From contig JAICRZ010000005.1 in the NCBI GenBank assembly GCA_025937135.1, positions 1-43,635 on the forward strand: a stretch of 43,635 nt of DNA. Reading direction: 5' to 3'. The stretch comes from Thermoleophilaceae bacterium (GTDB lineage: Bacteria > Actinomycetota > Thermoleophilia > Solirubrobacterales > Thermoleophilaceae). Of this stretch, positions 1 through 43,635 are shown piece by piece; position 1 is the first letter of the stretch, and each line of letters opens with the position of its first letter. A program made the translations under genes and the position numbers. The notes below the pieces were generated by a model, which ran no database searches, was not told where the DNA came from, and saw only the letters and a list, made by a program, of their open reading frames with translations.

Positions 1-531
1 CACGGCCAGCGCCGCGAGCGCCGGCTTCCAGAGCGAATGCTGGAAGCTCGCACCGCCGATGTAGCCGAGCATGCTCGCGTAGACCGCCCACGCGATGGCA
101 GCCGCGGCGTCGGCGGTCGCGAACCGGCGCCAGGCCATGTCGAGCCCGCCGGCCGCGAAGGTCGTTCCGCTGCGCCCGCCGGGCAGGAAGCGCGCCACCA
201 CGATCAGGACCGCGCCATGGCGGCCGATCGCCCGCTCGGCCCAGTCGAGCCGCTCCTGCGCGCGCTCGCTCTTGAAGAGCTTGCGTGCGGCTGGGTCGCC
301 CAGGCGGCGGCCGAGGAAGAAGACGATGTTGTCGCCCGTGAAACCGCCGATCGCCGCGGCGGGGATCAGGAACCAGAGCGACAGGTCGCCGCGCGCGGCC
401 AGCACGGCGGAGGCGATCAGGACCGTCTCCGCCGGGATGATCGGGCACAGCACGTCGACGGCCGCGACCGCCAGCACCGCCACGTAGGTGACGGGACTGG
501 CGGAGACGACGGTCGTGAGCCAGTCGAACAT
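1..531 (-). CDS. DedA/SNARE-associated family membrane protein, 3' part cut off
   Basis: The reading frame starts at ATG 531 and stays open to the window edge (177 codons), so the C-terminus is missing and the ORF track does not list it. The protein begins MFDWLTTVVSASPVTYV and continues with a hydrophobic stretch, then the DedA-type features FTGDNIVFFLGRRLGD and a later RFLPGGRT segment. DedA proteins are polytopic inner-membrane proteins linked to lipid scrambling and membrane homeostasis; the substrate cannot be told here. It begins 22 bp after the SPW-repeat gene on the same strand, so the two probably share a transcript. No strong ribosome site precedes the ATG. Confidence 0.85.
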   Translation of the reverse strand, partial: MFDWLTTVVSASPVTYVAVLAVAAVDVLCPIIPAETVLIASAVLAARGDLSLWFLIPAAAIGGFTGDNIVFFLGRRLGDPAARKLFKSERAQERLDWAERAIGRHGAVLIVVARFLPGGRSGTTFAAGGLDMAWRRFATADAAAAIAWAVYASMLGYIGGASFQHSLWKPALAALAV

Positions 532-553
532 CGCGACCGGCGCGCTCGATCGC

Positions 554-1042
554 CTACAGCGCGGGCCTTCCGGCAGCCCGCTCCGACGCGCCGGCGCTTC
601 CGATCGCCAGCACGAACACGATCACGCCGAGGATGATGTCGTTCCAGCTGGCCGTGGACGTCGCGTCGATCGTGAACGCGGCGATGAACAGCCATACGCC
701 GATCGCTGCGTTGAGGATGCTGATCCCCGTCGAGCGGTACGCCCCTCCGATCTTGACGAACGCCAGGAACGCCACGATCGCGCCGAACACGACGTCGTTC
801 CACTTCGGGTCGCCAGGCGCGTAGTTCAGCACCCAGGGCGCGATGATCAGCCAGATGCCGGCCACCACGTTCAGGGCGCTGAGCGACGCGACCTCCTCAC
901 GCCAGCCGCCGCGGTTGTCCGGCGGGGGCGGCGGCGGGGCAGCGGCGTCGTAGACGGGCATATCCGGGCGCACAGGGCGCTGCGCGCCGCGACGGTCGTA
1001 TGGGGCGCGTGTTCGGCCTCTAGTACGTGGGTGAGTCGCCAT
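554..1042 (-). CDS. SPW-repeat membrane protein
   Basis: 162 residues. A charged, proline-rich N-terminus (PPPPPPDNRGG) of about 45 residues is followed by four hydrophobic segments in two similar halves: the first holds GIWLIIAPWVLNY and WNDVVFGAIVAFLAF, the second GVWLFIAAFTIDA and WNDIILGVIVFVLAI. The paired W-N-D-x-x-x-G pattern is the SPW repeat, a small integral membrane domain of unknown function. The start is well supported: AAGGAGG lies about 6 nt before ATG 1042. It is followed by the DedA gene. The family assignment is confident; no role can be stated. Confidence 0.85.
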   Translation of the reverse strand: MATHPRTRGRTRAPYDRRGAQRPVRPDMPVYDAAAPPPPPPDNRGGWREEVASLSALNVVAGIWLIIAPWVLNYAPGDPKWNDVVFGAIVAFLAFVKIGGAYRSTGISILNAAIGVWLFIAAFTIDATSTASWNDIILGVIVFVLAIGSAGASERAAGRPAL

Positions 1043-1181
1043 CGGGTCCTCCTTCGTCGACTACACCCTTGAGATCCCCGGGGAGGCGGCCGGAGCTTCG
1101 GGACGGGTTAGCGCGATTACGTTCCCGGCGGCCGGGCGTTAGCCATCTGACCACGAAGATGAAGCTAGCGTTGCGCCCGAA

Positions 1182-1254
1182 GGGCCAGTAGCTCAGCGGT
1201 TAGAGCAGCGGACTCATAATCCGTAGGTCCCAGGTTCGAATCCTGGCTGGCCCA
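1182..1254 (+). tRNA. tRNA with CAU anticodon, probably tRNA-Ile2 (elongator Met possible)
   Basis: A 73-nt cloverleaf without encoded CCA: acceptor GGGCCAG/CTGGCCC with A73, D-arm with AGCTCAGCGGTTAGAGC, anticodon stem GCGGA/TCCGT around loop CTCATAA, and T-arm CCAGG-TTCGAAT-CCTGG. The anticodon CAT is at 1215-1217. C4:G69 and C5:G68 in the acceptor stem match known recognition features of TilS, which modifies C34 so that the tRNA reads AUA as isoleucine; this favours Ile2 over elongator Met. Its 3' half is repeated exactly at 10692-10732. Confidence 0.95.
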
Positions 1255-1256
1255 TC
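1216..1256 (+). repeat. Left 41-bp direct repeat (att-like) within the tRNA
   Basis: It covers the anticodon loop from its A, the variable loop, the T-arm, the 3' acceptor strand and two downstream bases. It is identical to 10692-10732; identity stops at once on both sides (c versus g upstream, ggcg versus agcc downstream). Confidence 0.85.
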
Positions 1257-1411
1257 GGCGCAGACCCGGACCTGCCCGACCGTGTCCGCCGCGCGCCGTT
1301 CTCGCGGAGGCACCGGAGCGATCGTTCATTCACTGCGTCCCTCGATCTGCCCTCGCGCGGGCCGCGCGTAATGATGTGGGCTGGCCATTGCATTGGAAGG
1401 GCGGCACCCCG

Positions 1412-1801
1412 ATGGGAATGTTTTACGTCGACGTCAGCTCGGGCGACTTTGCGACGCATAGCCAGCTATACGCGCACGGCGTGCTCGACCAGGACGGGCA
1501 TGCGCGGCCGCCGTGGCACCGGGTTCAGGCGACCAGCGACGCAAGCACCCTCTGGTACGCGCTGATGCGTAAGCGCTCGCACGGCATCTGGCTGGGAGCG
1601 CTGACCATGCGCGGTGGCGACCACCACACGAAGCTGCTCGCCGACGGCTGGGAAGACGTGCCGCCCGAGCGCACCGGCGAATCATTGGGCGGCAAATCGG
1701 CGGAGCTAGCGCCGACCCCGTTCGACAGTGAGCGCTGGGAACGACTCAACGGCCGAAGCCCTGATATCGGGAGCGAGGGGCCCCCGACGCGCGACAGGTA
1801 G
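1412..1801 (+). CDS. Hypothetical protein at the tRNA-proximal end of the island
   Basis: The open frame begins at 1376, but the likely start is ATG 1412 (MGMFYVDVSS) or ATG 1418, giving about 130 residues. Third codon positions are mostly G or C, as in real genes here, so it is probably coding, although no family is recognised. It is soluble, with no signal peptide or membrane segment, and Trp-rich in the middle (PPWHRVQ, TLWYAL, GIWLGA). The C-terminal 40 residues are polar and low in complexity. It converges on the GH65 gene with 57 bp between. Genes beside the tRNA are often the integrase in such islands; this one shows no integrase features. Confidence 0.5.
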   Translation: MGMFYVDVSSGDFATHSQLYAHGVLDQDGHARPPWHRVQATSDASTLWYALMRKRSHGIWLGALTMRGGDHHTKLLADGWEDVPPERTGESLGGKSAELAPTPFDSERWERLNGRSPDIGSEGPPTRDR

Positions 1802-1858
1802 AGCTCATATCGCCGTCCGCGCGCCCTGCATCCCAGGGCCCTGTGGTGGCCGCGACCG

Positions 1859-4213
1859 TCAGTCTGAGGTTCTTCGCCGCGCCGGGCGCCGGCCGGTGGG
1901 CTGGCGCAGAGCTTCGCGTGCGACGATGGCGGCAATCGGACGCGCGACTGGCTCGTCGATGCTTACGTCGATTGTCTCGCCGGCGTGAATGATCTGAAGC
2001 GGTTGTCCTTGCCGCAGCGAGTAGCGCACGCCGTCGTGGCTCACTTCCACCCGCAGCCGCCGCTCGCGAAAGCAGATTCCGAAGGCGAGGCGGGTCAGGC
2101 GCTCGGGCAGCCGGGGTCTGAAGCTCAGGGCGCCGTCGTGGTCGCGCATGCCGCCGAACCCCGCTACGGCGACGATCCAGGCTCCCGCGAGCGACGCGAT
2201 GTGCAGCCCGTCGCGGGTGTTGTGCTCGAGGTTGTCGAGGTCCATCAGGGCGGCCTCGGCGAAGTAGTCGTAGGCGAGCTCGAGCTGGCCGACCTCGGCC
2301 GCGATGACGGCCTGGGTGCACGCCGACAGTGAGGAGTCGCGCACCGTGAGGGCCTCGTAGTAGGCGAAGTTGCGGACCTTGGCCTCGTCGCTGAAGGCGT
2401 CTCCGCGCAGGTGCAGGGCGAGCACCAGGTCGGCCTGCTTGACGACCTGCTTGCGGTACAGGTCGACGTAGGGGAAGTGGAGCAGCAGCGGGTACTGATC
2501 GGGGGCGGTGTGCTCGAAGTCCCACGGCTGGTGCTCGGTGAAGCCCTCGGCCTGAGGGTGGACGCCCAGCTGCTCGTCGAAGGGGATCAGCATCGCCTGC
2601 GCGGCGTCGTGCCAGGCGGCCGTCTCCTCCGCGTCCACGCCCAGCCGGGCCGCGCGGTCGGCGTGACGTTCGACGGCTTCGGCGGCCAGGCGCAGGTTCC
2701 GCTGCGCCATCAGGTTCGTGTAGACGTTGTTGTCGGCGACCGCGCTGTACTCGTCGGGGCCCGTGACCCCGTCGATGCGAAAGCGCCCGCGGGCGTCGTG
2801 ATGGCCGAGCGAGCGCCACAGCCGCGCCGTCTCGACGAGCAGCTCGAGCCCGGTGTCGCGCTCGAAGGCGGGGTCGTCGGCCGCGGCCTGGTAGCGGCCG
2901 ACGGCATCGGCGATGTCAGCGTCGATGTGGAAGGCGGCCGTGCCGGCCGGCCAGTATCCCGAGCACTCCTGGCCGTCGATCGTTCGCCATGGAAACGCCG
3001 CGCCCTTGAAGCCGAGCAGCCGGGCCCGTTCGCGCGCCAATCCGAGGGTGGCGTGGCGCCAGCGCAGCGCGTCGGCCGCGGCGTGCGGCGCTGTGTAGGT
3101 CAGGACGGGCAGCACGAAGGTCTCGGTGTCCCAGAAGCTGTGCCCGTCGTAGCCCGGGCCCGTCAGGCCCTTGGCGGGGATGGCGCGGCGCTCGCCGCGC
3201 GCGCTCGACTGCAGCGTGTGGAAGAGCGCGAAGCGCACGGCCTGCTGCAACTCGGCGTCGCCCTCGAGCTCGACGTCGCCGCGCTCCCAGAAGTCGTCGA
3301 GGTAGCCGCGCTGTCCGGCGAGCAACCCGTCCCAGCCGGTGTGGCGCGCCTCGGCCAGAGCGCCGGTCACCTGGTCGCCCAGTGCCGCGGTCGAGCGCTG
3401 GCTCGACCAGCCGTACGCGAGCAGCTTGACGACGCGCAGGCGCTCGCCCGGCTGCACGTCGGCCGTAATTGTCACGCGCCCGAGGTCCCTGCTGCTCTCG
3501 GTCGCGGTCTCGGTGCCGGGCGGACCTGCGACGAGGTGATCCATGGCCGCGGCCATCCGCAGCGCGCTCTTCTTGGTGACGTGCACGAGCACGACGCGCG
3601 CGTCGTGGTCGTAGAACTGCTCGGGGCGCAGCGCCGCGCCCAGCTCCGCCGCCGCGCGTGGATCGTCGTCGGCCGGCGGCATCGGCTCGTTCGCCACCAG
3701 CTCGGATTGCACGACCAGGCGGGCTGCGGCGTCGAGCGATTCGACCTCGTAGAGGATCGCGGCCACCGCCCGCTGCACGAACGAGACCATGCGCACCGAC
3801 GAGACGCGCACCCGCTTGCCCGCCGGTGAGCTCCACTCGGCGCGGCGGTGCAGCACGCCGGCCCGGAAGTCCAGTATCCGCTCGTGGCTGTGCAGCTCGC
3901 CGAAGCGCACGTCGAACGGCTCGTCGTCGACGAGCAGGCGGATGATCTTGCCGTTGGTGACGTTGACGGCGGTCTGCCCCGCCTCGGGATAGCCGTAACC
4001 GGCCTCGGCGTAGGGCAGCGGGCGCTGCTCGTAGAGGCCGTTGAGATAGGTGCCGGGCAGCCCGGCCGGCTCACCCTCGTCGAGGTTGCCACGCAGGCCG
4101 ATATGACCGTTGGCAAGCGCGAACGCCGACCCCGCTTGGGCGAGCACGTCGAGGTTCAGCTCGGTCTCGCGGACGGACCACGGATCGACGGCATAGGCGG
4201 GATGCTGGATCAC
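1859..4213 (-). CDS. GH65 family glycoside phosphorylase/hydrolase (trehalose, maltose or kojibiose type)
   Basis: 784 residues from GTG 4213, which overlaps the stop of the HAD gene by 4 bp (GTGA); the longer ORF-track version only reads into the upstream gene. The layout fits GH65: an N-terminal beta-sandwich ([22 protein letters not shown]), a linker helix region, an (alpha/alpha)6 barrel with [13 protein letters not shown], the catalytic-acid segment [28 protein letters not shown] and [12 protein letters not shown], and a small C-terminal beta domain. Family members split alpha-linked disaccharides, usually by phosphorolysis to beta-glucose 1-phosphate. The neighbouring beta-phosphoglucomutase-like gene supports phosphorolysis. 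The exact disaccharide cannot be read from sequence. The same pair occurs in mycobacteria (Rv3400/Rv3401). Confidence 0.92.
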
Positions 4214-4953
4214 GCGCCGTCGAGCAGCTCGGCGAGATCCGCGACGACCACGTCGGCGCCGTGCTCGCGCAGCGCGTCGGCGTGACCGGCACGGTCGACG
4301 CCCACAACGCAGGCGAATCCCCCTGCACGCCCGGCCGCAACGCCCGCGAGCGCGTCCTCGAACACCGCGGCGTGACTCGGCTCCACGCCGAGCGCTCGCG
4401 CCCCCGCCAGGAACGTGTCCGGCGCCGGCTTGCCCTTGAGTTGGTCGCGCTCGGCGACGACGCCGTCGATCCGCTGCTCGAAAAGGTCCTCGATGCCCGC
4501 GGCGACCAGCACGTCGCGGCAATTCGTGCTCGACGACACGACCGCCCGGCGGAGGCCTGCGTCGCGCGCCGCGCGGACGTAACGGACCGACCCGTCGTAG
4601 GGCTCGACGCCCTGATCGCGGATCATCCGCAGCACGATCTCGTTCTTGCGGTTGCCGAGCCCGTCGACTGTCTCGGCCCCCGGGGGATCGTTCGGGTCGC
4701 CCCGTGGCAGGTCGATGCCGCGCGCATCCAGGAACGAGCGCACGCCCTCGTAGCGAGGCTTGCCGTCAACGTACTCGTCGTAGTCGGCCGCAAGGTCGAA
4801 CGCGATGAAGCTCTCACCCGTGCGCGCCGCCCGCTCGTGCAGATAGGCGTCGAACATCTCCTTCCACGCGGAAGCATGGACGTCGGCGGTCTGCGTCAGC
4901 ACACCGTCGAGGTCGAACAGGCAGGCTCTCACCCCATCGGGCAGGCCGAGCAT
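4210..4953 (-). CDS. Beta-phosphoglucomutase-like HAD hydrolase
   Basis: 247 residues. The HAD motifs are in order: [21 protein letters not shown] (nucleophile Asp and acid/base Asp); [24 protein letters not shown]; and [15 protein letters not shown]. The cap between motifs I and II is of the helical beta-PGM type ([13 protein letters not shown]). It would convert beta-glucose 1-phosphate from the GH65 enzyme to glucose 6-phosphate in the cytoplasm. It is the first gene of a two-gene operon with GH65. No Shine-Dalgarno is seen; TAGGGT lies 6 nt before the ATG, so the mRNA may be leaderless. Confidence 0.88.
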
Positions 4954-4959
4954 GCACAG

Positions 4960-4965
4960 ACCCTA
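4960..4965 (-). promoter_or_regulatory. Candidate -10 box (TAGGGT) for a leaderless HAD-GH65 mRNA
   Basis: TAGGGT fits TANNNT and ends 6 nt before ATG 4953; no Shine-Dalgarno intervenes. This spacing would place the transcription start at or next to the start codon. No -35 box is assigned. Confidence 0.35.
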
Positions 4966-5032
4966 CGCGCCGCCGGTCCGGCACGTAAGAATGACCGTCG
5001 AGGCGACGCTGGAGGACCGTGGAGAGACGCGT

Positions 5033-5389
5033 ATGGATGTTCGCCTGAAGCGCGCGTACGAGCCCGCCGCGTCGGCGGACGGCCATCGCGTGCTGATCGA
5101 CAGGCTGTGGCCGCGCGGCGTTTCGCGCGAGCGCGCCGACCTCGACGGGTGGGAGAAGGACGTGGCTCCGAGCACCGAGTTGAGGCAGTGGTTCGGGCAT
5201 GAGCCGAGCCGCTTCGAGGAGTTCCGCCGGCGCTACATCGACGAGCTCCGTGCCAAGCGGCCGCAGCTCGCGACGCTCCGTCGTTACGCGCGAGATGGCA
5301 CGCTGACGCTGGTCTACTCCGCCCACGACGCGGAGCACAACGACGCCGTCGTGCTCGCGGAGATCCTGCGGCGTGGGCTGCCCTCATGA
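5033..5389 (+). CDS. DUF488 family protein (YeaO-like)
   Basis: 118 residues from ATG 5033, chosen because GGAGAG stands about 7 nt upstream and because homology begins at VRLKRAYEP; the track start at 4952 adds an unrelated leader. The family core is clear: DGHRVLIDRLWPRGVSRE, then DVAPSTELRQWFGHEP, RRRYIDEL and TLTLVYSAHD. DUF488 proteins are small cytoplasmic proteins of unknown biochemical role. The stop overlaps the ATG of the next gene by 4 bp, so the two are probably translationally coupled. Confidence 0.88.
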   Translation: MDVRLKRAYEPAASADGHRVLIDRLWPRGVSRERADLDGWEKDVAPSTELRQWFGHEPSRFEEFRRRYIDELRAKRPQLATLRRYARDGTLTLVYSAHDAEHNDAVVLAEILRRGLPS

Positions 5390-6306
5390 CCTGGCGTGCC
5401 GGACGGCGGCTCTACATGCTCTCGTTCGACCACCGCGGCTCGTTCGAGACGGGACTGATGGGCATAGCCGGCGCGCCCAGCGAGGACGAGCGCCGGCGCA
5501 TCTCAGAGCTCAAGACCCTGATCTACGAGGGATTCACGCGGGCGATCGCCGATCAGGCGTCACGCGACGCGTGCGGGCTGTTGATCGACGAGGAGTTCGG
5601 TGCCGACATCGCGTGCTCGGCGCGCCGGGAGGGATTCATGCTGGCGATGCCCGTCGAGCGTTCCGGCCAGGACGAGTTCGACTTTGAGTTCGGCGCTGAC
5701 TTCGGCGAGCACGTCGAGGCGTTCGACCCGGACCTCGCGAAGGTCCTGGTGCGCTACAACCCCGACGGCGACGTGCAGCTCAACCGCCGCCAGGCCGGGC
5801 GCTTGGCCACGCTGTCCGGTTGGCTGCGCGCGAACGGCCGTAAGTTCCTGTTCGAGCTGCTCGTTCCGGCGACCGCGGAGCAGAGCGAGAGCGTCGGTGG
5901 CGATCAAGGAGCCTATGACCGTGACCTGCGGCCTGACCTCGTGGTCCGGACCCTGGCCGAGCTCCAGGCCGCAGGGGTCGAGCCCGACATCTGGAAGATC
6001 GAAGGCTTGGAGGCGCGCGCGGACTGCGAGCGAGTCGTCGCTCAGGCCCGAACGGGCGGACGCGACTCGGTCGACTGCGTGGTCCTCGGCCGCGGGGCAA
6101 GTCTCGATCGGGTCGCGCACTGGCTGCGCGAGGCGGCGCCGGTCAGCGGGTACACCGGTTTTGCGATCGGCCGGACGATCTGGTTGGAGGCTCTGACCGA
6201 GCACATCGCAGGACGGCTCGAGCGCGACTCGGCGACCGAGCAGATCGCCACCAACTACCGGCAGATGATCGACGTGTACGCGAGCGCGGCGCCTGCGTCC
6301 GCGTAG
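5386..6306 (+). CDS. DUF2090/IolC C-terminal-like aldolase family protein
   Basis: 306 residues. The start MTWRAGRRLYMLSFDHRGSF and later segments GLLIDEEFGADIA, VLVRYNPDGD, KFLFELLVPAT, PDIWKIEGLE and GFAIGRTIW resemble the TIM-barrel domain found as the C-terminal half of IolC fusion proteins (2-deoxy-5-keto-gluconate-6-phosphate aldolase type, DUF2090). An aldolase role on a phosphorylated sugar is plausible, and the GH65/HAD sugar genes are near, but the substrate is unknown. It overlaps DUF488 by ATGA. It ends 4 bp from the convergent gene at 6311, leaving no room for a separate terminator. Confidence 0.75.
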   Translation: MTWRAGRRLYMLSFDHRGSFETGLMGIAGAPSEDERRRISELKTLIYEGFTRAIADQASRDACGLLIDEEFGADIACSARREGFMLAMPVERSGQDEFDFEFGADFGEHVEAFDPDLAKVLVRYNPDGDVQLNRRQAGRLATLSGWLRANGRKFLFELLVPATAEQSESVGGDQGAYDRDLRPDLVVRTLAELQAAGVEPDIWKIEGLEARADCERVVAQARTGGRDSVDCVVLGRGASLDRVAHWLREAAPVSGYTGFAIGRTIWLEALTEHIAGRLERDSATEQIATNYRQMIDVYASAAPASA

Positions 6307-6310
6307 GCGG

Positions 6311-6682
6311 CTATGACCGACGGATGTTGATGACGGCCGGTCCCTGGGTGATCGCCAGCACGGTTGATCCGGCGCGTCCCACCCCGCCTTGGAAGCGATC
6401 GGGGTGCAGGTAGAAACCGAAGGCCTCGACGTGGTCGCGGTCGTGCTCGAAGTGAACGCCAGCATCCTCCGAGAGACGAACAGGCCAGAAGAGCGCCGGC
6501 GGCTTGGCGTGATCCACCGCTCCCAGGTCGCCCTGGAAGGCCGCCAGCAGGATCTCGGGATTGCCGCGTTCGACGACCCTGACCGCCACGCGCGACCCCG
6601 CGAGCGCCGCCAGGGCGTCGTGGACCTGCTCCCAGGTCAGGTCGACGTCGTCGGGGTGCCTCGGTATCTGCGCCGTTTCCAT
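6311..6682 (-). CDS. Hypothetical protein, third gene of the sigma/FAD-reductase operon
   Basis: 123 residues, soluble, with no signal peptide. I do not recognise a family. It starts METAQIPRHPDDVDLTW and contains VAVRVVERGNPEILLAAFQGDLG and a His/Asp-rich stretch (VHFEHDRDHVEAFGFYLH) that could bind a ligand or metal. The start is 2 bp after the FAD reductase stop, so it is almost certainly co-transcribed and coupled. The operon order (sigma factor, FAD reductase, this protein) suggests a redox or stress role, but that is inference. Confidence 0.65.
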   Translation of the reverse strand: METAQIPRHPDDVDLTWEQVHDALAALAGSRVAVRVVERGNPEILLAAFQGDLGAVDHAKPPALFWPVRLSEDAGVHFEHDRDHVEAFGFYLHPDRFQGGVGRAGSTVLAITQGPAVINIRRS

Positions 6683-6684
6683 GC

Positions 6685-8037
6685 TCAGACGTGACTGCCG
6701 CGGCGCAGGTCCGCCTCCAGCTCTTTGATCGAAGAGCGCTTGGAGGCGTCGAACGGAGTCCGTGCCTTGCTCGTGCTTCGGCTCTGCCGGTCCGGGGCCA
6801 GTTCGGTGAGCGGCGTTCCGGCGTCGGCCAGACGGTCGCGGTCGACGCGCAGGCGCGAGCGGATCAGCGCCTGGATCTGATCAGTCACGTCCCAGACGTT
6901 GACGTTCATGCCCGCCAGGATCCGCTCGTCCTTGAGCCAGAAGGCGATGAACTCACGACCGGCGACGTCGCCGCGGAACACCACCTCGTCCCAGTCGACG
7001 GCGTGGCCGCTGTACTCCATGCCCACGTCGTACTGGTCGGAGTAGAAGTAGGGCACGAGGTCATAGGCGGCCGGGTGATCGAGCACCGGGTCGCCGGGGA
7101 CCGCGCCCCCGAGCATGTTGCGCGCCGCGGCGGGTCCCTGGTTGAGCGCGTTGGCCCAGTGCTCGACGCGCAGCTGCCCGAGCCGCGGGTGGCGGGCATT
7201 GGCGACGTCGCCCGCGGCGAACACTCCCTCGACCGCGGTCTGGAGGAACTCGTCGCAGACGATGCCGTTGTCGACGACGATGTCCGTGCCGGCGGCCAGC
7301 TCCGTCCGCGGCGTGGCGCCCACGCCGACGACGACGAGGTCGCAGTCGATCGTCCGCCCGTCCGTCGTGCGTACCCGTTCGACCGCGGTCGAGCCCTCGA
7401 AGCTCTCGACGCCGGTCCCGAGCAGCATCTGCACGCCGTGGTCGGTGTGGACGTCGCGGTAGATCGCGCCGGCCTCGGGGCCGAGCACATGCTCGAGCGG
7501 CACCGGCGCCGGGTCGATCACCGTCACGTCCAGGCCCATCTGCCGCGCCGAGGCGGCCACCTCGGAGCCGATCCAACCCGCGCCGACCACGACCAGCCCG
7601 CCACCGCGGCCGAGCCGCTCGCGGAGCCGATCGGACTCAGCGAGGGTGCGCAGGTAGTGGATCCCCTCCAACTGGGACCCCGGGAGCGTCAGCCGCCGCG
7701 CCTGGGCACCGGTGGTCAACAGCAGCCGGTCGTAGGGCAACCGCTCCCCGCCGTCGAGCACCACCTCTCCGGACGCCGGCTCGATGCGCTCGACGGTGGT
7801 GGAGGCGCGCAACTCGATCGCATGCTCGTCGTAGAAGGCCTCGTCGTGGACGTACACCTTGTCGAGGCCTGCGTCGCCGCGCAGGTAATCCTTCGACAGC
7901 GGCGGACGCTGGTAGGGCCGCTCCGGCTCCGAGCCGACGAGCACCACGCGGCCGTCGAACCCGTACTCGCGCAGGGCCTCGGCGGCCTTGGCGCCGGCCA
8001 GGCTCGCGCCGACGATGACGAACGTCTGCTTGCTCAT
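6685..8037 (-). CDS. FAD/NAD(P)-dependent ferredoxin/rubredoxin reductase-like oxidoreductase
   Basis: 450 residues from ATG 8037, preceded by AAGGGAGAA at good spacing; the track start at 8175 lies inside the sigma gene. The order is FAD-binding FVIVGASLAGAKAAEALR, the substrate-channel motif RPPLSKDYLRG, YDRLLLTTGA, NAD-binding VVVGAGWIGSEVAA, the second FAD motif GVFAAGDVAN, and a C-terminal reductase domain (YSDQYDVGMEYSG). The last 50 residues are an Arg/Ser/Lys-rich extension beyond the family core. Relatives pass electrons from NAD(P)H to a ferredoxin or rubredoxin; no such partner lies in the window. It starts 16 bp after the sigma gene. Confidence 0.9.
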   Translation of the reverse strand: MSKQTFVIVGASLAGAKAAEALREYGFDGRVVLVGSEPERPYQRPPLSKDYLRGDAGLDKVYVHDEAFYDEHAIELRASTTVERIEPASGEVVLDGGERLPYDRLLLTTGAQARRLTLPGSQLEGIHYLRTLAESDRLRERLGRGGGLVVVGAGWIGSEVAASARQMGLDVTVIDPAPVPLEHVLGPEAGAIYRDVHTDHGVQMLLGTGVESFEGSTAVERVRTTDGRTIDCDLVVVGVGATPRTELAAGTDIVVDNGIVCDEFLQTAVEGVFAAGDVANARHPRLGQLRVEHWANALNQGPAAARNMLGGAVPGDPVLDHPAAYDLVPYFYSDQYDVGMEYSGHAVDWDEVVFRGDVAGREFIAFWLKDERILAGMNVNVWDVTDQIQALIRSRLRVDRDRLADAGTPLTELAPDRQSRSTSKARTPFDASKRSSIKELEADLRRGSHV

Positions 8038-8053
8038 CGAGTTCTCCCTTGCC

Positions 8054-8761
8054 TCATGCTGGTACCTCTCCAGCGTCGATCCAGCCGCAGGTCTTACGCG
8101 GAGCCGGGTCAGGCTCGCGAGCCAGGTGTGCCCGGAGCGCGGCGCGAGCGTCGTAGAGCGACTTGTAGATCGCACCGGGCGTTGCGTGGAGATCGTCGGC
8201 GAGCGTCGCGGCCGGGACGCCGTCGATGGCGATCGCGATCAGCACGGTCCGCTGGCGTGCGGTCAGCCGATCGAGGATGAGATCGACCACGATCTGTAGG
8301 CGCTCCCCGGTCTCGACGCGCTCCTGCGCAGAGCACGTCGGATCGGCCACGAGCAGCGCACGGTCCGGATCTTCTGAGATTCCCACGCGGTCGTGTCCGC
8401 TACGGCGGCGAATGCTGACGGGCGCCTCGAGCGCGGCGAATTTTCGTGCCCACGTCCAGAACTGACTGTCGCCGCGGTACTGCTCGAGCTTTCGCAGGAG
8501 CACCACGAGCGCGTCGTCGGCGGCCTGCGTGGCGAGGTCCTCGATGTCGCTTCTCGGAAAGCCCGACAGATTCCGCACGCGGTGACGGATGTGGAACGTG
8601 GCCTCGCCTCGCAGCCGTTCGTGCAGGTCTGCGATCGCCCAGCCGCGCGTGGGCTCCGGTGCGTGCAGACGGCTCCACCAGGCTTGGGACTCCCCGTCGA
8701 GCACCCGCCTGGGCGCCGCCGCGCCGCGGGTTGGGACGGCAAGCACGTCGCTGGGGGCCAT
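8054..8761 (-). CDS. Sigma-70 family (ECF-like) RNA polymerase sigma factor
   Basis: 235 residues from ATG 8761, preceded by AGGGGGA. Region 2 is at about residues 45-110 (FPRSDIEDLATQAADDALVVLLRK, SQFWTWARKFA). Region 4 is at about 160-215 (LTARQRTVLIAIAIDGVPAATLADDLHATPGA in pieces, then YKSLYDARAALRAHL). The linker is longer than in standard ECF factors. It heads the operon with the FAD reductase and the 123-residue protein. No anti-sigma gene is adjacent. The C-terminus KTCGWIDAGEVPA is short and carries one Cys. Confidence 0.85.
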   Translation of the reverse strand: MAPSDVLAVPTRGAAAPRRVLDGESQAWWSRLHAPEPTRGWAIADLHERLRGEATFHIRHRVRNLSGFPRSDIEDLATQAADDALVVLLRKLEQYRGDSQFWTWARKFAALEAPVSIRRRSGHDRVGISEDPDRALLVADPTCSAQERVETGERLQIVVDLILDRLTARQRTVLIAIAIDGVPAATLADDLHATPGAIYKSLYDARAALRAHLAREPDPAPRKTCGWIDAGEVPA

Positions 8762-9003
8762 CTGGTCCCCCTTCCTGACCGCGCGCTCAGCCGTTCCGAC
8801 CGGCCCACTGTCAATTGCGTTCCCTGAACATAGCCCCTGCACTCGGGCTTGTGCTGAGAGAGCTGACACCGAGCGAGCACCGGCGCGGTGGGTCCGTCGG
8901 GTTACCCGTTGCTTGACATCCGCCCGGAAGGGAGGACAGTCAGTGGACAGCTATGGGAGTGCTCCGGTCGGAACGGTCGGCGGCGCGCCCGGAAGGGGCG
9001 TCC
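8762..9003. other. Divergent intergenic region, 242 bp
   Basis: It separates the sigma operon (minus) from the FAD oxidoreductase (plus), so both promoters should be here. On the plus strand TTGACA is at 8913-8918, but the hexamer 17-18 nt downstream (ACAGTC/CAGTCA) is a poor -10. On the minus strand TTGACA occurs in CAATTGACAGTG, again without a clear -10. No convincing operator or terminator was found. Confidence 0.4.
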
Positions 9004-10278
9004 ATGTCGCCTGATCGAGCAGGTTCGTCACGCGACGGGGTGCGTTTTCAGCGGGCAGAACGGAGCGGTCCGCTCCGGGTCCTTATCGCCGGGGCGGGCG
9101 TAGCCGGATTGGAGACGCTGCTGGCGCTGCGCGCGCTGGCCGCCGATCGGGTGGAGATCACGATCCTCGCCCCTGAGGCAAAGTTCACCAACCGGCCGAT
9201 GTCGGTGGACGAGCCGTTCAAGCCCAAGCGCGTGCGCGGGCTCAAGCTGGCTGACGTAGCCAAGGAGTTCGGGGCGGCCTGGCAGCGGGGCACGCTCGAC
9301 CGCGTCGATCACGAACGCCGCGTGGCGGTGACCGGCGAGGGTGACGAGCTTCCCTACGACCAGCTCGTGCTCGCGGTAGGTGCTCGTCCGGAGTGGGAGT
9401 GGGACGCCAAGTCGTATTGCGACGGCCACAACGGCGAGGCGAACCGGCTGTTGCTGCACCAGCTCCGTGAGGGTCGGATAAGCAGGGTCGCCTACGTCAA
9501 GCCACCGGGGCCGAGCTGGCCGCTGCCGCTCTACGACCTTGCGCTGAAGACGGCGGCCGACTGCGTGGCGCACGGCCGCGCGGGGGTGGAGCTGACGCTG
9601 GTGACGCCCGAGGAGGAGCCGCTCGCCGTCTTCGGCCACGCCGTCAGTGACGCGGTCCGTCGTCTGCTCGAGAACGGCGGTATCGCGCTCCACACCAGCA
9701 GCTATGGCGTGATGAGCCAGGAGGGCCGACTCGACATGTCGCCCGGTGACCGCAGCATCGGGATCGACCGGGTCGTGACCGAGCCGCAGCTCACCGGCCC
9801 GATCGTGCGCGGCATTCCGTTCGACATCGACCGCTTCGTTCGCACCGACCCGCATGGTCGCGTGCCCGGCATGGAGGGCGTGTTCGCCGCAGGCGACGCG
9901 ACGACGTTTCCCGTCAAGCACGGGGGCCTCGCCGCGGAGCAGGCGGACGCGGTCGCGGAGGTCATCGCGGCGTCTGCCGGCGCCGATGTCGACCCGCAGC
10001 CGTTCCACCCGGTGCTGCGCGGAGTGCTGCTGACCGGTGGCCCGGCGCGCTACCTGCGCGCCGACCTCGGTGGGGGGGCGGGCGACGACTCGATGATCTC
10101 CGCTCAGGCACTGTGGTGGCCGCCGAACAAGATCGCCGCGCGCTACCTCGCGCCGTACCTCAGCCGCCAAACCGGCGCCGCGGGCGACGTGCACCTCCCG
10201 GCCGACGCAGACGCGATCCACGTTGAAGTCGACCTCGGAGAACTACTCGACAGGCAGCCGGCCGGTTGGGCCCACTGA
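9004..10278 (+). CDS. NAD(P)/FAD-dependent oxidoreductase, NDH-2/SQR-like
   Basis: 424 residues from ATG 9004, with GGAAGGGG upstream; the track start 9 bases past the 8940s is less likely. Rossmann motif RVLIAGAGVAGLETLLALRAL, then DQLVLAVGARPEW, a second nucleotide-binding half (VELTLVTPEEEPLAVFG) and the FAD motif GVFAAGDATTF. It resembles type II NADH dehydrogenases and sulfide:quinone reductases, but the two redox cysteines expected in SQR are not visible (only Cys in SYCDGHN and AADCVAHG), so sulfide oxidation is not supported. There is no C-terminal membrane segment. It is divergent from the sigma/reductase operon. Confidence 0.82.
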   Translation: MSPDRAGSSRDGVRFQRAERSGPLRVLIAGAGVAGLETLLALRALAADRVEITILAPEAKFTNRPMSVDEPFKPKRVRGLKLADVAKEFGAAWQRGTLDRVDHERRVAVTGEGDELPYDQLVLAVGARPEWEWDAKSYCDGHNGEANRLLLHQLREGRISRVAYVKPPGPSWPLPLYDLALKTAADCVAHGRAGVELTLVTPEEEPLAVFGHAVSDAVRRLLENGGIALHTSSYGVMSQEGRLDMSPGDRSIGIDRVVTEPQLTGPIVRGIPFDIDRFVRTDPHGRVPGMEGVFAAGDATTFPVKHGGLAAEQADAVAEVIAASAGADVDPQPFHPVLRGVLLTGGPARYLRADLGGGAGDDSMISAQALWWPPNKIAARYLAPYLSRQTGAAGDVHLPADADAIHVEVDLGELLDRQPAGWAH

Positions 10279-10348
10279 TCGCCCGGGCGGGGGCGAGGTT
10301 GACCTCTCCGAGGCTTCTACGTGGGAATACCGCGAAAGGAGAAGCCTC

Positions 10349-10702
10349 GTGGACGCGTCAGCGCCCTTCCCCATCCACGTCACCGTTCCCGCATCGCCGG
10401 ACGACCCTCGCGCGTCCCTTCCCGACCCGCCGGGCATCGTCGTGCATCGCACGCCGCCGTTGCATCCCGACGATCTGACCGTGGTCGACGGCATACCGTG
10501 CACCAGCGTCGCGCGCACGATCGTCGACTGTGCGGAGGAGATGTCGAAGGATGAGCTGCGGGAGATGGTCGCGCGCGCAGAGCTGATGGGCCTGCTCGAC
10601 GTCGGCGCCGTCCGAAGGTCCGCCGCCCGCGTGGAGTGGCGCCCGTCGCTGCCGATGCTGTACGAAGTACTGGGCGAGTTCGCGACGGAAGATAATCCGT
10701 AG
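10349..10702 (+). pseudogene. AbiEi-like antitoxin-family remnant ending inside the repeat
   Basis: GTG 10349 has AAAGGAG at good spacing and opens 117 codons. The segment GIVVHRTPPLHPDDLTVVDGIPCTSVARTIVDCAEE is the middle part typical of actinobacterial proteins annotated as type IV toxin-antitoxin AbiEi-like. These normally begin with a winged-helix domain and end with a nuclease-like (DUF559) domain. Both are absent: the protein begins just before the conserved core, and the last codons (DNP, stop) are read from the tRNA-derived repeat. The C-terminus was therefore probably replaced at integration or deletion. No AbiEii toxin partner is present. Confidence 0.6.
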
Positions 10703-10732
10703 GTCCCAGGTTCGAATCCTGGCTGGCCCATC
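10692..10732 (+). repeat. Right 41-bp direct repeat, copy of the tRNA 3' half
   Basis: It is identical to 1216-1256. It lacks the acceptor 5' strand, the D-arm and the anticodon 5' half, so it cannot make a tRNA. It supplies the stop codon of the AbiEi-like remnant. The reverse frame MGQPGFEPGTYGL through it is a tRNA-antisense artefact, not a protein. Confidence 0.85.
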
Positions 10733-10744
10733 AGCCAAAGGCGC

Positions 10745-11113
10745 TCAGCCCGGCGTCGCGGTCTTTCTCACCCCGTTGCGAGTCCAACTCAGGCTGCCGG
10801 CCCTGAGCTTCAGCGACTTGGGATCGATGTCGGCACCCGAGTCGAGCGCCCTGTTGTGCCGGGCGTTGAGAGCGTGCACCTCGAAGTTCGCGTGGTCTAG
10901 ATCCTCACCGATCCATGCCACGTCGCCGGACTTCGCGAGCACCAGTGACGTCACGTCGTCGTGGACGGTCGGCGTCGCCACCGGGCGGGTGAGGGCCGTG
11001 CGAACCGCCCGCTTGCGAAACGGCCCGACCGGCGACCGATCCGCGGAGCGCATACGACGCCCGTGGCGAAGGTCGAAGACCTCCACGTCGAACTGGTGCG
11101 CGGTCTCTCCCAC
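10745..11113 (-). CDS. Hypothetical protein, probably a broken or N-truncated gene
   Basis: 122 residues if GTG 11113 is used, but no ribosome site precedes it. Upstream in the same frame lies a TGA (11117-11119) and then ATG 11157, which overlaps the VOC gene stop as ATGA, the usual coupled arrangement. The original gene may therefore have started at 11157 and now be interrupted after 13 codons. The C-terminal half (VTSLVLAKSGDVAWI, LDSGADIDPKSLKL, SLSWTRNGV) looks like the end of a secreted beta-rich actinobacterial protein, but no signal peptide is present. It lies immediately outside the right repeat. Confidence 0.45.
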   Translation of the reverse strand: MGETAHQFDVEVFDLRHGRRMRSADRSPVGPFRKRAVRTALTRPVATPTVHDDVTSLVLAKSGDVAWIGEDLDHANFEVHALNARHNRALDSGADIDPKSLKLRAGSLSWTRNGVRKTATPG

Positions 11114-11154
11114 GGTTCAAGCCGGCGCCTGCGCAAACCCCTCCGTCTCGACGC

Positions 11155-11595
11155 TCATGTGAGAGCGTCGACGCCCTTGGCCGCGCCCTCGCCATGCTCG
11201 AAGAAGTCCCAGACCTCGACGACGTTGCCCTCGGGATCCTCCACGTACGCCGAGCGGTCGCCGCCGGGGTGCTCGACGGGGCCGCGGAAGGACACGTCGC
11301 GGTCGGTGAGGCGCTCCACGAGCGCGTCGAGCCGGCCCGGCGCGGTCGACAACGCGAAGTGCACGTGACGGCCGCCCTGGTCGCCGAACTCCTTGCGCCC
11401 GGGACTCCATATGCCGAGCCGCGTGCGCGCACCGGCGGCCAGCCAGATCCTGTCGTCCTCGCGGGAGATCACGGTGCACCCGAAGGTCTCGGTGTAGAAC
11501 CGCTCGAGCAGCGCGAGGTCGGCCGCCTGGAGGGTCAGCTCGCAGATGCCGCCGATCAGCTCGGGCGAGAGGTCGGTCACTTCCGAAGTCCGCAT
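11155..11595 (-). CDS. VOC (glyoxalase/bleomycin-resistance) family protein
   Basis: 146 residues with two beta-alpha-beta-beta-beta modules. The first is ICELTLQAADLALLERFYTETFGC, the second HVHFALSTAPGRLDALVERL followed by SAYVEDPEGNVVEVWDF. The C-terminal D-P-E-G-N-x-x-E-V/L-W pattern is diagnostic for the fold and supplies the usual metal-ligand Glu. The substrate is unknown. It would be the first native gene to the right of the island, on the minus strand, divergent from the sedolisin gene. The last 12 residues (EGAAKGVDALT) are a polar tail. Confidence 0.85.
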   Translation of the reverse strand: MRTSEVTDLSPELIGGICELTLQAADLALLERFYTETFGCTVISREDDRIWLAAGARTRLGIWSPGRKEFGDQGGRHVHFALSTAPGRLDALVERLTDRDVSFRGPVEHPGGDRSAYVEDPEGNVVEVWDFFEHGEGAAKGVDALT

Positions 11596-11693
11596 GAGGC
11601 CGTACTAACCGATCACTCGCGCTCCGGAAACGCTTCGACGTGCCGATTCTCATGGCGTACGGCGGTACCCGCACGTACCTTGATCCTGTTCAA

Positions 11694-14144
11694 ATGGCGT
11701 TGAGACTGACTTCCGCAGCGGCTGTGGCCCTCTCGGCCTGCGTGTGGGCGTGCTCGCCCGCCGCCGCGGCCACGCTCGACTCCGTCGGCCGCGCCCCCGC
11801 GCCACCGCCCGGCGCGACCGATGCGGGCGCCCTCGACCCGTCCACGCAGCTCCACCTCGACGTGGTGCTGGCTCCGCGTGACCCCGCCGCCCTGGCGAGC
11901 TTCATCGAGGCCTTGTCGGACCCGTCCTCGCCGCAGTACCGGCACTACCTCGCGCGCGGCCAGTTCGCCGAGGAGTTCGGCGCGACCCCCGCCACGATCG
12001 CCGCGGTCCGCGCCTCGCTGCGCCGCGCCGGGCTCGATCCCGGCGCGCCGTCCGCCGGCGGGCTGACGGTCCCCGTCGACACGACGGCGGCGCGCGCCCG
12101 CACCGCCCTCCATGTGAGCTTCAAGCGGCTTCGCCTCAAATCCGGCCGAGTTGCGTTCGCCAACACGTCGGCGCCGCAGCTCCCGCCGGACGCCGCGCGG
12201 GACGTGCGAGCTATATCCGGGCTCGACAATCTCGCGCGCCCGCAGCCGCATCTCGTACAGGCGCGGCCACATGCCGCGTCGGTCCAGCCGCACGCCACAG
12301 CGCCTCAGGCATGCAGCGGCGCGTCGACCGCCGCCTCGGTGAACGGCGCCTACCTGCCCGCCCAATTCGCCACCGCGTACGGCCTCGACGGGCTCTACGG
12401 AATCGGCGCCCAGGGCGCCGGCGTGACCGTCGCCCTCTACGAGCTCGAGCCGAACAGCAGCACCGACATCAGTACCTACCAGTCGTGCTTCGGCACGAGC
12501 GCGCAGATCAGCGTGGTCAACGTGGACGGGGGCGCCGGAAGCGGCTTTGGCCAGGGCGAGGCGGCGCTCGACATCGAGGGCGTGATCGGGCTCGCGCCGC
12601 AGGCGTCGATCACCGTGTACCGCGGCCCGAACAACAACCTGGGCGGGCCGCTGCACACCTACCAGCAGATCGTCGCCGACGACTCCGCCCAGGTCATCTC
12701 GACCTCGTGGGGGCTCTGTGACCCGCAGATGTCGAGCTCCGAGGCGACCGCGGAGAACACCGCCTTCCAGCAGGCCGCCACGCAGGGCCAGACGATCGTC
12801 GCGGCGTCGGGCGACGATGGCTCCGAGGACTGCGGGACGAACGCCCTCGCCGTCGACGACCCCGCGAGCCAGCCCTACGTGACGGGAGTGGGGGGAACCA
12901 CGCTCACGACGAGCCCCAGCCGGACGGAGACCGTGTGGAACAACACGACCGGCGCGGGCGGCGGTGGGCGCTCGTCGCGCTGGGGTCTGCCTGGCTATCA
13001 GTCCGCGCTGCTGACCGGCACCGGACGCGGCGTGCCGGACGTCTCGGCCGACGCCGACCCGGACACCGGCTACGTCGTCCGCTACCACGGCAGTTGGACC
13101 GCGTTCGGCGGCACGAGCGCGGCCGCTCCGCTGTGGGGCGCGATCCTGGCGGCGGCCGACTCGAGCGGGCTCGGCACATGCGCGCCGTCGACGCCCGTGG
13201 GCTTCGTCAACCCCGCCCTCTACACGATCGCCGCCGGTACGGGCTACGCCGCCGCGTTCAACGACGTGACGGGCGGTGACAACGACTTCACGGGGACCAA
13301 CAGCGGCAACTACGCGGCGGGCACCGGCTACGACCTGGCCAGCGGGCTCGGCACCCCGATCGCATACACATCGCCGACAGCGGGCCTGGTGCCCGCGCTC
13401 TGCGGTGGCGGCCCATCGGCGCCGACCATCACCAGCGTCTCGCCCGCGAGCGGGCCGGAGGCGGGCGGCGGGACGGTGACGATCAACGGCACCGACCTCG
13501 ACGTCGCGCCCGTTTCGGTGACCTTCGGCGCGACGGCTGCCACCGCCGTGCAGCAGATCGACAACACGCGCATCACCGTCACGGCGCCGCCGGGGACCGG
13601 CACCGTCCCGATCACGGTGTCCGACACGTACGGGACGAGCGCGCCGGCGGACTACACCTACGCGAACGCGCCGAACCCGACCGCCCCCGCGGGGTCGACC
13701 GGCAACCCCGGCACGCCCACGCCCGGCACGTCCACTACCGGGACCACGCCGCCCTCCCCGACGGGCCCGACCCTGACCGCGGCGGCAACCCGCGCGCTGT
13801 CGGTCAGCGTCTTCGGTGCGCTCCACTTCCGGCTGCGCGGCTCGATCGCCGCGAGCAGCGTGCACGTCGGCCGTGACGCGCGCGGACGCGTGATCAGCAT
13901 CCACGGGATCGCCCGGGTCGGCGCCACCGCCACGATCAGCTACTCGCTGCACAAGCACGGGCGCCACTGGACCGGCGCGGTGCGCGTGACCGACCGACGC
14001 GCGCACTTCTCGCGCCGCTTCGCAGCCGCGGCCACGGCGCCCACGCTCGCGGCAAGCGGCCGGGTCAGCATGACTGCGCGAGCGCACGTCCACGGCCGCC
14101 GCGCGACGCTGCGGCTCACGCTCGGCCGCCCGTCCGCGGGCTGA
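11694..14144 (+). CDS. Secreted sedolisin (S53 family) serine-carboxyl protease with IPT/TIG domain
   Basis: 816 residues from ATG 11694, which gives a signal peptide (MALRLTSAAAVALSACVWA, cleavage near AAA). Next come a pro-kumamolisin activation domain (about 35-175: SPQYRHYLARGQFAEEFG) and the catalytic domain (about 205-570). The Glu/Asp pair lies in GEAALDIEGVIG (near residues 289 and 293), the oxyanion region in STSWGLCDP and the Ser in GGTSAAAPLWG (near 475), followed by the calcium-site end segment GTGYDLASGLGTP. An IPT/TIG domain (PTITSVSPASGPEAGGG), a Pro/Thr/Gly linker and a beta-rich C-terminal domain complete it. Sedolisins work extracellularly at acid pH after self-removal of the pro-domain. 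Confidence 0.93.
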   Translation: MALRLTSAAAVALSACVWACSPAAAATLDSVGRAPAPPPGATDAGALDPSTQLHLDVVLAPRDPAALASFIEALSDPSSPQYRHYLARGQFAEEFGATPATIAAVRASLRRAGLDPGAPSAGGLTVPVDTTAARARTALHVSFKRLRLKSGRVAFANTSAPQLPPDAARDVRAISGLDNLARPQPHLVQARPHAASVQPHATAPQACSGASTAASVNGAYLPAQFATAYGLDGLYGIGAQGAGVTVALYELEPNSSTDISTYQSCFGTSAQISVVNVDGGAGSGFGQGEAALDIEGVIGLAPQASITVYRGPNNNLGGPLHTYQQIVADDSAQVISTSWGLCDPQMSSSEATAENTAFQQAATQGQTIVAASGDDGSEDCGTNALAVDDPASQPYVTGVGGTTLTTSPSRTETVWNNTTGAGGGGRSSRWGLPGYQSALLTGTGRGVPDVSADADPDTGYVVRYHGSWTAFGGTSAAAPLWGAILAAADSSGLGTCAPSTPVGFVNPALYTIAAGTGYAAAFNDVTGGDNDFTGTNSGNYAAGTGYDLASGLGTPIAYTSPTAGLVPALCGGGPSAPTITSVSPASGPEAGGGTVTINGTDLDVAPVSVTFGATAATAVQQIDNTRITVTAPPGTGTVPITVSDTYGTSAPADYTYANAPNPTAPAGSTGNPGTPTPGTSTTGTTPPSPTGPTLTAAATRALSVSVFGALHFRLRGSIAASSVHVGRDARGRVISIHGIARVGATATISYSLHKHGRHWTGAVRVTDRRAHFSRRFAAAATAPTLAASGRVSMTARAHVHGRRATLRLTLGRPSAG

Positions 14145-14151
14145 GCGAATC

Positions 14152-14166
14152 GCCGCAAAATGCGGC
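14152..14166 (+). terminator. Small hairpin after the sedolisin gene
   Basis: GCCGCA-AAA-TGCGGC, a 6-bp stem with a 3-nt loop, 8 bp after the stop. It has no T-tract, so it is only a weak terminator candidate. Confidence 0.3.
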
Positions 14167-14290
14167 AACTCACATAAGAGCGCCCTCATCAGTTTGAGTG
14201 AATTTCGGCGTTGGGCCGTTGCGGGCGCCGCCCCCTCGATGTACGCAGGTCGCGAACGCGGGACCAGCAGGCAACACCGACAGGGGGAAC

Positions 14291-14881
14291 ATGAATCACA
14301 GGGGACTCATCCGCCATCCGAGGCGGACGATCGCGGCACTCGCAACCGGGCTCGCGGCGGCAGGCGTCGCGGTCGGATCGGGTGCCGACTTCTCGTCGCA
14401 GGCGGCGAATCCGGCGAACACGTTCACGGCCGGAACGCTCACGATGGACAACAGCCGGGCCGGCGCCGCGATCTTCACGCCGGACGACATGAAGCCGGGC
14501 GCGCCGGCGCAGACCGGCACGGTCGACATCGCCAACACCGGCTCGCTGCCCGGCGTCTTCTCACTCACGCGTGACTCGCTCGCGAGCAGTGACGGCGGCG
14601 CGTCGAACCCGACGCCGTTCGCCGGCAAGGTGAACCTGACGATCGTGGACTGCGGCGCGTTCGCCGCGGGCGCCGCGCCGGCCTGTGGCGATGCAGGCGA
14701 CAGCACCGTCTACAGCGGCACGCTGGCCGCCGAGGACGACGACCACGCGCTCGGGACGTTCGCCGCCGGCGAGAAGCACCGTTACCAGTTCGCGGCCCAG
14801 CTCGACTCGTCGGCCGGCAATGAGTATCAGGGCGACTCGTCGAGCGCACGCTACGTCTGGAACAGCGTCCAGACGCCGTGA
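14291..14881 (+). CDS. TasA/camelysin-like secreted fibre protein
   Basis: 196 residues from ATG 14291 with GGGGGA just upstream. After a basic start (MNHRGLIRHPRRT) comes a hydrophobic signal segment (IAALATGLAAAGVAVGSG). The mature part opens with ADFSSQAANPANTFTAGTLTM and reaches DDMKPGAPAQTGTVDIANTGSLPGVFSL, the N-terminal pattern of TasA/CalY (camelysin, M73) proteins: a short strand, F-x-A-G-T-L, then MKPG and a beta-sandwich edge. In Bacillus such proteins are cut by SipW and form extracellular fibres. The stop overlaps the GTG start of the SipW-like peptidase, strong support for a common function. Two Cys in the mature part could form a disulfide. Confidence 0.82.
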   Translation: MNHRGLIRHPRRTIAALATGLAAAGVAVGSGADFSSQAANPANTFTAGTLTMDNSRAGAAIFTPDDMKPGAPAQTGTVDIANTGSLPGVFSLTRDSLASSDGGASNPTPFAGKVNLTIVDCGAFAAGAAPACGDAGDSTVYSGTLAAEDDDHALGTFAAGEKHRYQFAAQLDSSAGNEYQGDSSSARYVWNSVQTP

Positions 14882-15369
14882 GGATGCTGGCCACAATCGG
14901 CCTGGCCGCGCTCGTCGCGGCCGGGGCGCTGATGTTCGTCCCGGCGCTGCTCGGCTACGAGCGCTACGTGATCACCGGCGGCTCGATGGCCGGCTCGCTC
15001 CCGAAGGGGTCGATCGCCTACGAGAAGCGCGTGCCGGTCGACCAACTGCGCGCAGGCGACGTGATCACCTACACCCCGCCGGCGTCCTCGGGCGCCGGCG
15101 GGAAGGTGACGCACCGGATCGCATGGATCGGCCGTGGCCGCGTGCTCCGGACGAAGGGCGACGCGAACGCCTCGCGCGACCCGTGGCGGTTCACGCTGCG
15201 CCGCGCGACTCAGCCCGTGGTGCGTTTCCACGTGCCGCTGGCGGGCTACGTGCTCGCGGCGCTGGCGCTGCGCCTGGTGCGGATGCTCGTGATCGGGCTG
15301 CCCGCGCTCGCGATCGCGCTCGTGAGCTTCGCCCGCGTCTGGCGCGACGTCCGGCCGGTGGCGGCCTGA
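14878..15369 (+). CDS. SipW-type signal peptidase I
   Basis: 163 residues from GTG 14878, overlapping the previous stop (GTGA). An N-terminal membrane segment (TIGLAALVAAGALMFVPALLG) precedes the catalytic Ser motif GGSMAGSLPKGS (Ser about 36). Box D-like GDVITYTPP is followed by KVTHRIAW (His about 79) and TKGDANASRDPW. Having His at the position where standard bacterial type I peptidases carry Lys marks the archaeal/eukaryotic-like ER or SipW type. A second hydrophobic stretch (VPLAGYVLAALALRLVRMLVIGLPALAIAL in pieces) anchors the C-terminus. It likely processes the two TasA-like proteins of the operon. Confidence 0.88.
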   Translation: MRMLATIGLAALVAAGALMFVPALLGYERYVITGGSMAGSLPKGSIAYEKRVPVDQLRAGDVITYTPPASSGAGGKVTHRIAWIGRGRVLRTKGDANASRDPWRFTLRRATQPVVRFHVPLAGYVLAALALRLVRMLVIGLPALAIALVSFARVWRDVRPVAA

Positions 15370-17801
15370 TGCGCGTGCCGCTGACATTGCTCACGGCGCT
15401 GTGCGTGCTCGCTTGCGCGCTGCCCGCGGGCGCCCGCGCCGGCACCTACACGACCGTCTCGTGCGGCGATCCCGACACGCACCAGATGACCGGGCGCAGC
15501 GGCTTCCCGCCGGGCTGGGCCTTCACCGAGTACCAGCCGGGGTCCGGCAACTGGTCGACCTTCGCGTCGTGCGGGAGCTGGGGCGGCGGCTTCGGCCTCA
15601 GGACCAACCCGATCGGCGGCCGCGTGCCGTACCCGCAGTGGGGTCGGATCTACTTCAGCCCGCCGGCCGACACCGGTGTGGCGGGAGTGCGCGTGGCCCG
15701 CGCGTTCCGCCGTCCGTACCCGGCGCCGTACGTGGTGCCGCTGCTCGCGACGAGCCCTGCGGATTGGTGCCACACCTACTGGGACGGTTGCAGCGTCGGC
15801 AATCTCGGCAACGGCAGCGATCCGGCGAACCTTGCCGAGCTGGGCGGCTCGGCGTGGTTCCAGCTCTACTGCGACGGCAGCCAGGGCTGCCCGCGCGACG
15901 GGTTGGCGGCCTGGCAGGTCTTCGGCGCCAGGATCACGCTGAGCGACGGCCATGCACCGAGCTTCGCGGGCGCGCCGACCGGCCTGCCGTCCGCCGCCGG
16001 GATCGGCGGGAGCCCAACCGTCGAGATCGGCGGCAGCGACCGCGGCGGCGGCCTGCTCAGGGCGGAGGTGCTCGCCGACGGCCAGGTGCTCGGGAGCGCA
16101 TCGTTCGACTCGAACGGGCACTGCGACACGTCGTTCCACACCGACCTCGTCCCGTGTCCGCTCACTGGTAGCCGCCCGCTCGGCGCCGACACGACGAAGG
16201 TCGCCGACGGCGACCACGCGATCAGCGCGCGCCTCACCGACGTCTCCGGCAACACGACGAGCTACGCGCTCGGGACGAAGACGATCGACAATCATGCGCC
16301 CGGGCCGGTGGCGCCATTGGTGGTCGGCGGCGACGGCTGGCGCGGCGCGAATGCCTTCGACGTCGCCTGGGAGGCCTCCGCCGCGGACCACGGCTCGGCG
16401 ATCGCCGCGGCGCACTACCGGCTCTGCTCCACGGATGCCAAGCCCACGTGCACCACGGGGAAGCAGACCGGCGCCGGCATCACGCGGCTCACCGGGCTGA
16501 GCGTGCCCGCGAGCGGCGACTACACGTTGACCGTCTGGCTCGAGGACGCCGCGGGGAACGCCGACGCGGCCGGCGCGTCGGCCCCCGTGCACCTGCGCTA
16601 CGACGCCGATCCCGGGGCGCCGCAGATGCAGTCGCGAAGCGCGTGGCTGAACGCGCAGGAGGCGAGCGTGCATGCCGTGGCGATCGCCGCGCCCGCCGGC
16701 GGCGCGTCCGTGGCGGGGTACGCCGTCAGCTACGACGGCAGCGATCCCGGAACGACGATCGACGCGCCGGCGGACGCTCACGGCGATGCCGTCTACGGGC
16801 CACCGCCCGGCGGCTGGCCCGACGGGCGTGTCCGGGTCAAGGCGCGCGCGATCGCCGCCACGGGCGTGGCGTCGGCGCAGGTCGGCCTCGCGACGATCCG
16901 GGTGGACTCGACCGCGCCGGAGCTGACCGTCGCCGGCGCAGGCACGCCGAGCGACTGGCGGCCGCCGCCCGTCGTCCTGACGCTCGGCGCGCGCGACGCG
17001 GGGTCGGGCATGGGCGCCGCCGACGCCGGGCAAGCCGTCGAGTCGGGCGACTACGTCGCGTACTCGCTCGACGGGCAGCCGCTGCGCAGGGTCGGCGGCG
17101 ACGAGGCGACCGTCGCCGTCTCCGGCGTCGGCGCTCATGCGCTCACCTTCCGCGCCTACGACGCCGCGGGCAACGTCTCCGCGGACCGTACCGTCGCGTT
17201 CCTGATCGGGCGCCCGCAGACGGCGCTCGCGGAGCCGAACTTCGGCTTCTGGGATCGCAGCGCCAGCCCGGGCACCACATTCACGGCCGCGCCCAGCTTC
17301 GGCAACACCTGCCCCGGCGAGCTGGCGCTCACGCCCGCGCGCGACACCTACGTGGACGAGGCGCAGCCCGACGCGGCGTTCGGCTCGGCCACCGGGCTGG
17401 TGGTGCGCTCGGCGCCGGCGGGAAACGCCCGGACGCTGCTCGCCTTCGATCTGCCCGCGCCCGGTGGGTGCACCATCACTTCCGCGGAGCTGCGCGTGCA
17501 CGCGAGCGCGACCACGGCCGGGCGAGCGATCCAGGCGTTCCGCGCGGGCGGAAGCTGGGACGGCGATACCAGCTGGGCCACGCGCCCCGGCGCCGTCGGC
17601 GCTCCGGCCGCCGCCGGCGCAGCGGCCGGTGGGCTGAGCTTCGACGTCACCGAGCAGGTCCGCGGCATCTACGCCCACGGCGACAACGGCCTGATGCTGC
17701 GCGACTCGAGCGACGGCGCCGCACCGACGGCGGGCCAGGCCTACGGCTCGAGCGAGAGCGTGCCCGGCGAGCGTCCAGAGCTGATCGTGAGATACGGATG
17801 A
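15369..17801 (+). CDS. Large secreted Ig-like/DNRLRE-domain surface protein
   Basis: 810 residues; the start ATG shares a base with the SipW stop (TGATG). Signal peptide MRVPLTLLTALCVLACALPAGARA. The N-terminal domain (about 25-200, GTYTTVSCGDPDTHQM) has several Cys and a jelly-roll-like pattern (FGARITLSDGHAPSF). The middle has at least three Ig-like or Big-type repeats marked by VSGNTTSYALGTKTID, WLEDAAGNADAAG and AYDAAGNVSADRTV. The C-terminal 170 residues match a DNRLRE-type domain: DTYVDEAQPDAAFGS, LLAFDLPAP, SWATRPGAVG. There is no sorting signal or C-terminal membrane helix. Its place between SipW and a second TasA-like gene suggests a fibre-associated adhesin or matrix protein. Confidence 0.8.
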   Translation: MRVPLTLLTALCVLACALPAGARAGTYTTVSCGDPDTHQMTGRSGFPPGWAFTEYQPGSGNWSTFASCGSWGGGFGLRTNPIGGRVPYPQWGRIYFSPPADTGVAGVRVARAFRRPYPAPYVVPLLATSPADWCHTYWDGCSVGNLGNGSDPANLAELGGSAWFQLYCDGSQGCPRDGLAAWQVFGARITLSDGHAPSFAGAPTGLPSAAGIGGSPTVEIGGSDRGGGLLRAEVLADGQVLGSASFDSNGHCDTSFHTDLVPCPLTGSRPLGADTTKVADGDHAISARLTDVSGNTTSYALGTKTIDNHAPGPVAPLVVGGDGWRGANAFDVAWEASAADHGSAIAAAHYRLCSTDAKPTCTTGKQTGAGITRLTGLSVPASGDYTLTVWLEDAAGNADAAGASAPVHLRYDADPGAPQMQSRSAWLNAQEASVHAVAIAAPAGGASVAGYAVSYDGSDPGTTIDAPADAHGDAVYGPPPGGWPDGRVRVKARAIAATGVASAQVGLATIRVDSTAPELTVAGAGTPSDWRPPPVVLTLGARDAGSGMGAADAGQAVESGDYVAYSLDGQPLRRVGGDEATVAVSGVGAHALTFRAYDAAGNVSADRTVAFLIGRPQTALAEPNFGFWDRSASPGTTFTAAPSFGNTCPGELALTPARDTYVDEAQPDAAFGSATGLVVRSAPAGNARTLLAFDLPAPGGCTITSAELRVHASATTAGRAIQAFRAGGSWDGDTSWATRPGAVGAPAAAGAAAGGLSFDVTEQVRGIYAHGDNGLMLRDSSDGAAPTAGQAYGSSESVPGERPELIVRYG

Positions 17802-18673
17802 TCGCCGCGCGCCTGGCCGTTCCGGTGGCCGCGCTCGGCGTGGCGGCGTTCACGGCCCTGTCGGGGGAGCGCCCACGCGAACTGCGCCTCTCCGCCGCGC
17901 GCGGAGCGCTCGAGCTCGTGAACTCGCGCGCCGGCCAGGCCGCCTTCGCCGCAGGCAACATGAAACCCGGCGACGCGACGGCCGGCACCCTCAGCGTGAC
18001 CAACCGCGGCAGCTCGGAGGCCCGCGTGTTCCTGCGCAGCTCACCGCCCGGGGGGCGCGGTGCGCTCGCCGACGTGCTCCAGGTGCGCATCGCCGAGGGC
18101 CGCGCGACGGTCGCGTCCGGCACCCTCGGCGAGGTGGCGGGCTGCCACGACCTCGGCATGCTCGCGTCCGGCTCGACGCGCACGTTCCGCTTCAGCGCGA
18201 GCTGGCCGGCCGGCGATCGCGACAACGCCTACTCCGGCTCGACCGCGCGGGCGGACGAGCAATGGTTCGCCAACGCCGACGGCGGCGGCTGCGTGGCCGG
18301 CGAGCCGCAGGTGGCGGACGCGCCGGAGCTGCCGCCGAACGCGCGCCTCGTGGTCTCCCACCGCCGCGTCCGGCTCGTGCGCGGCCGCGCGAATCTGCGC
18401 GTGCGCTGCATCGGCGAGCGCAACGGGATCTGCGCGGGGACGATTCACCTGCGGCCGCGCAACGGCCAGGCGAGTCGCGTCACCACGGCGGCGGGCCGGG
18501 CGCGCATCCGTTTCGAGGTGCCGGCCGGCCGCGTTCGCGACGTGTACCTGCGCGTCCCCCCGGCCTCGCGGGCCACGCTGAGGCGCCGCCGCAAGGCGGT
18601 CGCGCTCGCGGTCATCGAGCCGGCGCGCCCGACGCCGACGCGGGTTTCGCGGCTGCTCACCCTTATCCGATGA
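17798..18673 (+). CDS. Second TasA-like secreted protein with basic C-terminal domain
   Basis: 291 residues, overlapping the preceding stop (ATGA). An N-terminal hydrophobic segment (RLAVPVAALGVAAFTALSG) is followed by LVNSRAGQAAFAAGNMKPGDATAGTLSVTNRGSSEARVFL, which parallels the first TasA-like protein (NSRAG, F-A-A-G, MKPG, a shared strand). The first protein's MDNSRAGAAIF and this one's LVNSRAGQAAF suggest duplication. From about residue 190 an extra, very Arg-rich beta domain (VVSHRRVRLVRGRANLRVRC, RRRRKAVALAVIE) follows, absent from the first. It might bind the acidic cell surface or a polymer. It is the last gene of the operon. Confidence 0.75.
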   Translation: MIAARLAVPVAALGVAAFTALSGERPRELRLSAARGALELVNSRAGQAAFAAGNMKPGDATAGTLSVTNRGSSEARVFLRSSPPGGRGALADVLQVRIAEGRATVASGTLGEVAGCHDLGMLASGSTRTFRFSASWPAGDRDNAYSGSTARADEQWFANADGGGCVAGEPQVADAPELPPNARLVVSHRRVRLVRGRANLRVRCIGERNGICAGTIHLRPRNGQASRVTTAAGRARIRFEVPAGRVRDVYLRVPPASRATLRRRRKAVALAVIEPARPTPTRVSRLLTLIR

Positions 18674-18819
18674 GCGACCTCAACCGCTGCTACCTTCACC
18701 GGAGCGCACCCGCTGGGTAACCATCGGCAGGGAGCGCCCCTCATCAGGGCAGGACGGCTCGCTCACATCAGGGTGTGGCTCGGACCCCGAAAGGTTCCCG
18801 ACGCCACACAATCCGAGCG
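18674..18819 (+). other. Leader region with a strong hairpin before the zinc-ribbon gene
   Basis: Within these 146 bp GTGTGGC (18772-18778) pairs with GCCACAC (18803-18809); inside, TCGG pairs with CCGA and a GAAA sits in the apical loop. The hairpin ends about 10 nt before ATG 18820 and could act on translation or as a terminator for the TasA operon. I compared it with c-di-GMP and c-di-AMP riboswitch patterns and could not match a class. Confidence 0.4.
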
Positions 18820-19014
18820 ATGCCCTACCTGAACTGCCCTCGCTGCGCCCTCTCGATACGGATCCAGGCGACCGACCTCGTGATGGAGCACTGCCCCCGC
18901 TGTCTCGGCCGCGCCCGCCTGCCCGTGCCGCTCTACGAGACACCCGAGCCCGCCCGCGTGGACCTGTTCCGGCGGCCATCGACGAGCGGAAACGCGCCAG
19001 CTTCTGGTAAGTAG
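18820..19014 (+). CDS. Small two-CxxC zinc-ribbon protein
   Basis: 64 residues from ATG 18820 (MPYLNCPRC); the track start at 18775 lies inside the leader hairpin. Two CPRC knuckles spaced 18 residues apart (LNCPRCALSIRI and MEHCPRCLGRARLP) form a likely four-Cys zinc ribbon; the rest is a short polar tail ending TSGNAPASGK. Small proteins of this form are common in Solirubrobacterales-like genomes and have no assigned role. It precedes the HD-GYP gene by 59 bp on the same strand. Confidence 0.7.
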   Translation: MPYLNCPRCALSIRIQATDLVMEHCPRCLGRARLPVPLYETPEPARVDLFRRPSTSGNAPASGK

Positions 19015-19073
19015 TTCGTTACGCAAGCGCTCCCTTCGGCGTTACACGCGCCAGACAAGCGAGGGAGAGGGCT

Positions 19074-19673
19074 TTGGGCGGACAAGGACGTTGGCTCCGG
19101 GCGCGCAGTGCGCTGACGGTGCTCGCACGGATGATGGACCTGAGCGACCCCGCTACGTCGGAGCACGCCAGGGACGTGGCCGAGCTCGTGCCGCGCGTCG
19201 GCCGACTGGTCGGCATCGCCGACGAGGAGCTCGAGGCCCTCGAGCTGGCCGCGCGCTTCCACGACATCGGCAAGGTCGCCGTGCCCGACGAGCTGCTCAT
19301 GAAGCCCGGCCCGCTGGACGACGACGAACGCCGCGTCATGGCGTGCCACGTGGAGTGGGGGGCGGAGCTGTTGCGCCACCTGCCGGGTTGCGAGCCGATC
19401 GCGCGCTTCGTGCGCCACCATCACGAGCGCTACGACGGTTGCGGCTATCCGGACGGGCTGCGCGGCGAGGAGATCCCGCTGGCGAGCCGTGTGATCGCCG
19501 CCTGTGACGCCTACGGCGCGATGATGTCGGACCGTCCCTACCGGCCGGCGCTCGACCCCGACCAGGCCACCCTCGAGTTGGTGCAGGGCTCGGGCACGCA
19601 GTTCGACCCGCGCGCCGTCGCCGCCGTCCTCGAGGCCGTGGACGCTGCCGAGCACCAGTCCGCGCAGGGCTGA
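19074..19673 (+). CDS. HD-GYP-type phosphohydrolase domain protein
   Basis: 199 residues from TTG 19074, preceded by GAGGGAGAGG. It is essentially one HD domain with HD-GYP features: SEHARDVAELVPRVG, RFHDIGKVAVPDELLMKPGPL, HHHERYDGCGYPDGLRGEEIPLASRVIAACDAYGAMMSDRPYR (read in pieces). The H-H-E and G-Y-P-x-G-L elements match c-di-GMP phosphodiesterases of the HD-GYP class. It lacks a receiver, GAF or other sensory domain, so how it is controlled is unclear. The C-terminus is complete (TQFDPRAVAAVLEAV). It would act in the cytoplasm on c-di-GMP or a related cyclic nucleotide. Confidence 0.85.
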   Translation: MGGQGRWLRARSALTVLARMMDLSDPATSEHARDVAELVPRVGRLVGIADEELEALELAARFHDIGKVAVPDELLMKPGPLDDDERRVMACHVEWGAELLRHLPGCEPIARFVRHHHERYDGCGYPDGLRGEEIPLASRVIAACDAYGAMMSDRPYRPALDPDQATLELVQGSGTQFDPRAVAAVLEAVDAAEHQSAQG

Positions 19674-19674
19674 C

Positions 19675-19709
19675 CCCCTACAAAGAGGCTTTGTTTCGCC
19701 TCTAAGGGG
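19675..19709 (+). terminator. Hairpin between the HD-GYP gene and the sigma-fusion gene
   Basis: AGAGGC-TTTGTTTC-GCCTCT forms a 6-bp stem, flanked by CCCCT and AGGGG that can extend it over an internal bulge. It starts 2 bp after the HD-GYP stop. There is no T-run, but the position suits a terminator. Confidence 0.5.
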
Positions 19710-19736
19710 TACACCGATCGCGGGAGAGGGAAGGCA

Positions 19737-21161
19737 ATGACGCCACTGGTCGAGTCACAGACGACTGAAGCTGCGGCCGCCGCGCCGGTGATACCGATGC
19801 TGCGCCCCGGCTTCCCCGGCGCCGCGCTGAGGATGATGAGCGACGAGCGCCTGGCCCGGCTCGTGGCGGGCGGCGATCGCGCCGCGTTCGGTGTCGTCTT
19901 CGCGCGCTACCACCAGGAGCTCTACCGCTACTGCCTCTCGCTGCTGCACGACCGCGAGGATGCCGCCGACGCGCTCCAGGGCACGATGCTCCGAGCGCTG
20001 CGCGCGCTCGAGGGGGAGACCCGCGCGATCGCGCTGCGGCCGTGGCTCTACCGCGTCGCTCACAACGAGGCGATCGACCTCCTGCGCCACCGCCCGCCGC
20101 GCGCCGACGACCGCGCCGAGCTGCACGCCGCACTCGACTGGGGCGTCGAGGCGGGAGTGGAGGCACGCGCGCGGCTGCGACAGCTTCTCCTGGATCTGCG
20201 CGAGCTGCCCGAGCGCCAGCGTGGCGCGCTCGTCATGCGTGAGCTCGCGGGGCTCGACTACGCGCAGATCGCCGACGCCCTCGAGACCTCGCCGGCCGCG
20301 GCCAAGCAGTCGGTCTACGAGGCGCGGCGGACGCTGTTCGAGCTGGCGAGTGGCCGCGACCTCGACTGCGAGGGAATCCGCAGCCGCCTGTCCGAGGGCG
20401 ACCGTCGTTCCACGCGCGCGCGGGCGGTGCGCGCGCATCTGCGCGCCTGTTCCGGCTGCCGCGACTTCCACGAGCTCACGGCGTCGCGGCGCTCCGCGCT
20501 CTCGGGGCTCATCCCCGGCCTCCCGGCGGGCGCGGCGGCCGAGCTGCTCGGCGGCTTCGGCTCGGCGGGCGCCGGGTCGGTGCTCGCGGTCAAGTCACTC
20601 GCCGCGCTCGCGCTCGCCGTGGCGGCGGGAGCGGGGGCGACCCAGGCACTGCCGCATGCCACCGCCGGCGACGTTCCGCATCGAGCGCCGCACGCGGCCA
20701 CCTCGAGCAGTGCCGCGCGGCTGCCCGCCGCGCCGCGACAGCACCGGAGCGTCCCGGCCGCGCGTCATTCACATGCGCGAGCGCCCGCGCCTGCTGCTCA
20801 CCGGCACGCGCGGACTCGCCCGGACGAACGGACACCGACGCTCGCGGCACCCGCCACTCAGGCGACCGAGCCGAGGCCCGAGGCCCACCATGCGCACGGC
20901 CCGCCGGCTCGTACACCACACGCCGAGCATCAGCCCCAGGCACCCGCCGCAACGCCACCGCCGCCGGAGGACGACCAGGGCAACTCCGGCCGCGGCCCGA
21001 TCGCCGCCACCACGCAGGTCGTGGTGCCGCAGGTCCAGGCCCAGGTGCAGCAGGTCCAGAGCACGGTCGACACGACGGTCGCCCAGGTCCAGCAGGCGCT
21101 GCCCGTGCACACCCCGCCGCTGCCGCGGCTACCGCGGCTGCCGAAGCGCCGCGTGCGCTAA
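19737..21161 (+). CDS. ECF sigma factor fused to zinc-finger anti-sigma-like and membrane domains
   Basis: 474 residues from ATG 19737 (GGGAGAGGGAAGGCA upstream). Sigma region 2 is at about 35-105 (FARYHQELYRYCLSLLHDREDAADALQ, RPWLYRVAHNEAIDLLR). Region 4 is at about 155-200 (LPERQRGALVMRELAGLDYAQIADALETSPAAAKQSV, in pieces). It is followed directly by a ZAS-like zinc finger (VRAHLRACSGCRDFHEL, H-x3-C-x2-C), a hydrophobic segment (VLAVKSLAALALAVAAGAGA) and a Pro/His/Ala-rich tail to the end with VQAQVQQVQST. One polypeptide therefore joins a sigma factor with the parts usually found in a separate membrane anti-sigma factor. Confidence 0.87.
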   Translation: MTPLVESQTTEAAAAAPVIPMLRPGFPGAALRMMSDERLARLVAGGDRAAFGVVFARYHQELYRYCLSLLHDREDAADALQGTMLRALRALEGETRAIALRPWLYRVAHNEAIDLLRHRPPRADDRAELHAALDWGVEAGVEARARLRQLLLDLRELPERQRGALVMRELAGLDYAQIADALETSPAAAKQSVYEARRTLFELASGRDLDCEGIRSRLSEGDRRSTRARAVRAHLRACSGCRDFHELTASRRSALSGLIPGLPAGAAAELLGGFGSAGAGSVLAVKSLAALALAVAAGAGATQALPHATAGDVPHRAPHAATSSSAARLPAAPRQHRSVPAARHSHARAPAPAAHRHARTRPDERTPTLAAPATQATEPRPEAHHAHGPPARTPHAEHQPQAPAATPPPPEDDQGNSGRGPIAATTQVVVPQVQAQVQQVQSTVDTTVAQVQQALPVHTPPLPRLPRLPKRRVR

Positions 21162-22975
21162 CCGACGCGGTTGGCGTCGCGCGCGGCCCGCTCGGTCTTC
21201 TCGAGCGTCTCCTCGACGAGCGCCAGACCGGCGTCCCAGAAGCCCGGGTCGGCGAGGTCGACGCCGACGATCTCGCCGAGCTCCTCCGGCGAGCGCGAGC
21301 CGCCGGCCGCGAGCAGCTCGACGTAGCGTGGCACGAACTCCTCGCCGCGCTCGGTGTAGAGCCGGTACACCGACAGCGCGAAGAGCTGCCCGTACGCGTA
21401 CGCGTAGACGTACCCGGGCGTGTTCAGGAAGTGGGGGACGTACGACCACCAGCGGGCGTAGCCGTCGGTGAGCTCCACGCTGTCGCCGAGCATCGCGCTC
21501 TGAGTCTCGATCCAGAGCTCGCTGATCCGGTCGACCGACAGCTCGCCCTCGGAGCGCCGCGCGTTGTGCACGCGATCCTCGAAGCGGTTCATCGCCGTCT
21601 GGCGGAAGACGGTGGCGATCGAGCCCTCGATGCTGCGCGCGAGCAGCGCCAGCCGCGACTCGGCGTTGTCGGCGCGCTCGAGCAGGCGGTCGAAGACGAT
21701 CTCCTCGCCGAACGTCGACGCCGTCTCCGCCAGCGTGAGCGGCGTCGACATGTGGAAGATCCCCTGGCGCGCGCCCAGCACGGCGTGCACGCCGTGGCCG
21801 AGCTCGTGCGCGAGCGTGAGCACGTCGCCGCGGGTGGCGGTGTAGTTGAGCATCACGTACGGGTGCAGGTCCGGCACGGTCGAGGCGCAGAAGGCGCCGC
21901 CGCGCTTGGCCGGCCGCAGCGGCGCGTCGATCCAGCGGTCCTCGAACGACCGGCGCACGATCGCGCCGAGCTCGGGCGAGAACTCCTGATAGCAGTCGGT
22001 CACGAGGTCGCGCGCCTCGCCCCACGGGATCACCGGCTCCTCGCCGGTGACCGCGGCCATCCGGTCGTAGTCGGCGATCCGGTCGACCCCCAGCAGCTGC
22101 GCCTTCAACCGGTACCAGCGCTGCGGGATGTCGTAACGCGCGGTCACCGCACTGATCAGCGCCTGGACCGACTCGTCGCTGGCCTCGTTGGAGAGGTTGC
22201 GGCTCGAGATCCAGTCGGGGAAGTTGCGCAGCCGGTCGTCGACCGCCTTGTCGTTGAGCAGCGTGTTGAAGATGAACGCGCGCGTGCGCAGGGTGGGCTC
22301 GAGCGCCTCGGTGATGGCCTCGGCGGAGCCGCGGCGGACGTCGCGGTCGGGCGACTGGAGTTTGCTGAGCGCGATCTCGAGCGAGACCTCGCCCTCGGGG
22401 AGCCCGACGCGGATGGCCGACGCCACCTCGGCGAAGAGCCGCGTCCATGCGCTGCGCCCCGTGACCGACTTCTCGGTCATCACGAGCTCCTCGGCCTCGC
22501 TCAGCATGTGCGGGCGGTAGCGCCGGATGGTCTCGAGGTGATGGCGGCAGAAGTCGAGCGCGGGGTCGGCGAGGATCGCCTCGGCACGCTCGTCCGGCAC
22601 CGCGGCCCACTCGAGCTCGAAGAAGAGCAGGCGCGTCTCGATCGCGGTCCCGCGCTCCTGCGCGCGCTGGAGCAACGCGCCGATCGACGGTTCGGAGGTG
22701 TCGGTGGCGAAGCGCAGGTGCGCGTAGGAGCCGGCGCGGCTGACGAGCTCGTAGATCGCCTCGAGCTCGCGCATCGCCTCAGCCAGGCCCGCCGCGTCCA
22801 GCTCGCCGACCTTCCCGGGGTAACGCTCTGCGAAGCGCCCCGCGAGCTCCGTCGCCTGCGCGAGCTGGTCGTCGACACCGTCCTCGCCGCGCCCGTCCAC
22901 GAGCGGGTCGAGATTCCATTCGGTGCGCTCGAGCTCGGGGTCGGCGAGCGCCTGGTCTACGTCGGTCGTGGCCAT
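21158..22975 (-). CDS. pepF: Oligoendopeptidase F (M3 family zinc metallopeptidase)
   Basis: 605 residues. The zinc motif LAHELGHGVHAVLGARQG and the downstream Glu region (TLAETASTFGEEIVFD) define the M3/PepF active site. The N-terminal helical lobe carries ELEAIYELVSRAGSYAHLRF, and the C-terminus has NTPGYVYAYAYGQLFALSVY, all typical. Length matches the family. It cleaves short cytoplasmic peptides; no signal peptide is present. It ends 4 bp inside the convergent sigma-fusion gene. The start ATG 22975 has no Shine-Dalgarno but TAGGCT lies 6 nt upstream, so the mRNA may be leaderless. Confidence 0.95.
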   Translation of the reverse strand: MATTDVDQALADPELERTEWNLDPLVDGRGEDGVDDQLAQATELAGRFAERYPGKVGELDAAGLAEAMRELEAIYELVSRAGSYAHLRFATDTSEPSIGALLQRAQERGTAIETRLLFFELEWAAVPDERAEAILADPALDFCRHHLETIRRYRPHMLSEAEELVMTEKSVTGRSAWTRLFAEVASAIRVGLPEGEVSLEIALSKLQSPDRDVRRGSAEAITEALEPTLRTRAFIFNTLLNDKAVDDRLRNFPDWISSRNLSNEASDESVQALISAVTARYDIPQRWYRLKAQLLGVDRIADYDRMAAVTGEEPVIPWGEARDLVTDCYQEFSPELGAIVRRSFEDRWIDAPLRPAKRGGAFCASTVPDLHPYVMLNYTATRGDVLTLAHELGHGVHAVLGARQGIFHMSTPLTLAETASTFGEEIVFDRLLERADNAESRLALLARSIEGSIATVFRQTAMNRFEDRVHNARRSEGELSVDRISELWIETQSAMLGDSVELTDGYARWWSYVPHFLNTPGYVYAYAYGQLFALSVYRLYTERGEEFVPRYVELLAAGGSRSPEELGEIVGVDLADPGFWDAGLALVEETLEKTERAARDANRVG

Positions 22976-22981
22976 GGGCCG

Positions 22982-22987
22982 AGCCTA
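22982..22987 (-). promoter_or_regulatory. Candidate -10 box (TAGGCT) for a leaderless pepF mRNA
   Basis: TAGGCT fits TANNNT and lies 6 nt before the pepF ATG, which has no Shine-Dalgarno. The -35 is not evident. Confidence 0.35.
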
Positions 22988-23006
22988 GCGAGGCTCGGCG
23001 GCGGAA

Positions 23007-23717
23007 CTAGGCCCCGGTGGGCCCGGACTGGCTGGTGGAGCCGGTCGTGCCGGTGGGCGGCGTCGTGCCGGTGGCCGGAGTCGTGGCCGTGGTGGGCGTC
23101 GCCGCGCCGCCGTCGGCCTTCTTGTGGGCGCCCACCTCGATCTCCTGCTTGTGCTTGCCGGTGCCGTAGACGTGGAAGGTCTTGTCGCCGCGCTTGACGA
23201 TCTGGAAGGCCATGCCGTCGCGCACGCCGCCGGAGATGTTCACGTAGTAGCCGTTGCGCTTGCCGTTGAGGATGTCGGCGTAGTTGTCGTGACCCGCGAC
23301 CGGCGCCCACTGCTCGCCCTTCGGGATCTTCACGCCGTTCTCGTAGCGCTTGCCGTGGATCTTGCGCGCGCCGTCGGCCTCGTCCTTCTGCGAGCCGATC
23401 ACGACCTCCTGGCCGTTCGTCTTGTAGACGTGCACGGTCTGGCCGTCGCGCTGCTCGATGGTGAAGGTCTGGCCGCGGCGGGCGCCGTGGGAGAGGTTGA
23501 TGTACTGGCCGGCACGCGGGCCGCCGGTGATCTTGGCGGTGTTGTCGCCGGCCGCGACCGGCGCCCAGGTCTCGCCGTCGGGCACGTCGAGCTTCTGCGC
23601 ATGCCCGTCGAGGACCGACTTGAAGCTCTTGCCGGCGGCGCTCGCCGGCTTGACCTGCGAGGCGGGAGCCTTCTGCGACGCCTGCGACGCGTCCGAGTTG
23701 TCGATGGAGCGGATCAT
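23007..23717 (-). CDS. Unrecognised two-repeat protein, possible flagellar-regulon gene
   Basis: 236 residues. I do not recognise a named family. After a Ser/Ala/Gln-rich N-terminus (MIRSIDNSDASQASQK, then SFKSVLDGHAQKL) come two related units of about 58 residues, roughly 48-105 and 134-191. Each has a W-A-P-V-A-x-x-D-N start, a G-x-Y-[IV]-N-[LI]-S turn, R-x-G-x-x-F-x-I and T-[VF]-H-V-Y. The C-terminal 40 residues are Thr/Pro/Gly-rich. There is no signal peptide, so it is cytoplasmic or exported by another route such as the flagellar apparatus. The gene sits behind a near-consensus sigma-28 promoter, the best clue to its role. Confidence 0.7.
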   Translation of the reverse strand: MIRSIDNSDASQASQKAPASQVKPASAAGKSFKSVLDGHAQKLDVPDGETWAPVAAGDNTAKITGGPRAGQYINLSHGARRGQTFTIEQRDGQTVHVYKTNGQEVVIGSQKDEADGARKIHGKRYENGVKIPKGEQWAPVAGHDNYADILNGKRNGYYVNISGGVRDGMAFQIVKRGDKTFHVYGTGKHKQEIEVGAHKKADGGAATPTTATTPATGTTPPTGTTGSTSQSGPTGA

Positions 23718-23772
23718 TGTTTCGTCCAGGCCGACGGCAAAGGGCTTAGGGCGAGCCGCCGAGCTACCCCTC

Positions 23773-23799
23773 GTATCGGCAAGCCGCCGAAGTCCTTTA
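23773..23799 (-). promoter_or_regulatory. Sigma-28 (FliA) type promoter
   Basis: On the minus strand TAAAGGAC, an 11-nt spacer, then GCCGATAC. The FliA consensus is TAAAGTTT-N11-GCCGATAA: TAAAG and seven of eight -10 bases match with exact spacing. It would give a 5' leader of about 45-50 nt for the gene at 23717. The -35 begins on the TAA stop codon of the upstream repeat protein. Confidence 0.7.
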
Positions 23800-25299
23800 G
23801 CGGATCACGACGTAGTAGAAGCGGAGCGTCGTGCCCACGACCGGGTTCGTGGCGTCCCGGTTGCAGAGGCGGATTCGCAGCTGGCCGGGGCCGGCGGTCG
23901 TGAGCGCGTCGTAGTCCAGGTGGTCGTCCACCGGGGTGGTCGCCAGGTTGAGCAGGACGTGGTCGTTCGACGATGCGCCCGCCACGGTCGGCGTCTGCAT
24001 GCTGCATGTGCCCGGCGCGATGTCGCTGAAGGTCACGTCCACGAAGCCGCTGCCGGCGCCGATGTCCGCCGAGGTCAGCGAGCCGTCCTGGACCTTGTTG
24101 CCGGTCACGGCGTTGTCCTGGATCACCGCGTTGCGGACCGCGTCGGTGGCGAGGTCCACGTAGTCGACGCCGCCGGACGCGATGTTGTTGCTGCGCACGG
24201 CGTTGTCCTGGAGCTCGGAGGTGCCGACCGAGCCGCCCGCGAGCTTGGCCTGGCTGATCGAGCCGCCCGCGATCTGCGTGCCGGTCACCGCGAAGTCGGC
24301 GATGTTGCCGGTCTGGATGATCTGGTTGCCCAGGTCGGCGTTGCCGATCGTGCCGTTGACGATCGCGTTCGAGTCGACCGAGTTGTCGGCGAGGATGCTG
24401 GCGTCGACCGAGTTCGGGCCCATGTCGAGCAGGCCGATCGTCCCGTCGAGGATCTTGGCCGAGGTGACCGCGTCGGGGGCGAGGTCGGCGTTGCGCACCT
24501 CGCCGTCGATGATGTTGCCCGTCGCCACGGAGTCGGCGCCGAGGTTCACGGCATGAATCGCGCCGGTCGCGAGGTCGGCCGTGTCGATCGTGCCGTCGAG
24601 GATCTTGGCCGCCGTCACGGCGCTCAGGGCCAGGTCGGCAGTGTCCACCGTCCCGTCGAGGATCTTCGAGCCGGTGACGGCGTCGCCGTTCAGGTCGTTC
24701 GTGTCGACGGAGCCGTCGAGGATCTTGCTGCCGTCGACCGCGTCGCCGTGGAGGTCCGCGTTGTCCACGGCGCCGTCCACGATCTTCGCGGCGGTGACGG
24801 AATCGGTACCGAGGTCGGCCGAGCTGATCGTGCCGTCGAGGATCTTCGCGGTCGTCACGGCGCCGCCGGCGAGGTCGCCGGACTGGATCGTGCCGTCGAG
24901 GATCTTCGCGCCGGTCACGGCGCCGTCGGCGAGGGTGCCGCTGCCCACCGAGCCGTCGAGCAGGTTGGCGGCGGTCACGGCACCCGCGGCCAGCTGGCTC
25001 GCGGTGATGGCACCGTCGGCGAGCTTGGCGGTGGTCACCGACCTGTCGGCCAGGTCGGCGGTCTGCACCTGGCCGTCGGCGATCTTCCAGCTCTGGATCA
25101 GGTCGCGCGAGGTGCGATCGGCGCGCGCGGCGATGTGGTAGGCACGGCGCACCAGCTCGGCGACGGCGCGGTTGCTCATCTTCTTGCTGTGGTGCTTCTT
25201 CTTCGCGCCCAGCGCGGCGGCAGGCACGACCGCCGCGGTCGCAAGGATCGCGAGGAGGCACAGGAGAACGCGCTTGTGCTGTCGGAGGGTGTCTGCCAT
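23797..25299 (-). CDS. Secreted pentapeptide-like repeat protein (about 17 x 20 residues)
   Basis: 500 residues from ATG 25299, chosen because it gives a signal peptide (HKRVLLCLLAILATAAVVPAAALG); the track start at 25647 runs under the response regulator. A basic linker (KKKHHSKK) and a helical stretch lead into about seventeen 20-residue units (about 71-410), e.g. AKILDGTIDTADLATGAI. A hydrophobic residue recurs every fifth position, so each unit equals four pentapeptide-like strands, one turn of a quadrilateral beta-helix. The final 90 residues form a different domain with two Cys (GTCSMQ, RLCNRD). It is probably a rigid extracellular rod with a C-terminal head; function unknown. Confidence 0.8.
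   Translation of the reverse strand: MADTLRQHKRVLLCLLAILATAAVVPAAALGAKKKHHSKKMSNRAVAELVRRAYHIAARADRTSRDLIQSWKIADGQVQTADLADRSVTTAKLADGAITASQLAAGAVTAANLLDGSVGSGTLADGAVTGAKILDGTIQSGDLAGGAVTTAKILDGTISSADLGTDSVTAAKIVDGAVDNADLHGDAVDGSKILDGSVDTNDLNGDAVTGSKILDGTVDTADLALSAVTAAKILDGTIDTADLATGAIHAVNLGADSVATGNIIDGEVRNADLAPDAVTSAKILDGTIGLLDMGPNSVDASILADNSVDSNAIVNGTIGNADLGNQIIQTGNIADFAVTGTQIAGGSISQAKLAGGSVGTSELQDNAVRSNNIASGGVDYVDLATDAVRNAVIQDNAVTGNKVQDGSLTSADIGAGSGFVDVTFSDIAPGTCSMQTPTVAGASSNDHVLLNLATTPVDDHLDYDALTTAGPGQLRIRLCNRDATNPVVGTTLRFYYVVIR
24070..25089 (-). repeat. About seventeen tandem 60-bp coding repeats
   Basis: The phrase gtcgaggatcttngcc recurs at 60-bp intervals from about 24440 to 24910, and related units extend on both sides. 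All keep the reading frame (20 codons). The central units are most alike and the outer ones have diverged, as expected for growth by internal duplication. Confidence 0.8.
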
Positions 25300-25402
25300 G
25301 ACGTGCTCGAAGGGGGCCTTCCGGGCCCTCCTCGGTCTTTTTGATCGGATGAATGTCGGCGGTCTTGAGCCGAATCGGGTTGAATCGCGGCTGAGGCCGG
25401 CC

Positions 25403-26113
25403 ATGACGCTGCACGGGGACATGGGAGACGGAACCGGCGCCCGCGCCCTGGTGGTCGACGACGCGGCCGAGTTCCGCGAGCTCGTCGCGTCGGTCCTGCG
25501 CAGCGAGGGCTTCGTCGTGGAGCTGGCCGCGGACGGGCCCGCGGCGCTCGCCGCGGCGCGCTCGTTCGCGCCCGAGGTCGTGCTGCTCGACCTCGGCCTG
25601 CCGGGGATGGACGGCGTGGAGGTGTGCCGCCGGCTGCGGACCTTCACCGACGCCTACGTGGTGATGCTCACCGGCCGCGAGGAGGAGATCGACAAGCTGA
25701 TCGGCCTGTCGGTGGGCGCCGACGACTACGTGACGAAGCCGTTCTCGGCCCGCGAGCTCGTCGCGCGCGTGCGCGCGATGCTCAGGCGGCCGCGCGCGGT
25801 GGCCGGCGCCGCCGCCACGCGCCGGATCGGCGCGCTCGAGGTGGACCCCGCGGCGCGCGAGGCGAAGGTCGCCGGTGCGGTGGTTGAGCTCACGCGAATC
25901 GAGTTCGACCTGCTGGACGCGCTGTCGGAGCGGCCGCGCACCGCGCTCAGCCGCGGCCAGCTGCTCGAGCGCGTCTGGGGGCCGAACTGGTTCGGCGACG
26001 ACCACGTGGTCGACGTCCACGTCTCGAAGCTGCGTCAGAAGCTCGGCGACGACGCGCGCGCGCCGCGCTACATCCGCACCGTGCGCGGGGTCGGCTACCG
26101 GCTAGAGGTCTAG
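25403..26113 (+). CDS. OmpR/PhoB-family response regulator
   Basis: 236 residues from ATG 25403 (GAGG upstream; ATG 25421 is also possible). The receiver domain has ALVVDDAAEFRELV, phosphoacceptor Asp in VVLLDLGLPGMDGVEV, MLTGREEE and the Lys in DDYVTKPFSARELVARV. The C-terminal winged helix has IEFDLLDALSERP, LLERVWGPNWFGDDHVVDVHVSKLRQKL (in pieces) and IRTVRGVGYRLEV. It is a standard two-domain DNA-binding regulator. Its stop overlaps the stop of the hybrid kinase by 12 bp in convergent orientation, so the two are neighbours but not one operon; pairing is possible, unproven. Confidence 0.95.
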   Translation: MTLHGDMGDGTGARALVVDDAAEFRELVASVLRSEGFVVELAADGPAALAAARSFAPEVVLLDLGLPGMDGVEVCRRLRTFTDAYVVMLTGREEEIDKLIGLSVGADDYVTKPFSARELVARVRAMLRRPRAVAGAAATRRIGALEVDPAAREAKVAGAVVELTRIEFDLLDALSERPRTALSRGQLLERVWGPNWFGDDHVVDVHVSKLRQKLGDDARAPRYIRTVRGVGYRLEV

Positions 26114-28720
26114 CCGCCCGATCGCCTCGCCGACGCTGCGCGACTCCCGCTCGACGGCGCCGATCAGTGCGTGCGCGTCGGCGGACGCGTTCGTCTCGAG
26201 CCGGCGGCTCAGCTCGGCGAGCCGCTTCGCCCCGAAGGTCGCGCTCGAGGAGCGCAGCCGGTGGGCCACGCGCCTGACCGCGTCGGCATCGCCCGCCTGG
26301 AGCGCGTACGCGAGCTCCGAGCGCGCCTCCTCGAGGCCGTCGGCGAACAGCGAGGTGATCCGGCGCAGCGCGTCGTCGTCACCCACGTCCGCGCGGAGCC
26401 GCTCGATCGCGTCGAGGTCCAGCGGCGGCGGCGCCGCCGGCTGCGGCGGGAGCACGCGCGCGAGCGCGTCGGCGAGCTGGGCGCTCGAGAACGGCTTGTT
26501 CAGGCATGCGTCCATGCCGGCGGCGAGGCAGCGGTCGACCTCGCCGGCCGCGACGCCCGCGGTGACCGCGACGATCGCCGTGCGCCGCCCGCCCCGCTCG
26601 CGCGAGCGGATCGTGCGGGCCGCCTCGAGCCCGTCGATGCCCGGCATCTGGCAGTCCATCAGCACGACGTCGTAGCCGTGGGCGCCGGCCGCGTCGATCG
26701 CGGCGCGCCCGTTGGTCACGGCGTCGGCCGTAATGCCGAGTTTGGCCAGCTGCCGGACGATCAGGGCGCGGTTCACCTCGTTGTCCTCGGCCACGAGCAC
26801 ACGCGTGCCGGCGGCCGGGCTCGACGGCCTATGCCTCGTCGGCGGCGGCTCGCTCGCGGCGGCAGCTGCACGCGGGAATCGCAGCGTGAACGCGAATGTC
26901 GCGCCCGCGCCCGGCGTGCTCTCGACCTCGATGTCGCCGCCCATCAGCGCGACCAGCCGCTGGCAGATCGCCAGCCCCAGCCCGGTGCCGCCGTGACCGC
27001 TGTCGAGCTGCGCGAAGGGCTCGAACAGTCGCTCGCGCGCCGACGGTGGGATTCCGGGGCCGTCGTCGCGCACGGCGAAGCGGACCGTCGCACTCTGCGC
27101 GTCCTCGTCTGCGAGCTCGGCGCGGACGTGCACCTCGCCGTGGTCCGTGAACTTGACCGCGTTGCCGAGCAGGTTCAACAGGACCTGGCGCAGCCACTGG
27201 GCGTCGCCGCGCAGGCGCGCGCCCGCGCGCGGGTCCACGAAGCTCGTCAGCCACAGGCCCTTGCGCCGCGCCGACGACAGAAACACGTCGGCAACGCCCT
27301 CGACCACCGCGGCCAGCTCGAAGTCGACCTCCTTCGGCTCGAGCTTCTCGGCCTCGATCTTCGACAGATCGAGCGCGTCGTCGATCAGCGCAAGCAGCCC
27401 GTTCGCCGAGTCGCGAACCACTGCCGCGAGCTCGCGCTGGTCGCTCGAGAGCGCGGTGTCGAGCAGCAGCTCCACCGTCCCGATCACGCCGTTCATCGGC
27501 GTCCTGATCTCGTGCGACATCGTCGCCAGGAAGTCCGACTTGAGACGCGACGCGCGGATCGCCTCGTCGCGCGCGCGGCTGACCTCACGCTCGGCCTTCT
27601 TGCGTTCCGAGATGTCGCGGTAGAGCCAGAGGTTGCCGCGCCCGGTCCCGTTCTCGGCGATCGGGATGTAGTCGCGCTCGACGGTGCGCCCGTCGGCGAA
27701 CTCCACCTCCTCGCCGGTGACCGGCCGGCGCGCGGCCATCAGTTCGTCGATCCTGCCGAGGAACGTGGCCGGATCCGCGAGCCGTTGCTTCAGGTGCTCG
27801 ACCATCGGCACCGAGTCGCTTCCCGCCAGCAGGTCGGGCGCAGCGGCGATGCCGAAGATCGCACAGAGCTCGGAGTTCACGAGCACGATCCGGCGTTCCT
27901 CGTCGGTCACGAGCACGCCGGACTTCATGTTCTGCACCAGGTTGGTGAGGCGCGAGGTCGTCGCGCGCAGCGCAGCCTGCTCGCGGCGGCGCTCGGTCAC
28001 GTCGCGCGTGTTGACCACCACGCCCAGCACCGCCGGATCGTGCAGCCGGTTGGTGGCGACCGACTCGACGATCCGCCAGCTCCCGTCGCGCGCGCGGATG
28101 CGGTATTCGGCCGACGTCGACGCGCCCGGCCGGCCGATCAGGCCCGTGACGGCGGCGAGCACCGCACTCGCGTCCTCGGGGTGGATCTGCGAGAGGCGGC
28201 TCGCACCGTCGAACTCATCCGGGGCATAGCCGAGCGCCCGCTCGACCGACGGGCTCTCGTAGGTCTGGCGCCCCTGCTCGTCGAGAATCGTGATCACGTC
28301 TGACGAGTGCTCGATCAGCGAGCGGAACCGCTCCGCACCCCGACGCTCGTCGTCGCGCGCCCCGCGCGCGTCCGTGACGTCGACGTAGGACGTCGCGACG
28401 CCCCAGGGCGCGCCCGCCTCGTCGTCGAACAGCGGGTGCGCGTTCGCCAGGACCCACGTGACCGAGCCGTCGATCGCCTTGAGCCCGAACGTGATGCCGG
28501 CGCAGTCGCGGCCGCGTCGCAGCGCCAGCGCGGCGGGCAGCTCGTCCTCGGCCAGCGGCCAGCCGTCCTCGTGGATGGGCACCGCACCGTCGCCGAGGAT
28601 CCGGTCGGCCGCCGGGTTCGACACGAGCACGCGCCGGTCCGCGTCCTCCACGACCACACCGACGTCCAGCGACGCGATCGTTGCCTCGAGCAACTGCCGG
28701 CCGGCGATCGCCTGCTCCAT
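26102..28720 (-). CDS. Hybrid histidine kinase: PAS repeats, HisKA, HATPase, receiver, Hpt
   Basis: 872 residues from ATG 28720; the track start at 28810 reads through the promoter of the sigma gene. Three PAS domains (about 1-120, 135-260, 270-390; e.g. TIASLDVGVVVEDADRRVLVS, HSSDVITILDEQG) are followed by HisKA with FLATMSHEIRTPMNGVIGTVELL (His about 427). HATPase has the N, G1 and G2 boxes (LLNLLGNAVKFTDHGEV, RDDGPGIP, GGTGLGLAICQRL). The receiver has VLMDCQMPGIDGLEA, and a C-terminal Hpt has AHRLRSSSATFGAKRL. There is no membrane segment, so sensing is cytoplasmic. The Hpt domain would pass phosphate to a separate regulator, as in BarA-type relays. Confidence 0.94.
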   Translation of the reverse strand: MEQAIAGRQLLEATIASLDVGVVVEDADRRVLVSNPAADRILGDGAVPIHEDGWPLAEDELPAALALRRGRDCAGITFGLKAIDGSVTWVLANAHPLFDDEAGAPWGVATSYVDVTDARGARDDERRGAERFRSLIEHSSDVITILDEQGRQTYESPSVERALGYAPDEFDGASRLSQIHPEDASAVLAAVTGLIGRPGASTSAEYRIRARDGSWRIVESVATNRLHDPAVLGVVVNTRDVTERRREQAALRATTSRLTNLVQNMKSGVLVTDEERRIVLVNSELCAIFGIAAAPDLLAGSDSVPMVEHLKQRLADPATFLGRIDELMAARRPVTGEEVEFADGRTVERDYIPIAENGTGRGNLWLYRDISERKKAEREVSRARDEAIRASRLKSDFLATMSHEIRTPMNGVIGTVELLLDTALSSDQRELAAVVRDSANGLLALIDDALDLSKIEAEKLEPKEVDFELAAVVEGVADVFLSSARRKGLWLTSFVDPRAGARLRGDAQWLRQVLLNLLGNAVKFTDHGEVHVRAELADEDAQSATVRFAVRDDGPGIPPSARERLFEPFAQLDSGHGGTGLGLAICQRLVALMGGDIEVESTPGAGATFAFTLRFPRAAAAASEPPPTRHRPSSPAAGTRVLVAEDNEVNRALIVRQLAKLGITADAVTNGRAAIDAAGAHGYDVVLMDCQMPGIDGLEAARTIRSRERGGRRTAIVAVTAGVAAGEVDRCLAAGMDACLNKPFSSAQLADALARVLPPQPAAPPPLDLDAIERLRADVGDDDALRRITSLFADGLEEARSELAYALQAGDADAVRRVAHRLRSSSATFGAKRLAELSRRLETNASADAHALIGAVERESRSVGEAIGRLDL

Positions 28721-28808
28721 TTCGCGAGCGTAACCGCGGCGGGCGGCTTGAGCAAACCTTGACTTTGGCGCGACAGAACCATTATGCGGGCGCGTTAGAC
28801 CTAGTCCC

Positions 28809-29357
28809 ATGGGGATGGAAAGCGCCGCTTTCGAGCGGCTTTACGACGAGCACTCGGGGTCGGTCTACACGGCGGCGTACGCGGTGCTCGGCGATCCCGC
28901 CCAGGCGCAGGACGTGGTGCAGGAGGTGTTCATGCGCGTCTGGCGGCGGCCCGAGGACTTCGACGCGGCGCGCGGCACGCTGCCGAACTACCTGCGCCTG
29001 ATGGCGCGCAGCCGCGCGCTCGACATCTGGCGGGAGGCGAAGGTCGCCGGGCGCGCGCGCGACCGGATGAAGGTGCTCGCGCTGCGCGACGAGGGGCGCG
29101 CCGATGACCGGCCGGCGGTCGCGGTCGAGCTGCGCCGCGACCGCGTCATCGTGCTTCGCGCACTCGCGCGGATCCCCGCGGTCCAGCGCCAGGCGATCGT
29201 GATGGCCTACTGGGGCGGGCTGACCGCCGACGAGATCGCCGCCCGGTCCGGCGTGCCCGTCGGCACCGTCAAGAGCCGGCTTCGGCTCGGCCTGATGAAG
29301 ATGCGCGACCGGACACTGGGAGAGCTGGCAGTCGGTAGTCGGCGGTTGGCAGCGTAA
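28809..29357 (+). CDS. ECF RNA polymerase sigma factor
   Basis: 182 residues. Region 2 is at about 8-75 (FERLYDEHSGSVYTAAYAVLGD, AQDVVQEVFMRVWRRPEDF, YLRLMARSRALDIWR). Region 4 is at about 115-170 (IPAVQRQAIVMAYWGGLTADEIAARSGVPVGTVKSRL in pieces, RLGLMKMRD). The type resembles SigK/SigL-like ECF factors. No anti-sigma gene follows. The end (LGELAVGSRRLAA) is encoded by a heptanucleotide repeat array, so the C-terminus may vary among relatives. The start has no Shine-Dalgarno; TAGACC lies 7 nt upstream. It is divergent from the hybrid kinase and converges with gluQ, overlapping it by 89 bp. Confidence 0.92.
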   Translation: MGMESAAFERLYDEHSGSVYTAAYAVLGDPAQAQDVVQEVFMRVWRRPEDFDAARGTLPNYLRLMARSRALDIWREAKVAGRARDRMKVLALRDEGRADDRPAVAVELRRDRVIVLRALARIPAVQRQAIVMAYWGGLTADEIAARSGVPVGTVKSRLRLGLMKMRDRTLGELAVGSRRLAA

Positions 29358-30129
29358 GCGGGTCGAACTGCTCGAGCAGCTCTGCCGGGGTCGCGCCCGT
29401 CAGGCCGAGTGTGCCGGCGAGCAGCGTGAGCACCTCGGCGGGCGACTCGCGCCGCTCATCGAGCGTGACCGCGCCGTGGCGCTTGGCCAGGCGCGCGCCG
29501 TCGGGCCCGAGGACGAGCGGGACGTGGTGGTACTCCGGCTCGGGCAGCCCGAGCAGCCGCGTCAGCAGACGCTGGCGCGGCGTCGAGTCGGCGAGGTCGC
29601 GGCCGCGCACGACCTGGTCGATCCCCTGCTCGGCATCGTCCACCACGACGGCGAGGTTGTAGGCGAACGCCCCGTCGTTGCGGCGGAGCACGAAGTCGTC
29701 GACGGCGGGCGCATCCTGCACGCGCAGCCGCAGCGCGGGCGGGCGGTCCGGCGGCGCCGACGTCCGGTCGCGGCAGGTGCCGGGGTATGCCCCCTCGGGC
29801 AGGTCCCCGTGCGGCGCGGACGCCGCCTCGCGGATCTCCGCGCGCGTGCACCAGCACGGATAGGTGTCGAGCTTCGCCAGCGCCTCCTCGTACAGCTCGC
29901 TGCGCTCCGACTGCCGCACGACGGGGCCGTCCCAGTCGATCCCGATCGCCGCGAGATCGGCGAGTTGCCGCTCGTAGAAGCGCTCGCGGACGCGCCCTGC
30001 GTCGAGATCCTCCATCCGCACGAGAAACCGCCCGCCGCCCTTCCGCGCGAACAGCCAAGCCAGCAATGCGGTCCGGAGATTGCCGAGATGAAGGTCCCCG
30101 GTGGGGGATGGAGCGAAGCGCCCGGTCAC
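29269..30129 (-). CDS. gluQ: Glutamyl-Q tRNA(Asp) synthetase-like protein (GluQRS)
   Basis: 286 residues from GTG 30129 (VTGRFAPSPTG); the track's longer start runs under ligD. HIGH-type motif GDLHLGNLRTALLAW, the GluQRS zinc site CWC...YPGTC, and the KMSKS-like LAKRHGAVTL are all present. There is no anticodon-binding domain, which separates it from GltX. GluQRS attaches glutamate to the queuosine base of tRNA-Asp; queuosine genes are not in this window. The C-terminus beyond DPLTLPTADY is read from the heptamer array and the antisense of the sigma gene. No ribosome site is seen before the GTG. Confidence 0.9.
   Translation of the reverse strand: MTGRFAPSPTGDLHLGNLRTALLAWLFARKGGGRFLVRMEDLDAGRVRERFYERQLADLAAIGIDWDGPVVRQSERSELYEEALAKLDTYPCWCTRAEIREAASAPHGDLPEGAYPGTCRDRTSAPPDRPPALRLRVQDAPAVDDFVLRRNDGAFAYNLAVVVDDAEQGIDQVVRGRDLADSTPRQRLLTRLLGLPEPEYHHVPLVLGPDGARLAKRHGAVTLDERRESPAEVLTLLAGTLGLTGATPAELLEQFDPLTLPTADYRLPALPVSGRASSSGRAEAGS
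29326..29353 (+). repeat. Heptanucleotide repeat array A (4 units)
   Basis: TGGCAGT-CGGTAGT-CGGCGGT-TGGCAGC: four imperfect 7-nt units across the last codons of the ECF sigma gene and, on the other strand, the C-terminal codons of gluQ (LPTADYRLPALP). Seven is not a multiple of three, so gain or loss of one unit shifts both frames. Confidence 0.65.
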
Positions 30130-30130
30130 A

Positions 30131-32416
30131 ATGGCGAGGATGGCGAAGAAGCTCCAGGAATACGAGAAGAAGCGGAAGTTCTCCGACACGCCGGAGCCCG
30201 AGCCCCGCCGTCCGCGGTCCGCCGTCCGCCGTCCGAGATTCGTCATCCAGGAGCACTCCGCCACGCGCCTCCACTGGGATCTCCGCCTCGAACACGACGG
30301 CGTCCTGCTCTCCTGGGCCGTCCCGAACGGGATCCCGCACGACCCCAAGGAGAACCGGAAGGCGGTCCACACCGAGGACCACCCGCTCGAGTACCTCGAC
30401 TTCCACGGCGAGATCCCGAAGGGCAACTACGGCGCCGGCACGATGACGATCTGGGACCACGGCACGTACGAGCCGGAGAAGGTCCGCGACAACGAGGTGA
30501 TCGCCGTATTCCACGGCGACCGCGTGCAGGGCCGCTACGCCCTGTTTCGCACCGGGCCCGACGAGAAGGACTGGATGATCCACCGGATGGACCCGCCCGC
30601 GGAGGAGCGCGAGGCGTTCCCCGAGCGGGTCGTGCCGATGCTGGCCCGCGGCGGGTCGCTGCCCGGCGACGAGGAGAGCTGGGGCTTCGAGGTCAAGTGG
30701 GACGGGATGCGCGCGATCGTCTACTCGCGGCCGGGCCGCATGCGGGTCGAGAATCGCAACCTCCAGGACATGACGGCGCAGTGGCCGGAGCTGACGCGAC
30801 TCAACCGCGCGCTGCACGAACACGAGGCGGTGCTCGACGGCGAGATCGTCGCGTTCGACGGGGACGGCAGGCCGAGCTTCACGCGCCTCCAACGGCGGAT
30901 GCACGTGAGCGAGAGCCAGGCCAAGCGGCTGGGCAAGTCGATCCCGGCGACGTTCGTCGCGTTCGACCTGCTCTGGCTCGACGGCCATTCGCTCATGGAC
31001 GAGCCCTACTCGGTCAGGCGTGAGCGGCTCGAGGAGCTCGACCTGAACGGCGAGTACTGGCGCACGCCGCCGAGCTACACGGGGGAGGGGCGCCCGCTGC
31101 TCGAGGCGACCGAGCAGCAGCGACTCGAGGGGGTCGTTGCCAAGCGCCTCGACAGCCCCTACGAGCCCGGCCAGCGGTCGCGCTGCTGGATCAAGGTCAA
31201 GAACAAGCAGACGGCGGAGTTCGTCGTCGGCGGCTGGCTGCCGGGCGAGCGCGAGGTCGGGGCGGTGCTGCTCGGGCGCAGTGACGCCGGCGAACTGCGC
31301 TACGCCGGCCGCGCCGGGAGTGGCCTGACCGACGCGCACATCGAGGCGCTGCGCGACCTGAAGCCGCGCAAGGCCTCGCCGTTCAAGGGCGACCCCCGGC
31401 CGCCGAAGGGATCGAAGTTCGTCCAGCCGGAGATGCGCGCCGAGGTCGAGTTCAGCGACTTCACCGACGACGGGCTGATCCGCCACCCGGTCTTCAAGCG
31501 GCTGATCCAGAGCGACTACCCGTTCCCGGTCCGCGAGCTGCCGAAGAAGGCGCTGGAGGCCGACGTCGACGGCCGGACGCTCAAGCTCTCGAACTGGGAC
31601 AAGGTGCTCTGGCCCAAGGCGGCCTTCACGAAGGGCGACATGATCCGCTACTACGCGCAGATCGCCGAGGTGCTGATCCCACACCTGCACGGCCGCCCGC
31701 TCACGCTCAAGCGCTATCCGAACGGGGTGGAGGGCGAGTACTTCTACGAGAAGCAGTGCCCGTCGCACCGGCCGGAGTGGGTCCGGACGGCGAAGATCGA
31801 CAAGGTCAACTACTGCGTCTGCAACGACCGCCCGACGCTGATCTGGGCGGCGAACCTGGCGGACATCGAGCTGCACACGTCGCTGTCGCACGCGGACCCG
31901 ATCGAGCGGCCGACGATGATGGTCTTCGATCTCGACCCGGGCGCGCCCGCCGCCATGGCCGAGTGCCGCAAGGTGGGGCTGTGGCTGCGCGAGATCTTCG
32001 AGCCGCTCGGGCTCCAGTCGTTCCCGAAGACCTCCGGCTCGAAGGGACTCCAGATCTACGTGCCGCTCAACACCGAGGACGTGACCTACGACGACACGAA
32101 GCCGTTCGCGAAGGCGGTCGCCGAGCTGCTGGAGAAGCAGCACCCCGAGCTCGTGGTCTCGCGGATGGCCAAGGAGCTGCGTCCCGGCAAGGTGCTCGTC
32201 GACTGGAGCCAGAACGACGAGCACAAGACGACCGTCAACGTGTACTCGCTGCGCGCGAAGGAGCGGCCGACGGTGTCGACGCCGGTTACCTGGGACGAGG
32301 TCGAGGCGGGCGATCTCAGCTTCGAACAGCACGAGGTGCTGGAGCGTGTGGCGCGCGACGGCGATCTTTTCGCGCCTGTCCTGACTCTCACGCAGGAGCT
32401 TCCCCGTTTCGGGTGA
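30131..32416 (+). CDS. ligD: ATP-dependent DNA ligase D (PE-LIG-POL)
   Basis: 761 residues from ATG 30131 (ATG 30140, MAKKLQEY, is as likely). Phosphoesterase domain at about 35-155 (FVIQEHSATRLHWDLRLEHDG, HGEIPKGNYGAGTM). Ligase domain at about 165-450 with motif I FEVKWDGMRAI (Lys near 188), VLDGEIVAFD and EGVVAKRLDSPY. Polymerase/primase domain at about 475-755 (NWDKVLWPKAAFTKGDM, metal-binding FDLDPG, TSGSKGLQIYVPL). This order is that of Pseudomonas LigD, not the POL-PE-LIG order of mycobacteria. It repairs double-strand breaks by NHEJ with Ku; no ku gene is in the window. A heptamer array lies in the N-terminal linker. Confidence 0.96.
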   Translation: MARMAKKLQEYEKKRKFSDTPEPEPRRPRSAVRRPRFVIQEHSATRLHWDLRLEHDGVLLSWAVPNGIPHDPKENRKAVHTEDHPLEYLDFHGEIPKGNYGAGTMTIWDHGTYEPEKVRDNEVIAVFHGDRVQGRYALFRTGPDEKDWMIHRMDPPAEEREAFPERVVPMLARGGSLPGDEESWGFEVKWDGMRAIVYSRPGRMRVENRNLQDMTAQWPELTRLNRALHEHEAVLDGEIVAFDGDGRPSFTRLQRRMHVSESQAKRLGKSIPATFVAFDLLWLDGHSLMDEPYSVRRERLEELDLNGEYWRTPPSYTGEGRPLLEATEQQRLEGVVAKRLDSPYEPGQRSRCWIKVKNKQTAEFVVGGWLPGEREVGAVLLGRSDAGELRYAGRAGSGLTDAHIEALRDLKPRKASPFKGDPRPPKGSKFVQPEMRAEVEFSDFTDDGLIRHPVFKRLIQSDYPFPVRELPKKALEADVDGRTLKLSNWDKVLWPKAAFTKGDMIRYYAQIAEVLIPHLHGRPLTLKRYPNGVEGEYFYEKQCPSHRPEWVRTAKIDKVNYCVCNDRPTLIWAANLADIELHTSLSHADPIERPTMMVFDLDPGAPAAMAECRKVGLWLREIFEPLGLQSFPKTSGSKGLQIYVPLNTEDVTYDDTKPFAKAVAELLEKQHPELVVSRMAKELRPGKVLVDWSQNDEHKTTVNVYSLRAKERPTVSTPVTWDEVEAGDLSFEQHEVLERVARDGDLFAPVLTLTQELPRFG
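30208..30235 (+). repeat. Heptanucleotide repeat array B (4 units) inside ligD
   Basis: CCGTCCG-CGGTCCG-CCGTCCG-CCGTCCG, one mismatch in 28 bases, coding for the Arg/Pro-rich linker PRRPRSAVRRPR before the phosphoesterase core. A change by one unit would shift the ligD frame after about 30 codons; a change by three units would keep it. Confidence 0.7.
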
Positions 32417-32433
32417 ATCCCCTGTAAACGCCG

Positions 32434-32961
32434 ATGCGCCTGTTCAAGTCACGAGGGGACGAGAGGCGATGGAGTCGCCGGCTCGTCGACGAGGAGACCT
32501 ACGAGTTCGTCCATGGAGTCCTGGACGAGACGAGCGAGGTGTTCCGCACCGCGTCGGGGGAGTTTCACCTCCGCGGCCTCTGCATCGACGTCTTCGGCGG
32601 CGCGGCCACCGCCGACGTCCGCTGGCTGAGGGAGCACGGCGTCGACGGCGCGAGCTTCTATCGGCGCGAGCTCGCGCCGAGCTGGGAGGGACTCGACCAG
32701 CGCGCCCGTGCCGACAAGATCGACCAGTTCATCCAGCTCTCGCACATGCTCGGCGGAGTCGAGCCCGAGGGGCGGCCACCGGACGAGTTCCTCGAACTGG
32801 TCGCCTCGGTCCATCTGAAGGTGCTCCTGCTCGCGTGGGCTTACGACCGCACCTACTCGTACATGGACCGGCTTTTCAACGGCCCGCTTCAGTACCGCTC
32901 GCACCGCTACCGGCTGGCGGGTGGACGCTACTACCGAAACGGCGACTCGCCATTACCCTAA
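32434..32961 (+). CDS. Hypothetical protein downstream of ligD
   Basis: 175 residues, no signal peptide or membrane segment, mixed alpha pattern. I do not recognise a family. Visible features are DEETYEFVHGVLDETSEVFRT near the N-terminus, LCIDVFGGAAT, WLREHGVDGASFYRREL in the middle, and an aromatic C-terminus (AWAYDRTYSYMDRLFNG, QYRSHRYRLAGGRYYRN). It starts 17 bp after ligD and ends just before or within the start of the GAF-phosphatase gene, so it may be co-transcribed with either. Codon use is like its neighbours, and it is probably a real gene. Confidence 0.7.
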   Translation: MRLFKSRGDERRWSRRLVDEETYEFVHGVLDETSEVFRTASGEFHLRGLCIDVFGGAATADVRWLREHGVDGASFYRRELAPSWEGLDQRARADKIDQFIQLSHMLGGVEPEGRPPDEFLELVASVHLKVLLLAWAYDRTYSYMDRLFNGPLQYRSHRYRLAGGRYYRNGDSPLP

Positions 32962-32965
32962 GCCG

Positions 32966-35566
32966 GTGGAATCAGGCTCACCGAACGACGCCTCATACAC
33001 CCGGCTGCGGCATCTCCAGACGATCAGCGAGGCCGCGCTCGCCCACCTGACGTTCGACGACCTGGTAGCGCAGCTCCTCGTCCGGGTGACCACGGTGCTG
33101 AACGCCGACACCGCCGCGGTGCTGCTGCTCGACGAGGAACGCGGCGAGCTCGTCGCGCGCGCCGCCAAGGGACTCGAGGAGGAGGTCGAGCAGGAGATCC
33201 GCGTGCCGGTCGGACGCGGCTTCGCGGGCCGCGTTGCGCAGGGGGCGCGGCCGGTGATCATCCCCGACGTCGCGACCGCCGACATCTTCAACCCGATCCT
33301 GATCGAGAAGGGTCTCCAGTCGCTGCTCGGGGTGCCGCTGCTCGTCGAGGGGCGGGTCACGGGAGTCCTGCACGTGGGCAGTCTGGTCGAGCGCGAGTTC
33401 ACCGCGGACGACTCGGAGCTCCTTCAGCTCGCGGCGGACCGCATCGCGCTCGCGATCGACCACTCGCGGCTCTACGAGGCGGAGCGCGACGCCGCCGAGC
33501 AGCTCCGGCGTCTGGAGTCGATCACCGAGGCGGCCCTCGCGCACCTCGAGTTCGACGACCTGCTGGAGGCGCTGCTGGTGCGCATCCGCGAACTGCTCGA
33601 CACCGACACGGTCGTCGTCCAGCTGGTGGACGAGGACAACCAGACGCTCGTCGCGCGCGCCACGCTCGGCCTGGCGCCGGGCACCGCGACCCGCCCCGTG
33701 ACGATCGGCGAGGGCTTCGCCGGCCAGATCGCCGCAACGGGCCGCGCGCTCACGGAGGCGGGCGAAGGCCCCGTGGCCTCGATGCTCGGCGTGCCGATGA
33801 TCGTGGGCGGCAAGGTCACCGGCGTGCTCGGCGTCGGCAGCGTCGATCCGCGGCGCTTCGGTCGCCCCGACATCGATCTCCTCGAACGCGCCGCGGACCG
33901 GATCGCGCTCGCGATCGAGAACGCGCGCCTGTTCGAGGCCGAGCGCGGCGCACGGCGGGTCGCCGAGGAGGCGTCGGAGCGCACCCGCCGGATCGAGTCG
34001 ATCAGCGAGGTCGCGCTCCACCACATAACGCTGGAGGACGAGGTCCTCGAGCGCATGCTCTCGCGCGTGCGCGAAGTGCTGGAAGCAGATACCGCTGCGT
34101 TGTTCGTGACCGACGAATCCACCCAGATGCTGGTCTCGCGCGCGGCCAAGGGCCTCGAGGAGCAGGTCGAACGCGACGTCGAGGTGCCGATCGGACGTGG
34201 CTTCGCCGGCACGATCGCGGCCACGCGCGAGCCGCTCATCCTCGACGACCTCGGTGACTTCGAGGTCGTCAGCCCGCTGCTGCGCGAGCACGGCATACAG
34301 TCGCTGATGGGCGTGCCACTGATCGTGGAGGACCGGCTGCTCGGCGTGCTCTTCGTCGGCACGCTGGCGCGACGGCACTTCACCGGGGACGACCGCGCGC
34401 TGCTCGAGCTGGCCGGCGACCGCCTCGCCGTAGCGCTCGACCACGCCCGGCTGTACGAGCGCGAGCACGTTGTGGCCGCCACCCTCCAGCGCACCCTCCT
34501 GCCCGACCGCCTGCCCTCGATCCAGGGCGCCGAGATCGCCTCGCGCTACATCCCCGGCCAGGGCGCCGCCGTCGGGGGTGACTGGTACGACGTGCTTCCC
34601 CTGCGCGACGGGCGCGTGGCGATCGCGATGGGCGACGTTGTCAGCCGCGGCGTCCGTGCCGCGTCGGTGATGGGGCAGCTCCGCAACGCCTTGCGCGCCT
34701 ACGCGCTGGAGCGGTTCGAGCCGCGCACGGTCCTGGAGCGGCTGAACGGGGTCGCGCGCAGCATGGAGGGGCGTGAGATGGCGACGCTGCTGTTCGGCTT
34801 GTACGACCCGGAGACGTCCGCACTCGTCTACGCCACCGCCGGTCATCCGCCGCCTGTCGTGGTGGCCGCCGACGGTGCCGTCTCCCTGCTCGAGGAGGGG
34901 CGCGGCCCGCCGCTCGGCGCGGTCCCGGACGCGGTCTTCGTGGAGGCACGCACGAACATCGAGCCGGGCGCGACGGTCCTGCTGTACACGGACGGGATCG
35001 TGGAGCGGCGCGACATGTGGATCGAGGAGGGCCTCGAACGCCTGGCCGCCACGCTCGACGGAGCCGCCGACGAGGAGCTCGACGGTCTGCTCGACCGCCT
35101 CGTGCGCACCCTGATCCCGGGCGGCGCCGAGCAGGACGACGTGGCGCTGCTCGTCCTGCGAACCGAGGCGAGCGGCATCGGCCCCCTTGTGCTGCGCTTC
35201 CCGGCGGACCCGACCGTGCTCGTGTCCCTGCGCCAGGCGCTGCGCCAATGGCTGGGCGCGCTCGGCGCCGAGGAGGACGAGACCTACGACGTGCTCGTCG
35301 CGACCACCGAGGCCGCGGCCAACGCGATCGAGCACGCGTACGGGCCCGGCGATGCCACGTTCGAGGTCGAGGTGCGCGCGGGGGACCACGGCGACGTCGG
35401 CGTGGTCGTGCGGGACTCGGGGAGCTGGCGGCCGCCGCGCGGGCACAACCGCGGCCGCGGCACCCTGCTGATGCAGGAGCTGATGGACGACTTCAAGGTG
35501 ACCACGGGCGAGATGGGTACAGAGGTCCGTATGTCCAAGCGAGTGATCGGAGCGCTGGTCGCGTGA
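32966..35566 (+). CDS. Partner-switching regulator: 3x GAF, SpoIIE/PP2C phosphatase, HATPase kinase
   Basis: 866 residues from GTG 32966; GTG 32921 would add 15 codons with atypical third positions. Three GAF domains in tandem (about 15-165, 180-325, 345-500) share LQTISEAALAHLTFDDL-like starts, G-R-G-F-A-G and Q-S-L-[LM]-G-V-P-L motifs. Then RsbU/SpoIIE phosphatase (about 510-735: LQRTLLPDRLPSI, GGDWYDVLPLRDGRVAIAMGDV, EQDDVALLVLR) and an RsbW-like HATPase (about 740-860: TTEAAANAIEHAYG, VRDSGSWRPP, GTLLMQELMDDF). It would both dephosphorylate and phosphorylate STAS proteins, the next gene being a candidate. Confidence 0.92.
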   Translation: MESGSPNDASYTRLRHLQTISEAALAHLTFDDLVAQLLVRVTTVLNADTAAVLLLDEERGELVARAAKGLEEEVEQEIRVPVGRGFAGRVAQGARPVIIPDVATADIFNPILIEKGLQSLLGVPLLVEGRVTGVLHVGSLVEREFTADDSELLQLAADRIALAIDHSRLYEAERDAAEQLRRLESITEAALAHLEFDDLLEALLVRIRELLDTDTVVVQLVDEDNQTLVARATLGLAPGTATRPVTIGEGFAGQIAATGRALTEAGEGPVASMLGVPMIVGGKVTGVLGVGSVDPRRFGRPDIDLLERAADRIALAIENARLFEAERGARRVAEEASERTRRIESISEVALHHITLEDEVLERMLSRVREVLEADTAALFVTDESTQMLVSRAAKGLEEQVERDVEVPIGRGFAGTIAATREPLILDDLGDFEVVSPLLREHGIQSLMGVPLIVEDRLLGVLFVGTLARRHFTGDDRALLELAGDRLAVALDHARLYEREHVVAATLQRTLLPDRLPSIQGAEIASRYIPGQGAAVGGDWYDVLPLRDGRVAIAMGDVVSRGVRAASVMGQLRNALRAYALERFEPRTVLERLNGVARSMEGREMATLLFGLYDPETSALVYATAGHPPPVVVAADGAVSLLEEGRGPPLGAVPDAVFVEARTNIEPGATVLLYTDGIVERRDMWIEEGLERLAATLDGAADEELDGLLDRLVRTLIPGGAEQDDVALLVLRTEASGIGPLVLRFPADPTVLVSLRQALRQWLGALGAEEDETYDVLVATTEAAANAIEHAYGPGDATFEVEVRAGDHGDVGVVVRDSGSWRPPRGHNRGRGTLLMQELMDDFKVTTGEMGTEVRMSKRVIGALVA

Positions 35567-35931
35567 GCGTCGAGCCGCAGGTGTCGATCGACGTGCAGGG
35601 TGAGGACAGCGACGTGGTCATCGCGCGGGTGACCGGCGAGATCGACCTCGCGAGCGCCGACACCGTCGGCGGCGAGCTCGCCACCGCCGTCCCCAACCGC
35701 GCGCTCGGGCTCGTGCTCGACCTGTCCGGTACCTCATATCTGGACAGCTCGGGCGTGAGCCTCATCTTCGAGCTGGCCGAGCGACTGCGGCGGCGTCAAC
35801 AGCAGTTGCGGCTGGTGGTGCCGGAGAACGCGCCGCTGCGCCGCGTGCTGCGGATCGTGAACGCGGCCGGCGTCCTCGCGATCACCGCGTCGGTCGACGA
35901 GGCGTTGGCGCAGACGCGGGCCGAGGCCTAA
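35563..35931 (+). CDS. STAS-domain anti-sigma factor antagonist
   Basis: 122 residues from GTG 35563, overlapping the previous stop (GTGA); the track start at 35017 is a shadow of the phosphatase gene. A single STAS domain with VIARVTGEIDLASADTVGGEL and the phosphorylation loop LDLSGTSYLDSSGVSLIFEL, then LRLVVPENAPLRRVLRIV. The D-S-S-G motif is the site phosphorylated by RsbW/SpoIIAB-type kinases. Translational coupling to the phosphatase/kinase fusion makes it the probable substrate. No sigma-B/F gene lies next to it, so the final target is unknown. Confidence 0.92.
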   Translation: MSVEPQVSIDVQGEDSDVVIARVTGEIDLASADTVGGELATAVPNRALGLVLDLSGTSYLDSSGVSLIFELAERLRRRQQQLRLVVPENAPLRRVLRIVNAAGVLAITASVDEALAQTRAEA

Positions 35932-36281
35932 CCCGCCGCGAGCAATTCGCGCGCGCCGTCGCGCGACTCGACGACGGTGAAGAGGTTCACGACGCCGCGG
36001 ATCTCGAGAGTGCGGCGGATCGCCCTCGAGCTGACGACGAGGATGAGCCGGCCCTCGAGCTCCATCGCTCGCTGGTGAGCCGAGATCAGCTCGGCGAGGC
36101 CGGTGGAGTCCATGTGCGTGACGCCTGAGAGGTCGACCACGAGGTGCGGGTGCCCTTCCGCGAAAGCGGCCTCGAGACGGCGACGGAGGTCCCCGACGCT
36201 CATCAGGTCGAGCTCGCCGCTGACGGCGAGAAGGTGGGTCGAGGCATCGAGCGCCTCGTCGTCGAATTGTGCGCCGTCCAT
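35928..36281 (-). CDS. Second STAS-domain anti-sigma factor antagonist
   Basis: 117 residues. STAS fold with LLAVSGELDLMSVGDLRRRL, phosphorylation loop LVVDLSGVTHMDSTGLAELI and LILVVSSRAIRRTLEIRGV. D-S-T-G is a proper phosphoacceptor motif. It converges on the first STAS gene with a 4-bp overlap of stops. The two are only distantly alike, so it is not a recent duplicate. It may be a competing substrate for the fusion kinase/phosphatase, with its own promoter upstream of 36281 beside the RpiR-type gene. Confidence 0.9.
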   Translation of the reverse strand: MDGAQFDDEALDASTHLLAVSGELDLMSVGDLRRRLEAAFAEGHPHLVVDLSGVTHMDSTGLAELISAHQRAMELEGRLILVVSSRAIRRTLEIRGVVNLFTVVESRDGARELLAAG

Positions 36282-36351
36282 GTGAGGCTCGTAGGGGTCC
36301 CAGCATTGTGCCTTAGAAGGAACTCACGCGCGCTGATCGAAACACAGGGCC

Positions 36352-37200
36352 GTGCCACGGACGACCACCCAGGCCCGCAGCCTCTCCGCCGAGATTCGCC
36401 AGCGCTTCGAGGAGTTCTCGCGCTCGCAGAAGGACGTGGGCCAGTACATCGTCGACCACCTCGACGAGGCCGCCTTCCACACCGCCGAGGAGCTTGCTCG
36501 CCGCGCCAATACATCGAGCTCGACGGTCGTCCGCTTCGCGCAGGCCCTCGGCTTCGAGGGCTTTCCCGAGCTTCAGGCGTCCGCGCGCGAGGAGTACCGC
36601 CGCCAGCACGCCGGCGGCGAGACGGATCAGGTCCAGGCACAGCCGCTCTTCCCGATCGACCAGACCGAGTTCGAGGCTGCGCTCGCCGCGGACCACGTGA
36701 ACGTCGTGGAGACCGCCAAGAAGATCGACCGCGACGAGGTGGCCGCCGCCGTCGAGCGCGTCTCGCGTGCCGAGCGGATCCTGATCTGCGGGACCGACCA
36801 GATGGCGTTCTTCGCGTCGTACCTGCGTCACCTGCTGATGCTTCTGGACCTCCGCGCCGAGGTGGTCGCATCGCCCTCGCAGGAGGGCCTTTCGCGGCTC
36901 GGCCGGATCGACGAGCGCACGCTCGTGATCGGCTTCTCCGCCGGCCGCCCGCATCCGCTCGTGGTCCGCGCGATGAAGCTCGCGCGCCACCGCCGCGCGG
37001 ACACGATCGCGATCTGCGACGCCACCTTGTCCGAGGTCGCGAAGCTGGGCGACCAGCGGCTGTACTACTCGTCGAACTCGCCGGCCTACGTGCGCTCGCA
37101 CACCGCGCTGCTGGGCCTGATCCAGGCGCTGGCGTACGGGGTGTACGCGCTGGACGAGTCGCAGTACGCGGACCGGATCAAGGCGTTCCGGCTCAAGTAG
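36352..37200 (+). CDS. MurR/RpiR-family transcriptional regulator (HTH + SIS domain)
   Basis: 282 residues from GTG 36352. N-terminal HTH_6 domain (about 15-90: RFEEFSRSQKDVGQYIVDHLDEAAFHTAEELARRANTSSSTVVRFAQALGF in pieces). C-terminal SIS domain (about 130-265) binds phosphosugars in this family: RILICGTDQMAFFASYL, TLVIGFSAGRPHPLVV, IAICDATLSEVAKL. The usual role is repression or activation of sugar or amino-sugar genes. No sugar operon is adjacent, so its targets are elsewhere. It converges with the MarR-type gene, overlapping by 8 bp. Confidence 0.93.
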   Translation: MPRTTTQARSLSAEIRQRFEEFSRSQKDVGQYIVDHLDEAAFHTAEELARRANTSSSTVVRFAQALGFEGFPELQASAREEYRRQHAGGETDQVQAQPLFPIDQTEFEAALAADHVNVVETAKKIDRDEVAAAVERVSRAERILICGTDQMAFFASYLRHLLMLLDLRAEVVASPSQEGLSRLGRIDERTLVIGFSAGRPHPLVVRAMKLARHRRADTIAICDATLSEVAKLGDQRLYYSSNSPAYVRSHTALLGLIQALAYGVYALDESQYADRIKAFRLK

Positions 37201-37750
37201 CCGCGGCGTAGCCGATGCGGATGGAGCGACCGTCAGGTCCGAGTCGTTCGAGCAGCGCGCGCAGGTAGACGCGCTCGGCGAGCTTCAGGCGCATCATCCA
37301 GTTGTGGTCGCAGTGCGCGATCCGCTCGCGGGCATCGGCCAGCACGTGACGGCCCTCGCTGCTGAGCCAGATTCGCCGGCGCCGAAGATCGCGCTCGCTG
37401 AGCAGTCGCTCGATCAGTCCTTCCGTTTCCAGTACCGACAGATGGTCGCTCAGGCGTGAGCGGCCCAGCCCGACGTGGTCGGCGAGGCCGGCCTGGCCGA
37501 TCCCGGGCCGCTGCGCGATCTCGGCCATCACCGCGAAGTCCCGCAGCGAGACACCAGCCGGATAGAGGGCGCGCTCGTACCGCCCCTCGATGTCGTGCGC
37601 GGCCGCGATGACGGCAAAGCCGTGGTAGGCCGCGAGCGACACCGGAACCTCGCCTGCCCTGCGGCGCGACGGCAGAAGCGGCCCCCTGAAGGTCATCCGC
37701 GCAGTTCCTGGCTCACCGACACGCGTCTCGAACCGATCCTCCTTGTGCAT
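37193..37750 (-). CDS. MarR-family transcriptional regulator
   Basis: 185 residues from ATG 37750, preceded by AAAGGAGAGGC; the track start at 37873 adds an unlikely leader. Winged-helix features: VSLRDFAVMAEIAQRPGIGQAGLADHVGLGRSRLSDHLSVLETEGLIERLLSERDLRRRRIWLSSEG (in pieces), followed by a dimerisation helix. The N-terminal 45 residues are an extra basic segment. MarR proteins usually repress themselves and a divergent gene; the divergent gene here is pdxS, 226 bp away, and two similar inverted sites lie between. The effector is unknown. Confidence 0.9.
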   Translation of the reverse strand: MHKEDRFETRVGEPGTARMTFRGPLLPSRRRAGEVPVSLAAYHGFAVIAAAHDIEGRYERALYPAGVSLRDFAVMAEIAQRPGIGQAGLADHVGLGRSRLSDHLSVLETEGLIERLLSERDLRRRRIWLSSEGRHVLADARERIAHCDHNWMMRLKLAERVYLRALLERLGPDGRSIRIGYAAAT

Positions 37751-37778
37751 GCCTCTCCTTTCCCGAACCGGCTCGCAG

Positions 37779-37791
37779 CCGATCAATTTCA
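37779..37791. promoter_or_regulatory. Candidate MarR operator, copy 1
   Basis: CCGATCAATTTCA, reading TGAAATTGATCGG on the minus strand, about 28 bp before the MarR start. It matches copy 2 (37865) at 11 of 13 positions in the opposite orientation. Confidence 0.3.
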
Positions 37792-37864
37792 AAACCGGAC
37801 GGCCGGACGCTCGCGCTGCCGCAGCCGACCTCTGAAGGCCCAAAGGGTCGGATCTCTCCCCCTG

Positions 37865-37877
37865 TGAAATCAATCGG
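37865..37877. promoter_or_regulatory. Candidate MarR operator, copy 2
   Basis: TGAAATCAATCGG, followed by an inverted pair CAATC-N7-GATTG (37871-37887 region). It is the inverted partner of the site at 37779 and lies about 100 bp before pdxS. Confidence 0.3.
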
Positions 37878-37961
37878 TTCCGGATTGGTTCGGAAAAGGA
37901 AGGCGTGCGCGGGGGAGCACAAGCTGCGTTTGGACCACCCGGCGGCGCGCTCGCCCGCGGC

Positions 37962-37967
37962 TAATAT
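37962..37967 (+). promoter_or_regulatory. Candidate -10 box (TAATAT) for a leaderless pdxS mRNA
   Basis: TAATAT ends 9 nt before ATG 37977 in an otherwise GC-rich stretch, and no Shine-Dalgarno lies between. No convincing -35 is seen. Confidence 0.4.
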
Positions 37968-37976
37968 CACCTGCAC

Positions 37977-38861
37977 ATGCGCGATACCGCGACATTCCGC
38001 GTCAAGGCCGGCCTCGCCGAGATGCTCAAGGGCGGCGTGATCATGGACGTGGTCACGCCCGAGCAGGCGCGGATCGCCGAGTCAGCCGGCGCCGCCGCCG
38101 TCATGGCACTCGAGCGCGTGCCCGCCGACATCCGCAAGGACGGCGGCGTCGCGCGCATGTCCGACCCGTCGATGATCGAGGGGATTCAGGAAGCCGTGAC
38201 CATCCCGGTCATGGCGAAGGCGCGCATCGGCCACTTCATGGAGGCGCGGGTCCTCGAGTCGCTCGAGGTCGACTACATCGACGAGTCCGAGGTGCTCACG
38301 CCCGCGGACGAGGCCAACCACATCGACAAGTGGGACTTCAAGGTGCCGTTCGTCTGCGGCGCGACCAACCTCGGCGAGGCGCTGCGCCGCATCGCGGAGG
38401 GCGCCGCGATGATCCGCTCGAAGGGCGAGGCCGGCACCGGCAACGTCGTCGAGGCGGTCCGGCACATTCGCCTGATCACCGGCGAGATCCGCAGGCTCCG
38501 TTCGCTCGACGCGACCGAACTGGCCACCGCCGCGAAGAACCTCCAGGCGCCGCTCGACCTCGTCCGCGACGTCGCCGAGAAGGGTAAGCTGCCGGTGGTC
38601 CTCTTCTGCGCGGGCGGTATCGCCACGCCGGCGGACGCCGCGCTGATGATGCAGCTCGGCGCCGAGGGCAACTTCGTCGGCTCGGGCATCTTCAAGTCCG
38701 AGGATCCCGAGCGCACCGCAGCCGCGATCGTCGAGGCCACCACGCACTTCCAGGATCCCGAGCGCATCGCCGGCGCCAGCCGCGGCCTCGGCGCCGCGAT
38801 GGCCGGTGTGGAGATCGCCGCTCTCGGCGAGAACGGCCTGATCCAGCACCGCGGGTGGTAG
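37977..38861 (+). CDS. pdxS: Pyridoxal 5'-phosphate synthase lyase subunit PdxS
   Basis: 294 residues, full family length. The TIM-barrel subunit condenses ribose 5-phosphate (or ribulose 5-phosphate), glyceraldehyde 3-phosphate and ammonia to PLP. Key segments: [28 protein letters not shown], catalytic Lys regions [10 protein letters not shown] and [17 protein letters not shown], and the phosphate-binding [19 protein letters not shown] with GSGIFKS. It overlaps pdxT by 7 bp, so the synthase subunits are coupled. The gene is divergent from the MarR-type regulator. Confidence 0.98.
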
Positions 38862-39424
38862 TCGGCGTCCTCGCCCTCCAGGGCGACTTCGAGGCGCACT
38901 GCCGCGTGCTGTCGGAGCTCGGCGCGGACTGCCGGCTCGTCAGGACGCCGAAGGATCTGGAGGACCTCGACGGGCTCGTCATGCCCGGCGGCGAGTCCAC
39001 GACGATGACGCTCGGCATCGAGCGCGAGGGCCTGACCGAGCCGCTGCGTGATCTCGCCGCGAACGGCACGCCGGTGCTCGCCACCTGCGCCGGGCTGATC
39101 ATGCTCGACCGCGACCACCTCGGCGTGCTCGACGTGAAGGCGGAGCGAAACGCATTCGGGAGGCAGGTGAACAGCTTCGAGTCCGATCTCGAACTCGAGG
39201 GCTTCGGCGGCGCGCTTCGCGCCGTGTTCATCCGCGCACCCTGGGTAGACGAGACCGGAGACGGCGTCGAGGTGCTCGCGGAGGTCGACGGGCATCCGGT
39301 CGCCGTACGACAGGGAAACATCATGGCCGTCGCGTTCCATCCAGAGCTCACCGGCGACCCGCGCGTGCACGCGTGGCTCGTGGAGCGGGTGCGCGCGGCC
39401 GCCGAGGCCAGGGAGGTCGCATGA
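38855..39424 (+). CDS. pdxT: Pyridoxal 5'-phosphate synthase glutaminase subunit PdxT
   Basis: 189 residues from GTG 38855. Class I glutamine amidotransferase that frees ammonia for Pdx[27 protein letters not shown], nucleophile Cys in [22 protein letters not shown], and the His/Glu pair in [10 protein letters not shown]. All catalytic residues are present. It overlaps pdxS upstream and the aminopeptidase gene downstream (ATGA), so the three form one operon. Confidence 0.98.
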
Positions 39425-40524
39425 GGGACAGCCGGATCGACGCGCTCGCGCAGATACTCGTGCGCTACTCGACGAAGGTGCAGCCGGGGGAGACCTGTGC
39501 GATTCGCGCGACCACCAACGCCGAGCCGCTCGTCCAGGCGATCTACGAGGAGATCCTGCGCGCCGGCGGTCATGCGTTCTTCGCGCTCAGCCCGGTCGAG
39601 GCGCAGCCCGCCTTCTTCGAGCTGGCGAACGACGAGCAGCTCGAGTACGTGGCCGAGCCGATGCGCTGGCCCTACGAGAAGGCCGACGTGGCCTTCGCGA
39701 TCATGGCCGACGCGAACACGCACGCCCTCTCGCAGGTCGACCCGGCCCGGCAGTCGCGCGCGCAGAAGGCACGCAAGCCGCTGCTCAACGCGTCGATGGA
39801 CAGGACCGCGAGGGGCGAGCACCGCTGGGCGCTCACGATGTTCCCGACGCACTCGTACGCCGCCGACGCGGGCATGTCGCTCGCGCACTTCGAGGACTTC
39901 CTGTACCGCGCCTGCCTGGTCTATGACGAGGATCCCGTGACCGCGTGGGAGCGCCAGTCGGACACCGTCAAGCGCCTGGCCGCCTGGATGGACGGCAAGG
40001 AGGAGATCCGCTTCCAGTCGCCGGGTACCGACATCACGCTCAACGTGAGCGCCCGCGAGTGGATCCCCTGCTACGGCGACCACAACATGCCCGACGGCGA
40101 GTTCTTCACGGGGCCGGTCGAGGACTCCGCGAGCGGGACGGTCGCGTTCTCGTTCCCCACCTCCTACGGCGGTCGCGAGGTCGGCGGCGTGACGCTGCGC
40201 TTCGAGGACGGCAAGGTCGTCGACGCCAGCGCGGATCGCGGCGAGGACCTCCTGATCCAGACGCTCGACACCGACGACGGCTCGCGCCGGCTCGGCGAGC
40301 TCGGGATCGGCACCAACTACGGCATCAAGACGGGGACGAAGGAGATCCTGCTCGACGAGAAGATCGGCGGCACCTTCCACCTCGCGCTGGGGGCGAGCTA
40401 CCCCGAGACCGGTGGGGTCAACGACTCAGCGGTCCACTGGGACATGATCTGCGACCTGCGCCAGGGCGGTTCGATCACGGTCGACGGGCAGAAGTTGCAA
40501 GAAGACGGCCAGTTCCTCGTCTGA
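39421..40524 (+). CDS. M29-family aminopeptidase (thermophilic aminopeptidase T type)
   Basis: 367 residues from ATG 39421, which overlaps the pdxT stop; the track start at 39373 is inside pdxT. The N-terminal domain has LVRYSTKVQPGETCAIRATTNAEPLVQAIYEEI (in pieces). The C-terminal metal domain has NMPDGEFFTGPVEDSASGTVAF, LGIGTNYGIK, EKIGGTFHLALGASYPETGG and SAVHWDMICDLR, with the Glu, His and Asp ligands of the family. It removes N-terminal residues from peptides in the cytoplasm. Its link to PLP synthesis is positional only. Confidence 0.94.
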   Translation: MRDSRIDALAQILVRYSTKVQPGETCAIRATTNAEPLVQAIYEEILRAGGHAFFALSPVEAQPAFFELANDEQLEYVAEPMRWPYEKADVAFAIMADANTHALSQVDPARQSRAQKARKPLLNASMDRTARGEHRWALTMFPTHSYAADAGMSLAHFEDFLYRACLVYDEDPVTAWERQSDTVKRLAAWMDGKEEIRFQSPGTDITLNVSAREWIPCYGDHNMPDGEFFTGPVEDSASGTVAFSFPTSYGGREVGGVTLRFEDGKVVDASADRGEDLLIQTLDTDDGSRRLGELGIGTNYGIKTGTKEILLDEKIGGTFHLALGASYPETGGVNDSAVHWDMICDLRQGGSITVDGQKLQEDGQFLV

Positions 40525-40599
40525 TCGAGTAAGCCCCACCCGATTTGGGTAAGTCCGCCCGCAGAGGGGACGTACGACGGGCGACGAACAGGGGCAGGG

Positions 40600-40770
40600 A
40601 TGTACGACCAGGTCCGAGCGACCCTCATCGAGCGCATCGAGCTTGGCGCGACGCTCGACGAGATCGAGCGCATCGTCCTCATGAGCAAGGGACTGCGGCC
40701 CGACGAGCGCCGCGACCTCTGGTGGTTCGCGTGGAACTACGCGCCCGCGCCGGAACCCACGCTGCATTGA
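40600..40770 (+). CDS. Small conserved-looking protein, 56 residues
   Basis: It is too short for the ORF track. ATG 40600 is preceded by AGGGGCAGGG; the product starts MYDQVRATLIERIELGATLDEIERIV, continues SKGLRPDERRDLWWFAWNYAP and ends PEPTLH. The codons have strong G/C third positions. It looks like a compact helical protein with a Trp-rich end. I recall similar short ORFs next to pdxT/yebC in related genomes, but cannot verify this here. No function is assigned. Confidence 0.65.
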   Translation: MYDQVRATLIERIELGATLDEIERIVLMSKGLRPDERRDLWWFAWNYAPAPEPTLH

Positions 40771-40778
40771 CCCGCTCG

Positions 40779-40784
40779 TAGAAT
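40779..40784 (+). promoter_or_regulatory. Candidate -10 box (TAGAAT) for a leaderless yebC mRNA
   Basis: TAGAAT ends 8 nt before ATG 40793; the 22 bp between the previous stop and the ATG contain no Shine-Dalgarno. Confidence 0.4.
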
Positions 40785-40792
40785 GCTCCGGC

Positions 40793-41545
40793 ATGTCCGG
40801 CCATTCCAAGTGGGCATCGATCAAGCACAAGAAGGCGGTCGTCGACCAGCGTCGCGGCGCGCACTTCACAAAGCTCGCACGCGCGATCCAGGTGGCCGCG
40901 CGCGAGGGCGGCGGTGACCCCGACAGCAACGCCGCGCTCGCCCTTGCCGTCCAGAAGGCCCGCGACGCGTCGATGCCCAAGGACAACATCGAGCGCGCGA
41001 TCGCCAAGGGAACCGGTGCGGGAACCGACGCCGACGCCATCGAGACGGTCGTCTACGAGGGCTACGGGCCCGCCGGCGTCGCGATCCTCGTCGAGGCGCT
41101 GACCGACAACCGCAACCGCACCGGCTCCGAGGTGCGCCACATCTTCTCCAAGAGCGGCGGCAACCTCGGCGAGCCCGGGTCTGTCGCCTGGCAGTTCGAG
41201 AAGAAGGGGACGGTCGTCGTGGACGCCGAGCGGTTCAGCGAGGACGACCTGATGCCGGCGATCGAGGCGGGCGCGGAGGACATCTCGAGCGACGAGGGCG
41301 TCTGGGAGATCGTCAGCGAGCCCGGCGACCTCACCGCGGTGCGCGAGGCGCTCGAGCAGGCCGGGATCGCCATCGACTCAGCCGAGCTGGCCATGCGGCC
41401 CACCACCCAGGTCCGCGTCGAGGAGGCCGACGTGGCCAAGCTGATGCGCCTGATCGAGCAGCTCGAGGAGCAGGACGACGTGAACGCGGTCCACGCGAAC
41501 TTCGACGTGGACGCCGACGTGCTCGAGCGCGTAGCCGCCGCCTAG
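40793..41545 (+). CDS. yebC: YebC/PmpR family protein (TACO1-like)
   Basis: 250 residues, full length. It starts with the family signature MSGHSKWASIKHKKAVVDQRRG, then FTKLARAIQVAAREGGGDP, KARDASMPKDNIERAI, YEGYGPAGVAILVEALTDNRNRT and HIFSKSGGNLGEPGSVAWQFEKKG (in pieces). YebC proteins were first described as transcriptional regulators of ruvC and quorum genes and more recently as factors helping ribosomes on difficult peptides. The yebC-ruvCAB neighbourhood is widespread. Confidence 0.97.
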   Translation: MSGHSKWASIKHKKAVVDQRRGAHFTKLARAIQVAAREGGGDPDSNAALALAVQKARDASMPKDNIERAIAKGTGAGTDADAIETVVYEGYGPAGVAILVEALTDNRNRTGSEVRHIFSKSGGNLGEPGSVAWQFEKKGTVVVDAERFSEDDLMPAIEAGAEDISSDEGVWEIVSEPGDLTAVREALEQAGIAIDSAELAMRPTTQVRVEEADVAKLMRLIEQLEEQDDVNAVHANFDVDADVLERVAAA

Positions 41546-41563
41546 TCGTGTAGAACTCGCGCG

Positions 41564-42040
41564 GTGCTCGCCGCGGTGACCGCCTACAACGTCTCGGTCT
41601 TCATCCACGTGGCCGCGGTCGTGATCGGGTTCGGCGCGACGTTCGCGGAGTCCGTGATGTTCCCGGTGGCGATGAGGGTCGGCAAGCAGCACCTGCCGTA
41701 CGTGCACGAGCTCCAGATCGCGATCAACCGCTACTTCGCGGGACCGGCGCTGCTCGTGATCGTCGTCACCGGCTTCTACCAGGTGGGGAAGGGCGACTGG
41801 AGCCTTGGCGACTTCTGGATCGCGGCCACGCTGGTGATCGCCGTCGTGCTCGGCGGGATGAACGGCGCCTACTTCATCCCCAGCGACCGGCGCCTCGGCG
41901 CGATGGTCACGCGCGAGCTCCTGGCGGGCGGCGACCTCTCGGAGGAGTACCAGCGCCGCGCCCGCGCCCAGGGCATGATGGGCGCACTCGCGGGCCTGCT
42001 AGTGGTCGTTGCGGTCTTTCTGATGGTCACGAAGCCCTAG
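41564..42040 (+). CDS. DUF2269-like integral membrane protein
   Basis: 158 residues from GTG 41564, with TAGAAC 7 nt upstream and no Shine-Dalgarno. Four hydrophobic segments are visible: SVFIHVAAVVIGFGATFAESV, FAGPALLVIVVTGFYQVG, FWIAATLVIAVVLGGMNGAYFI and MGALAGLLVVVAVFLMV. The first carries a conserved-looking His (FIHVAAV), typical of DUF2269-type proteins. Function unknown. It sits between yebC and ruvC. Confidence 0.78.
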   Translation: MLAAVTAYNVSVFIHVAAVVIGFGATFAESVMFPVAMRVGKQHLPYVHELQIAINRYFAGPALLVIVVTGFYQVGKGDWSLGDFWIAATLVIAVVLGGMNGAYFIPSDRRLGAMVTRELLAGGDLSEEYQRRARAQGMMGALAGLLVVVAVFLMVTKP

Positions 42041-42083
42041 CGGCGTCCGGAAGGCGTCCGGCCCCCCACGCAGAATCACGGCC

Positions 42084-42575
42084 ATGACCGTGATCGTCCT
42101 CGGCATCGACCCCGGCACCGCCAACACCGGCTATGGCGTCGTGCTCGCGACCGGCCAGCGCCTGGCGGCGCTCGACGGCGGCGTGATCGCCACCGAGTCC
42201 CACGAGCCGCTGGAGAAGCGCCTCGTGCGCATCCACGCGCGCGTGTGTGACCTGATCCGCGAGCACGCGCCGCAGGCCGTCGCGATCGAGGACCTCTTCT
42301 TCGGCAACAACGCCCGCAGCGCGTTCAGCGTCGGCCAGGCGCGCGGCGCGGTGATGCTGTCGGCCGGGATCTGCGGCGTGCCCGCGTACTCGTACACGCC
42401 CCAGGTCGTCAAGCAGGCGGTGTGCGGCTCGGGCCGAGCGGAGAAGGCCCAGGTCCAGCGCATGGTCCAGGCGCTGCTGGCACTCGACGAGGTCCCGGAA
42501 CCCGACCACGCCGCCGACGCGCTCGCGGTCGCCATCTGCCACGCCAACGGCGCGCCGATGCGCGCGGCCGTCTGA
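42084..42575 (+). CDS. ruvC: Crossover junction endodeoxyribonuclease RuvC
   Basis: 163 residues. The four acidic catalytic residues are in place: Asp in VLGIDPGTANTGYG, Glu in AVAIEDLFFGNN, and the two Asp in EPDHAADALAVAICH. The dimer/DNA-binding segment ARSAFSVGQARGAVM is also present. RuvC resolves Holliday junctions by paired nicking. The stop overlaps the ruvA start (TGATG). CAGAAT lies 7 nt before the ATG, a possible leaderless -10; no LexA-type box was found. Confidence 0.98.
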   Translation: MTVIVLGIDPGTANTGYGVVLATGQRLAALDGGVIATESHEPLEKRLVRIHARVCDLIREHAPQAVAIEDLFFGNNARSAFSVGQARGAVMLSAGICGVPAYSYTPQVVKQAVCGSGRAEKAQVQRMVQALLALDEVPEPDHAADALAVAICHANGAPMRAAV

Positions 42576-43150
42576 TGATCGCCAGCGTGAGGGGCGAGGT
42601 GCTCGTGCGCCGGCCCGACCACGTGGTCGTGGAGGCGGCGGGCGTCGGCTACCGGCTGGCCGTGTCGGCGATCACCCTGAGGAGCGTCCCTCGCGTGGGC
42701 GAGCAGGTCACGCTGCACTCGCACCTCGTCATGCGCGACGACGGCATGTACCTCTTCGGCTTCGCGAGCGAGGACGAGCGCGAGCTCTTCCACATGCTGA
42801 ACGCGGTGCAGAGCGTGGGCCCGAAGGTCGCGCTTGCCGTCCTCTCGAGCGGCACCACGCGCGAGCTCATGAACGCGATCGCCGGCGGCGACAGCGCGCG
42901 CTTCCAGGCGGTACCGGGCATCGGCAAGCGGACCGCCGAGCGCATCATCGTGGAGCTGCGCGAGAAGGTCGCGGGCGCCGGAACGGCCGACGAGATCGTG
43001 ATCACGAAGACCGACGACCCGGTTGCGCTCGCGCGCCAGGGACTGCTCGGCCTGGGATACGACGCGCGCGAGATCGACGTGCTGCTCGACGGCGCCGAGG
43101 GCCAGACGCCCGAGGAGCTGATCGCCGAGGCGCTGAGGGCGGCGCGATGA
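42575..43150 (+). CDS. ruvA: Holliday junction DNA helicase subunit RuvA
   Basis: 191 residues from ATG 42575; the track start at 42422 lies in ruvC. N-terminal OB fold (MIASVRGEVLVRRPDHVVVEAAGVGYRL), paired helix-hairpin-helix motifs (LNAVQSVGPKVALAVLSS and FQAVPGIGKRTAERIIVEL), and the C-terminal RuvB-binding domain (ALARQGLLGLGYDAREID, TPEELIAEALRAAR). All domains are intact. It is coupled to ruvC and ruvB by 1-4 bp overlaps. Confidence 0.98.
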   Translation: MIASVRGEVLVRRPDHVVVEAAGVGYRLAVSAITLRSVPRVGEQVTLHSHLVMRDDGMYLFGFASEDERELFHMLNAVQSVGPKVALAVLSSGTTRELMNAIAGGDSARFQAVPGIGKRTAERIIVELREKVAGAGTADEIVITKTDDPVALARQGLLGLGYDAREIDVLLDGAEGQTPEELIAEALRAAR

Positions 43151-43635
43151 GCATCCGCACGCCCGGCGTCGAGCGGATGGCCGCCGCGCCGGTCATCGGC
43201 AACGACGAGGAGCTCGACCGCTCGCTCCGCCCGCAGATGCTCGACGCCTTCGTCGGGCAGCGCGCGGTGAAGGAGCAGCTCGGTGTGTTCATCGCCGCGG
43301 CGCGGGGTAGGGGCGAGGCGCTCGACCACCTCCTGCTCGCGGGCCCGCCCGGGCTCGGCAAGACGTCGCTGGCGCAGATCGTCGCGCACGAGCTCGAGGT
43401 CCCGTTCGTGCAGACGGCCGGGCCGGCGCTCGAGCGCAAGGGCGACGTTGCGTCGTTCCTCACGGCGCTCGAGCCGCGCAGCGTCTTCTTCGTCGACGAG
43501 ATCCACCGCCTCCCGCGCGCGCTCGAGGAGACCTTCTATCCCGCGATGGAGGACCGCAAGCTGCCGATCACGGTCGGCCAGGGGGCCGGCGCGCGCGTGG
43601 TCACCCTCGACCTTCCCGAGTTCACGCTGATCGGC
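43147..43635 (+). CDS. ruvB: Holliday junction DNA helicase RuvB, 3' end cut by window
   Basis: 163 codons from ATG 43147 (ATGA overlap with ruvA) to the edge, about half of the usual length. Visible parts: LRPQMLDAFVGQRAVKEQL, Walker A LLAGPPGLGKTSLA, Walker B FFVDEIHRLPRALEE, and YPAMEDRKLPITVGQG. RuvB is the AAA+ motor that drives branch migration with RuvA. Nothing unusual is seen. Confidence 0.97.
   Translation, partial: MSIRTPGVERMAAAPVIGNDEELDRSLRPQMLDAFVGQRAVKEQLGVFIAAARGRGEALDHLLLAGPPGLGKTSLAQIVAHELEVPFVQTAGPALERKGDVASFLTALEPRSVFFVDEIHRLPRALEETFYPAMEDRKLPITVGQGAGARVVTLDLPEFTLIG

What the first reader, a model, noticed from the sequence alone, without database searches (positions are those of the whole stretch)
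14291..18673. SipW/TasA-like operon with a large DNRLRE/Ig-like protein in an actinobacterium
Four genes overlap by 1-4 bp: TasA-like, SipW-type peptidase with Ser/His catalysis, an 810-residue Ig-like/DNRLRE protein and a second TasA-like protein with an Arg-rich C-terminal domain. In Bacillus SipW processes TasA and TapA to build biofilm fibres. The arrangement suggests a similar fibre system, with the large protein as a possible accessory and the second TasA-like protein as anchor or nucleator. The system is well described in Firmicutes and hardly studied in this lineage.
Basis: partly seen in the sequence, partly recalled or inferred. Interest (0 to 1): 0.68.

Follow-up and report, generated by a model that had tools for sequence, protein, structure and literature searches.

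The report
TasA-type fibre operon with relocated donor strand
This actinobacterium carries a compact four-gene operon related to the one Bacillus uses to build biofilm fibres, and its large sugar-binding protein has the fibre-joining peptide in the middle of the chain instead of at the front, which suggests how a fibre could be given a sticky end.

Summary
In detail: four co-oriented genes overlap by 4, 1 and 4 bp. They encode a TasA-like protein (TasA1), a SipW/S26B signal peptidase with invariant Ser36/His79/Asp95, an 810-residue Ig/DNRLRE protein (BIG) and a second TasA-domain protein (TasA2). TasA1 is a true TasA relative: its family profile finds only TasA significantly in the PDB, and its predicted structure matches the TasA fibre best. 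TasA2 is the same domain without the N-terminal donor segment, plus a strongly basic C-terminal domain. Similar operons recur in Thermoleophilia; related SipW loci occur in other Actinomycetota.

BIG has an ordinary Sec signal and carries that motif internally (residues 627-644), just before its carbohydrate-binding domain. The only same-genus relative ends exactly at the motif. No other signal-less copy of comparable score was found in about 2 million scanned positions. The motif thus persists without a secretion role, which fits a donor strand.

Best reading: a donor-strand fibre with BIG as donor-only, TapA-like terminal adhesin, TasA1 as shaft and TasA2 as donor-less cap or base. Parts well supported; roles inferred.

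The parts
14291..14881 (+). TasA1: TasA-like fibre subunit (196 aa) with SipW-type signal
   Evidence: A2 profile vs PDB: TasA 5of1 E 1.3e-5, 8aur E 1.8e-5, nothing else below 0.07; AF2 model pLDDT 78, pTM 0.73; Foldseek top hit is the TasA fibre 8aur E 5.2e-5
14387..14425 (+). N-terminal donor segment of TasA1 (D33-F45, DFSSQAANPANTF), directly after the hydrophobic signal
   Evidence: invariant F34, N40, N43 and G48 in 12 homologues; equivalent to the TasA N-terminal strand described in PMC9674648
14878..15369 (+). SipW-type (S26B) signal peptidase; Ser36 at 14983-14985, His79 at 15112-15114, Asp95 at 15160-15162
   Evidence: TIGR02228 above cut-off; S36/H79/D95 invariant in 16 homologues
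15369..17801 (+). BIG: 810-aa secreted protein with an ordinary Sec-type signal (..GARA/GTYT), Ig-like/OmpL47 modules, internal donor-like motif and C-terminal CBM96/DNRLRE
   Evidence: residues 1-615 belong to a family with matches in 107 of 232 genomes of the order
17049..17207 (+). OmpL47-type domain of BIG (residues 561-613)
   Evidence: NF047446 49.4 bits, cut-off 40
17247..17300 (+). internal donor-like motif of BIG (residues 627-644, FWDRSASPGTTFTAAPSF)
   Evidence: 31.7 bits with a PSSM from 11 third-protein N-termini that excludes this genus; maximum over 2,500 shuffled proteins 13.8; only it and the same-genus copy score above 17.5 without a clear hydrophobic signal upstream, among 1.99 million positions
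17328..17792 (+). CBM96/DNRLRE carbohydrate-binding module of BIG (residues 654-808)
   Evidence: PF24517 66.9 bits, cut-off 26; NF033679 77.3 bits, cut-off 34
17798..18673 (+). TasA2: second TasA-domain protein (291 aa), N-terminal hydrophobic segment, no donor motif
   Evidence: hhalign A2 vs A4 99.8%, E 7.6e-29, aligned from TasA1 residue 43 onwards, after the donor segment; no motif in the window protein or the family members
18332..18670 (+). basic C-terminal domain of TasA2 (24% Arg, net +24)
   Evidence: predicted mostly beta, pLDDT about 60

Best explanation
The operon encodes a sortase-independent, donor-strand-linked surface or matrix fibre of the TasA type. SipW cuts the TasA1 signal just before Phe34, freeing an N-terminal segment that inserts into the groove of the next TasA1 subunit (the peptidase family and the subunit fold are supported by tests here; cleavage and insertion are inferred by homology). 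BIG is exported by the ordinary signal peptidase (inferred from its signal sequence). It carries the same segment between its Ig-like modules and its carbohydrate-binding domain, and has no recognisable TasA domain of its own. It therefore most likely plugs the open groove at one end of the fibre, as TapA is proposed to do in Bacillus, displaying a CBM96 module (inferred). TasA2 has the TasA domain but no donor segment, so it would accept the donor of the last TasA1 subunit and close the other end. Its N-terminal hydrophobic segment and basic C-terminal domain suggest that it holds this end at the membrane or wall (inferred).
For: TasA1: profile and fold matches to TasA, then to FimA and archaeal bundling pili, all donor-strand fibres. 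SipW: catalytic triad. Gene order: third proteins with an N-terminal SipW-type signal plus motif follow SipW in most Thermoleophilia loci. Donor-like motif in BIG: far above null. The same-genus third protein keeps the motif and stops exactly after it (39% identity with BIG residues 484-644). No motif was found in the loci of BIG N-module paralogues outside SipW operons (L055-L083). The likely parental layout, N-terminal motif plus C-terminal DNRLRE in a SipW operon, exists in same-family genome G029 (L084). The TasA2 family lacks the motif and aligns to TasA1 only after the donor segment. Precedent: TapA is a complete Ig fold plus a donor segment that starts TasA filaments (PMC10151520). The founding CBM96 member binds alginate (title and abstract of PMC9971899).
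Against: No fibre, processing or binding was observed. BIG's motif is tethered on both sides, whereas TasA and TapA donors have a free N-terminus, so insertion may be hindered. Relocation is seen in only two genomes of one genus, one of them without TasA2 in this operon. TasA2's model is weak and its fold search non-specific. The TasA2 grouping is not cleanly resolved in the tree. The hydrophobic segment of TasA2 could be a cleaved signal.
Confidence: 0.55

Rival explanations
1. A TasA-type fibre exists, but BIG's motif is a relic: the N-module gene fused in frame to an old SipW substrate (motif + DNRLRE), and the motif is now just a linker.
For: The layout motif + DNRLRE exists in G029, so fusion explains its origin. 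Only two genomes show it, too few for a selection test; 9 of 18 motif residues are identical between them.
Against: In G001 the DNRLRE domain is absent yet the motif is kept, with the stop codon right after it. Substitutions stay within the motif pattern and all three Phe are kept, while the linker before it differs in length and sequence.
Confidence: 0.25
2. Heteropolymer as in B. cereus: TasA1 and TasA2 co-assemble along one fibre and BIG is a chaperone-like assembly factor similar in role to CapP.
For: B. cereus has two TasA-family proteins (TasA and CalY) that co-assemble into heterofilaments, and CapP in the same system (PMC13082335). TasA2 has the subunit domain.
Against: TasA2 lacks the donor segment, so it could not continue a donor-strand chain. 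CapP is DUF4047 plus QKKV/AEE repeats, unlike BIG.
Confidence: 0.12
3. The TasA-like proteins are monomeric surface or secreted proteins and no fibre is made; BIG is a separate adhesin or a polysaccharide-processing helper.
For: TasA is also stable as a monomer (PMC9674648), and no polymerisation was shown here.
Against: Invariant donor-segment residues and retention of the motif in proteins without TasA domains are hard to explain without strand exchange.
Confidence: 0.08

Closest known systems
Bacillus subtilis tapA-sipW-tasA fibre operon
   Same: SipW-type peptidase with TasA-family subunit; a second protein combining Ig-like fold(s) with a donor-type segment (TapA vs BIG)
   Different: BIG is 810 aa with a Sec signal, motif after the Ig-like modules and a CBM96 domain; no TapA family match; extra donor-less TasA2; order tasA1-sipW-BIG-tasA2
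Bacillus cereus sipW-tasA-capP(bc_1280)-calY region
   Same: two TasA-family proteins plus SipW plus an accessory protein
   Different: accessory CapP is a DUF4047 protein with QKKV/AEE repeats (PMC13082335); TasA2 here lacks the donor segment
Archaeal bundling pili (Pyrobaculum calidifontis, 7ueg)
   Same: TasA-like donor-strand subunit fold; Foldseek match E 4.9e-3
   Different: distant; a homologue of BIG there was not examined
Chaperone-usher type 1 pili (FimA)
   Same: donor-strand completion; Foldseek matches 1.8e-4 to 1.9e-3; tip-shaft logic is analogous
   Different: different secretion and assembly pathway; no usher or chaperone in the operon

Membership tests
SipW / ER-type (S26B) signal peptidase | Ser-His-Asp catalytic set instead of Ser-Lys | tested here: met
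   S36, H79, D95 invariant in 16 homologues
SipW / ER-type (S26B) signal peptidase | curated model TIGR02228 above cut-off | tested here: met
   53.6 vs 51.85 bits
Bacillus SipW equivalog (NF046067) | score above curated cut-off | tested here: not met
   46 vs 190 bits: same superfamily, not the Bacillus equivalog
TasA/camelysin superfamily (TasA1) | sequence profile relation to TasA | tested here: met
   A2 profile vs PDB: 5of1 E 1.3e-5, 8aur E 1.8e-5; 11 of 12 members match PF12389 at E <= 0.1, the window member below the gathering score
TasA/camelysin superfamily (TasA1) | TasA-type beta-sandwich fold | tested here: met
   Foldseek best 8aur E 5.2e-5, TM 0.50
TasA/camelysin superfamily (TasA1) | polymerises by donor-strand exchange | not testable with these tools
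   needs electron microscopy; only the donor segment is shown
NCBIfam TasA equivalog NF046066 | score above cut-off | tested here: not met
   8 of 12 family members match at E <= 1, the window member does not
TasA/camelysin superfamily (TasA2) | TasA domain by profile | tested here: met
   hhalign with TasA1 family 99.8%, E 7.6e-29; TasA is the top PDB hit but weak, E 0.02
TasA/camelysin superfamily (TasA2) | TasA fold by structure comparison | tested here: inconclusive
   model pTM 0.46, generic two-domain hits
TasA fibre-forming subunit (TasA2) | N-terminal donor segment after the signal | tested here: not met
   no motif in the window protein or the 11 aligned family members
TapA | TapA family sequence match | tested here: not met
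   no TapA model among NCBIfam matches of BIG up to E 10; works like TapA at most
TapA | Ig-like fold plus donor segment complementing TasA | tested here: inconclusive
   both elements present by sequence; complementation untested
CBM96 / DNRLRE | domain score above curated cut-off | tested here: met
   PF24517 66.9 vs 26 bits; NF033679 77.3 vs 34 bits

The most novel reading that the evidence does not exclude
A tip-shaft-base pilus that needs neither sortase nor usher: BIG is a carbohydrate-binding tip joined by a donor strand moved from the N-terminus to inside (or the C-terminus of) an unrelated secreted Ig-like protein; TasA1 is the shaft; TasA2, an acceptor without a donor, is the wall- or membrane-held base. 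The donor segment would then be a transferable plug that can recruit a secreted protein to a TasA fibre.
Probability: 0.33. Interest if true: 0.72.

Novelty: new variant of a known kind. Interest (0 to 1): 0.52.

Why it matters
The short segment behind the SipW cut site has two possible roles, peptidase recognition and donor strand. BIG and its relative separate them: the segment is kept where no signal is cut. If it binds TasA1 there, that is evidence from natural sequences that it works as a portable plug, it explains how TasA-type fibres might get ends and adhesins, and it gives a starting system for fibres in Actinomycetota, where no experimental work on SipW/TasA was found in the open literature searched.

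Tried and rejected
TafA/TafE (NCBIfam fimbrial families) gave faint hits among family members; searches of 31 relatives found none and the controls were silent, so nothing can be concluded, and no paper on them was found. SipW cleavage at the internal BIG motif was considered and set aside, because no clear hydrophobic signal precedes it. A single origin of the TasA2 group was tested by tree: labels cluster (2 changes vs 8.3 shuffled) but one origin is not shown. The DNRLRE domain had no PDB sequence match by phmmer. The solitary SipW-like gene elsewhere in the genome (L052) has no TasA neighbour. No promoter or terminator by simple scan; the only Rfam hit in the window is a tRNA. The first attempt to collect relatives with a broad SipW alignment failed for lack of conserved stretches and was repeated with closer sequences. 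One alignment call and one script failed on wrong coordinates or start codons and were repeated.

Full report
What is there. Four genes on the + strand run 14291-14881, 14878-15369, 15369-17801 and 17798-18673, overlapping by 4, 1 and 4 bp. The window is contig C91 of a metagenome-assembled genome of about 3 Mb, 82% complete; the same-genus genome is a Thermoleophilaceae MAG (L092).

TasA1. Alone, it is only a weak camelysin match. A profile of 12 relatives matches TasA of Bacillus subtilis in the PDB (5of1 E 1.3e-5, 8aur E 1.8e-5), with nothing else below E 0.07. The AF2 model (pLDDT 78, pTM 0.73) has the cryo-EM TasA fibre as best fold match, E 5.2e-5, TM-score 0.50, followed by FimA pilins and then archaeal bundling pili, all fibres built by donor strands. 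F34, N40, N43 and G48, at and behind the presumed SipW cut site, are invariant. In TasA this segment is the strand that inserts into the next subunit (PMC9674648).

SipW. The peptidase belongs to the archaeal/ER-type signal peptidases (TIGR02228 above cut-off) with invariant Ser36, His79 and Asp95. It is not within the Bacillus SipW equivalog model (46 vs 190 bits). The genome has a second, solitary SipW-like gene, but no other TasA protein was found.

Conservation. 23 of 101 genomes (own plus 100 relatives) have a match at E <= 0.001. In Thermoleophilia the usual order is TasA1, SipW, a variable third protein, and often a TasA2-like fourth. Related SipW loci occur in Nocardioides, Microbacterium, Aeromicrobium, Terrabacter and others, and more distantly in Chloroflexi, Clostridia and archaea. 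That TasA homologues occur in various bacteria and archaea is already known (PMC10151520).

The third protein. In nearly all relatives examined it begins with a hydrophobic SipW-type signal and then the pattern F(S/T)xxxxNPGNxFxAAPDW/F. BIG does not. It has an ordinary Sec-type signal, and its residues 1-615 belong to a secreted Ig-like family with matches in 107 of 232 genomes of the order, far more widespread than SipW. The motif sits at residues 627-644, between an OmpL47 domain and the CBM96/DNRLRE domain. A scoring matrix built from 11 third-protein N-termini, leaving this genus out, gives it 31.7 bits; the maximum over 2,500 shuffled proteins is 13.8. In 1.99 million six-frame positions of the fetched loci, 85 hits exceed 17 bits. 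Leaving aside duplicate loci, the only ones lacking a clear hydrophobic signal upstream are BIG, the same-genus third protein, and one chance hit at 17.5 in an unlikely frame. No hit fell in the loci of BIG N-module paralogues outside SipW operons; those loci reach about 1.5 kb beyond each match.

The same-genus case. In G001 (L034) the third protein has the same kind of ectodomain, 39% identical over BIG residues 484-644, and ends ...PGFSDRATNGMSSFSAAPSF followed directly by the stop codon. The DNRLRE domain is absent, but the motif is kept with its three Phe. In the same-family genome G029 the third protein has the motif at its N-terminus and DNRLRE at its C-terminus (L084), the likely parent layout of BIG's C-terminal half. 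So an N-module gene probably fused to such a gene, losing the SipW signal and keeping the motif. Keeping the motif where no signal is cut argues that it does more than guide the peptidase. With two sequences this is suggestive, not proof.

TasA2. Its N-terminal part aligns with the TasA1 family at 99.8% probability, E 7.6e-29, starting at TasA1 residue 43, after the donor segment. None of the 12 aligned TasA2 proteins has the motif. They have an N-terminal hydrophobic stretch and variable C-terminal parts: basic domains in several, RTX repeats in one. The window's C-terminal domain carries net charge +24, against -11 for mature TasA1.

Mechanism. In a TasA fibre each subunit gives its N-terminal strand to the next one (PMC9674648), and TapA, an Ig fold with a donor segment, starts the chain (PMC10151520). 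On that logic BIG has a donor but no recognisable TasA domain, TasA1 has both, and TasA2 has the domain but no donor. BIG would close the end with an open groove and TasA2 the end with a free donor. BIG displays CBM96, a family whose founding member binds alginate (PMC9971899). Shown: homology, catalytic residues, gene order, motif positions. Inferred: fibre formation, end positions, anchoring and sugar binding. A weak point is that BIG's motif is tethered on both sides.

Verdict. A real TasA-type operon and a new variant through the relocated donor-like segment and the donor-less second TasA. Bench work in a laboratory strain would settle it.

Noticed in passing
L044, L045, L046, L047, L049, L050, L051, L086: Several distant-type Thermoleophilia SipW operons hold an additional small TasA-like protein without the donor motif between TasA1 and SipW, giving five-gene operons.
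   Followed up: partly
L037 about 6103 (minus-strand coordinates); L094 5602 and 7100: TasA1-type proteins contain an internal stretch resembling the donor motif (FKLSETNATNGFTAGSL, FSLTETSSTNTFTAANL); it might mimic the donor in the monomer.
   Followed up: no
L045:3738-4757: The fourth-gene TasA2-like protein ends in RTX calcium-binding repeats instead of a basic domain.
   Followed up: no
L041:3742-6156 (minus strand): The third protein of this SipW operon matches the thrombospondin-type-3 repeat protein MtsC model (E 2.2e-41, below its cut-off).
   Followed up: no
11640-14144 (+): A pro-kumamolisin (sedolisin) type secreted protease with a TIG domain lies directly upstream of the operon.
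   Followed up: no
19074-21161 (+): An HD_5-domain protein (possible cyclic-di-GMP hydrolase) and an ECF-type sigma factor with a long Ala/Pro/His-rich tail lie just downstream; a link to fibre regulation is untested.
   Followed up: no
G000:C239:6001-6435 (L052): A second, solitary SipW-like signal peptidase in the same genome without a TasA neighbour.
   Followed up: partly
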